From the NCBI RefSeq assembly GCF_015207035.1, contig NZ_JADEXQ010000049.1:1-46412 (forward strand): a stretch of DNA of 46,412 bases, given 5' to 3'. Each line of letters begins with the position of its first letter. Position 1 is the stretch's first letter. Below, in pieces: positions 1 through 46,412 of this stretch. Position numbers and translations under genes: made by a program. The notes under the pieces were generated by a model. The model saw only the letters and a program-made list of their open reading frames with translations. It was not told the DNA's origin and searched no databases. The stretch comes from Romeriopsis navalis LEGE 11480. GTDB lineage: Bacteria; Cyanobacteriota; Cyanobacteriia; Leptolyngbyales; Leptolyngbyaceae.

Positions 1-98
1 GAGCAATGACATAGGGGGTCTCCTTGGGGGAAGCAGGACATGAGCAGTATAAAAAAGTCAGGCTGTCGCCCCAGTCATTTCCACCAGAAAAATTCAGA

Positions 99-974
99 TT
101 ATGCGGGGCGATTATTGCGAATTTGATCGGGTCGATAAATCGCATCTGCCACTTTGGCCACATCCCGAATTTCTGCTACATCGTGGACCCGCAGAATGTC
201 GGCTCCATTGGCGATCGCGGCCACACATGCGGCGGCTGTGCCCCAGACGCGCTGTTTGGCCTCGGGCTGATTGAGAATATGGCCAATAAAGCTTTTGCGT
301 GATACCCCGATCAGCATTGGGCAATCGAGGGGTTTGAATTCAGTTAATCGTCGTAGCAATTCTAAATTTTGCTCAAAATCCTTCGCAAAACCGATGCCTG
401 GATCGATACTGATTTGTCCCCGATCGCACCCAGCCGCCACCGCTGCATCAATCCGGGCTTGGAGAAATCCGATAATCTCTCCCAGTAGATCGTCGTAGTC
501 GGTGAGTTGTTGCATATTCTTGGGATTGCCGCGAATGTGCATCAGGATAGCGGGCACCCTTAGTTTGGCAATGGTTGCCAGCATTTCTGGATCAAACGTC
601 GCCCCGGAAATATCGTTGATTACATCCGCCCCGGCCGCGACCGCTGCCCGTGCGACCGCCGCTTTGGTGGTGTCGATCGAAATCGGAATATGCCTAATTT
701 CTGGATGCTGCCGAATCGCGACGATCGCTGGGACAACGCGATGAAGCTCTTCCATTTGTTCTACAGCCGCCGAACCCGGACGCGTCGATTCACCGCCGAT
801 GTCGATGATGTCAACGCCAGCATTGACCATTGTAACTGCTTGAATAATCGCATTATTGAGTGAATTAAACTCACCGCCATCGCTAAAGCTGTCGGGAGTG
901 ACGTTGAGGACACCCATTAAGTAAGTCCGTTCACCCCAGTTGAATGTCGTATTACCCAATTTCCACGGTTGCAT
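99..974 (-). CDS. folP: Dihydropteroate synthase
   Basis: Catalyses condensation of 6-hydroxymethyl-7,8-dihydropterin pyrophosphate with p-aminobenzoate to dihydropteroate in cytosolic folate synthesis, the step targeted by sulfonamides. The 291-residue product has the family signatures in order: MGVLNVTPDSFSDGG near the N-terminus, GGESTRPG, NDISGA in the middle, an IDPGIGFAK loop, and GVSRKSFIG toward the C-terminus. The frame is open 33 nt further upstream (to 1007), but that would overlap purT. The ATG at 974 lies two bases after the purT stop and has AAAGG about 13 nt upstream, so I chose it. It is very probably co-transcribed with, and translationally coupled to, purT. Length and motifs are normal for the family. 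Confidence 0.95.
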   Translation of the reverse strand: MQPWKLGNTTFNWGERTYLMGVLNVTPDSFSDGGEFNSLNNAIIQAVTMVNAGVDIIDIGGESTRPGSAAVEQMEELHRVVPAIVAIRQHPEIRHIPISIDTTKAAVARAAVAAGADVINDISGATFDPEMLATIAKLRVPAILMHIRGNPKNMQQLTDYDDLLGEIIGFLQARIDAAVAAGCDRGQISIDPGIGFAKDFEQNLELLRRLTEFKPLDCPMLIGVSRKSFIGHILNQPEAKQRVWGTAAACVAAIANGADILRVHDVAEIRDVAKVADAIYRPDQIRNNRPA

Positions 975-976
975 AG

Positions 977-2194
977 TTACGAAATTACCTTTACTTGAGC
1001 GGCACAAGCCTTGGCCCGATCGCGCGCTTCCTCGACAGTTGCACCCAGCGCTAAGGCCACCCCCATCCGCCGATTGGCATAAGCTTTCGGTTTGGCAAAC
1101 AGCCGCAATTTACTGGTTGGCACTTTCAAGGCTTCACCCACACCCGTAAACTTTGGTGTTGTTGTTTCGGTTTCACCTAAAATTACCGCCGATGCACCGG
1201 GTTTGATTAGTTCGATTTGGCCGATGGGTAAACCGGCGATCGCGCGGGCGTGCAATTCAAACTCCGACATGTTTTGACTAATCATCGTCACCATGCCGGT
1301 GTCGTGGGGCCGAGGACTGACTTCGCTAAAGTAGACGGTTTGATCGCCATTGGGATCGCCTTCGATAAATAGCTCAACCCCGAATAAACCCCAGCCGCCT
1401 AAGGCTTCAGTAATCTTCGCGGCCATATCTTGGCATTTCTGCAAGGTCGCTGCTGATAATTCGCAGGGTTGCCAGGATTCGCGGTAGTCACCACTGACTT
1501 GGAGATGACCGACGGGCGGACAGAAGTGGGTGCCGTCGATCGCCCGCACGGTCAACAGGGTAATTTCGGTTTGGAAATTCACAAAGCCTTCAACGATGAC
1601 CCGATCGTTCTGCGCCCGGCCCTTGGCATGGGCATATTCCCAAGCGGGGAGTACCTCTGACTCAGCCTTCACGGTGCTCTGACCTTTGCCTGATGAACTC
1701 ATGACCGGCTTGACCACGAAGGGCAGGCCCAAGGCCGCTACTGCTGCTTGATATTCCGCCTCGGTATCCGCGAAACGATAAGGTGAAGTTTTCAGGCCCA
1801 GATCTTCGGCGGCCAGACGGCGGATGCCTTCCCGGTTCATTGTCAGGAATGTGGCGTTGGCCGTCGGGATGACGTTCCATCCGGCTGTTTCCAGTTCAAT
1901 CAGCGTGGGGGTGGCGATCGCTTCGACCTCTGGCACGATCAAATGTGGTTGCTCCTGCTCGATCACCTGACGCAGTGCCTCACCATCGAGCATGTTTAAG
2001 ACGTGCGATCGATGGGCAAACTGCATTGCTGGCGCATTGCCATAGGAATCAACGGCAATTACCTCCAGTCCGAGACGCATCGCTTCCAATGCGACCTCAC
2101 GCCCCAGTTCACCTGACCCGAGGAGGAGCAGACGTTGACTGTCCGGTTGCAATGGTGTGCCCCAAGTGCTCCAAGGTGCAGCAGGTAGACTCAT
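977..2194 (-). CDS. purT: Formate-dependent phosphoribosylglycinamide formyltransferase (GAR transformylase 2)
   Basis: ATP-grasp enzyme that makes formyl-GAR from GAR, formate and ATP in de novo purine synthesis, replacing the folate-dependent PurN reaction. The 405-residue protein starts with a PreATP-grasp fold ([14 protein letters not shown] at about residues 23-36). The central ATP-grasp contains [16 protein letters not shown], the phosphate-binding glycine loop, and [13 protein letters not shown], metal and substrate residues typical of PurT/PurK. The C-terminal domain includes a [17 protein letters not shown] stretch as in PurK-like proteins. It is the first gene of a two-gene minus-strand unit with folP. 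The pairing is metabolically sensible but is not evidence of a complex. Length is close to that of E. coli PurT. Confidence 0.95.
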
Positions 2195-3089
2195 GACTCA
2201 AAATCCTCAGCAAATCGCTTCTAATTATCGCATTCCCAATGATCGGTCGGAGCAACGCAATGGTTTCTTAATTTCGATGTAATTTGTGAGTTCTCCGGAT
2301 AGGTCCAGAATTGCCTGTAGCTGTAATTAGATTTGGTGCGGTTAATCAACGCATCAACCCCATCAAATTAATCTGGCGGGTTGTCTGAATTGTTTGATAT
2401 TGCTTCGGCTAGTCAGATAACCAATGTCATAAAAGTCTGTGATTTTCCAGCAGGGCATCTACTGATTTATTCGCCCTCAATACAATCTTCAATTCACTAC
2501 AGTCGAAATCTTCTGAATGCTTCTAATAAAGAGTTTCAGGTTTTTATGCCTAACTGCTGAACGGTGGTAATCAATGGAGATATGTCTTTCGGTGGATGTT
2601 CATTTTGTTCTACGTGTATCAGAATGATGTGTAATGCAATATGCGGTTTTTACTTAGAGAATTTTTACTTAGAGAATTCTGATTCATTGACCGTCTATCT
2701 CGCATTTTGATCCGACCAATTACTCGGTTTTCCCCAGACACCTTGGAGCATTAGTGCTTGAGTAACTGGCTATCATTCATTCTTCTGTACTGATTGATTG
2801 TCGTCGTTCTACCTGATACTGTCCGCTGCTCCCTGAGACGGTATTCGGTCCGGCTACATTGAATTTTTTGACCGTGTTTCGAGAATCAGTTTGAGTCACT
2901 GAGCTTGAGCTGTAATCCACTGCGATCACCAATAACACATTCCAACTTTGAGCCACTGTTGTCACTGATTAATTTCAGGATCAGGTTCGCGTCGATTTGG
3001 CATGGGCGATTATCAGGCGGATGAGGCCGCTACCAGGCACTCGGAAATATTTATCCTGCTGCTGAAGTTTTGCTTAAGAGGTTTGCCGA
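2195..3089. other. Gene-poor interval between divergent purT and the polysaccharide cluster
   Basis: About 0.9 kb without a credible gene. It looks richer in A+T than the flanking genes. Only short, unconvincing open frames occur (for example 2777-2965 on the minus strand), with no recognisable domain. It must hold the purT promoter at its left end and the promoter of the polysaccharide cluster at its right end, but I could not assign either. A 15-bp tandem duplication lies at 2647-2676. The glycosyltransferase gene at 3090 has AAGAGG about 11 nt before its ATG. Confidence 0.5.
2647..2676. repeat. 15-bp perfect tandem duplication
   Basis: The unit TTTTTACTTAGAGAA occurs twice head to tail at 2647-2661 and 2662-2676, inside the gene-poor interval. 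The following bases (TT) continue the match. This looks like a recent slippage duplication. No function is evident. Confidence 0.8.
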
Positions 3090-4190
3090 ATGGCCAGAGT
3101 ATCCGTCATTATCCCTACGTACAACGCGGAGAAATTTATTGCCAAAACGATTCGGTCTGTTTTAAATCAGACCTATCAAGATTTTGAAATCTTGATCATT
3201 GATGATGAATCGCCCGATGGTAGCGTCGCGGTTTGTAAGCAATTCCGAGACGATCGGATTCGGATTATTAGTCAAAAAAACCGGGGCCTACCGGGTGCCC
3301 GCAATACGGGTATTCGAGCGGCCCAGGGTGAATTCATTAGCTTTGTTGACGCGGATGACTTGTGGTTGCCAGAAAAGCTGGCGGCCCATGTCAAGCAATT
3401 GGATAGCCGTCCCGAAGTGGGGATTAGCTTTAGTTGCTCGGCGTTTATTGATGATGATGATGTCCGTACGGGTCTGCTCCAAAAGCCAACGCGCTTAGAA
3501 AATATCACGCCGGACTATGTGCTGTGTCGCAATCCGATCGGTAATGGGTCGGCCGCAGTATTACGTCGTCAGGTGTTTGATGAGATTGCGTTTGAAGACG
3601 ATAAGCATGGGCCAGTTGAAACCTGCTATTTCGACGAACGCGTCAATCATCATTCTGCCGATGCGACGGATGTTGAATGCTGGCTGCGCATTTCGATTCA
3701 AACCGATTGGGTGATGGCCGGAATTGATCAACCCCTGACGCTGTATCGGATTCATACAGGGGGACTATCCGCGAACGTGATGCGGCAATTGGAATCCCTC
3801 GAAGCCGTAATTGAAAAAACCCGTGGCTATGCACCCGCGGTAATTGCTCGTTGTGAGCATAAGGCGAAAGCCTATCACCTCCGCTATATTGCCCGCCGTG
3901 CTGTGACATTACGTGATGGTAGTTTGGCCGTGTCAATGATGAATCGTGCCTTAGGTTCGGATTGGCGAATTGCGCTCGAAGAACCGAAGAAAACGGTCAT
4001 GACTGTCGGTGCGGCGTATCTATTACGCCTGTTACCCAAACACTTGTATCTCAAAATGGAAGATTTAGCGATGCAGTCGTTGCTCGAATCATCAAGTGAG
4101 ACATCGGCTGCCCCGAAGGTGCCGCCCGCAACGGCAAATCCCTTTACCCAAAATCTTCCGAGTAGCGAAGTCCCCAGTCAACCCTTATAG
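3090..4190 (+). CDS. Family 2 glycosyltransferase
   Basis: Cytosolic or membrane-associated GT-A enzyme predicted to add a sugar from a nucleotide donor to a lipid-linked polysaccharide repeat unit. The N-terminal 100 residues show the GT2 core: SVIIPTYNAEKFI at about 5-17, a nucleotide-binding DDES at 38-41, PGARNTGIR at 68-76, and the DXD-type metal motif DADD at 87-90. The C-terminal part (from about residue 250) has YAPAVIAR and YLRYIARRA-like segments that are closely matched in the glycosyltransferase at 5514-6446, so the two are paralogues separated by the flippase gene. The last 40 or so residues are Ser/Pro-rich and probably disordered. It is the first gene of the cluster. Donor and acceptor cannot be deduced. 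Confidence 0.9.
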   Translation: MARVSVIIPTYNAEKFIAKTIRSVLNQTYQDFEILIIDDESPDGSVAVCKQFRDDRIRIISQKNRGLPGARNTGIRAAQGEFISFVDADDLWLPEKLAAHVKQLDSRPEVGISFSCSAFIDDDDVRTGLLQKPTRLENITPDYVLCRNPIGNGSAAVLRRQVFDEIAFEDDKHGPVETCYFDERVNHHSADATDVECWLRISIQTDWVMAGIDQPLTLYRIHTGGLSANVMRQLESLEAVIEKTRGYAPAVIARCEHKAKAYHLRYIARRAVTLRDGSLAVSMMNRALGSDWRIALEEPKKTVMTVGAAYLLRLLPKHLYLKMEDLAMQSLLESSSETSAAPKVPPATANPFTQNLPSSEVPSQPL

Positions 4191-4229
4191 ACAATCCCTG
4201 CGACTCAATCTCGTTCAACCCTGCCCTGT

Positions 4230-5504
4230 ATGTTAAAAGCGCGTCTCCAATCAATCCTATCTGGCCAGTTCATTCGGAATATGGGCTGGCTTGGCTCGGC
4301 TGAGCTACTCAATCGAGTATTGCGATTGGGTACGACAGTGACGCTGGCCCGGCTGCTGACGCCCTATGATTACGGCTTAGCGGCAGTGATTCTGACGACG
4401 CAAGAGATTGCGAACGTCTTTACCCTCCGCTCCGGCATCGGTGCCAAGTTGATCCAAGCGAAGGAGGAGGACTTAGATATCCTCTGTAATACGGCTTACT
4501 GGATGAACTGGATACTCTGTATCGGCATGTTCACGCTTCAGTGTTTAGTTGCCTTTCCGGTGGGTTGGTTTTACGGCAATAATGCCGTGGTTTTACCCAT
4601 TTGTATTATTGCTCTGAATTACCTGCTCCTGCCCACATTTGCGGTGCAAGGGTCATTGATTTTTCGGGAAAATCGCCTGAAAATTCCGGCCATTTGTAAT
4701 GCCGTGCAATCGGGGTTAATGAATGCATTAACGATTACGTTTGCTCTAATGGGGATGGGTTTTTGGTCGATCGTCTTACCGATTTTGCTCACGGTGCCGG
4801 TTTGGGTCATCATCAATCGGGCGCATCATCCCTGGCGACCGACGGGTAAGTTTTCTCTGGAGCGTTGGCAAGAACTGGCGAACTTTGCGGCCAATTTCCT
4901 TGGCGTCGAGCTGTTGACCAAGATTCGGGCCAATGTGGATTATCTGCTGGTGGGCCGTTTTTTGGGCATCGAAGCCTTGGGAATGTATTACTTCGCGTTT
5001 AATGCGGGCTTGGGCATTAGCTTGAGTGTGATTCAGTCCTTCACTTGGTCGATCTATCCACATTTATGTGAGGTCAAAGATAATCTGGCGGCGATGCGTC
5101 AGCGCTACTTCAAGAGCCTCAAAACCATTGCCATGATTATCGTGCCGATGGTGCTATTGCAGGCGAGTTTGGCACCTGTGTATGTGCCGATCGTCTTTAG
5201 CCAAAAGTGGGTGTCGGCGATTCCGATCCTAATCCTGATTTGTCTGTCGGCGATTCCTCGACCGTTTGCTGAAGCGGCTTCGATGCTGTTGCAGAGTGTG
5301 GATAAAGGTCGTCTGGATCTTTACTGGAATGCCATTTTTACCGGGCTGTTTATTGCTTGCATCCTGGGTGCAATGCAGTTTGGCATCTATGGTGTGGCAG
5401 TTTCAGTGTTGGTGGTGCATGTGCTGGCGATCCCACTCTTTAGTCTGTGGGCTAAGAACTACGTTTTCCGCTTTTCGCGTCCGCGGCTGGCGCCTTCTAA
5501 ATAA
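4230..5504 (+). CDS. Wzx-like polysaccharide flippase (oligosaccharide transporter)
   Basis: Predicted integral inner-membrane protein of the MOP/PST superfamily that flips undecaprenyl-linked oligosaccharide units to the periplasmic face. The 424-residue sequence begins with a Gln/Arg-rich amphipathic stretch, then LTPYDYGLAAVILTT at about residues 43-57, a hallmark of Wzx/PST proteins (usual form LxPxDYGxxA). About a dozen hydrophobic segments follow, with short charged loops such as RAHHPWRPTGKF. The later FLGIEALGMYYFAFN segment is also typical. It lies 39 nt after the first glycosyltransferase and 9 nt before the second, so an operon is likely. Exact substrate unknown. Confidence 0.88.
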   Translation: MLKARLQSILSGQFIRNMGWLGSAELLNRVLRLGTTVTLARLLTPYDYGLAAVILTTQEIANVFTLRSGIGAKLIQAKEEDLDILCNTAYWMNWILCIGMFTLQCLVAFPVGWFYGNNAVVLPICIIALNYLLLPTFAVQGSLIFRENRLKIPAICNAVQSGLMNALTITFALMGMGFWSIVLPILLTVPVWVIINRAHHPWRPTGKFSLERWQELANFAANFLGVELLTKIRANVDYLLVGRFLGIEALGMYYFAFNAGLGISLSVIQSFTWSIYPHLCEVKDNLAAMRQRYFKSLKTIAMIIVPMVLLQASLAPVYVPIVFSQKWVSAIPILILICLSAIPRPFAEAASMLLQSVDKGRLDLYWNAIFTGLFIACILGAMQFGIYGVAVSVLVVHVLAIPLFSLWAKNYVFRFSRPRLAPSK

Positions 5505-5513
5505 CCCTGAACT

Positions 5514-6446
5514 ATGGCTATGTTGCTCCCTGTTAGTGTTGTGATTCCTGCCTATAATGCCGAACGCTTCATCGCCCAAACGTTGGACTCGGTACTGGCT
5601 CAAACGTTCACCGCTTTTGAAGTGATCGTGGTTAACGATGGCTCAACGGATGAAACGCAATCAATCGTTGAGCATTATTTGCTGACGGACGATCGCGTCC
5701 GATTAATCAACCAATCCAATCAAGGCATTTCTGCGACCCGTCAGCGCGGGAAAGCGGCAGCGAAAGGTGATTTTATCGCCTTTCTGGATGCTGATGATTT
5801 ATGGTTGCCGCATAATTTAGAGGTGCATCTGCGTCACTTCGCGGGGCATCCCAAACTGGGGATTAGCTTTGGCCGAGTTGAGTTTATGCACCTGGATGGA
5901 ACGCCGACAGGTGTCCTTTCGACATCACGTTTGCAGGGCATTGAGCCAGAGCATTTATTTTATGAAAACTTGCTGACGACCACTTCGAATGCGATCGTCC
6001 GGCGGGAAGTATTTGACCAAATTGGGGGGTTTGACGTCGATCTCTGTGGTACAGAAGACCAGGAATTTTTCCTGCGGACGTGCTGCTTTGGTTGGAATGT
6101 TGAGGGCGTTGAGGATGTGCTGGTGCGTTATCGCATTACCGCCGGCGGCTTGTCATCGCGGTTGGATTTGCTGGAAGATGATTGGCTGCGATTTAGCGAC
6201 AAAGTTAAAGCCTATGCGCCAGCGGTCGTGGCACAACATGGGGCGAAATCGCGGGCCTATTTTTTACGCTATATTGCCCGTCGCTCACTCCGTGTCAGCG
6301 ATAGCCGGACGATCGGTCTGCGATTTATGCGGCGGGCATTGAAGTCGGATTGGACCATCTTGTTGCAAGAACCACGGCGCACCACCTTAACGCTGCTGGC
6401 GGTTTGTTGTAAGCCGCTGCTCCCGCGCTCCCGACCTTCTGGTTAA
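5514..6446 (+). CDS. Family 2 glycosyltransferase (paralogue of the gene at 3090)
   Basis: A 310-residue GT-A enzyme for polysaccharide repeat-unit assembly. Visible motifs are VSVVIPAYNAERFI at about 7-20, NDGSTDE at 41-47, and the metal-binding DADD at 92-95. GTEDQEFFLR near residue 178 matches the acceptor-side ED motif of GT2 enzymes. The C-terminal third (YAPAVVAQHG, YFLRYIARRS, RRALKSDW, then LLPR at the end) aligns residue for residue with the same region of the enzyme at 3090-4190. The two probably arose by duplication and then diverged in acceptor or donor specificity. It starts 9 nt after the flippase gene. Confidence 0.9.
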   Translation: MAMLLPVSVVIPAYNAERFIAQTLDSVLAQTFTAFEVIVVNDGSTDETQSIVEHYLLTDDRVRLINQSNQGISATRQRGKAAAKGDFIAFLDADDLWLPHNLEVHLRHFAGHPKLGISFGRVEFMHLDGTPTGVLSTSRLQGIEPEHLFYENLLTTTSNAIVRREVFDQIGGFDVDLCGTEDQEFFLRTCCFGWNVEGVEDVLVRYRITAGGLSSRLDLLEDDWLRFSDKVKAYAPAVVAQHGAKSRAYFLRYIARRSLRVSDSRTIGLRFMRRALKSDWTILLQEPRRTTLTLLAVCCKPLLPRSRPSG

Positions 6447-6537
6447 GTCTTTGGTTTGATGTTATGGCGTGCGCATTGCCTTGATATGGATTGCCCCAAT
6501 AGGCATGGCTTAGTTCAAAATCCTGGGTTTAATAAAG

Positions 6538-7515
6538 ATGTTGACTCCGACGACACCAACGATTTCGGTCGTAATCCCGACCTATAATTCAACGAAAACC
6601 GTCCTGGATACGATCGCCTCGGTCCAGGCCCAGACGTTTGATGATATTGAAATCATCGTGATTGATGATGGCTCGACTGATGATTTACAGTCTTGTTTGG
6701 CACCGATTTTGGCTGATGCGCGGGTGAAAGTTTATCGCTATGCGAATGGCGGTTTGCCAGTTGCCCGCAATCGTGGCATTGCGCGATCAACTGGGGAATA
6801 TATTGCCTTTGTCGATGCTGACGATCTCTGGACGCCCAATAAGTTGGAAAAGCAGCTCAAGGCGCTACAGGATAATCCCCGCGCGGGCCTGGCTTATAGC
6901 TGGACTTATTTTATGGAAGAAGATGGGCAGCGGTATCACACCGATCGACCAATCTGGTTTCAAGGGGATGTGCTGAAGGATTTGCTGATGTGGAATTTTC
7001 TGTGTCATGGCTCGAATCCGTTGATTCGTCGCAGTGTGATTGCGGCTGTAGGCGATTTTGATCCGAGTTTACCGTCAGCGGAGGATTGGGACTATTGGTT
7101 ACGGATTGCCACGGGTTGGGAATTTGCGCTAGTGCCAGAGCCGCAGATTTACTACCGACAATCCGGGGGGGCGATGTCGGCGAAAGTCGAAGTGATGGAA
7201 GCCGCCCAACTAGAGGTGCTCGATCGGGCGTTTCAGCGGGCCCCGGCGACCTTGCAGCCCTATCGCCGCCCAGGCATGGCCAAGATTTATCAATACTCGG
7301 CCCAGTTGTATTTGATTCATGGGAAAACCTTACAAACTCGCAAATTGGTTTATCAAAAGCTGGGTAAAACAATTCAGCTCAATCCCCGGTTGTTGTTTGA
7401 TCGTAAAACCCAGAAATTACTGACGAAGGCGCTATTGGTTAGTGTCGTGCCTTGGCAAACCGCCAAACGACTATTGCGGCGGTTCAGTAAAGGGAAGGCC
7501 CAAGTTGTGCAGTAG
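6538..7515 (+). CDS. Family 2 glycosyltransferase
   Basis: A 325-residue GT-A glycosyltransferase. It shows ISVVIPTYNSTKTVLDTI at about residues 9-26, DDGSTDD at 43-49, LPVARNRGIA at 73-82 and DADD at 93-96. PSAEDWDYWLRIA near residue 180 contains the ED catalytic/acceptor motif. The C-terminus is helical and basic, ending in RLLRRFSKGKAQ, which could associate with the membrane. It is more distant from the two other glycosyltransferases than they are from each other. It lies 91 nt after the preceding gene and continues the same presumptive transcription unit. Sugar specificity cannot be read from the sequence. Confidence 0.9.
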   Translation: MLTPTTPTISVVIPTYNSTKTVLDTIASVQAQTFDDIEIIVIDDGSTDDLQSCLAPILADARVKVYRYANGGLPVARNRGIARSTGEYIAFVDADDLWTPNKLEKQLKALQDNPRAGLAYSWTYFMEEDGQRYHTDRPIWFQGDVLKDLLMWNFLCHGSNPLIRRSVIAAVGDFDPSLPSAEDWDYWLRIATGWEFALVPEPQIYYRQSGGAMSAKVEVMEAAQLEVLDRAFQRAPATLQPYRRPGMAKIYQYSAQLYLIHGKTLQTRKLVYQKLGKTIQLNPRLLFDRKTQKLLTKALLVSVVPWQTAKRLLRRFSKGKAQVVQ

Positions 7516-7778
7516 GTCGAAAGATGCGTGATTTCCGCGTCACTCGATCGCCCCCTGATGGGCATCCTGAAACTAGATTGAGGCGTTTGCCGGATATTCT
7601 GTGATGTCCGCCGCCCTGACGGCATTTTGTCAGCATAGTTTCTATCGTTTCTGCTTCTACTGCTGCTGTCTCTACTGTTTTATTTCACCTGTATGCATGC
7701 ACCGACCGATCTACAGAGTCGGTTCTGTATTTGATTTTGTTTTGTTCTCTAGCTTTGAAGTGATAGGTAAATCCCGTA

Positions 7779-9209
7779 ATGGTTGATTTGTCGAAGGGAG
7801 CTGCCGTACCCAATTTTGGTCCGCCGCCCACTGCCCGTCCCAAACTACGTCACTATTTAGGTGCGAGTTTATTTGCCTCCGCCGCGATTGTCTGTATTGC
7901 TGGTTTGTATCTCCAGGTCGCGCCCCGCCGTTACAGTAGTGGCATGATTTTGAATTTGCCGAGTGTGAGTTCGGCGACGCAGGTGAACGTTCCTGGGTTA
8001 GGTGGAACATCGGTCCAAAATACTTCCCCCTATGCTAGCTCCCAAGATCCACGGGAAAACTACAAGATTATTGCCAGTAGCGATAAGGTGCTAGAAATTG
8101 CTGCAAATATTATGCAGCGACCCGTGAGTGAAATGGGTAAACCGAAGATTAAAGTCGTCGATGGTTCCACCGTGATGCAGGTGGATTTCCTCGGTAAGAC
8201 AGCGGAGGAAGCCCGTGACAAAACCCAAGCATTTTATCAAGCATTAGAAACGCGCTTGAACGAGCTGCGTCAACAGGCGACTAGCGATCGGGAGCAAATT
8301 GTCCAACGCGCGATTAGTAGTTCACAACAGAAGTTGACCCAAACGCAGCAGCAGGTGGCGGGTTACCGGGCGAGTACGGGGTTAAACTCGGAAATCCAAT
8401 TGCGTGAATTAGCGGCGAATATTGAAAATCTACGCCGGCAGCGATCGGAATTACTATCCGAGCAAACCCAAACTGCCAGTCGGATGAACGCCTTGCGGGG
8501 TAATCTGTCGTTGAGTTCGCGGCAAGCCACGGATTCGCTGAAGCTACAAGCGGACCCACTTTTCCAAGAAACGGTGAAGAAGTACAGCGAAGTGACGGCG
8601 GAATTAACGAATACCGAGTCGATTTATCAGCCCGATCATCCGGCTGTATTGCAAGAACGCGAAAAACAGCGAGAACTCCAATCATTGCTACGTCAGCGGG
8701 CAACAGAATTGGTGGGGTCGGAGAATCTCAACCGAGTCAGCGTCAGCATGCCGAATGGCTCACGGGCCCGGGAAGTGCTGATTCAGGATTTAGTGGTTTC
8801 GCAGGTCAACAGTCGGGGGTTAACGGCAAAAGTTTCTACCCTCGATCGTGAGATTCAAGTTTTAGAAGGCAAATTGGCGCAATTGGCCCAAGCCCAGTCT
8901 AGTCTTGATGCGCTGAAGCGGAATATGCAAATTGCCGAGACGGTGTTCTCCTCGAAATTAGCCCAGTTAGATGTGGATAATTCCGATGTGTATGCGGCCT
9001 ATCCCAAAATGCAGTTATTGTCGGGGGCTAATTTAGCGGATGCCCCAGTGTCACCAAAGCGGACCTTAGTCATGGTGGGGGCAGTGGCGGCGATGCTTTT
9101 ATTGAATAGTGGTTCGTTAACCCTATGGGCCTATCGCCGCAAGAACTGGCGACAGCAGCAAGGCCTTGATGGTGATGGTTTTTCGAGTCGACGACCTGGT
9201 TTAGCGTAG
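7779..9209 (+). CDS. Wzz/GumC-type polysaccharide co-polymerase (chain-length determinant), no kinase domain
   Basis: Inner-membrane protein with a large periplasmic coiled coil that sets polysaccharide chain length and contacts the polymerase and export channel. The 476 residues run: cytoplasmic Pro-rich N-terminus, first membrane helix at about 28-48 (GASLFASAAIVCIAGLYL), Wzz-type periplasmic region with predicted long coiled coil at about 165-390 (many Gln, Arg, Glu, Leu), an SPKRTLVMVGAVAAML segment with the conserved Pro-Lys-Arg before the second helix at about 430-450, and a short basic tail. The tyrosine autokinase domain fused in many PCP-2a proteins is absent and no kinase gene is nearby. 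It is followed after only 6 nt by the ligase/polymerase gene. Confidence 0.87.
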   Translation: MVDLSKGAAVPNFGPPPTARPKLRHYLGASLFASAAIVCIAGLYLQVAPRRYSSGMILNLPSVSSATQVNVPGLGGTSVQNTSPYASSQDPRENYKIIASSDKVLEIAANIMQRPVSEMGKPKIKVVDGSTVMQVDFLGKTAEEARDKTQAFYQALETRLNELRQQATSDREQIVQRAISSSQQKLTQTQQQVAGYRASTGLNSEIQLRELAANIENLRRQRSELLSEQTQTASRMNALRGNLSLSSRQATDSLKLQADPLFQETVKKYSEVTAELTNTESIYQPDHPAVLQEREKQRELQSLLRQRATELVGSENLNRVSVSMPNGSRAREVLIQDLVVSQVNSRGLTAKVSTLDREIQVLEGKLAQLAQAQSSLDALKRNMQIAETVFSSKLAQLDVDNSDVYAAYPKMQLLSGANLADAPVSPKRTLVMVGAVAAMLLLNSGSLTLWAYRRKNWRQQQGLDGDGFSSRRPGLA

Positions 9210-9215
9210 CGCATC

Positions 9216-10496
9216 ATGGATCATTCAATTAAGCCCCAAAACCTGGCCGAAAAGACGGTCTGGTACACGATCGTCCTGAGCTATCCGATGTATTTTCTGG
9301 GATTGGTTTTTCCGGTGAATACAACGTTGCCGTGGCTATTGCTCATTAATGTCGCAATGCGTTTCTGGAATCAATCAGCTTGGACGCCGATCGAAAAGCG
9401 CATCCGCATTCCGGCAATTGTCTGGATGTGGACTTTCTCGGCGGTGACGGTATTGATTGCGATGCTGGTTGGATTAACTAATTTCAACTATGATATTCGT
9501 GAAATCATTCGATCGACGCTAAATTGGACCCGTGAATGGGCCTTATTTCCGATTTGTTTGACCTTGGGGAGTTGTTTGAAGGTGCGGCCGAAGTTGATCT
9601 ATCGGGCGGTCTGCAATCTCTGTGGACAAAGCCTGATTATGCTGGTGGTCTGTGTTTTAGCGTTTTTGGCGAAGATCCCAGACTTGATTTATACTTCGCC
9701 GATCGAACGACTCACGCAGAATGGCAGTATGTTTTATGAAGTGCGGCTATATCTGATTGATGTTGATTCGGGGACGTTGCGCTTTACGCTATTTGCGCCT
9801 TGGGCCCCCGCTCTGGGTTTGGTGGCTTGTCTTTACTTCCTGATGGCATTGCAAGAGTCGGATAAAATCTGGAAAAGCATCGGTTTGGTTGGGGCGACGG
9901 CGATGATTTTGGCTTCGGTTTCCCGCGGGGCCTTTCTATTTTTACCAGCGGCGTTGTTGGTGGTCTGGATGTGGGTTGCCTGGAACCGGGCCTATATTCA
10001 GCTTGTTGCCGGTTTTCTGATCTTTTGGTTTGGGCTGTTTAGCTTTACGGTGAGTCAAGCCTTTAGCACTGCGATCGATGGCTTTAAAGGGGCACGCAAG
10101 AGTTCATCGCAGTTGCGGGCCGTGTTGCAGCGGGTGGCGTTAGAGCGTTGGGCCGAAGCGCCAATGTGGGGACATGGCAAACAAATTCCTGGTCCCAAGG
10201 TCTTGAAGGAAATGCCCCTTGGTTCCCACCACACTTGGTTTGGTTTGTTGTTTAGCCATGGATTAGTTGGGTTTGTAGCGGTTTTGATTTCATCGGTGAC
10301 AACGTTGCTCGTGTTGGCAATCAAGGCGAAGGGGGATCAGACGGCGCGGGTCGCCTTGGGCATGTTTTTGATTGTGCTGTTTATGTCCATGGGCGAGAAT
10401 ATGGAGAAGCTAGCCTATCTCTTTTGGCCAGCGTTGGTGTTGATTGGGACGGTGTTTCGACCAAAATCAATGGCTTACTATCGCGCTGAGCATTAA
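9216..10496 (+). CDS. O-antigen ligase/polymerase family membrane protein (Wzy/WaaL-like)
   Basis: Multi-pass inner-membrane protein predicted to polymerise lipid-linked repeat units or ligate a finished chain. The 426 residues contain about ten to twelve hydrophobic segments. The large periplasmic loop ends in SHHTWFGLLFSHGLVG at about residues 331-346, the His...Gly signature of the Wzy_C/WaaL family (PF04932), preceded by WGHGKQIPGP. The N-terminal half includes NFNYDIREIIR and a loop with NGSMFYEVRLYL. It lies 6 nt after the co-polymerase gene and closes the cluster. The outer-membrane export channel, the initiating phosphoglycosyltransferase and nucleotide-sugar enzymes are not in this window, so they must be elsewhere. 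Confidence 0.85.
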   Translation: MDHSIKPQNLAEKTVWYTIVLSYPMYFLGLVFPVNTTLPWLLLINVAMRFWNQSAWTPIEKRIRIPAIVWMWTFSAVTVLIAMLVGLTNFNYDIREIIRSTLNWTREWALFPICLTLGSCLKVRPKLIYRAVCNLCGQSLIMLVVCVLAFLAKIPDLIYTSPIERLTQNGSMFYEVRLYLIDVDSGTLRFTLFAPWAPALGLVACLYFLMALQESDKIWKSIGLVGATAMILASVSRGAFLFLPAALLVVWMWVAWNRAYIQLVAGFLIFWFGLFSFTVSQAFSTAIDGFKGARKSSSQLRAVLQRVALERWAEAPMWGHGKQIPGPKVLKEMPLGSHHTWFGLLFSHGLVGFVAVLISSVTTLLVLAIKAKGDQTARVALGMFLIVLFMSMGENMEKLAYLFWPALVLIGTVFRPKSMAYYRAEH

Positions 10497-10614
10497 CTTT
10501 GGTGCAGAACTGCGATAAAAGTCCAGAATCATGCGGAAAAGTGGCCAGTATGATGAATGGGTAATGAGCTACGTATGCTAGACGTGCTTGTTCTCAATCA
10601 TTTGTGCTGCCCCC

Positions 10615-12330
10615 ATGACTAAAAAAGATTTAAGTGAGTCGGATATTTGCGATCGCTATATTACTCCGGCAATTCACAATGCAGGCTGGCTGCCCCAGCT
10701 AATCAGTCGAGAATACTTTACAGATGGAGAAGTCCAATTAGATGATGGGCGAATAGTTCGAGGTGGTAGGAAGCGTGCAGACTATCTATTATTTTTCCGA
10801 GAGAATTATCCGATTGCTGTTGTTGAGGCTAAGCGTAATAAATACACAGTTCGTCATGGCCTGCAGCAAGCCTTAGGCTATGCAGAAACTCTGAATGTAC
10901 CTTTTGCGTTTTCCTCTAATGGTGATGCCTTTTATCTGCATGATCGCAGTGGAACCTATCCTGTGCTTGAGACAGAGCTTGCTCTTGATAAGTTTCCTAC
11001 ACCAGATGATCTCTGGAATCGCTATCTGCAGTGGCAAAAGTTAGCTGCGAAGGACGAAGCTCTATTAAAAACTGCCTATCATAGCAATGATGAAAAGCAG
11101 CCACGTTACTATCAGCGAGATGCAATCAACCAGACAATTGCTGCAATGTCGCGCGGCCAAAAGCGCTGTTTAATTGTGATGGCGACTGGTGCCGGGAAAA
11201 CTTACACGGTTTTTAATATCTTATGGCGTCTATGGAAAGCCAGACAAGCGAGAAGAATTCTTTTTTTGGCTGATCGCAATGCGCTGATCAACCAAACAAT
11301 AACGAATGACTTTTCCCCTTTTGGCGAAGTGATGACAAAGTTGACGCGGAAGTTGGTTGATTCAAATGGAAAAATTAATACTTCCTATCAGGTATATCTT
11401 GGGACTTATCAGGCGATAGTTGGTCAGGAAGCTCAGGAGCCTTTATACCCTAAGTTCCCATCTGATTTCTTTGATTTAATTGTTGTTGATGAGTGTCATC
11501 GTGGTAGTGCAGAAGAGGATTCCAATTGGCGTACTGTATTAGACTATTTTTCCAGTGCTACTCAACTTGGATTAACTGCAACGCCAAAAGAAACAAAATA
11601 TACTTCTAATATTGATTACTTTGGGACTCCACTTCATATTTACTCCCTGAAGCGCGGCATTCAAGATGGCTTTCTTGCTCCGTTTTGGAAGATACGGATT
11701 ACTTTGGATAAAGATATTGAGGGCTGGACCCCTAAATCCCATGAGCTAACTCAATCCGGGGGACGCCTCAAAAGTCAGCAATATAATCCACGTGATCGTA
11801 ATCAGGATATTCAGTTTGAACAGCGTGTTTTGGCAGTTGCTAAATATGTGAGTGAGTTTTTGCATCGAGGAGATCCAATGCGGAAAACCATTGTGTTCTG
11901 TGAAGATGTGGCTCATGCCGAAAAAATGCGCTCTGCATTTGCAAGATTGAAAATCAATCGTTCGTTAATTGAAAAGAATCATCGCTATGTGATGCAAATT
12001 ACTGGTGACGAGCAAGAAGGGAAAGCAGAAATTGGCAACTTTATTGATCCGGAAGAATCATATCCTGTGATTGCGACAACTTCTAAGTTATTGTCAACGG
12101 GGGTAGACGCGAAAACATGTCATTTGATTGTGATTGATCGGCCAATCAATTCAATGACTGAATTCAAACAAATTATTGGACGAGGAACACGCTTATGTCC
12201 TGAATATGGAAAGCACTTTTTTACGGTAATTGACTTTCGAAACGCTACAGAGCTATTTGAGGATAAAGACTGGGATGGGCCCGCGATTCAATATTCTTCT
12301 TTCGAGAGAAAAATGACGAAGAAGAGTTGA
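10615..12330 (+). CDS. hsdR: Type I restriction enzyme R subunit, nuclease and helicase part (split from its C-terminal domain)
   Basis: Motor and nuclease subunit of a type I restriction system, which translocates DNA and cuts unmodified targets. With the ATG at 10615 it has 571 residues. N-terminal PD-(D/E)XK nuclease: D56 in RADYLLF and E71-x-K73 in VVEAKR. SF2 helicase: Walker A ATGAGKT at about 190-196, DECH at about 292-295, LTATPK at about 321, QIIGRGTRL near 519. The frame stops right after WDGPAIQYSSFERK, in the linker where EcoEI-type HsdR proteins continue into their C-terminal domain. That domain is encoded in another frame by the next gene (12327-12950). The codons look more A+T-rich than those of the polysaccharide genes, suggesting acquisition. 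The frame is open to a TTG at 10588, but the ATG matches family N-termini better. Confidence 0.88.
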   Translation: MTKKDLSESDICDRYITPAIHNAGWLPQLISREYFTDGEVQLDDGRIVRGGRKRADYLLFFRENYPIAVVEAKRNKYTVRHGLQQALGYAETLNVPFAFSSNGDAFYLHDRSGTYPVLETELALDKFPTPDDLWNRYLQWQKLAAKDEALLKTAYHSNDEKQPRYYQRDAINQTIAAMSRGQKRCLIVMATGAGKTYTVFNILWRLWKARQARRILFLADRNALINQTITNDFSPFGEVMTKLTRKLVDSNGKINTSYQVYLGTYQAIVGQEAQEPLYPKFPSDFFDLIVVDECHRGSAEEDSNWRTVLDYFSSATQLGLTATPKETKYTSNIDYFGTPLHIYSLKRGIQDGFLAPFWKIRITLDKDIEGWTPKSHELTQSGGRLKSQQYNPRDRNQDIQFEQRVLAVAKYVSEFLHRGDPMRKTIVFCEDVAHAEKMRSAFARLKINRSLIEKNHRYVMQITGDEQEGKAEIGNFIDPEESYPVIATTSKLLSTGVDAKTCHLIVIDRPINSMTEFKQIIGRGTRLCPEYGKHFFTVIDFRNATELFEDKDWDGPAIQYSSFERKMTKKS

Positions 12331-12950
12331 ATAAAAATCGACGCACTACTTCCAAGCCGCGAGCTCTCAGAAAAAATCCATACGTTGTCCATGATGTGGA
12401 ATTTAAGGTTCTTGAGACGGAAGTCGCTTATCATGGCGAAGGTGAACCGCTTAAAGGGATAAAGCTACGGGCGTATGTTCAGCAAGTTTTAATTGATAAA
12501 TTTCAATCACTCGACCATTTCAGCCAGCGATGGCTAACGCTGCTGAAAAATGGTTCGAAGGTTTCAGCGTTGGACCTTCCTGAAGCGTTACAGGAACAAC
12601 TCACAGTACAACTTGGTAAGGAATATTGTTTGTTTGACTGTATATGTAGTGCTGCATTTGATCAAACTCCCATTACGCGTAGGGATCGTGCTGAGAACGT
12701 TCGTCTACTAGATCTGTCCATGTGCTCTACGGATCAGCAAAGGGAAATTTTAGATGCGTTACTAGATCAATATATTCACCAAGGGATAGCAGTCATGATG
12801 AATAAGCAAGTATTGCAGCTTCCCCCTTTTACGAAGATGGGGACACTCCTCGAATTGCTCAATGTGTTTGGTGGAAAGAGGCAATATGAAAAGGCGGTGG
12901 GGGAACTTGCTCGAATGTTGTACGATGGTTCAGAAAAATCGGCGGTTTAA
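12327..12950 (+). CDS. hsdR: HsdR C-terminal domain in a separate frame (EcoEI_R_C-like)
   Basis: A 207-residue frame that overlaps the stop of the preceding gene by 4 nt (TTGA), beginning at a possible TTG. The sequence matches the C-terminal HsdM/HsdS-contact domain of EcoEI-type R subunits (PF08463): NPYVVHDVEFKVLETEV, AFDQTPITRRDRAENVR, ILDALLDQYIHQGI, LQLPPFTKMGTLLELLNVFGG. Reading this frame upstream from 12327 gives an acidic stretch (N-D-E-E-L) that would fit the linker. One base lost or gained in the A5 run at 12309-12313 would therefore restore a single HsdR of about 778 residues. It may be a real split subunit expressed by translational coupling, an inactivating frameshift, or a sequencing error. 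Confidence 0.85.
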   Translation: MNKNRRTTSKPRALRKNPYVVHDVEFKVLETEVAYHGEGEPLKGIKLRAYVQQVLIDKFQSLDHFSQRWLTLLKNGSKVSALDLPEALQEQLTVQLGKEYCLFDCICSAAFDQTPITRRDRAENVRLLDLSMCSTDQQREILDALLDQYIHQGIAVMMNKQVLQLPPFTKMGTLLELLNVFGGKRQYEKAVGELARMLYDGSEKSAV

Positions 12951-13019
12951 TCCAGCTTGATTTTCCCGCAATTATTATTTGCGAGCCAAAAGCAAAGTCA
13001 GTTTGTTTGAGAGATTGCT

Positions 13020-14477
13020 ATGTCATTGTCCGCTACGGTTAAATCGATTCAGGACATCATGAGAAAGGATGTTGGAGTTGATGGAGATGCGCAGCGGATT
13101 GGTCAGTTGGGATGGATGCTGTTTTACAAGATCTTCAGCGATCAAGACATAGCGCTGGAAGCCGCATTGGATAACTATCAATTGCCGATTCCGTCAGAAC
13201 TGCAATGGTCCAATTGGGTAGATGTTGACTCTTTAGGTAAAGAAGCCTTAACAGGTGATGAGTTATTGGCTTTAGTGGACGGCAAACTATTTCCTACGTT
13301 AAAAGAATTGGACTTCCAGCAGTACGAAGGAGTCGTGCGTGAACGTGGGGCTTTACTGAGATCAGTTTTTGAAGATGCATACAACTATATGAAGTCGGGG
13401 ACTTTGCTCCGTCAGGTTGTCGATAAGATTAATGACAATATCAACTTCAATGCTTCGTCTCAGCGGGACATGTTTGGGGATATGTACGAGCAACTGCTCA
13501 AAGACCTTCAAGGCGCAGGAAACGCGGGAGAATTCTATACTCCGCGTGCATTGACGCAGTTTGCGATCGATATGGTGAATCCTCAGTTAGGGGAAAAAGT
13601 GATTGATCCAGCCTGCGGTACAGGCGGCTTTCTGACCTGCGCATTTGATCATCTGAAAGCGCAAGCTAAGTCTCCAAATCAGTTAGATCAGGCTAAGAAA
13701 GGTGTGTTCGGAATTGAGAAAAAACCGCTACCACACCTGCTGTGTATGACAAATATGTTGGCACATGAGATTGAGGTTCCAACCAACATTCGACGTAAAA
13801 ATACATTGAGTAAGCCGTTATCAAGCTATATGAGATCCGATCAGGTCGACGTAGTGGTGACGAATCCGCCGTTTGGCGGCATGGAAGAGGAAGGTATTGA
13901 GGATAATTTCCCATCATTTAAGACTCGGGAGACGGCGGATTTATTTTTAGTACTGGTGATGCGGTTGCTCAAAGATGGCGGACGGGCGGCGATCGTGCTC
14001 CCTGATGGGACGCTATTTGGTGAGGGGATTAAAACGCGGATTAAGGAGAAGCTGCTGCGGGACTGTAATTTGCATACGATCGTGCGGCTGCCGAATGGGG
14101 TGTTTGCGCCCTATACGAGTATCAAGACGAATTTGTTGTTTTTTACGAAGGGGAAGCCGACCAAGGAGGTTTGGTACTATGAGCATCCCTATCCGAAGGG
14201 GTATAAGTCGTACTCGAAGACGAAGCCGATGCGGATTGAGGAGTTTGAGCCGGAGAAGGCTTGGTGGGAGCACCGCGAGGAGAACGAGTTTGCTTGGAAG
14301 GTGTCGCTCAAATCGATCCAGGAGAATAATTACAATCTGGATGTGAAGAATCCCAATGCGGTGGGGGAGGTGCATGAGGATGCGGCGGTGCTGTTGGATA
14401 AGTATCAGTTTGCGGTGAGTGAGGCGGATAAGGCCCGATCGGCTTTGCAGGCAGCGCTCAGGGATTGTTTGGAGTGA
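13020..14477 (+). CDS. hsdM: Type I restriction-modification system DNA methyltransferase subunit M
   Basis: N6-adenine methyltransferase subunit that works with HsdS to protect the host and with HsdR to restrict. The 485 residues include the N-terminal HsdM_N helical bundle (about 8-140), the SAM-binding motif I DPACGTGGF at 196-204, and the catalytic motif IV NPPFGG at 282-287. A C-terminal helical region ends in KARSALQAALRDCLE. It begins 69 nt after the HsdR C-terminal frame. Codon usage changes along the gene: roughly the first 900 bp are A+T-leaning like hsdR, while from about 13925 third positions become G/C-rich, suggesting a recombination junction. Its last 48 nt are partly repeated at 15164-15205. 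Confidence 0.95.
   Translation: MSLSATVKSIQDIMRKDVGVDGDAQRIGQLGWMLFYKIFSDQDIALEAALDNYQLPIPSELQWSNWVDVDSLGKEALTGDELLALVDGKLFPTLKELDFQQYEGVVRERGALLRSVFEDAYNYMKSGTLLRQVVDKINDNINFNASSQRDMFGDMYEQLLKDLQGAGNAGEFYTPRALTQFAIDMVNPQLGEKVIDPACGTGGFLTCAFDHLKAQAKSPNQLDQAKKGVFGIEKKPLPHLLCMTNMLAHEIEVPTNIRRKNTLSKPLSSYMRSDQVDVVVTNPPFGGMEEEGIEDNFPSFKTRETADLFLVLVMRLLKDGGRAAIVLPDGTLFGEGIKTRIKEKLLRDCNLHTIVRLPNGVFAPYTSIKTNLLFFTKGKPTKEVWYYEHPYPKGYKSYSKTKPMRIEEFEPEKAWWEHREENEFAWKVSLKSIQENNYNLDVKNPNAVGEVHEDAAVLLDKYQFAVSEADKARSALQAALRDCLE
14430..14477 (+). repeat. hsdM 3'-end repeat, copy 1 (native gene end)
   Basis: The last 15 codons plus stop of hsdM, encoding KARSALQAALRDCLE. A diverged direct copy lies at 15164-15205, just after the PIN toxin gene. 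The first 13 bases (AAGGCCCGATCGG) are identical, and the following CAGGCAGCG is also identical. Confidence 0.85.
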
Positions 14478-14525
14478 AGTTCGTTAAAATGTAAATGTCG
14501 GAGTACACCAATCTTGGGGGTTGCT

Positions 14526-14750
14526 ATGAGTGCGGTTGTGGAATTTCAGGCACAGGTGAAGGATGGGGTAATTGTGATTCCTGAGCAGTACAAAAGCTCA
14601 TTGAATCAGGCTCAGGATGTACGGGTGATTCTGGTCCAGCAAAATTCGAAGCCAACCAATGATGCGGATTTTTTGACCGAGTTGTTAGAAAATCCGGTGG
14701 TGATGGCGGATTTTGTGCCGTTGACGCGGGATGAGATGTATGAGCGTTAG
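14526..14750 (+). CDS. Antitoxin of a PIN-type toxin-antitoxin pair
   Basis: A 74-residue protein predicted to bind and neutralise the downstream PIN ribonuclease and to repress the pair's promoter. The N-terminal half (VVEFQAQVKDGVIVIPEQY) reads like the beta-rich swapped-hairpin fold of AbrB/DUF104-type cyanobacterial antitoxins. The C-terminal half (TELLENPVVMADFVPLTRDEMYER) is acidic and probably wraps the toxin. The ATG at 14526 has a GGGGG tract 7 nt upstream. The frame runs 12 nt further to a TTG, which I did not choose. It overlaps the toxin gene by 11 nt. The pair separates hsdM from hsdS, an unusual place, and is flanked by the duplicated hsdM end. Confidence 0.75.
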   Translation: MSAVVEFQAQVKDGVIVIPEQYKSSLNQAQDVRVILVQQNSKPTNDADFLTELLENPVVMADFVPLTRDEMYER

Positions 14751-15165
14751 TCTGGAATCGTCGCTTTGCTTTGTGGATTCGAATATCTGGCTTTATGCGT
14801 TGATTCGGAGTCAAGATGAACGGAAGCATCAGGTGGCAAATCAGTTATTACGATCGGTGCGGGTGGCAATGAGTGCCCAGGTTGTGAATGAGGTGAGTTT
14901 GAATTTGATGCGCAAGGCGAAGTTTTCGGAAAACCAAGTGGAGCAGTTTATCCGAGGTTGCTATCAATCGCATTTGGTGATGGATTTGAATCAAGCGGTA
15001 CTGCTGCGGGCAGCGGATCTGAGGCGTGGTAGTTATCTGTTTTCGTTTTGGGATAGTTTGGTGGTGGCAGCAGCATTGGAGACGGGGGCAGATGTGCTGA
15101 TTTCGGAGGATATGCAGCAGGGATTAGTCGTTGAAGGTGTTTTGACGATTCATAATCCATTTTAA
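14740..15165 (+). CDS. PIN-domain ribonuclease toxin (VapC-like)
   Basis: A 141-residue PIN protein, predicted to be a metal-dependent RNase that inhibits growth when not bound by its antitoxin. All four acidic positions expected of an active PIN domain are visible: the Asp in CFVDSNIWLYAL, the Glu in VVNEVSLNL, the Asp in FSFWDSLVVAAALE, and the acidic pair in VLISEDMQQG. I start it at the ATG at 14740, overlapping the antitoxin by 11 nt. An in-frame ATG at 14731 is also possible. Its TAA stop at 15163-15165 runs directly into the second copy of the hsdM 3' end, so the insertion junction coincides with the toxin stop. Confidence 0.85.
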   Translation: MSVSLESSLCFVDSNIWLYALIRSQDERKHQVANQLLRSVRVAMSAQVVNEVSLNLMRKAKFSENQVEQFIRGCYQSHLVMDLNQAVLLRAADLRRGSYLFSFWDSLVVAAALETGADVLISEDMQQGLVVEGVLTIHNPF

Positions 15166-15205
15166 GGCCCGATCGGTTTTACAGGCAGCGTTGCAGGATT
15201 ATTGA
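15164..15205 (+). repeat. hsdM 3'-end repeat, copy 2 (downstream of the toxin)
   Basis: Read from 15164 this gives AAG GCC CGA TCG GTT TTA CAG and so on, translating to KARSVLQAALQDY followed by TGA. It differs from the native hsdM tail by A/V, R/Q and C/Y plus a shorter end, so the reading frame and stop are kept. It is an orphan gene end with no start of its own. Confidence 0.85.
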
Positions 15206-15239
15206 GAATGGGGGATCACTTGATCGAGGAGATGGTGAT

Positions 15240-15464
15240 ATGACGACAGTGACTGAAATTGAAGCGGTGATTCGGCAGTTGTCAGAGGATGATGCGCGGC
15301 GGTTGTCGGTGTTGTTGTTGGGTTATTTGGATGATGCGTGGGATGTGCAAATGCAGGCTGATGTTGAAGGTGGTCGGTTGGATAGGCTGATGGCGCAGGC
15401 GGAGGCGGCGATTGCGGTTGGAAATGTGAGAGATTTGGATGTGTTGCTGAATGAGGCCCCCTAA
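15240..15464 (+). CDS. Orphan antitoxin-like small protein, 3' end altered by a MITE-like repeat
   Basis: A 74-residue protein, MTTVTEIEAVIRQLSEDDAR..., of the short cyanobacterial type usually encoded just before a RelE/ParE toxin. It has a hydrophobic helix (LSVLLLGYLDDAWDVQM), an ADVEGGRLDRLMAQAE segment and VRDLDVLLNE at the end. A GAGGAGA ribosome site lies about 8 nt before the ATG. No toxin gene follows. The last two residues and the stop codon (GCC CCC TAA) come from the left arm of the palindromic element at 15457-15527. Insertion of that element may have trimmed the protein and separated it from, or deleted, its toxin. The family assignment is by resemblance only. Confidence 0.6.
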   Translation: MTTVTEIEAVIRQLSEDDARRLSVLLLGYLDDAWDVQMQADVEGGRLDRLMAQAEAAIAVGNVRDLDVLLNEAP

Positions 15465-15527
15465 ATCACCCAATTCTGGGAGAATTTGAAGGATGGCTCG
15501 GTTCCCCCAGAATTGGGGGTTAGGGGG
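15457..15527. mobile_element. MITE-like palindromic repeat
   Basis: A 71-nt element with imperfect terminal inverted repeats. The left arm at 15457-15482 (CCCCCTAAATCACCCAATTC, then TGGGAG) is the inverted partner of the right arm at 15504-15527 (CCCCCAGAATTGGGGG followed by TTAGGGGG). The spacer is about 21 nt. The CCCCCTAA / TTAGGGGG ends and the CCCAATTCTGGG core are the form of short non-autonomous repeats I know from many cyanobacterial genomes. It lies 43 nt upstream of hsdS and could form a strong hairpin in the transcript. Confidence 0.7.
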
Positions 15528-15570
15528 TGGATCGGCGAGCGTTTTTGTGCAGTTGGGCGAGGGGTAGCGG

Positions 15571-17220
15571 ATGGATTTGCAGACGTTTTGGGATAACTTC
15601 GATGTGATTGCGGCAGCGCCGGGTGGGGTGCAACGGCTGCGGGAGTTGATTTTGGATTTGGCTGTGCGGGGGAAGTTGGTGCCGCAAGATCAGATGGATG
15701 AGTCTGCGGCGAAGCTGTTGGAAAATATCTCTGAACGGCACACATTATTAGATCCTAAGCAATATAGAAAGCCTAAAAATCTACTGCCAATTAATGAAAT
15801 CGAAAAACCCTTTGACTCACCTCTCGGATGGAGTTGGTGTCGATTTACTGATGTTGGTCTCCTGGGACGTGGTAAGTCAAAACATCGCCCTAGAAATGAT
15901 CCAGCGCTTTATGCAGGAGGTACTATTCCGCTAGTTCAAACGGGAGATGTCGCACGTGCAGATCAGAAGGTTCTAACTCATACAGCACTTTATAACGAAG
16001 CAGGATTAGCACAAAGTCGTTTATGGCCGAAGGGAACCCTTTGTATTACTATTGCTGCAAATATTGCTGATTCTGCCATCTTGGCTTTTGACGCTTGTTT
16101 CCCTGATAGTGTTGTTGGTTTTATTCCAACGTCTCCGATTGAAAGTGCAAGCTACTTTGATTTTTTCATCAGAACGATGAAAAGTAGACTTGAGGACTTT
16201 GCTCCTTCAACTGCTCAAAAGAATATTAATCTGGCTATTCTAAATGAGGTGTTAATCCCACTGCCACCCCTCGCAGAGCAGAAGCGGATTGTGGCGAAGG
16301 TGGATGAATTGATGGCATTGTGCGATCGCTATGAGGCGGCGAAAGTCAATCAAGATACGCTGCGGACAAAACTACGGGCAAGCTCGATCGATGCTCTGAT
16401 GAATGCTGACACAGATGAGGCGTTAAATGCTTCCTGGGAATTTGTTTGTTATAACTGGATCAATCTTAGTCAAACTCTTCCCGGCATTGATAATTTGCGT
16501 AAGGTGATTTTACAACTAGGCGTGCGCGGGAAACTAGTCCCTCAGAATGTGGCTGATGAACCAGTTTCCTCCCTACTAGAGAAAGCGGATGAGCATCGAA
16601 ATCATCTGGAAGCAATTGGGAAAATCAGAAAACAGAAGAAAAAAATAATGCTGCACAGACTTACTTGGCATGTCCCGAAACATTGGGAAGCTACGGGACT
16701 GTCAAAAGTTGCATTTTCCTATGATCATCTACGAGTTCCTATTAATAAAACTGAGCGTGCGACTAGACATGGAAATATCCCTTACTATGGCGCGAATGGG
16801 CAAGTAGGTTGGATTGATGAAGCATTATTTGATGAAGATTTAGTTCTAGTAGTAGAAGATGAAACCTTTATCGGCAGGGTAAAACCTTTCTCATATCAAA
16901 TTTCAGGAAAGGCATGGGTGAATAACCATGCACATGTGTTGAAACCTAGCCATGCATTAGAACCGGAATTTCTCAATTGTGTATTGATGTTTTATCCCTT
17001 TGCTCCACTAACATCTGGAACAACAGGTCGTCGAAAGTTAAATCAGCAAACCCTGATGGGCATAGAAATTCCCCTTCCACCCCTCGCCGAACAAAAACGC
17101 ATCGTCGCTAAAGTCGATCAACTAATGACCCTCTGCGACACCCTCGAAACCCACCTGCGCGAAACCCAGGAAAAATCCAAAGCCCTTGCCGCTGCGGTGG
17201 TGGGGCAGCTAGAGATTTAG
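15571..17220 (+). CDS. hsdS: Type I restriction-modification specificity subunit S
   Basis: DNA-recognition subunit with two target recognition domains, each reading one half of a bipartite target. The 549 residues show an internal repeat: VRGKLVPQ occurs at about residues 30 and 316, and PLPPLAEQKRIVAKVD occurs at about 230 and 506 as the start of the conserved coiled-coil spacers. The first recognition domain (about 80-220) and the second (about 355-500) are dissimilar, as expected. The two spacer copies use different synonymous codons (G-ending in the first, C-ending in the second), so the halves have different histories. The start has GAGGGG about 8 nt upstream. hsdM lies 1.1 kb away because of the inserted genes. 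Confidence 0.93.
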   Translation: MDLQTFWDNFDVIAAAPGGVQRLRELILDLAVRGKLVPQDQMDESAAKLLENISERHTLLDPKQYRKPKNLLPINEIEKPFDSPLGWSWCRFTDVGLLGRGKSKHRPRNDPALYAGGTIPLVQTGDVARADQKVLTHTALYNEAGLAQSRLWPKGTLCITIAANIADSAILAFDACFPDSVVGFIPTSPIESASYFDFFIRTMKSRLEDFAPSTAQKNINLAILNEVLIPLPPLAEQKRIVAKVDELMALCDRYEAAKVNQDTLRTKLRASSIDALMNADTDEALNASWEFVCYNWINLSQTLPGIDNLRKVILQLGVRGKLVPQNVADEPVSSLLEKADEHRNHLEAIGKIRKQKKKIMLHRLTWHVPKHWEATGLSKVAFSYDHLRVPINKTERATRHGNIPYYGANGQVGWIDEALFDEDLVLVVEDETFIGRVKPFSYQISGKAWVNNHAHVLKPSHALEPEFLNCVLMFYPFAPLTSGTTGRRKLNQQTLMGIEIPLPPLAEQKRIVAKVDQLMTLCDTLETHLRETQEKSKALAAAVVGQLEI

Positions 17221-17273
17221 TTGTCAGTCGTCAGTTTTGAGTTTTCAGTATTGCTCCCTGTATTCCTGTTGCC

Positions 17274-18386
17274 ATGAGCGAACTTGCCACCGATGCACTC
17301 TATCAACGGATTCGAGATATCCTCGATGCCGCCAAAATCGGCGTCTCCCGCACCGTCAATACGGCGCAAGTCGTTTCCTACTGGCTCATCGGACGGGAAA
17401 TCGTTGAACAAGAACAACAGGGGCAACAACGCGCCGACTACGGCGAAAGCCTCCTCAAAGACCTCTCCCGCCGCCTCACAAAGGATGTTGGCAAAGGCTT
17501 TTCTTTGTCAAACCTGAAATATATTCGTCAATTCTACGTGGGATTTCCCGATCTTCTAACGGCCACCTCAATTGGTCACGCAGTGCGTGACCAATCTTGC
17601 TCAAGCGACCAATTTGCCACCCTTAGCCAATCTCAATCTAATTGGCAACCCGGTCAACTTCACCCAAACCTCTCCTGGACCCACTACCGCACCCTCCTCC
17701 GCATCGATAACCCTGATGCCCGCGCCTTCTACGAAATCGAAGCCCTCAAAAACAACTGGTCCGCCCGTGAACTCGATCGTCAAATCAACAGCCTGCTATT
17801 CGAGCGCCTCGCCAAAAGTACCGACAAAGCCGGATTGTTGCAACTCGCCACCCAAGGTCAAACCATCCAAACCCCTAGCGACGTATTTAAAGACCCCGTC
17901 GTCATCGAATTTCTTGGTCTACCCGAATCACCGCGCCTCGTTGAATCAGACCTCGAAACGGCACTGATTAGTAACCTCCAGACCTTCCTGCTCGAACTCG
18001 GTAAAGGTTTCGCCTTCGTCTCCCGCCAAGAACGCATTAGCCTCGACGGCGATCACTTCTATATCGATCTCGTCTTTTACCACACCATTCTCAAATGCTA
18101 CGTCCTGATTGACCTGAAAGTCGGCAAACTCAACCACGGCGACCTTGGCCAGCTCCAGCTTTATGTCAATTACTACGATCGTCAACGCTGTGCCCCCGAT
18201 GACAACCCCACCCTCGGCCTCATCCTCTGCTCCGACAAAAACGATGCCGTCGTCAAATACACCCTCGGCCCCGAACAGCAAACCAAAATCTTCGCCAGCC
18301 GCTACAAACTTCACCTCCCCACCGAAGCCGAACTCCAAGCCGAACTCAATCGCGAAATCGCCCAACTCCGTGCGGATGAATCGTGA
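17274..18386 (+). CDS. YhcG/DUF1016-family PD-(D/E)XK nuclease-fold protein
   Basis: A 370-residue protein with the two parts of the YhcG family. The N-terminal DUF1016_N region (about 1-180) has the VSYWLIGREIVEQEQQG and GFSLSNLKYIRQFY segments. The C-terminal PD-(D/E)XK-like domain (about 220-360) contains DGDHFYIDLVFYH and VLIDLKVGKL, which supply the Asp and D-x-K residues of that nuclease fold. Such genes often sit beside type I restriction genes, but their role is not established. A part in defence is my inference. It starts 53 nt after hsdS. Codon usage is strikingly C-ending (ctc, gcc, aac), as in the last part of hsdS, unlike the rest of the locus. Confidence 0.85.
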   Translation: MSELATDALYQRIRDILDAAKIGVSRTVNTAQVVSYWLIGREIVEQEQQGQQRADYGESLLKDLSRRLTKDVGKGFSLSNLKYIRQFYVGFPDLLTATSIGHAVRDQSCSSDQFATLSQSQSNWQPGQLHPNLSWTHYRTLLRIDNPDARAFYEIEALKNNWSARELDRQINSLLFERLAKSTDKAGLLQLATQGQTIQTPSDVFKDPVVIEFLGLPESPRLVESDLETALISNLQTFLLELGKGFAFVSRQERISLDGDHFYIDLVFYHTILKCYVLIDLKVGKLNHGDLGQLQLYVNYYDRQRCAPDDNPTLGLILCSDKNDAVVKYTLGPEQQTKIFASRYKLHLPTEAELQAELNREIAQLRADES

Positions 18387-18744
18387 GTCGGCTGATGAAC
18401 GGAAGTGATACGTATTGATTGTTTGGGTGCAAAGTGTTGGGAATGCGAGCGCTAACGCGAAAACCCTTGATTTGCAGCGCAAACAGGTTTGATCCGTCGG
18501 TCAGTCACATAACCTTTCGTTATATCTTCACTTTTGCCAGACCCCCTGGGTATCCTGATGCTATGAATGGGCCGACTCTAGCTCATTCCCGTATCACTGG
18601 AAATCTTGGGTAGGACCTCTCGCTGAGTAAGTTATCGGTGTCGGTAGTTGGCTGACTTCGTGGCATCGAAAACTGCAAGCGTGTGGAAATCTGAGCTGAA
18701 CCATTATTTTCGCGGGTACTCAGTTCAATGGTGCCAAAATAAAA
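18387..18744. other. Intergenic region upstream of the c-di-GMP signalling operon
   Basis: About 360 nt between the restriction island and the signalling genes. I see no convincing gene, RNA or terminator. It presumably holds the promoter for the gene at 18745, but no clear -35/-10 pair stood out. Confidence 0.4.
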
Positions 18745-20688
18745 ATGTCTAAACTGCTCGCTGCCCAACTTGCATCACCATTTTGTCCCCCCAATGCCTC
18801 TCCCTCAATCCTGGTTGTGGATGACATTCCGGACAATTTGCGGTTGCTCTCCACGACGCTGACTCAGGTAGGCTACAACGTGCGGGGTGCGATCAACGGG
18901 GCGATCGCTATGATGAGCATTACGATGGATGCCCCCGATCTGATTTTGCTGGATGTGACCATGCCGGGGATGGACGGATTCGAGGTCTGTCAACAACTCA
19001 AGGCAGCGCCCGAAACCGCTGAAATTCCGGTGATTTTTATCAGTGCCCTGGGAGCCGTGCTCGATAAAGTGAAGGCCTTTGAAGTTGGCGGTTCGGATTA
19101 CATTACCAAGCCGTTCCAGATTGAGGAAGTGCTGGCCCGGGTCCAGGCGCATGTCGAACTGAGTCAACTCAAGCAACAACTCAAGCACCAAAATCAACGG
19201 CTTCAGACGATGCTGGCCTTGCAGCAGCAGGCCGAGACCCAGGTCCTCCAGTTGAATCAGGAACTGGAGCAACGCGTCCTGGAGCGAACGTCGCAACTCC
19301 AAGCAGCGAACCACCGCCTCCAACAGGAGATGCAAGAACGCCAACAAGCGCAGGCGGAGGTGCTGCATTTAGCGATGTACGACCCGTTGACTGGTCTGGC
19401 GAATCGCACGCGGTTACTAGAATGTCTCAATCAAGTTTTGACGCCGCGCCAGACTGACTCTGCCCCAACGGTTTCGGATCATAACCCTGTTTTGTTGTTA
19501 TTGGATTGTGCGCGGTTCGAAACGATTACTGACACCCTGGGGCATCGTCGGGGCGACCAGTTACTCATTACCATTGCCCAGCGACTTACGGCAGTCGTGG
19601 CTGAACCGGATCTCGTGGCCAAACTCCGGGGCGATGAATTTGCCATTCTACTCAATCTGCCGAATCGGTCGATCGAACGCTTTATTCAAACGCTACGACA
19701 ATCACTGGCACAGCCGATCGCGCTGGGTGAATACGATGTCATCCTGAATCCTTGGATTGGGATTGCTTTGCCTGACGCGCATTGCCAGGATGCCGAACAC
19801 CTATTTCGGAATGCCTATCAAGCGATGGTCCGAGCCAAGCATCAAGGGATTGGTTGTTGGCAAATTTTTCAGCCGGAGATGCATCAACAGGCCGTGCATC
19901 GCTTGATGCTAGAAGGTCGTCTGCACCGGGCGATCCAGCAGCACCAAATTCAGGTTTACTATCAACCGATTATGGCGTTGTCCGACGATTCAGATACGCC
20001 GACGATCGTCGGGTTTGAAGCCTTGGCCCGCTGGCAACTGCAACCAGAAGCGCAGTTCATTTCGCCCGCTGAATTTATCCTGCTGGCCGAAGAAACGGGC
20101 TTAATCCTACCGCTCGGCGACTTGGTCTTTGAAACCGCCTGTCGTCAAATTCGCGCCTGGAACCAGGATCGTCAGCCTGATCAGGCTTTGTCGATGAGTA
20201 TCAATTTCTCCGTGCATCAGTTGAAGCGTGAGCATGTGGCGGAGCATATTGCCACCATCCTTGAACGGACGCAGGTACAGCCCGAGTGGCTCAAACTAGA
20301 AATTACGGAAAGTGTGTTGATGCAGAATCCTCAAGCGGTCCTCAATGCGCTGGAACAGCTGCGGTTTAAGGGACTGCAAGTCAGTATCGATGACTTTGGT
20401 ACGGGCTATTCCTCCCTGAGTTATCTCCAATCACTGCCGGTGGATATTCTGAAAATCGATCGGGCCTTTGTCAAAGATCTCGCATCGGACCAAGATGACC
20501 TGCGCATTCTCGAAACCATTGTCAGCTTGGCTCATGCCCTGGATCTGGATGTGATTGCGGAAGGTATCGAAACCCCACATCAAGCGACTCGGCTCCGGCA
20601 ACTCGGTGTGGGTTATGGACAAGGCTATTTATTTGCGAAGCCCCTTGAGGGGCAAGCGGCGGGTGCGTTGATGCAGTTGCAGGACTAA
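18745..20688 (+). CDS. Response regulator with GGDEF and EAL domains (c-di-GMP turnover)
   Basis: A 647-residue cytosolic signalling protein. The receiver domain (about 20-140) has the acidic pair in LVVDD (24-27), phospho-acceptor D70 in [13 protein letters not shown] and K122 in ITKPF. A coiled coil follows (about 145-205). The GGDEF domain (about 210-370) has RGDEF at 295-299 in place of GGDEF, a variant that may still synthesise c-di-GMP. The EAL domain (about 385-645) has EAL at 425-427, LEITES, DDFGTG with D549-D550, KIDRAFV and EGIET, so phosphodiesterase activity is likely. Net direction of c-di-GMP change cannot be predicted. The next gene, a hybrid histidine kinase, begins 4 nt after its stop and is the likely phosphate source. 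Confidence 0.93.
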
Positions 20689-20692
20689 TTTG

Positions 20693-23392
20693 ATGTTTAG
20701 GCGCGTTGCCCAATCGATCCATCGCCGGTTATTACGATCGACTTTATTGCTTGTCTCCTGTAGTTGCTTTGCCTGGGGCTTTGCCCCCCAAGCGGCATGG
20801 GCTAAGGCACATGTCTTGGTGATTCATTCTTATCATGCCGAACTGGCTTGGACGAGTCAAAGTAAGCGAGGCATCGATCAAGGTTTTCAAGAGAGCGACT
20901 TAGAGATTCAGATCTTTCATGAATTTCTGGATTTAAAGCGGTATCCATCGGCAGAGCACAAGACGCTCTTTTGGCAGATTTTGCGCCAGAAATACGCCAA
21001 GGCCGACATTGATTTGGTCATGGTGGGGGATGATCCAGGCCTGAACCTCGTGTTGGAAAAGCGGGCGACGTTTTTGCCGGATATCCCGATCGTCTTTTTT
21101 GGCATTAATCAGGTCAGACCGGCTTTATTGAAAGGCGAAAATATCACCGGTGTGTTTGAAACGCACAGTGCGTTAGAAACCATCCTCGAAGCGGTACAGC
21201 ATACTCAAAGTGATGGTGTAATTTTCATCAGCGACTCCAGTGCCACTGGCATCGCGGCTAGTAATGCCGTTGCCGCATTGCGCGATTCGCCGGGCGCACC
21301 AAACCAGATTATTCATCTGGTTGATCTCGTTTCGACTGACATCGCGCAAGTGATTGGTCAATATCCGTCCTCCTGGCCCGTATATCCGGTGGGACAGCTA
21401 CGAGAAAAGCATGCCAAAGGCCCCTTGATTGATATTGCGACCGAAACGGCATTACTCACTCAAGCGGTGCCTAATCCAGTTTATACAACCAGTCTCGATA
21501 AATTAGGCAAGGGCGTTGTGGGGGGCAAAATGCTCAGCGGTTCCTTTCATACCCGTAAAGCCGTTGAGCTCGCCGAAGCAATTCTCCTGGGCACCCCAGT
21601 CAGCGCGATCGAGCCAGTGGTGAAATCCCAGAGCAAATGGTTATTTGACGCCCGGCGGCTGAAAAAACATCGTATTGCGATCGATACTTTACCCGTTGAT
21701 AGCCAGATCCTGTACAAAGAGGCTTCCTGGTGGGAAGCCAATCAGCAGCTACTTTGGGTGATGGCGGCAATTATTATTGCGAGTAGCTTGGTGATTGTCG
21801 GTTTAACCCTGTTAGTTCGGCGTCAACGGGAGATTTCCTTGCAGTTGCGCGTGAAGCAGCGACAACTTGAGGTAGCCCAAAAAACGCTTGAACAACGGGT
21901 GGAGATGCGGACTCGCGAGTTGGCCAAGACGAAGGAGAAGGCTGAGCTGGCGAATAATGCCAAGAGTGATTTTTTGGCGAGTATGAGTCATGAGCTGCGC
22001 ACGCCACTTAATGCAATTCTGGGTTTTAGCCAGTTGATGGAACGGGATACAAAATTAGACGGGGAGCAAAGAAATACGATTGGCATCATTAACCGCAGTG
22101 GCGAACATTTGCTCACGCTGATTAATGACATTTTGGCGATGTCAAAAATCGAGGCGGGACATATGACGCTGAATTTGGCGGATTTTGATCTGCACTGTCT
22201 ACTGCAATCTCTGCACGAAATGCTGATGCCGAAGGCGAAGGCGAAAGGGGTGCAATTAGCGTTTCGTTATGCGGCTGACTTGCCTCAGTACATTCATGCG
22301 GACGAAAGTAAGCTGCGCCAAGTGCTGATTAATTTGTTGGGGAATGCGGTCAAGTTTACGTCGCAGGGGCAAATTGTCTTGGCGGCTGATGTCGGTGAAC
22401 AGCCCGACCAGTTACGATTTTTCATCACGGATACCGGCCCCGGTATTTCCGTTGACGAACTTGATCAGTTATTTCAACCCTTTGGCCAAACTGCTGTCGG
22501 TCGCAAGAGTCGCCAAGGTACAGGCTTAGGACTGCCGATTAGTCAGAGTTTCGTTGAGCTAATGGCGGGTCAATTAACGGTTGAGAGTCAGCCCGGCAAG
22601 GGGAGCTGTTTTGCGTTTACGATCCAAATCCAACCCGCATCGATAACTGTCTGCCCGACTGCAGTGGCCGCAATGCGTCAGGTGATTGGCTTAGTTCCTG
22701 CGCCAGTCGTACCCAAGTTGTTAGTGGCCGACGATCATCCCGATAATCAGCAGTTGTTAGTGCAGTTGCTATCGAGCGTTGGGTTTAGGGTGAAGACCGC
22801 CAATAATGGCGAAGCGGCGATCGCCATCTGTGATGAGTGGCAACCGGATTTGGTGTGGATGGATATTGGAATGCCGCTGATGGATGGCATTGAGGCAACC
22901 AAATATCTCAAAGCCCAGGCCACAGCGCCGATTATTATTGCCCTCACCGCGCATACCTTTGAACAGGAAAAAGAGAAAGCCTTGGCGGCAGGCTGTGACG
23001 ATTTTATGCGGAAGCCCTTTCGGATACAGGAAATTTGGGATAAGTTGGCCCAACATTTGGCTGTGAACTATGTCTATGACACCCCGGGGGCAAATGTTGA
23101 AACAACTGTGTCGGAAGCACTTCAAGCTGAAGCGATGCAAATTCAACAACAGCTCGCACTGACGCCAACGGCCTGGAAGCAAGCGCTGCACCAGGCCGCC
23201 AGTCGCTTGAGCAGTGAAGCCGTTCTGCAAATTCTGGATGACCTACCACCAGCGCAAACGGGTTTAAAGCAAGCGATCGTCCAGTTGGTGCAAGATTTTC
23301 GCTATGACCTGATTTTGACCATGCTTGACCCCTTAGCAGTTGTCAATTCCCCCGAAGCTTCTGAACCGATCCTGCAAGCCTCGGTGATGTAG
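20693..23392 (+). CDS. Hybrid histidine kinase with periplasmic ABC-substrate-binding-like sensor
   Basis: An 899-residue membrane sensor. An N-terminal signal/anchor (about 14-37) is followed by a periplasmic region (about 38-340) that resembles the ABC_sub_bind fold of uncharacterised transporter proteins ([36 protein letters not shown]). Next come one membrane helix (about 352-373), a coiled coil, HisKA with H433 in [16 protein letters not shown], and HATPase_c with [19 protein letters not shown] and [11 protein letters not shown]-terminal receiver has D724 in [11 protein letters not shown] and MRKPF. About 120 residues of no recognised domain end the protein. I chose the ATG at 20693 over a TTG one codon earlier. 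The pairing with the REC-GGDEF-EAL gene suggests control of c-di-GMP by a small periplasmic ligand. Confidence 0.92.
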
Positions 23393-23417
23393 GCCGATCA
23401 CCGATAATCCTTTATGT

Positions 23418-24323
23418 CTAAATGCCACCATACATAAACAAAATTCCGATCCCGACTAACGCCACCAGCACACCCAAAATTGCCTTCCGACTCACCCGTT
23501 CTCCCTGCCATAGGACGATCGGCAGCACAAACAGCGGACTCGTTGCCCCCAAGGTCTGGGCAATGCCCGGTGTCGTATACTTCAGGGCGATCTGTTGGCA
23601 CCAGATCCCTAAATAAGTGCTAAAAAATGAGGCCAACAGCACGGCTTGCAAGAGTTTTTGTGTCTGTACCGCCGATCGTGGTAATACCCGCGCCCGCCGA
23701 TAAATTAGTAAACACTGCACCACAACTGTTCCTCCAACTAATCGTAATACTGCGCTCCATAGTGGATCGATTGTTGTTTGTGATAAAGCAAACCGTGACA
23801 GGATGGCCCCCGCTGCTTCACTGCCAGCGGCTAGTAACGCCAGGCCAATGCCCAGCCATGAGAGGGCTTTTGCTTGCTCCCTGGCCTGGGTGCGTTCACT
23901 AATCACCCAAGCAATTCCGACGATCGTTACGCTAATTCCCACCCAGGCGAGTAATGGCAACTGTTCTTGCAAAAATAGCCAGGAACCGATCGCCGCGATT
24001 GGCGGTGCCGCCACCAAAAGCAGCAAGGTTTGCCGTGCGCCCAGTTGATTGAGCGCGGCAAAATAGACCGTATCGCCAAATCCAATCCCCACGGCCCCAC
24101 TGAGCAACAGCCAGAAGTAAGTTGATACCGATACCTGGGGCCACGGATCGTTGACCAGCCAAATCGTCAGCAACAACATGCCGATCGCCATCAGTCCCTT
24201 GAGCAAATTCAGCGTCAGCGGTGGTGCTTTCTGGCCTAAGTGGGTATAAATCACCGACGACATGGCCCAAAATAACGCCGTTGCCAAAGCCGCCAACTCA
24301 CCCGGAAATGCACTCAAACCCAT
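23418..24323 (-). CDS. EamA/DMT-superfamily transporter
   Basis: A 301-residue inner-membrane protein with ten predicted membrane helices arranged as two EamA repeats of five. The first repeat starts ELAALATALFWAMSSVIYTHLG and the second starts GIGLALLAAGSEAAGAILSRFAL. FFSTYLGIWCQQIALKYT in the second half is a typical DMT helix with the conserved aromatic and Gln residues. Family members export amino acids, nucleotides or other small metabolites. The substrate here is unknown. It lies 31 nt downstream of the amine oxidase gene on the same strand, so the two may share a transcript and a metabolite. It ends 25 nt from the convergent kinase gene. Confidence 0.9.
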   Translation of the reverse strand: MGLSAFPGELAALATALFWAMSSVIYTHLGQKAPPLTLNLLKGLMAIGMLLLTIWLVNDPWPQVSVSTYFWLLLSGAVGIGFGDTVYFAALNQLGARQTLLLLVAAPPIAAIGSWLFLQEQLPLLAWVGISVTIVGIAWVISERTQAREQAKALSWLGIGLALLAAGSEAAGAILSRFALSQTTIDPLWSAVLRLVGGTVVVQCLLIYRRARVLPRSAVQTQKLLQAVLLASFFSTYLGIWCQQIALKYTTPGIAQTLGATSPLFVLPIVLWQGERVSRKAILGVLVALVGIGILFMYGGI

Positions 24324-24354
24324 TCGTCATCACATGAAAACACCATCCCTGATG

Positions 24355-25662
24355 TTAAGCGGTTGTGGTCGATCGTCCCTGCAAGATCTGCTCAGCCGCT
24401 GCAAAGCCGGTTTCGATCGCCCCATGCACTGAAGCTGGACGCAAGACACTCGCGGCTTCTCCGGCAAAGAATAGGCGATCGTCAATTGACCGTGCCAATT
24501 GCTCTCGCATCCCCGTTCCCCCGACTGGCGTGTAGGAATAACCCATCTGGGCATAGGGATCAGCTTGCCAATCAACCAGCTTTGCCGCAACTAGACGGTC
24601 ACGCAAATTCAGTCCAAAGATTTCTTCGAGGTGTGTCACCCCGATCGCGGCTGCGCCGGTTTCCCCCATTGTCCGAATACTGTCACAGGCCGCCGCCCCG
24701 ATAAAGGCTGTAACTACGGGCGCCTCATTCGTAAAGCCATAGCCCGATCGCCACCATAGTTGTGTATCGAGATAGGTATGACATTGCTCCCAATTCTCGG
24801 GCCAGAAAGGTGCATCAAACTTCAAAATGATTTTAATGATGTGGCTTAGTCCGAGGCTGTCGATCGATTGCTGTTTCCAAGCTGGTAATGTGGGTGTAAA
24901 TTGCACCGTCTGATGTTGCAGTAATGCTAGCGGCAACGTGATGACCACACGATCCGCAGTCAAAACCGTATCATTTGTAATGACTTTAACTGTGCTGTCC
25001 CACTCAATTTGCTGCACGACGGTGTTGAGCTGAATATTTAATGCAGTGGCAAATCGATCGATCAAAGCGCTATATCCAGCGCCAAGTCGAAACTCATCGC
25101 AACCGTCGCCTTCATAGGTGTTCTCGACTAAGCCATAGACGCCCAAGTCCTCCCAATACACGCCGTAATCCGCACTGTAAGTATGACTGACGATCTGTGT
25201 AATCTCTGGTGAAAAGGCAATTCCCCGCGCCTCAACCATTGCTGCGACACTTGTGTCCGGTTGCTTTTGCTCAAACCAGGCGTCGGCCCAATCCCAAATC
25301 TTTGAGCCATTGCTTTGGAGCACATCCCGCATGGCTAATTCGGCGGGGCTAGTGTAGTCATTGAGTTTTTTCAGTCCCCTGGCTTGATGTAAGTAATTCC
25401 GATCGTCTGCCAATACTGGCATGAGTTCCAACTCATATTGCTCTGCGAGTTGCCGGGTCAATACTTGTCCGTGGACAAACTCCGCGCCCAACTCCACTGG
25501 ATGCGGTGCAAAGTCGTAGTCTGTGTGGATGCGTCCGCCAATCCGATCGCGCGCCTCCACCACGAGCACATTTTGTCCCGCCGCCTGCAAGCGCTTTGCT
25601 GCGGCCAGACCGGCAGCACCCGCACCAATGACAATCGTGTCGTATTTGGTCGGCAGCGACAT
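24355..25662 (-). CDS. Flavin-dependent amine oxidase
   Basis: A 435-residue FAD enzyme predicted to oxidise an amine (a polyamine or amino acid) with release of hydrogen peroxide. The dinucleotide-binding motif VIGAGAAGLAAAKRL is at about residues 9-23, followed by the GGRIHTD flavin segment. ELGAEFVHG lies near residue 57, and the C-terminal FAD contact FFAGEAAS and HGAIETGFAAAEQIL close the protein, as in monoamine oxidase relatives. The ATG at 25662 is preceded by TTTTGGAG, giving GGAG 7 nt upstream. The frame stays open to 25701, but that would run into the tRNA gene at 25677-25748. The 14-nt gap to the tRNA suggests the mRNA is produced from a tRNA-containing transcript. Confidence 0.9.
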   Translation of the reverse strand: MSLPTKYDTIVIGAGAAGLAAAKRLQAAGQNVLVVEARDRIGGRIHTDYDFAPHPVELGAEFVHGQVLTRQLAEQYELELMPVLADDRNYLHQARGLKKLNDYTSPAELAMRDVLQSNGSKIWDWADAWFEQKQPDTSVAAMVEARGIAFSPEITQIVSHTYSADYGVYWEDLGVYGLVENTYEGDGCDEFRLGAGYSALIDRFATALNIQLNTVVQQIEWDSTVKVITNDTVLTADRVVITLPLALLQHQTVQFTPTLPAWKQQSIDSLGLSHIIKIILKFDAPFWPENWEQCHTYLDTQLWWRSGYGFTNEAPVVTAFIGAAACDSIRTMGETGAAAIGVTHLEEIFGLNLRDRLVAAKLVDWQADPYAQMGYSYTPVGGTGMREQLARSIDDRLFFAGEAASVLRPASVHGAIETGFAAAEQILQGRSTTTA

Positions 25663-25676
25663 AACGATGCTCCAAA

Positions 25677-25748
25677 AGCCGGTAATGCGAGTTGAACGCA
25701 CGACCCCCTAATTACGAGTTAGGTGCTCTACCACTGAGCTATACCGGC
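25677..25748 (-). tRNA. tRNA-Thr(CGU)
   Basis: Folds as a full cloverleaf on the minus strand: acceptor GCCGGTA paired with TACCGGC, D arm GCTC-AGTGGTA-GAGC, anticodon stem CCTAA/TTAGG with loop CTCGTAA (anticodon CGT), five-base variable loop GGGTC, T arm GTGCG-TTCAACT-CGCAT, discriminator T. No CCA is encoded. The CGU anticodon reads ACG threonine codons. A candidate extended -10 lies just upstream and an amine oxidase start codon lies 14 nt downstream. Confidence 0.95.
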
Positions 25749-25766
25749 AATAAATAACCGCTAATC

Positions 25767-25775
25767 AATATAGCA
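25767..25775 (-). promoter_or_regulatory. Candidate extended -10 promoter of the tRNA-Thr gene
   Basis: On the minus strand the sequence TGCTATATT combines a TGn extension with a good -10 hexamer TATATT. It ends 18 nt before the tRNA 5' end, a sensible distance for a short leader removed by RNase P. No clear -35 is seen, as is common with extended -10 promoters. Confidence 0.5.
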
Positions 25776-25862
25776 GGATTTTCCAATGTTGGGCATTTCC
25801 TTCGGGTGAGATTCAGGCTACGATCGGAATCCTGTATCCATCCCACCCTTTCCCTCTATCTT

Positions 25863-26198
25863 ATGAGCCAATCCCTGCGCGAAAAAGACCCAGATAAATA
25901 CGCGAGCCTTGTGGCCGAAGCCCAAGCCCCCTTCCGTAATCTTCGATTATTTGTCTATGCTGCCTGTAGCGTTTCCGGGGCGGTTGGTGGATTTGTCTTC
26001 TTCTTTCGGATCCTAGCAGGCCGTGACCTCTCCCAGACAATCCCCAATTTTGCAGTGCAAGCTGGCGTTGTAGCCTTGACTACTTGGTTGTTTTTGAAAG
26101 AGACAAAAGCCAAGAAAAATGCGATCGCGACGGTCAGGGATGAGATGCAGAAGGGTGCCTACCCCTCTCCTGAGAAGAATCTGAAGAAAAGCTTATAA
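25863..26198 (+). CDS. DUF3493 (LPA1/Rep27-like) small membrane protein
   Basis: A 111-residue protein whose sequence (SLREKDPDKYASLVAEAQAP, then FRNLRLFVYAACSVSGAVGG) matches the DUF3493 family shared by cyanobacteria and plastids, named after the plant Low PSII Accumulation 1 and algal Rep27 proteins. Two hydrophobic helices are visible at about 30-55 and 64-82, followed by a basic tail ending in KNLKKSL. Plant relatives help D1 synthesis or PSII assembly. A similar thylakoid role here is inferred from family only. The ATG at 25863 fits the family N-terminus. The frame is open further upstream to about 25806. It ends in front of a strong terminator. Confidence 0.75.
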   Translation: MSQSLREKDPDKYASLVAEAQAPFRNLRLFVYAACSVSGAVGGFVFFFRILAGRDLSQTIPNFAVQAGVVALTTWLFLKETKAKKNAIATVRDEMQKGAYPSPEKNLKKSL

Positions 26199-26295
26199 AG
26201 TGATTTCTCTCCAAAAAGTCATGGGATTCTTGATCACAGATTGAACGGAACCAGCTTATATAAAGGTTCTAAATCTGGATAAAATCCGATAAAAC

Positions 26296-26334
26296 AAGCG
26301 GGGCGATGGTTCACCATCGCCCCGCTTGGGTTTT
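26296..26334. terminator. Bidirectional Rho-independent terminator
   Basis: A perfect 15-bp stem (AAGCGGGGCGATGGT at 26296-26310 paired with 26313-26327), followed by GGGTTTT on the plus strand. On the minus strand the stem is followed by TGTTTTAT. It sits between the convergent DUF3493 gene and the SLH protein gene and can serve both. Confidence 0.88.
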
Positions 26335-26341
26335 AAAGCAG

Positions 26342-26377
26342 CAGCAGCGGCGCATTGCGAGTCAAGCGCCGCTGCTG
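26342..26377. other. Hairpin downstream of the SLH protein gene
   Basis: A 12-bp inverted repeat (CAGCAGCGGCGC at 26342-26353 and its complement at 26366-26377) with a 12-nt loop, 32 nt past the stop of the minus-strand SLH gene. There is no U tract directly after it. It may protect the mRNA 3' end ahead of the terminator at 26296. Confidence 0.5.
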
Positions 26378-26409
26378 GACGAGTGACGGGACAACGCCCG
26401 AACTCGGTT

Positions 26410-28239
26410 CTACGGCTTGAATACGTAAGGCGAATTAATCGCGGGTACGCGCCCGAGATCGACCAAGGATTGGTAGATCAGTGCCGCCACTTCTGCGCGG
26501 GTTGCTTCGCGATTTGGGCCAAACCGTGCTGGGATGGGATAGTTCACCAAGATCTTCCGCTGCGTGGCGGCGGCGACGGAGTTTTTGGCGTAGTTAGGAA
26601 CGCTGGCTCCGTCGGCGAGTTTGTTGAGCAAACTTTGGTCCGCTGATTGACGGCCATAGCCAATGCCATTGGCGATCGCCACGACAATCTGCACACGGGG
26701 AATCTTTTGCTCAGGCTGAAAGGTGCCGTTGGGATAGCCTGCAAGGTAGCCACCTTTTGAGGCGGTTTGAATCGCGCTGAAGGCCCAGTAGTTTGAACGC
26801 ACATCACCAAAGTTAATCGCCTGGCGAATGGGTGCGGGGGCATAGGCTTTGTTAATCAGCGCGGCAAACTGTGCCCGTGTGACCGGTGCATCAGGCTTGA
26901 ATGAACCATCGGGGAAGCCGCTAATCACGCCTTGAGCTGCCAATGTTTCAATAAATCCCTTGGCCCAGTAGTTGGCGGGCAGATCCTTAAATGTCACCGG
27001 TGCGGGCGTGGGGCTCGGCGAGGGCGAGGGACTTGGCGATGGTGTCGGTGAAGGACTCGGTGTTGGTGTCGGCGAAGGACTCGGTGTTGGTGAAGGACTC
27101 GGTGTTGGTGTCGGCGAAGGACTCGGTGTTGGTGAAGGACTCGGTGTTGGTGTCGGCACTGGCGCCGCAGAAAAGTCTACCGGCCCAGAGATTTTGTCAA
27201 TGTCATTGCCGACGGCGGAAATCTTATTCTTTGTAGCGTTGTAGATATCGTACACGCTAGAGCGGCCACTACTGTTATTGTCGCGGATAATATTGCCACC
27301 ATTGCTGGCGGTTGTGCCAAGGTCAGGGTTGCCGTTGGTGGTAATGACAATGCCGTTCTCTTTGTTTGACGTAATCGCATTGTTGCGTAGAATGGGTCGG
27401 GCGGACCCATTGACATAGATGCCCGAAATGTTCTTAGTGATTTGGTTGTTCTGCAAGACGGTTGTAGCCGTATCGCCGATCGCCAGACCAAAGCCATTGT
27501 CTTGGAAGAGGTTGTTCGCAACGGAGCCAGCGGCAGAGCGAGCGATGGCGACGCCGTTGCCGGAGTTCCCTTGGAAGATATTACTGGCGACGATCGGATT
27601 GCCGGTACCTGTAATAAAAACGCCATCGCGGGCATTCTCGACGAAGGTATTATTCGCAATCACTGGGTTAGTTGACTCAATCCAAATCCCTGAACCACGA
27701 CTTTTGGGGTTAGTCACCGTAACGCCACGCACCACGGAATTGTTCGCCGCCAGAATCGTGACGTTTTGGCTGGCAAATGAGGGGCTAATCACTCTGCCGC
27801 CACCAACAATTACAATGCCTTGGCCTTTGGCTTGCTCATTGCCCAACAGCGTGACATTATCCTTCAGCTTCAATGGGAATTCTTCACCGCTATTCTCGCT
27901 ATAGCTACCGCCGGCTAGCTGAATCACCGTTGGCGTTCCGGCAGTGGCCTGCTGCAATGCGTAGGTGATGGTTTTGAGGGGTGCCGCTTGGGCGCCACGG
28001 CCGCCCGCGTCGGTGCCGAGCGTTGGGTTGACATAGAGGACTGTGGCGCCGACGGGAACCTGCGCCAGTTGGATCGGGCGGTCTCCCCCCGACTGTGCGA
28101 TCGTCACTGGTGATTGCCCGAAGGTCAGTACGACACCGGTTGCCACGGCCAAACTTGATAGGGCGAGTGGACGGAAGACACGGCGGACCGATGGCGCTGT
28201 GTGAGATTGTTTATTGGAAGTAGAACCCTGAATCGGCAT
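26410..28239 (-). CDS. Surface protein: DUF1565/right-handed beta-helix plus C-terminal SLH domains
   Basis: A 609-residue exported protein. A signal peptide or anchor at about 22-52 (basic stretch, then [17 protein letters not shown]) is followed by a DUF1565 start ([15 protein letters not shown]). Parallel beta-helix repeats follow (about 110-345), rich in NNTF, NNLFQDN and NNQITKN asparagine ladders of the pectate-lyase/NosD type. A Pro-Ser-Thr linker comes next (about 350-405). Three SLH repeats fill the rest ([35 protein letters not shown]; a third ending in [13 protein letters not shown]). SLH domains bind peptidoglycan-linked polymers. The helix probably binds or processes a polysaccharide, though no catalytic residues are evident. 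The ATG at 28239 has GAAAGG about 11 nt upstream. The frame is open to 28326. Confidence 0.88.
27065..27157 (-). repeat. 42-bp in-frame tandem repeat coding for the Pro-Ser-Thr linker
   Basis: Perfect copies of a 42-bp unit start at 27065 and 27107, with a 9-nt partial third at 27149. Each unit encodes 14 residues of Pro alternating with Ser/Thr between the beta-helix and the SLH domains. The identical DNA implies recent slippage and probable length polymorphism. Confidence 0.85.
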
Positions 28240-28461
28240 GGCGTTCGAACCTTTCGTAGTGTTTGCGAGCGTTAGCGTTGAGATTTTAACGTGGATGACC
28301 GGATTCGGCGCGTTGGAGTTCCGCAATTCTCTCGAATTGGTTCAGGGACGGTAACAGATCTTCACGCTTGGTTAAGAAATAGCCGTTACTTCCGTATATC
28401 CACCAGTTAGCGCGATAGGTTGAAAAATAAGCGCTACAGGATAATTTAGGACGTTGACGAT

Positions 28462-28818
28462 ATGAGTGATTTTCATGACTGTTTAACTCGCAAAGTTGCC
28501 CAAGTGACGATCGGTGAGTTTAAGCCGGGATGTTTTGAGCAAGCGCAGCAGCTCTACCATGAAGCGGTTTCGACTTACGCGGATGGATTTGACGGCGCAT
28601 ATTTGCTACGGGACGGGAATTCCGATCGCGGGATGTCAATCATCTTGTGGCAAAGCGAAGCGGCCAAGCAGGCGAATCAAAACGAATTGCATGACACGAT
28701 TTTGCAGAAGATGGCCCCACTCTTCATCGAGCGGCCCCAAAACCATCACTATGATGTGGTGAGCGAAATCCCCGGTAATCCCGCCAAAGTGAAAAAGAAG
28801 GAACTGGCGATCGCATAG
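28462..28818 (+). CDS. ABM-like dimeric alpha/beta-barrel small protein
   Basis: A 118-residue cytosolic protein. The pattern VAQVTIGEFKPGCFEQAQQLYHEA, then GAYLLRDGNSDRGMSIILWQSEAA, then a helix and HHYDVVSEI, is the strand-helix-strand-strand order of antibiotic-biosynthesis-monooxygenase-like ferredoxin folds. Members range from haem-degrading and quinone-oxidising enzymes to proteins with no known activity. No diagnostic active-site residues let me choose. It lies 136 nt before pyrF with HIP1 sequences in the gap. Whether they share a transcript is unclear. The tail KVKKKELAIA is basic. Confidence 0.65.
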   Translation: MSDFHDCLTRKVAQVTIGEFKPGCFEQAQQLYHEAVSTYADGFDGAYLLRDGNSDRGMSIILWQSEAAKQANQNELHDTILQKMAPLFIERPQNHHYDVVSEIPGNPAKVKKKELAIA

Positions 28819-28954
28819 GTTGAGCTGGGCGATCGCGTTTCGCCGGACTTGTTGATTGAGCCGAATTTGCAGTGAGCGATGACTTGGCAGAAGCGGCATT
28901 CTCCCCCATGCTGAATAGGGTAATTTACTCGATTTTGCGTGGGGAGTTGGAGTA

Positions 28955-29686
28955 ATGCGGTCTGCCAATCTTGCACCAGCTGAGCGGATTATTGTGCCGT
29001 TAGATGTGCCGACGGTCGAAGCGGCGGTGGCATTGATCGATCGCTTACCGCAAGTCACGTTTTGGAAAGTGGGTTTGGAATTGTTCGTCAGTAGTGGGGC
29101 GAGCGTCCTGCAAGTACTGAAGCAGCGGCATAAACGAATTTTTCTCGATCTGAAATTGCATGATATTCCCAATACTGTTGCGGGTGCGGCGGCGGCGGCG
29201 GCCCGGTATGGTGTGGATTTGCTGACGGTGCATGCCACAAATGGCAGCGCGGGATTGGCGACGGCACAAACGGCGGCGACCGATGCGGCGACGGCAGCGG
29301 GCTTGATGCCACCCCAGATTATTGCCGTGACGGTGCTCACGAGTATTGATGCGCGGACGTTGGCCTTTGAATTAAAAGTGCCGATCGAATTGCCAGAGTA
29401 TGCGTTGAATTTAGCGATGTTGGCCCGTGATAGTGGGTTGGCCGGGGCGGTCTGTTCGCCCCAAGAGGCATCGCAGCTACGGGATGTCTGTGGCCGTGAT
29501 TTTGTGTTGGTTTGTCCGGGCGTGCGTCCTAGTTGGGCGATAAAGGGTGATCAAAAGCGCGTGATGACTCCGGCAGCGGCGTTGGCGGCGGGGGCTGATT
29601 ACTTAGTGATTGGGCGGCCAATTACAGCAGCAGCGGATCCGGTAGCGGCATTTGAGCGAATTTGCGGGGAGCTGGAGTTGTCATGA
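28955..29686 (+). CDS. pyrF: Orotidine 5'-phosphate decarboxylase
   Basis: Decarboxylates OMP to UMP, the last step of de novo pyrimidine synthesis. The 243-residue TIM barrel shows IIVPLDVP at about 13-20, the phosphate-side WKVGLEL, and the catalytic D-x-K-x-x-D array in [12 protein letters not shown] at about residues 66-77. [10 protein letters not shown] and the phosphate-gripping CPGVRPSW and YLVIGRPIT loops complete the fold. The ATG is preceded by GGGGAGTTGGAG. The length is normal for the short bacterial type. Its TGA stop overlaps the ATG of the next gene (ATGA), so those two are translationally coupled. Confidence 0.96.
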
Positions 29687-30216
29687 TGTGGTTTTTATCT
29701 CCTCCCAGTTTGATGGCACCGGCGATCGTCGTTGCCGCGTCGTCGCCATCGCCAGTGATGATTGCCCGCCGGACCTGTCCAACCGATATCACGCAACTAA
29801 CGCCGCAATTATTACGAGATTTGCCGAGTTATGCGAATCGGGTGATCGTTCGGAGTCGCTCCGTTGAGCAACTCAATTCGATGCCCATTGTGGTGTTGGC
29901 TGGGCAAGCCGAGTATGCACCGTTGCCCGTGGTGGCTGAAAAGTCCGCAAGTGATCCAAATTTGCGCCAAATCTTCTTCACGACGCTGGAACGACAGCGG
30001 GTGGGAAAGCAGCTGCGTGCACTGCAACAGTACCATTGGCTATTAATCACACCGACTTCGACGGGCTGGCAAATTGTTTTAAGTTACACTCGTACGGGTG
30101 CCTATCCTCAAGCAAGTTGGCCCGTCACACCCCCGCGGGAAAGTAGCCAAGGGCCGATCGCCCAAGCTGCGAAATTGTGGTTCCGTGACTGTCATGCGGG
30201 TGCGGTCCGATCGTGA
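29683..30216 (+). CDS. Hypothetical exported protein coupled to pyrF
   Basis: A 177-residue protein that starts inside the pyrF stop codon (ATGA overlap at 29683-29686). An N-terminal hydrophobic stretch ([19 protein letters not shown]) looks like a short signal peptide or anchor. The rest has the pattern [34 protein letters not shown], and a final helix-strand region with [20 protein letters not shown] do not recognise a catalytic domain. It resembles cyanobacterial conserved hypothetical proteins. A role linked to pyrimidine synthesis is not implied by the coupling. Confidence 0.7.
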
Positions 30217-30353
30217 AAAAGTCCATTCTAGGGGCGGGATTTCTGCGGCGTTCTGAATTTCATGCACTACCATAAGTAGGCTTTTTTAAAGCCGACACGG
30301 CATCTTGTGAGCATTCGGCTGACTTCGATGGATGAAATTGTGACAGGTGCAGC

Positions 30354-30998
30354 ATGGCAATTGGCGATCGGCAACTTAAAATTTTGCAAGTTATTCACGC
30401 TGGCCACACCACGGGTGACGCGATTGTTGATGCGATGAATTCATCGCCCCAAATGCTGAGTCACTATATTGCCCAGATGGTTGAAGATGGCTATATCAAA
30501 GCGGCGCGGCTCTACGATAACGAACTGCGTGATTTTGTGGTGGTGCGGGCTTCCTTGACGCCTGATGGTGAGGCGGTATTAGCACAAATGGCCCAAACGA
30601 CGCCGACCGTCGCTGTTGCCCAACCATCACCCGCCGCGTCAGCAAATACGCCGCCGCAACTGGTGGCTAGTGCCAGATCAGACGCAACCGGCGCGGCGGC
30701 TGATGTTGTCACGGATTACAGCTTGGTTGGGGATAGCTTACGCACCCTCACCACCTTAATCGCCGAACTGCCACCGGATTGGCGTGATCTGGCGGCAGTT
30801 TACCTGGACGATTTGCAAGCGGAAATCAATATTGCGTACCGACGCCGACCAATTCGGATACGTGCTTATTTCTTGGCTTTACTGCGGATGGTTTTGCCGG
30901 TGGTGCCGCAGTTGCCGCATGGGGATAATTTTGTTCAACAGGCGCGTTTGTTATCCCGAGAATTAGGGATTCCGGTAAAGTTGCCCGGTGATGACTGA
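30354..30998 (+). CDS. Hypothetical protein with N-terminal winged-helix-like domain
   Basis: A 214-residue protein. Residues 1-80 (LKILQVIHAGHTTGDAIVDAM, then MLSHYIAQMVEDGYIKAARLYD) read like a MarR/DprA-style winged helix with a recognition helix and a wing. A low-complexity Ala/Pro/Thr linker (about 83-118) follows. The C-terminal region (about 120-214) is helical with basic segments (YRRRPIRIRAYFLALLRMV), perhaps for protein or nucleic-acid contacts. I do not recognise the C-terminal part. It could be a DNA-binding regulator, but binding is unproven. It ends 18 nt before the stop of the convergent methyltransferase gene. Confidence 0.65.
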   Translation: MAIGDRQLKILQVIHAGHTTGDAIVDAMNSSPQMLSHYIAQMVEDGYIKAARLYDNELRDFVVVRASLTPDGEAVLAQMAQTTPTVAVAQPSPAASANTPPQLVASARSDATGAAADVVTDYSLVGDSLRTLTTLIAELPPDWRDLAAVYLDDLQAEINIAYRRRPIRIRAYFLALLRMVLPVVPQLPHGDNFVQQARLLSRELGIPVKLPGDD

Positions 30999-31015
30999 GG
31001 TTGAATGCGGGTGCC

Positions 31016-31705
31016 TTAACGATCATTCGGTGTGTGAATGCGGAGCATTTGATTTCCCCCCCTTTGGAACTCATACTCAACTGTGATGATGTCCGCTTGC
31101 TTGCCGAGCTGTGTTGCCAGGGCGATCATGGGGGCAAGATGGGGCGATCGTTGATTGTCCAGCGTCAGTAGCGGAAATATCCGGACTTCGGCGGCGACAC
31201 GGAGGAGTGTTTGAAGCGCGGCTTGATGAAATTCAGCGTTGAGCTGCTGAGCATAGAGCAATAAAAAGTGCGAACAAAGGCATAAATCAAATTGTTGATC
31301 GTTAAACATCGGTAATTTTGGCAGGGCTGCCGCGATGTAGCGTTTGGCCTGGCGGCCTTGGGCGTAATCCGCTAGAAACTGTTCCATTGATGCCAGCCGC
31401 GATCGGCCAAGTTCATCAGGACTTTGAAATGTCTTCCAAATGTATTCATCGGGCTGTGCTTTTACCTGGGATATGATGGAGTTGTAAGTCGCTTCTACTC
31501 GTTGCCGGATTTGGGCAGCGGAAAATTCATAGATTGGGTCAATTGATATTACGTCATGGCCTAATTGATGCATTTCGGTATTGAAGCTCGCTGGGCCATC
31601 CCCACAGCCGAGAATTCTGCCCCCTAAGTCGGATTCAGAGAGTGTAAACATCTGCTGATATTCCGTTAAATTACGTCCCCAAGGGACGACTTCATGGAGT
31701 CGCAT
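31016..31705 (-). CDS. SAM-dependent methyltransferase-like protein
   Basis: A 229-residue cytosolic protein. RILGCGDGPASFNTEMHQLGHDVISIDPIYEF at about 31-62 is a class I methyltransferase motif I followed by the acidic ribose-binding Asp (ISIDP). FDLCLCSHFLLLY at about 138-150 is the motif IV position. The GCGDGPASF loop is that of a family seen beside core genes in many cyanobacteria, whose substrates I cannot name. The middle region (about 62-120), rich in Gln and Arg, replaces the usual helix pair. The start MRLHEVVPWGRNLTEY is typical of those proteins. Confidence 0.7.
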   Translation of the reverse strand: MRLHEVVPWGRNLTEYQQMFTLSESDLGGRILGCGDGPASFNTEMHQLGHDVISIDPIYEFSAAQIRQRVEATYNSIISQVKAQPDEYIWKTFQSPDELGRSRLASMEQFLADYAQGRQAKRYIAAALPKLPMFNDQQFDLCLCSHFLLLYAQQLNAEFHQAALQTLLRVAAEVRIFPLLTLDNQRSPHLAPMIALATQLGKQADIITVEYEFQRGGNQMLRIHTPNDR

Positions 31706-32053
31706 GGCTGATTTTGGGCTGTGGTGAACTCTGTGTTGGATGTGGATGCAATGGCTGGGTCTAGCAAAGGCGATGGGATCGAATTTGTGCCACTAACCGC
31801 ATTGCCATGTAGTATGACAGCCCAATGATCGGACTAGCCGATCGCAACGGCGCTAAATCTCAGCCTAAGCTAGATATACGCGTCATCATCATCGAATTTG
31901 CATAAGCCGATTGCCTCCGGCGTTATGCCAAATCAGCCTCCTGGCAAACGCCTTGTGGCACTTTAATCAACGTTCTTGCAATGATTCCCGGTCCCCTCAA
32001 ACTGCAAGCGACGATATCGAATTTAGAGCGTTTATCGATTTGGAGCAATCGGA
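31706..32053. other. Intergenic region between the methyltransferase and TPR genes
   Basis: About 350 nt between divergent genes. It contains one notable hairpin, GCATAAGCCG at 31900-31909 paired with CGGCGTTATGC at 31918-31928 (one bulged base). No gene was found. Promoters for both flanking genes are expected here but not assigned. TGGAG lies about 8 nt before the ATG at 32054. Confidence 0.4.
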
Positions 32054-33136
32054 ATGAATATCAATCAAAGTATTGGCCTAATGACGCTTGCTGGGATCGC
32101 TGCTGTGGCGATCGGGCCGACCGTGTTGAAAGGTGAAAACCCCTTGGCCCTGAGTCCAAATATAGCGGCACCCGTGACCCAGCCGATTAATCAGCCAGAG
32201 GTGAAAACCCCCGCAAAATCTGTGATGCCGGAAGTGGCGGCGCAAGATCCCCTAGATAATATCCTGCAAGAATTCAATCAGACGGCAAAGCGTCCGTCGG
32301 CGCTTGCCCCCATGGAGGAGGGATCGGAGTCGATCCAGTTAGCGCAAGCTGGTAGTGATCAAGCTCCCAACAGTGCGCGTTCATTGTTTCGGCAGGGAGT
32401 GCGGTCGTTGAAGGCGAAGCAGTATCGCGATGCCATTGAGGCTTTCCAGAACTCGATTGATCAAAATCCGAAAGTGCCAGCGGCGCATTTTAACTTAGGG
32501 CTTGCCCACTCCATCTTGCGGGAATATGATGATGCGATCGCCAGTTTCCAACAAGCGATTCGCTTGCGGCCAAAATACTACAAAGCCTGGCTCCAATTAG
32601 GTCGTGTGCTTGGTCGGCAGCGGCAGTATCAAAAAGCGATTGTTTCCTTGCAGCGGGCGGCGAAGCTACAACCGCGAAAGGGGATGCCCCATATTGAACA
32701 GGGCATTGTGTATCGTCGCCAAAAGCGATATACCGCGGCACTTTCGGCTTTGCGTCGGGCAATCCGACTGCGGCCGCAGGATGGGCGTGCCCATGCCTTG
32801 CTTGGGTCAACCTACAATCGGCTGAAGCGTGAAAGCGCGGCAATTCCGGTGCTGCAGAAAGCGGTGCGACTAGGCAGCAAATCCATGAGCACCTATCTCG
32901 ATTTGGGGATCGCTTATTACAATACCAAGCAATTTTCCAAAGCGGCGGTGAACTATAAGCGGGTGACTCAGCTCGCACCCAAATTTGCTACGGGTCATGC
33001 TTATTTAGGGGATGCCTATTTACGCAGTGGTCAAGCGACACAGGCGATCGATGCCTATGAAGCCGCATTGCGCATTGATCCGAATAATCGCACTGCGAAG
33101 AAAGGTATTGGTGTGGCCCGGTCTAAAACCTTTTAG
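32054..33136 (+). CDS. TPR-repeat protein, probably exported or membrane-anchored
   Basis: A 360-residue protein. Residues 1-25 (IGLMTLAGIAAVAIGPTVL) look like a signal or anchor. A disordered Pro-rich region follows (to about 105). From about residue 112 at least six TPR motifs run to the end, each with the W/L-G-Y-A-F-A-P pattern: AIEAFQNSIDQNPKVPAAHF, AIASFQQAIRLRPKYYKAWL, AIVSLQRAAKLQPRKGMPHI, LSALRRAIRLRPQDGRAHAL and so on. TPR superhelices bind other proteins. The partner is unknown. The last repeats (AYLGDAYLRSGQATQAIDAYE) closely match those of the smaller TPR gene at 33270, so the two are related. Confidence 0.82.
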   Translation: MNINQSIGLMTLAGIAAVAIGPTVLKGENPLALSPNIAAPVTQPINQPEVKTPAKSVMPEVAAQDPLDNILQEFNQTAKRPSALAPMEEGSESIQLAQAGSDQAPNSARSLFRQGVRSLKAKQYRDAIEAFQNSIDQNPKVPAAHFNLGLAHSILREYDDAIASFQQAIRLRPKYYKAWLQLGRVLGRQRQYQKAIVSLQRAAKLQPRKGMPHIEQGIVYRRQKRYTAALSALRRAIRLRPQDGRAHALLGSTYNRLKRESAAIPVLQKAVRLGSKSMSTYLDLGIAYYNTKQFSKAAVNYKRVTQLAPKFATGHAYLGDAYLRSGQATQAIDAYEAALRIDPNNRTAKKGIGVARSKTF

Positions 33137-33187
33137 GCGTGAACTAAACTTGCTGGCTACTGCCGTGGTCACTAGTCGAATAATGGG

Positions 33188-33225
33188 TTGGGGCAGATGG
33201 GTCACAAACTCTCCTGATGCCCCAA
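33188..33225. other. Hairpin between the two TPR genes
   Basis: TTGGGGCA at 33188-33195 pairs with TGCCCCAA at 33218-33225, loop 22 nt, without a T tract. It may slow or partly end transcription between the two TPR genes. Confidence 0.4.
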
Positions 33226-33269
33226 CACCAGGGGTGTAATTTAAAAAACTTCTACCAAAGAACTTACGA

Positions 33270-33971
33270 ATGTTAATGCGTCAATCCGTCAGGGTGTTTA
33301 CGATTGCAGCAGTTGCCTTTGCCATGTCCATTCCGACAATGGCGACTGCCAGGGCGTATAAAGTCCGCCGAAGTTCCCCGACTTCCGTGGCCCAAGCTGC
33401 CAAGCCATCGAACCAGCGAGCGCTATGGCGTCTTGCCCTCGCCGACTATCGAAATAAGCGGTTTCAGTCAGCGGTTGATCGACTGGAAAAGCTGGTGCCG
33501 ATTTATCCAAACGTCTACGATATGCGAATTTTGTTGGGGGGATCTTATTTTGAATTGAAGCAATATGCCCCCGCAATGCAGCAGTTTCAGCAGGCGACGC
33601 AGATCAAGCCAAAATCAGCGGCGGCTTGGCGTTTACTTGGGGCGTCTCATAATCGGTTGAAGCAATATCCCAAGTCGATCGTTGCGTTTTCCCAAGCGTT
33701 GACGTTGGCCCCGAATAACGCCGATGCCCATTTGGGGTTAGGGGTTGCTTATTACAACCAGAAGCAATCAACAAAGGCCGTCAAGCATTATAAGCGCTAT
33801 ACCGAATTGCGTCCGCAGCGGGCCTTAGGACATGCTTATTTGGGTGATGCCTATCGTCGGACGAAGCAGTTAGAAGCGGCGATCGCCGCTTATCAAAAGG
33901 CATTATCGATCGATGCGAATAATGCGATCGCAAAACAGGGGTTGAGTAATCTCACTGCCCGGCCGCGATAG
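33270..33971 (+). CDS. TPR-repeat protein
   Basis: A 233-residue protein with a signal-like N-terminus (VRVFTIAAVAFAMSIPTMATARA, about 6-28), so probably periplasmic or thylakoid-lumenal. About five TPR units follow from residue 50: RLALADYRNKRFQSAVDRLE, ILLGGSYFELKQYAPAMQQF, LLGASHNRLKQYPKSIVAFS, LGLGVAYYNQKQSTKAVKHY and AYLGDAYRRTKQLEAAIAAY. The last two units align closely with the end of the protein at 32054-33136, pointing to duplication. The binding partner is unknown. A strong terminator follows 50 nt after the stop. Confidence 0.82.
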   Translation: MLMRQSVRVFTIAAVAFAMSIPTMATARAYKVRRSSPTSVAQAAKPSNQRALWRLALADYRNKRFQSAVDRLEKLVPIYPNVYDMRILLGGSYFELKQYAPAMQQFQQATQIKPKSAAAWRLLGASHNRLKQYPKSIVAFSQALTLAPNNADAHLGLGVAYYNQKQSTKAVKHYKRYTELRPQRALGHAYLGDAYRRTKQLEAAIAAYQKALSIDANNAIAKQGLSNLTARPR

Positions 33972-34021
33972 TCCTGGACTGGTGGGGGACACCTCCCACT
34001 AAATCTATCTGAGTCGTTGAG

Positions 34022-34056
34022 CGGTTAGCATCAGATCTGGTGCTAACCGTTTTTTT
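34022..34056 (+). terminator. Rho-independent terminator after the TPR gene
   Basis: The stem CGGTTAGCA at 34022-34030 pairs with TGCTAACCG at 34041-34049, followed by seven T residues at 34050-34056. Lies 50 nt past the stop of the TPR gene. Confidence 0.9.
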
Positions 34057-34071
34057 GATGGGGTTCTCAGG

Positions 34072-35985
34072 TTAAATCAGTTCGGCGAGTTCCATCCAGC
34101 GTTCAGTGGACTGTTCAATTTCGGTTTCTAATGTTGCCAATCGTTCGGTCATTGCTTGTAATTCGCTGTAGCCTTCGGGGGGATTTTCGTAGAGCTGTTT
34201 CTCCAGTTTGGTTTTTTCGGCTTCGAGTTCGGGGATCGTGGCTTCGAGTTGCTCATATTCGCGCTTTTCCTTGTAAGACAATCGACGCGGTTGATGACTG
34301 CTCGCTGATGGTGTTTTTGCCGGTGTGGCAATTACCTTCTTTTCTGTGGGTGTTGCGGACTCCGCAGCAGCGGTCGCCGCTGCCTTTTTGTAATCCAGAT
34401 AGACGGAGTAGTTGCCGGGATATTGCTGAATATTGCCGCCCGGTTGCAATTCGAAAATTGTTTGAACCGTGCGATCGAGAAAATAGCGATCGTGGGATAC
34501 CACAATCACGCAACCATTAAACTCTTCCAGGTACTCTTCCAACACCGATAGAGTTTGGACATCTAAATCGTTTGTCGGCTCGTCCAGGATCAGAACATTG
34601 GGGGCACCCATGAGAACTTTGAGCAAGAATAATCGCCGTTTTTCACCCCCGGAAAGTTTGCCGATCGGGGCGTACTGCTGATTGGGTGTAAACAAAAATC
34701 GCTCTAACATCTGTGACGCGGTAATCACCGAGCCATCGGCGGTTTTGACTAATTCGGCCACCTCCTTCAGATATTCAATCACCCGTTGGTTCGCATACTT
34801 TGCGTCTTCTAAATCCTCGGAATGCTGATCAAAATAACCGAAATGAATCGTGCTCCCAATATCGACGGTGCCAGAATCAGCTTCCGTGCGGCCGGTGATG
34901 ATATTCATCAGGGTTGATTTGCCCGCACCATTGCCGCCGATAATGCCGATGCGATCGTCCGGATTAAACAGATACGAGAAATCCTGAATTAATATGCGTT
35001 CCCCGTAGGCTTTGGTGATGTGTTCCAGCTCCACGACTTTTTTGCCGATGCGGCGTCCGACGGTGGAGATTTCAACTTTGCCTTGGGTTTCTTTAAATTC
35101 CCGCTCGCGCATTTCTCCAATCCGATCAATACGCGCTTTCTGCTTTGTACTCCGAGCCTTGGCCCCGCGCTGCAGCCAAGCCAATTCTCGGCGTAAGACG
35201 CCTTTAAGTTTTTGCTGAGTACTGGCGACTGATGCTTCAGCATCGGCTTTCTTGCCCAAGTAGTAGGAATAGTTGCCGTCGTAGCTGTAGAGATCGCCTC
35301 GATCGATTTCCAAAATCCGATTGGTCACGCGATCAAGAAAATAGCGATCGTGGGTAATTAACAACAGTGCGCCCTGGTAACGGGCCAAATAATTCTGTAA
35401 CCACTCGACGGAATTGGCATCTAAATGGTTTGTTGGTTCATCCATTAGCAAGATGTCCGGCTGCGCCAGTAAGGCCGCTGCAATCGCGATGCGTTTGCGA
35501 TAACCGCCGGATAAGGTGCCGACCTTGACGCTAAAATCCTGGATGCCCAATTTACTCAGTACAATTTTTGCCTGGGTTTCCAATTCCCAAGCACCCGTCG
35601 TTTCCATGCGCTCATTCAAGCTAGCTAGTCGATCGAGCAGTTGATCCGTCGGGGCGCTAGCGAGTTGTTCGGAAACCGCTTCGTATTCCTTCACGAGGGC
35701 CATCTGTTCGCCGCTATCGGCAAAGACTTGTTCCAGGACGGTGTGCTCGCCATCCATTTCTGGTTGTTGCGGCAGATAGACAGTTCGGATCCCATTACCG
35801 GTTTCAATGTTGCCCCCATCGGCTGGTTCAAGGCCAGCCAACATTTTGAGCAGGGTCGATTTCCCTGACCCATTGGTGCCAATTAGCCCGACCCGATCGC
35901 TCGAATCGACACTAAAGCTGCTATCCCGCAGGATTTCCTTAATGCCAAAATCCTTGCGTAAGGATCGTACGGATAAAACACCCAT
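34072..35985 (-). CDS. ABC-F family ATP-binding protein
   Basis: A 637-residue cytosolic protein with two ABC ATPase domains in tandem and no membrane domain, the ABC-F layout of ribosome-associated factors (Uup, EttA and relatives). Domain 1 has Walker A GTNGSGKST (about 36-44), signature LSGGYRKR and Walker B LLMDEPTNHLD. Domain 2 has GGNGAGKST, signature LSGGEKRR and LILDEPTNDLD. The interdomain linker is short and helical. The C-terminus (about 550-637) is a coiled-coil arm (EKREYEQLEATIPELEAEKTKLEKQ) as in Uup, suggesting nucleic-acid contact. I prefer the ATG at 35985. A GTG at 36003 is also possible. Confidence 0.9.
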   Translation of the reverse strand: MGVLSVRSLRKDFGIKEILRDSSFSVDSSDRVGLIGTNGSGKSTLLKMLAGLEPADGGNIETGNGIRTVYLPQQPEMDGEHTVLEQVFADSGEQMALVKEYEAVSEQLASAPTDQLLDRLASLNERMETTGAWELETQAKIVLSKLGIQDFSVKVGTLSGGYRKRIAIAAALLAQPDILLMDEPTNHLDANSVEWLQNYLARYQGALLLITHDRYFLDRVTNRILEIDRGDLYSYDGNYSYYLGKKADAEASVASTQQKLKGVLRRELAWLQRGAKARSTKQKARIDRIGEMREREFKETQGKVEISTVGRRIGKKVVELEHITKAYGERILIQDFSYLFNPDDRIGIIGGNGAGKSTLMNIITGRTEADSGTVDIGSTIHFGYFDQHSEDLEDAKYANQRVIEYLKEVAELVKTADGSVITASQMLERFLFTPNQQYAPIGKLSGGEKRRLFLLKVLMGAPNVLILDEPTNDLDVQTLSVLEEYLEEFNGCVIVVSHDRYFLDRTVQTIFELQPGGNIQQYPGNYSVYLDYKKAAATAAAESATPTEKKVIATPAKTPSASSHQPRRLSYKEKREYEQLEATIPELEAEKTKLEKQLYENPPEGYSELQAMTERLATLETEIEQSTERWMELAELI

Positions 35986-36412
35986 TTTCTTGCCCCACGG
36001 CACAACGCCGGTTAAAACTCGCTAAAACTTGATGGAATTTGGTTGGATGTGCCAAAAGACAACATCTAGTTGTGATCTCGGACACAATACCGGGAACCTT
36101 TACAAAACTATTATCTTTACCTATAGACAGTTGTTCCAAGTCAGAAATTCTGGCAATTGCCACTAAATTTTTCTGCCTGTTAGATTTTTACCGCATTGCT
36201 GCCCCGATTGGGGGTGCGGCGAGTTGATCCGTGAACGAAAACTAGGATATGCCTGATTGGGTTGGGCCTAGTCGTCACCGCATTTTAGCTTTCCTGCATC
36301 AGTTATGCGTTGCGCGATGTAGATGTATTTAGTCAGTGTTCTGGTTGCGTGCATCTCATCAAATTACTCAGTCAAGTTGTCCTATCTCAAGTGCTCTGGG
36401 GTGTCTGAAACG
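35986..36412. other. Intergenic region between the ABC-F gene and a small gene
   Basis: About 430 nt, moderately A+T-rich, holding the presumed divergent promoters of the ABC-F gene and of the small gene at 36413. The frame of that small gene is open up to 36323, but the extension lacks a good ribosome site. No RNA gene was recognised. Confidence 0.4.
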
Positions 36413-36619
36413 ATGCGAATTTGTGAAATTGTCCAGCAGGTCTTGAGCACTGGTGTTTTATCGATCGAAGCGGAAGACCAGCTGCGACGGATGCTGTCAA
36501 AGAAGTACGATCGAGAAGATTTCCAGGCTTTTATGAAATTGCAGAATGCGGCCATGGTTGGCTTGGTGCGGCAAGAGTCACGGTTGGCTCAACCCGCCGC
36601 ATTGCGCAAAGTTGCCTAA
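36413..36619 (+). CDS. Small conserved-looking hypothetical protein
   Basis: A 68-residue protein (MRICEIVQQVLSTGVLSIEA, then EDQLRRMLSKKYDREDFQAF) with two or three short helices and a basic tail. The acidic-helix then YDREDF pattern resembles small cyanobacterial proteins of unknown function. The frame continues upstream to an alternative start at 36323. I chose 36413 because the preceding residues look like untranslated sequence. No function can be stated. Confidence 0.5.
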   Translation: MRICEIVQQVLSTGVLSIEAEDQLRRMLSKKYDREDFQAFMKLQNAAMVGLVRQESRLAQPAALRKVA

Positions 36620-36903
36620 TGCCTTGATCTGGCGTTACTGCGACTTTTTCCTTCAGTAGCGTGAAAATCAATCTCGTTTATGATTCAATGCTCAAACCGA
36701 GAAAAATCGGTGAGCGCTGAATTGTTTTGGATTGATGCTGAACCGAAAAAACTGCTTGATGTCGGGTGGAATGCGCCACAGGTTTACAGATTTATGGCAA
36801 TCTGGACATAGTCAGAGAATTTGCCCATAGCGTTGCCCTGGCATGCCGTGGATGGACAAAACCGCTGACCGTCGCACGTTGAATTTTCCATAGAGCGGTA
36901 CCT

Positions 36904-38151
36904 ATGCAGACACTGCCTAATCCAGTTTCGGCTTCTTCTTCTAACCCGACTGAGAACTATACAGACCCCGCAATTCGGCGGCGCGATACGCGACCAGTGC
37001 AGGTCGGAGATATTACGATCGGCGGTGGCGCACCGGTGGTGGTGCAGTCGATGATCAATGAAGATACCCTTGACATTGAGGGTTCGGTGGCGGCGATTCG
37101 CCGGTTGCACGAAATTGGCTGCGAGATTGTCCGGGTGACGGTGCCGAGTATTGGTCACGCCAAAGCCTTGGCGGAAATTAAGCAAAAGCTAAAGGCAACC
37201 TATCAAAACGTCCCCCTCGTAGCGGATGTGCATCATAACGGCATGAAGATTGCCCTGGAAGTGGCAAAGCATGTTGATAAAGTGCGGATTAATCCGGGCT
37301 TATATGTGTTTGAGAAGCCGCAGGACGATCGCACAGAATATACGGCCGCAGAATTTGCCGATATTCGCGATAAAATTCGCCAGACGCTAGAGCCGCTAGT
37401 GGTCTCCCTGCGTGATCAGGGTAAGGCCATGCGCATTGGTGTAAACCACGGTTCGCTTTCCGAGCGGATGCTCTTCACCTATGGAGATACGCCAGAGGGC
37501 ATGGTTGAATCGGCCTTAGAATTTATCCGAATTTGTGAATCACTGGACTTCCGCAATATTGTGATTTCGATGAAAGCCTCCCGGGTGCCGGTGATGATCG
37601 CGGCTTACAAGCTGATGGTGCAGCGCATGGATGCCGAAGGGATGAACTATCCCTTGCATTTAGGGGTGACGGAAGCCGGTGATGGTGAGTATGGCCGGAT
37701 TAAATCAACAGCGGGGATTGGGACGCTACTGGCGCAGGGGATCGGCGATACGATTCGCGTGTCGTTGACTGAAGCTCCGGAAAAAGAAATCCCGGTTTGC
37801 TACAGCATTTTGCAGGCTCTAGGGTTGCGCAAAACGATGGTGGAATACGTGGCTTGCCCTTCCTGTGGCCGCACATTATTTAACCTCGAAGATGTTTTGC
37901 ATGAGGTGCGTGAGGCGACGAACCACCTAGTGGGACTCGATATTGCCGTCATGGGTTGTATTGTCAATGGGCCGGGTGAGATGGCGGATGCCGACTATGG
38001 CTATGTTGGTAAAACGCCAGGAACGATTTCGTTGTATCGCGGGAAGGAAGAAATTAAGCGAGTGCCGGAAGTGGACGGAGTGCAGGAGTTAATCAACCTG
38101 ATCAAAGCGGATGGTTGTTGGGTTGAGCCAGAGGCGATCGCTGCGAGCTAA
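36904..38151 (+). CDS. ispG: 4-hydroxy-3-methylbut-2-enyl diphosphate synthase (ferredoxin-type)
   Basis: [4Fe-4S] enzyme that reduces MEcPP to HMBPP in the MEP isoprenoid pathway, feeding carotenoids and the phytyl and quinone tails of photosynthesis. The 415 residues show the TIM-barrel start [19 protein letters not shown] at about 28-46, VQSMINEDT, and [14 protein letters not shown]. The C-terminal cluster-binding region has [13 protein letters not shown] and, about 31 residues later, [11 protein letters not shown], supplying three Cys ligands and the conserved Glu. In cyanobacteria electrons come from ferredoxin. It is set as a single gene. A disordered N-terminus of about 25 residues precedes the barrel. 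Confidence 0.96.
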
Positions 38152-38385
38152 GATGATGCGTGTGGGCGATTGACCGAATAAATTCTCTAAACCCGGATGA
38201 CTGTGGCATTGGCGGTGGGGCCTAGATTTGGATTCAGCGCCGTCGAGGGGGTTGCTACAGCATCGATGTCCGGCCGCAAATTACATCAATTGCGTTTGAT
38301 TATGATTGGCGACGTTCATCCGGATCATACGAGCTTTGCTGTGTTAGATTGAGCATAACTAAAAGACCTCCCGGACTTGCGTAGT

Positions 38386-39669
38386 ATGGCTTTGATCAAA
38401 CAGGCACTGATTTTGGGCGCGACCGCCATTGCTGTCAGCGGTGCCGCCGCGGTTGGCTGGGGCACCTACGGGCCAACTAAAGTGCCATCGATCATTGCGC
38501 CCATCATGGCTCAAGATGAGCCGAAAGAAGTGGTGGATGAGGTCTGGAATATTGTGCAGTCGCAGTATGTTGATGCGACGTTCAATCAGACGGATTGGGT
38601 CGCCGTTCGCAAAGATTTTCTCGGGCGTAAATATACGAACCGCAAAGCGGCCTACGAGGCTTCGCGGGAAATGCTGAAAAAGCTCAATGATCCCTATACT
38701 CGGTTTATGGATCCAGATGAGTACAGTAATATGAAAATTGATACCACGGGGGAGCTGAGTGGTGTCGGTATTCAACTCGCGGTTGACGATAAGACGAAGG
38801 AACTCACGGTGGTCGCGCCGATCGAAGATAGTCCGGCTTTCCGTGCGGGGATTCAAGCGAAGGACGTCATTATCAAGATTGATAATGAATCAACGAAAGG
38901 CATGGACGATAAACGTGCTGTGCAGTTGATTCGGGGTGAGGTGGGTAGTCAGGTGACACTGACAGTGCGGCGTGATAAGAAAGAGCTGGCCTTCCCCATT
39001 ACGCGTGATCGGATTGAAATTCATCCAGTCAAATATCGGGTTCAGAAAGCCAAAGGGCAGAATGTCGGCTACATTCGCTTGGTGCAATTTAGCCAACCGG
39101 CGATCGGTGAAATGGAAGATGCGATTCGTGACCTGGAGAAGCAAGATATTCAGGGCTATGTGCTAGACCTGCGCTCGAATCCCGGTGGCTTGCTCAATGC
39201 GAGCATTGATATTGCGCGGATGTTTATGGATAAAGGCACGATCGTCTCGACGGTGACTCGTCGTGGTGATCAAGCTCGCAAAACTGCAAATAACTCCGCG
39301 TTGACCCGGAAGCCAATGGTGGTTCTGGTTGATGGTGGTTCTGCCAGTGCCAGCGAAATTCTGTCTGGGGCGTTGCAAGACAATTCCCGCAGTAAGGTGA
39401 TTGGGACGAAAACCTTCGGTAAGGGTTTGGTCCAGGCCGTGCTGCCGTTGCGCAGTGATAATGAGCAATCGGCGATGGCGGTGACGATTGCCAAGTACCT
39501 CACCCCGAGTGGTCGTGACATCAATAAGTTGGGGATTGAGCCGGATGTGAAGGTCGAGTTGACTGAGCAGCAACGTAAATCGCTGTCGCAGGATAACAAG
39601 AAGATTGGCACCCCAGCGGATGCTCAGTTTGCTAAGGCGGTTCAGGTTTTGCTATCGGAGAAGGGCTAG
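38386..39669 (+). CDS. Carboxyl-terminal processing protease (Ctp/S41 family)
   Basis: A 427-residue exported serine protease with a Ser/Lys dyad. The signal peptide at about 1-41 (ALILGATAIAVSGAAAVGW) ends near AQDEP. The helical N-terminal domain is followed by a PDZ domain (about 120-200: GVGIQLAVDD, SPAFRAGIQAKDVI). The S41 catalytic core follows, with GYVLDLRSNPGGLL, catalytic Ser in DGGSASASEILSGAL and the general-base Lys in TFGKGLVQ. One member (CtpA) removes the D1 C-terminal extension. Cyanobacteria usually have three paralogues, and I cannot tell CtpA from CtpB or CtpC here. The ATG at 38386 is preferred over a TTG three codons earlier. Confidence 0.92.
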   Translation: MALIKQALILGATAIAVSGAAAVGWGTYGPTKVPSIIAPIMAQDEPKEVVDEVWNIVQSQYVDATFNQTDWVAVRKDFLGRKYTNRKAAYEASREMLKKLNDPYTRFMDPDEYSNMKIDTTGELSGVGIQLAVDDKTKELTVVAPIEDSPAFRAGIQAKDVIIKIDNESTKGMDDKRAVQLIRGEVGSQVTLTVRRDKKELAFPITRDRIEIHPVKYRVQKAKGQNVGYIRLVQFSQPAIGEMEDAIRDLEKQDIQGYVLDLRSNPGGLLNASIDIARMFMDKGTIVSTVTRRGDQARKTANNSALTRKPMVVLVDGGSASASEILSGALQDNSRSKVIGTKTFGKGLVQAVLPLRSDNEQSAMAVTIAKYLTPSGRDINKLGIEPDVKVELTEQQRKSLSQDNKKIGTPADAQFAKAVQVLLSEKG

Positions 39670-39816
39670 GTTTTTGCGTTCGTCATTACGCTGCAGTCCG
39701 GCCGATTATTTTGCACCGATTGATTTGGGGTTGAGTGCATGTGATTGCTGATAGTTGCTTTGCTTGAGTAATTGTTTTGCCTGAGATTGTTTTGGTGCAC
39801 CGTTAGTTGCATGCCG

Positions 39817-40062
39817 CTACATGGGCTGACATTTTCCCGCTCGGATCAAACCGATGCGTTTGGCGATTGCCTCGGCTTTGGATTGGTAGGGACCCCATTG
39901 TTTGAGGTGAGGGGGCGCTGACGGATCGGAGTTTGGTCGGATTTCGCACTGCCCAGAGCCCTGCTGCACGATATACCAAGCGGTCTCCTCCGACTGTAGA
40001 TTATTCATGCGGGCGTTGGGGAGTTCTGGGTTTGGGCTGATTTGTGTGTGTGTGGGACGCAT
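39817..40062 (-). CDS. Small hypothetical protein
   Basis: An 81-residue basic protein. The core EETAWYIVQQGSGQCEIRPNSD and QWGPYQSKAEAIAKRIGLIRAGKCQP looks like a small single domain with a tryptophan-rich strand and a helix, similar in pattern to DDE-like or SPOR-like small cyanobacterial proteins. I do not assign a family. The ATG at 40062 was chosen because AAGGAGA ends 6 nt upstream. The ATG two codons earlier has no spacing to that site. Longer frames to 40101 lack one. It faces away from the PilT-like gene and converges with the protease gene. Confidence 0.6.
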   Translation of the reverse strand: MRPTHTQISPNPELPNARMNNLQSEETAWYIVQQGSGQCEIRPNSDPSAPPHLKQWGPYQSKAEAIAKRIGLIRAGKCQPM

Positions 40063-40295
40063 TGACATTCTCCTTGAAGCTACGGCGATAGTCCGCTTCA
40101 CTTTAACGTCAATTCCGCACTCCTACTGAGCTGTGACTCAATCGCAGGGGCAAGCTGAAGACATAGTAATAACGCCTTTTCAACATTTAAGGTTTTGCGC
40201 CACTTTGCTCCGCTTGCGATGGCGCGACGGCCAAAATCGTTGGGGATTCACTTGTTATGACTTCCAGGGCTTTTCCTCAGAACTAAAGTTGTGTT

Positions 40296-41783
40296 ATGAC
40301 CTCAGAACCGCGTCCTCCGATTTCCGCTCCACCTGTGCCGCGTGTACCGGCGGCCCCGCCGCCACCGCTGCGGACAAGTCCGCCAGCGGCCCCAGGTATG
40401 TTTGATACGTCTGAACAGACCCGGTTGAATCCTCCTGGAATGGCCGATCGTAGTACCCATACGCAAGATGTGACCCGGTTGGCCGCGAATCCGGTGGCAC
40501 CCCCACCTTTGCCGCCGCGTCCGCCAATGCCCGCGATGCCGGCCTCTGATCCTGCCGCTCCGGTGACGGAGCTAGCGGCAGCCCCGATGCCGCCAGTGGC
40601 CCAACCCCAAACGTTGCCGCAAACAGCACCGCAGACTGCGGCTCCAGCTGCGACGCCGGCGACCCCGGCACATCGGCCTGCGGCGTCGCCCTTTGCTTCG
40701 AATCCCCAGAATCGCTCGCCGGGTGCGCCGACCCTTGAGCAGGTACTACGCAATGCCTTTGAAAAGGGATTTTCGGATGTACATTTGGGCGTGGGTGAAG
40801 TTCCCCGCTACCGCGATCGCGGTGAGATTATGCTGACCGAGTGGCCAGAAATCACCAAGGAAACTTTCTATAGTTGGTTACAAGAGATCCTAACGCCGGA
40901 GGAAATTGCCCGGTTTGAAGATACCTTGGACTTTGACGGTGCGACGCAGTATGACTTTGCCCGGATTCGAGTCAATATTTTTGATTCTTTGCATGGCCCG
41001 TCAATGGTTCTGCGCTTGATTCCGATGAAAATTTTGACCTGCGAGCAGTTAAATCTGCCGCCGGTATTCCGGGATATTTGCCATTTCCACAAAGGCTTGA
41101 TTTTGATTACTGGACCCACGGGTTCCGGTAAATCAACCACCATGGCGGCGATGGTGGACCATATGAATAGCACCATGCCCCGCAATATCATTACGATCGA
41201 GGACCCCATTGAATTCGTCCACAAAAGTCGTAAAGCCTTGATCAAACACCGGGAAGTTGGCATCAACACCCGCAAGTTTGATAACGCGCTGAAAGCGGCG
41301 CTGCGAGAAGATCCCGATGTGATTCTAGTGGGTGAGATGCGGGACCGGGAAACCGTTAATACCGCACTTAAGGCCGCCCAAACTGGTCACTTGGTTATGG
41401 GTACCCTCCACACGAACAGCGCGATTAAGACGATTGAACGTGTGCTGGGTCTTTACCAGCCAGAGGAACAGCCAGCGATGCGGGTCGCGTTGGCGGAATC
41501 GCTGATTTCGGTGATTGCCCAAGGTTTGTGTCGCACGACGGATGGTAAGCGGGCTGCCTTCCACGACATTATGATCAACACCGATGCGATTAAGGATTAT
41601 ATCCGTCGGGGTGATCTAGATGAGATTGAGCAAATTATGCCGAATTGTGGCTTTGATGGCATGTGTACGATGAACCAATCGCTATACAAGCTGTACGAAG
41701 AAGGCCGCATCAGCGAAGAAGTTGCGCTAGAGATGTCACCCAAGACCAACGAGATGGCACAAATGCTGCGTGGTCGTTGCTAG
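40296..41783 (+). CDS. pilT: Type IV pilus retraction ATPase (PilT-like) with long Pro-rich N-terminal extension
   Basis: Hexameric cytoplasmic ATPase that depolymerises type IV pili for twitching motility, phototaxis and DNA uptake. The 495 residues start with about 145 residues rich in Pro and Ala (low complexity), then the PilT N-terminal PAS-like domain (VLRNAFEKGFSDVHLGVGEVPRYRD). Walker A GPTGSGKST lies at about 275, the Asp box TIEDPIEFVH follows, and the Walker B LREDPDVILVGEMRD is next. The His box with GTLHTNSAIKTIERVL comes after that. The C-terminal PilT region ends near LRGRC. Typical PilT is about 340-370 residues, so the extension is unusual and suggests the second cyanobacterial paralogue (PilT2-like). 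The pairing with PilT1 is inferred. Confidence 0.9.
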   Translation: MTSEPRPPISAPPVPRVPAAPPPPLRTSPPAAPGMFDTSEQTRLNPPGMADRSTHTQDVTRLAANPVAPPPLPPRPPMPAMPASDPAAPVTELAAAPMPPVAQPQTLPQTAPQTAAPAATPATPAHRPAASPFASNPQNRSPGAPTLEQVLRNAFEKGFSDVHLGVGEVPRYRDRGEIMLTEWPEITKETFYSWLQEILTPEEIARFEDTLDFDGATQYDFARIRVNIFDSLHGPSMVLRLIPMKILTCEQLNLPPVFRDICHFHKGLILITGPTGSGKSTTMAAMVDHMNSTMPRNIITIEDPIEFVHKSRKALIKHREVGINTRKFDNALKAALREDPDVILVGEMRDRETVNTALKAAQTGHLVMGTLHTNSAIKTIERVLGLYQPEEQPAMRVALAESLISVIAQGLCRTTDGKRAAFHDIMINTDAIKDYIRRGDLDEIEQIMPNCGFDGMCTMNQSLYKLYEEGRISEEVALEMSPKTNEMAQMLRGRC

Positions 41784-41907
41784 GTTCGGATTGTTATCTG
41801 CACGTGAGCGGCAACTAAGTGATTGGGTGGCAAGGCTGTGGTTTGCTGACTGCATCTATTGTGGAGTGGTCGCAAGCAGCCAAACCCAACTCTCCTCCTA
41901 AAGCCAG

Positions 41908-41943
41908 AAAAGGGATGTTGCAAATCTTGCAACATCCCTTTTT
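41908..41943. terminator. Bidirectional terminator between pilT and atpC
   Basis: The stem at 41908-41923 (AAAAGGGATGTTGCAA) pairs perfectly with 41927-41942 (loop ATC), with a T tract at the plus-strand end and AAAA/TTTT at both sides. It lies between the convergent pilT and atpC genes and can stop both. Confidence 0.88.
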
Positions 41944-41989
41944 CATGCATGTCAGTAGGGCGACTAGAGTTGTCTACTGAATTCGCGCT

Positions 41990-42403
41990 TTAGGCGTTAC
42001 CGCCGGCTGCTTGGACCCGCGCTCTCGCACGCTTATAGGCTTGAGTCGCAGTAAACAGCTCTTCGCGGTCAGTGCCATTTTGGGCTTTCAAGAAGCGGGC
42101 TTCTGCTTCTGTGAACCCGTTTTTTGCTTCGTCCAAATTAATGGAATCACCCATCTCAGCTGCATTGACCAAGACAGTAACTTCATTATTTTCGATTTCG
42201 GCGAAGCCACCCATCAAGGCGATGGGTACCCAGGTTTTGTCATTGCCACGGACCCGCAGAACACCCGTTTCCAGGGCTGTTAGCATGGGTGCATGACCTG
42301 ACAAGATACCGAGCTGACCGGTGGTGCTAGGCAGAATCACTTCATCTGATTCTGCGTCCCACACGGTTTTATCCGGTGCAATTATGCGAACAGTTAATGC
42401 CAT
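41990..42403 (-). CDS. atpC: ATP synthase epsilon subunit
   Basis: Central-stalk subunit of F1 that links gamma and the c-ring and inhibits ATP hydrolysis. The 137-residue protein begins with the beta-sandwich ([42 protein letters not shown]) and ends with the two-helix C-terminal hairpin ([33 protein letters not shown]). It follows atpB on the same strand with 106 nt between. In the older cyanobacterial/plastid naming this gene is atpE. The split atpBE operon away from the other F0F1 genes is normal for cyanobacteria. An intercistronic hairpin lies upstream. Confidence 0.96.
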
Positions 42404-42431
42404 TGCCGTTTTCTCCTATGGGTAAATGGGA

Positions 42432-42497
42432 GAACTCTCGTCGTCTGATGTCGTGTTGAATGCTGGTGCAATTACGAGTCGCTGGCGACGAGAGTTC
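42432..42497 (-). promoter_or_regulatory. Intercistronic hairpin between atpB and atpC
   Basis: GAACTCTCGTCG at 42432-42443 and CGACGAGAGTTC at 42486-42497 are perfect 12-bp complements with a 42-nt loop, inside the 106-nt atpB-atpC gap. It has no T tract. It may be an mRNA processing or stability element setting the beta to epsilon ratio. Confidence 0.55.
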
Positions 42498-42509
42498 AGA
42501 CCCTGGCAT

Positions 42510-43970
<1,461 letters not shown>

Positions 43971-44120
43971 CTACTTCGTGCGTGACTTTTTAAATACAAT
44001 TTCGGCTAGTCGCCGTTATACAGGTTATCACCGAAGGGTTACAGATAGTTAAGAAGTTCGGAAGAGACGAGAGAAAAAGATCCCGCCATAAGCAGAAATG
44101 CTTAGTCTGGGCTGTTTGCA

Positions 44121-44147
44121 GTGGGATCAATCAATTGTTGATCCCAC
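44121..44147. other. Hairpin between fadL-like gene and atpB
   Basis: GTGGGATCAA at 44121-44130 pairs perfectly with TTGATCCCAC at 44138-44147 (loop 7 nt). It lies 86 nt past the stop of the FadL-like gene on the minus strand and upstream of atpB. There is no clear U tract. It may be a weak terminator or mRNA-end protector. Confidence 0.5.
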
Positions 44148-44232
44148 CCAAGTTGGTCAGGGTGATTTGGTGTTACACCCGTCTGCGCTCAAAATTATGT
44201 GGCGGTGGCTTAGCCCGGTTGATCGGTGGCCC

Positions 44233-45573
44233 CTAAAATTGCCATCGAGCTTGCGCCGATAAGATATTGATGCTGCCCCGGTAGTCACCGACGATCGTGC
44301 CTCCAGCGGCACTAGATTCATTGATACTTGTGCGGTCGACATTGATATAGGCATAGCCCACGTCGAGACTGAATTTGTCGGAGGCCTTGTAGGTTGCACC
44401 GATCGTGTACCAGGTGCGATCGGAATCGGGAATCCGTACGGTTCGGAATTCGTCGCGGGTAGGCGTTGGGTCGAAGGCAAAACCGGCTCGCAGTAGTAGT
44501 CTGTCGCTGGCCGCGTAGTTTAGACCGAGGGACAGACGAATGGTATCTTTCCAGTTTTGCGCTTTGACGACAGCTGGCTGGGCCGGATTCGCAAAATCGA
44601 TCCGCAATTCCTCAAACCGACTCCAATTGGTCCAAGTCGCATCCCCGAGTAAGGTCAGTTTCTCTGTGAGTTTTTGGCTACCGCTGAGGGCAACCGTTGC
44701 GGGGGTGCGCAGTACCGCTTCGGCCTCGGTGTCGGTAAAGCTGCCACTGCGAGTGAGAATCGCGGCATTGTCTGGCACCGTGAAATTGGCACTGCCTTTC
44801 AAGGTGTGGCGCATCCCAGAGCGAAATGCCAGGCCGATTTTGGTTCCGTCATTTGGTTTGTATAATGCGCCGATGTTTACCCCAAGGCTCCAGTCCTCGC
44901 CCTCGATTTCGGCTAATCCATCGGCGCTACCTGGGGCAAATCCAGCGGCGAAAGGGGTGCCAGCGAGCTGCTGTGACCCGATTAAGCCCAAGTCAACGGC
45001 ATTGCTCAGTTCGGCTTTGGCGTAGCGTAGGTTGGCTCCCAGGCCAATGGAGAATTGGTCGGAAAGTTTAGCGGCGATCGACGGGTTGACGTTAATCGTG
45101 AGTAGTTTTGAGTTAATGCCTTGGTAACGACCGACCCAATCATTGTCATACTTCGTCTGTAGGCCAAACGGTACGTTGATGCCGATACCGGCTTTGATTG
45201 ATTCACTCAAGTCCCAACTGGCATATAAATTGGGGACTAAGGCCTCGGCCCCGGCATCGCCACCTTCACTACCGGGTATAGGACTACCGGTGACAAATCG
45301 CGACCCAGAATTAGTGAACCGCAATACAGGGATAATGAAGTGAGCCCCGTTTTGGACCTGAAATCCTGATAGTTCAGTCAGACCGGCGGGGTTATAAAAA
45401 ATTGTGCTGGCATCTTCGGCGGTTGCGGCGCTGCCAGCGAAGGCATTTCCTAAACCCTTCACGCTTTGTTCAAATAGTGCATAACCAGATGCCCGTGCAG
45501 TTTGAGCCGAAGCACTGATGCTGCACAGTACGAGCAGCCCGACTAAGCTGGCGTTTTTAACGGACTGAAGCAT
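44233..45573 (-). CDS. FadL/OmpP1-family outer-membrane beta-barrel protein
   Basis: Predicted 14-stranded outer-membrane channel for hydrophobic compounds such as long-chain fatty acids or alkanes. The 446 residues start with a signal peptide (SLVGLLVLCSISASAQTARA), then the family hatch motif YALFEQSVKGLGNAFAGSAATAEDASTIFYNPAGLTEL at about 30-67, including the FYNPAG signature. Later strands include LGINVPFGLQTKY-like segments and a C-terminal aromatic residue in SAQARWQF, the signal for barrel assembly. The ATG at 45573 has GGAGA about 8 nt upstream. It is a single gene with no neighbouring fatty-acid genes, so the substrate is open. Confidence 0.9.
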   Translation of the reverse strand: MLQSVKNASLVGLLVLCSISASAQTARASGYALFEQSVKGLGNAFAGSAATAEDASTIFYNPAGLTELSGFQVQNGAHFIIPVLRFTNSGSRFVTGSPIPGSEGGDAGAEALVPNLYASWDLSESIKAGIGINVPFGLQTKYDNDWVGRYQGINSKLLTINVNPSIAAKLSDQFSIGLGANLRYAKAELSNAVDLGLIGSQQLAGTPFAAGFAPGSADGLAEIEGEDWSLGVNIGALYKPNDGTKIGLAFRSGMRHTLKGSANFTVPDNAAILTRSGSFTDTEAEAVLRTPATVALSGSQKLTEKLTLLGDATWTNWSRFEELRIDFANPAQPAVVKAQNWKDTIRLSLGLNYAASDRLLLRAGFAFDPTPTRDEFRTVRIPDSDRTWYTIGATYKASDKFSLDVGYAYINVDRTSINESSAAGGTIVGDYRGSINILSAQARWQF

Positions 45574-45714
45574 TCGCGAATCTCCACACACAGATATAAA
45601 ATTTTCGAGGAGTAAATCTTCAATAATTTAAAAAAGCACTCGAAAAATAATCAAATTTGGCCGATCCTACCAAAATCAGATTGCTAAACCAATTACTACG
45701 CAAGAATTTGCAAC

Positions 45715-46133
45715 ATGGGCGAATTTGCTCGATATGAAGGGGGTTGCCATTGTGGAGCAGTGCGGTTTGTTGGGTCAGTTAATCCTTAGAATCAATCAGT
45801 CGGGGATTGTAATTGGGCAATTTCCCAGGAGCAGGAATGTTTCATTCATACAGCGCTAATTGACCAGTTTGAGCGACTTACTGGTGTCGATGATTGGTTG
45901 CTTCATACCTTGAATCAGCATGCGGCGAAGCACCGTTTTGGTCGAATTTGTGGCATTTACAGTGTTTATCCGTCGTTTATCTGCCGCGATTGTATTCTGA
46001 AAAAGTTGATGTCAATGTCCGCTGTTTGGACGGAGATATTGTTGTGTCAGTTAACGCTCGGAACCGCTTGATGGTCGTAATCGAGAAGCGAATATCGATG
46101 AATTTTATCATTGTTTTCCATAGCGGTTATTGA
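45715..46133 (+). pseudogene. Decayed GFA (CENP-V/DUF636) family gene
   Basis: From the ATG at 45715 the frame gives MGEFARYEGGCHCGAVRF, the zinc-binding start of GFA proteins, then an in-frame TAG at 45787-45789. The same frame resumes and reads through DCNWAIS, where the family has CNCSIC, and through LTGVDDWLLHTLNQHAAKHRFGRICGI, where it has a Cys in place of the first Gly. Near 45975-45980 it must shift frame to reach PRLYSEKVDVNVRCLDGD, the conserved C-terminal block. A stop, a frameshift and lost zinc Cys residues show the gene is inactive. The intact family acts on glutathione adducts or unknown substrates. Confidence 0.8.
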
Positions 46134-46166
46134 TATGGAGACCATCGAATCCAAAATTCCCCATGA

Positions 46167-46202
46167 AAAAGCCCCCTGATTCCTTGGAATCAGGGGGCTT
46201 TT
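46167..46202 (-). terminator. Strong terminator of psbA
   Basis: A perfect 17-bp stem (AAAAGCCCCCTGATTCC at 46167-46183 with 46186-46202) and a 2-nt nominal loop. Read on the minus strand it ends in TTTTT, 31 nt after the psbA stop. It could also end plus-strand transcription from the pseudogene side. Confidence 0.92.
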
Positions 46203-46233
46203 CGACTTATCTCAGATTAGTTCTAGTTGAGAA

Positions 46234-46412
46234 TTAACCGTTGATAGCAGGAGCAGCAACTGCAACAGGCGCCGCTTCACCAGCAGCCAAGTCAAGCGGG
46301 AAGTTGTGAGCGTTACGCTCATGCATGACTTCCATACCCAAGTTAGCGCGGTTAACGATGTCCGCCCAAGTGTTCACCACATGACCCTCAGAGTCAATGA
46401 TGGACTGGTTGA
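46234..46412 (-). CDS. psbA: Photosystem II D1 protein, C-terminal end (gene continues beyond the window)
   Basis: The last 59 codons plus stop of psbA. The sequence has [20 protein letters not shown], then [20 protein letters not shown], including the C-terminal His and Asp ligand region of the manganese cluster. It ends in [20 protein letters not shown], so the mature Ala344 end is followed by a 16-residue extension that the CtpA protease removes. The protein belongs to the PSII reaction centre in the thylakoid membrane. The start lies outside the window. Cyanobacteria often carry several psbA copies. Which one this is cannot be told from the tail. Confidence 0.98.

Follow-up and report, generated by a model that had tools for sequence, protein, structure and literature searches.

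The hsdR gene of a type I restriction-modification operon in Romeriopsis navalis LEGE 11480 lies in two reading frames, probably through a recent frame break as constraint on the R subunit loosened

The window, namely the whole stretch of 46,412 nucleotides analysed here, carries a type I restriction-modification operon in the order hsdR-hsdM-(PIN pair)-hsdS, with an R subunit of the EcoAI/FtnUII type; this is the only hsdR-type locus in the genome. The R subunit is encoded in two reading frames, which divide it at the linker between the motor and the C-terminal domain. The explanation that we favour, with somewhat better than even confidence, is that a recent frame break occurred in an R subunit whose constraint was already loosening; restriction would then be weakened or lost, and HsdM and HsdS would remain as a methylase. 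The likelihoods given to this and the other readings are judgements, made without computation. The features are as follows.

10615-12330, plus strand: N-terminal part of HsdR (ORF1), 571 aa from ATG, with a PD-(D/E)xK nuclease and two RecA-like motor domains
12304-12330, plus strand: interval of the frame break, in the unconserved linker between the motor and the C domain
12327-12950, plus strand: ORF2, 207 aa when read from TTG in the -1 frame, encoding the EcoEI_R_C domain of HsdR
13020-14477, plus strand: HsdM, intact (PF02384 at 1.4e-79, and HsdM_N)
14526-15165, plus strand: passenger pair between hsdM and hsdS, an antitoxin-like ORF overlapping a PIN-domain gene
15571-17220, plus strand: HsdS, intact frame, with two target-recognition domains (PF01420, two stretches)

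The first-pass annotation of this DNA had described an HsdR in two frames, with ORF1 running to 12330 and ORF2 starting from 12327 in a 4-nt TTGA overlap, and inspection of the reading frames confirmed this. ORF1 is open until the TGA at 12328-12330 and the frame of ORF2 is open from 12267, both being open together over 12267-12330; the first usual start codon of ORF2 is the TTG at 12327, which produces the overlap. For ORF1, the ATG at 10615, where the alignments of relatives begin, is a likelier start than the TTG at 10588. The assignment of a nuclease/helicase part and an EcoEI-type C-terminal domain was also borne out by the profiles. ORF1 matches positions 1-550 of the 768 in NF046051 (EcoAI/FtnUII R), scoring 821.7 bits by itself (cut-off 550), as well as PF04313 and PF04851, while ORF2 matches positions 576-768 of NF046051, and PF08463 (EcoEI_R_C) at 2.4e-21. 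The two ORFs are complementary halves of HsdR in a mutual -1 relation, and ORF1 ends in a short out-of-frame tail. The motifs EAK, QxxxY, ATGAGKT, DECH, LTATP, TGVDA, and QIIGRGTR are all kept in ORF1.

The gene resembles the EcoAI/FtnUII family (NF046051; PF08463) in its domain order of nuclease, motor, and C domain, in its catalytic motifs, and in adjoining hsdM and hsdS, both of which have intact frames, as in a type I system. It differs from this family in lying in two frames instead of one, the EcoEI_R_C domain being present but not on the same chain, and in a C domain that departs strongly from what is typical of the family. HsdM keeps the motifs DPACGTGGF and NPPF and is 74-76% identical to its nearest relatives. 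In the passenger pair, the antitoxin-like ORF (14526-14750, 74 aa) was read from the sequence, and the PIN-domain gene occupies 14731-15165 (PF01850, 8.2e-10); a further small ORF follows at 15240-15464. G017 (L074) likewise has a PIN gene between its M and S genes, G420 (L081) has one ahead of S, and G197 (L077) retains a remnant. Directly after hsdS lies a gene for a DUF1016/YhcG-type PD-(D/E)xK nuclease (17274-18386; PADLOC candidate PDC-S02).

The zero frame is comparable with those of relatives until the F at 12301-12303 (IQYSSF versus IQDENF). Therefore, the break may lie anywhere within 12304-12330, including outside the A5 run at 12309-12313, in which an indel had earlier been proposed. 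The run is unremarkable, since 19 homopolymers of at least five bases occur in hsdR. The linker is conserved among relatives neither in sequence nor in length. It had also been suggested that joining the frames would create an acidic linker fitting the family; the length on read-through, 30 residues against 32 in the two nearest relatives, agrees with this, but the fit says little for a linker that is not conserved.

Relatives were surveyed in the same family, in a sample of the phylum (386 genomes), and in a scan of prokaryote genomes. Five other matches were found in the same family at E < 1e-20, with frames of 789-825 aa, and among the 44 genomes of the phylum with a match, HsdR is one chain in almost all. 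Across prokaryotes, 75 of the 80 loci have an HsdR frame of at least 700 aa, and the closest relatives have 788 (G049), 795 (G017), and 812 aa (L095). No second clean split at this position was found among the cyanobacterial loci or the 80 wider loci. The comparison with relatives, named as a check in the first-pass annotation, thus shows a split that is private to this genome within the sample. Plasmid and viral collections provided distant matches only, and a literature search for a split HsdR returned no described case. To our knowledge, no natural HsdR split at this linker has been known earlier.

The short HsdR frames found elsewhere are due to contig ends or to lesions at unrelated points: about 95 residues lost near aa 374-469 together with a frame change (G197), several lesions each (G193 and G321), a gap of about 1.3 kb, the size of an insertion (G350), a frame change near aa 490 (G007:C20), and one stop (G395). 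Given such lesions, sporadic loss of R is frequent in this cyanobacterial group. Disrupted hsd genes have been called common in a review (PMC3874165). The window resembles such decayed loci in its broken hsdR beside intact hsdM and hsdS frames, and differs from them in that just one small lesion is present, located in a domain linker, and both halves are open.

One further candidate for a split, G010 (frame of 633 aa), was ruled out, for in this genome a deletion fuses HsdR to the end of HsdM. Joins of the HsdR motor part to an HsdM remnant by deletion were seen in G010 (L090, 1303-3198), G059 (L080), and G420 (L081); they are in frame or nearly so, and are similar losses in separate genera. 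In G161 (L076), about 212 residues are missing from the N terminus of HsdR; on the minus strand, upstream of about 8319, the open frame enters simple repeats that code for GDGG, WGR, and SPL units.

A feature that goes beyond the first-pass annotation is the acceleration of HsdR. Relative to the two nearest relatives, the identity is 66.5-66.8% in the N part and 35.6-38.1% in the C domain, and the drop starts at the break. For the 141 pairs of relatives whose N parts are 65-70% identical, the C-domain identity is 52.4 ± 2.8%, with a minimum of 45.5%. In the tree of the N part, the window nests with G049, G017, L095, and G161 (support 91-97); in that of the C domain, it stands beside L095 of the same clade on a very long branch. 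The tip branch measures 0.61 for the N part and 1.41 for the C domain, whereas the whole distance between G017 and G049 is 0.24 and 0.28, respectively. For HsdM, the tip branch is 0.30 against a distance of 0.19. We also examined the near-invariant sites, defined for HsdR as those with at least 90% conservation across 133 copies. In the C domain, 20 of 47 are changed (43%; rank 1 of 133), mostly radically, against 21% in the next copy and a median of 4%; in the N part, 24 of 226 are changed (10.6%; again rank 1 of 133; median 2.2%). For HsdM, the number is 7 of 152, rank 10 of 79. Because the changed sites and the tip branches of R exceed those of M, these data favour the view that constraint was lost on R, and mostly on its C domain, while M is not conspicuous. 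Compensating frameshifts within ORF2 were ruled out as the cause of the divergence by a gapless alignment over 194 columns, and the other frames of the region gave no match to the family profile. Nor do we favour a chimeric origin in which the C domain came from a distant clade, since its best matches are the same relatives as for the N part and it groups with L095 in the tree.

Despite this divergence, ORF2 is free of stops and indels. When neutral change was simulated from the C domain of G017, fewer than 1% of 300 runs lacked a stop by the time identity had fallen to 60%. The codon use of ORF2 scores lower (-1.264) than the genome's long genes do on average (-1.134 ± 0.061), but higher than its own other frames (-1.375 and -1.443). 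As neutral drift would leave stops, selection probably kept the C domain coding for most of the time in which it diverged. This implies either a late break or an ORF2 that continues to be translated and used. An AlphaFold2 model of ORF2 is mostly helical (pLDDT 75.9) and suggests that the domain still folds, although the model owes much to the alignment of related sequences and cannot serve as a functional test. Neither structure search of the PDB gave an informative match to it: Foldseek found none at E ≤ 0.001, and the best match with VIA had a Z of 4.6.

Under the explanation that we favour, the constraint on R would have loosened before or around the break, and one frame break would then have fallen in the linker between the motor and the C-terminal domain. 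The C domain would thereafter be made poorly or not at all, so that restriction would be lost or much weakened. The EcoEI_R_C domain would, from its place in the chain, do the job of the helical domain of EcoR124I. ORF1 probably folds alone, because it matches a crystallised HsdR chain of 590 residues (3H1T, aligned with residues 5-556 of ORF1 at E 2.1e-143), which we take to be a fragment of the Vibrio vulnificus protein. Like ORF1, this chain comprises the nuclease and the motor and lacks the C domain, but it is a crystallised fragment and apparently no natural split gene. With the C domain missing, however, ORF1 would be only poorly anchored to the methylase; restriction should fail and modification should continue, with HsdM and HsdS going on as a methylase. 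We infer, then, that the break is recent and that modification persists while the cell assembles no functional R. What is expected of a pseudogene is found in part: the lesion disrupts the frame and is absent from relatives, and conserved sites show excess changes, yet there is no stop or indel beyond it.

The first-pass annotation had listed a sequencing or assembly error, a loss of restriction, a phase-variable switch, and a two-part R subunit held together by translational coupling, and these were the right alternatives to consider. For decay of R speak the complementary halves in a -1 relation in a gene that relatives have fused, the HsdR copies broken elsewhere in the phylum, and the fact that both halves of HsdR rank first in changed near-invariant sites, with HsdM only tenth. 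On the other side, every catalytic motif is kept, selection probably kept ORF2 coding for most of the divergence, and the linker makes up about 30 of the 778 residues, so that a random lesion would hit it with a chance of only about 4%. An error, behind which the living cell would have a single intact and fast-evolving hsdR, is possible but not our first guess, and we regard it as unlikely. The gene has one small lesion and is otherwise open, its relatives are fused, and the draft assembly consists of 251 contigs. However, when 1.25 Mb of the assembly was compared with proteins of relatives, a frame change was found in only four other genes within the 293 kb that aligned, so indel errors are not widespread; besides, A5 is not a hard homopolymer, and an error leaves the excess divergence of HsdR unexplained. 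Among those four genes are two Uma2-like ones (L180, L253) and a histidine-kinase-like one with two frame changes (L194, 9941-10643; G000:C19).

We give a slightly smaller chance, which is to say a slight one, to a two-part R subunit, in which the nuclease-motor and the docking domain are separate proteins assembling on HsdM/HsdS and the C domain, once freed, has changed rapidly, ORF2 perhaps being made by reinitiation at the TTGA overlap. This reading is kept alive by the open and coding-like state of ORF2; moreover, the break sits where a split would be least harmful, the rate jump starts at the break, and the N part alone matches the 3H1T chain. In HsdR of EcoR124I, the motor and the C helical domain make few contacts with each other (PMC5248579), and the S subunit of EcoDXXI is functional as two chains (PMC3874165). 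Split working S subunits (EcoDXXI truncations and NgoAV) are similar in that one type I chain is divided at a domain border, but they concern S, and their activity was experimentally shown. On the other hand, the split is common to no relative surveyed, 43% of the near-invariant C-domain sites are lost, mostly by radical changes, and the N part is also the most derived of 133. The overlap did not support the coupling proposed earlier: an NTGA overlap of start and stop arises in 39% of 5591 random -1 shifts in this genome, so the TTGA is a matter of geometry and does not speak for coupling, and the TTG start is preceded by no clear Shine-Dalgarno sequence. Programmed -1 frameshifting to a full-length minority product is very improbable. 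The frames overlap by 61 nt in the right relation, and re-pairing in the -1 frame is possible with AAA in the P site, but no X XXY YYZ heptamer was found in the zero frame of the overlap, the structure downstream is only weak, and the A5 run is missing in the three closest relatives aligned. Least credible of all is a phase-variable switch by slippage at A5, which does lie inside the break interval; five bases are short for slippage, the window has no run of at least eight, and the run is not conserved.

Restriction subunits are often lost while the methylase stays. In the window, one lesion, two open halves, and a drifting docking domain suggest an order of events: constraint is relaxed first, on R in general and on its docking domain in particular, and collapse of the gene follows. 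Should both halves be made instead, it would follow that HsdR can function with its motor and its docking domain on separate chains, and a two-part R, if true, would allow one to ask whether the docking domain has to be attached to the motor.
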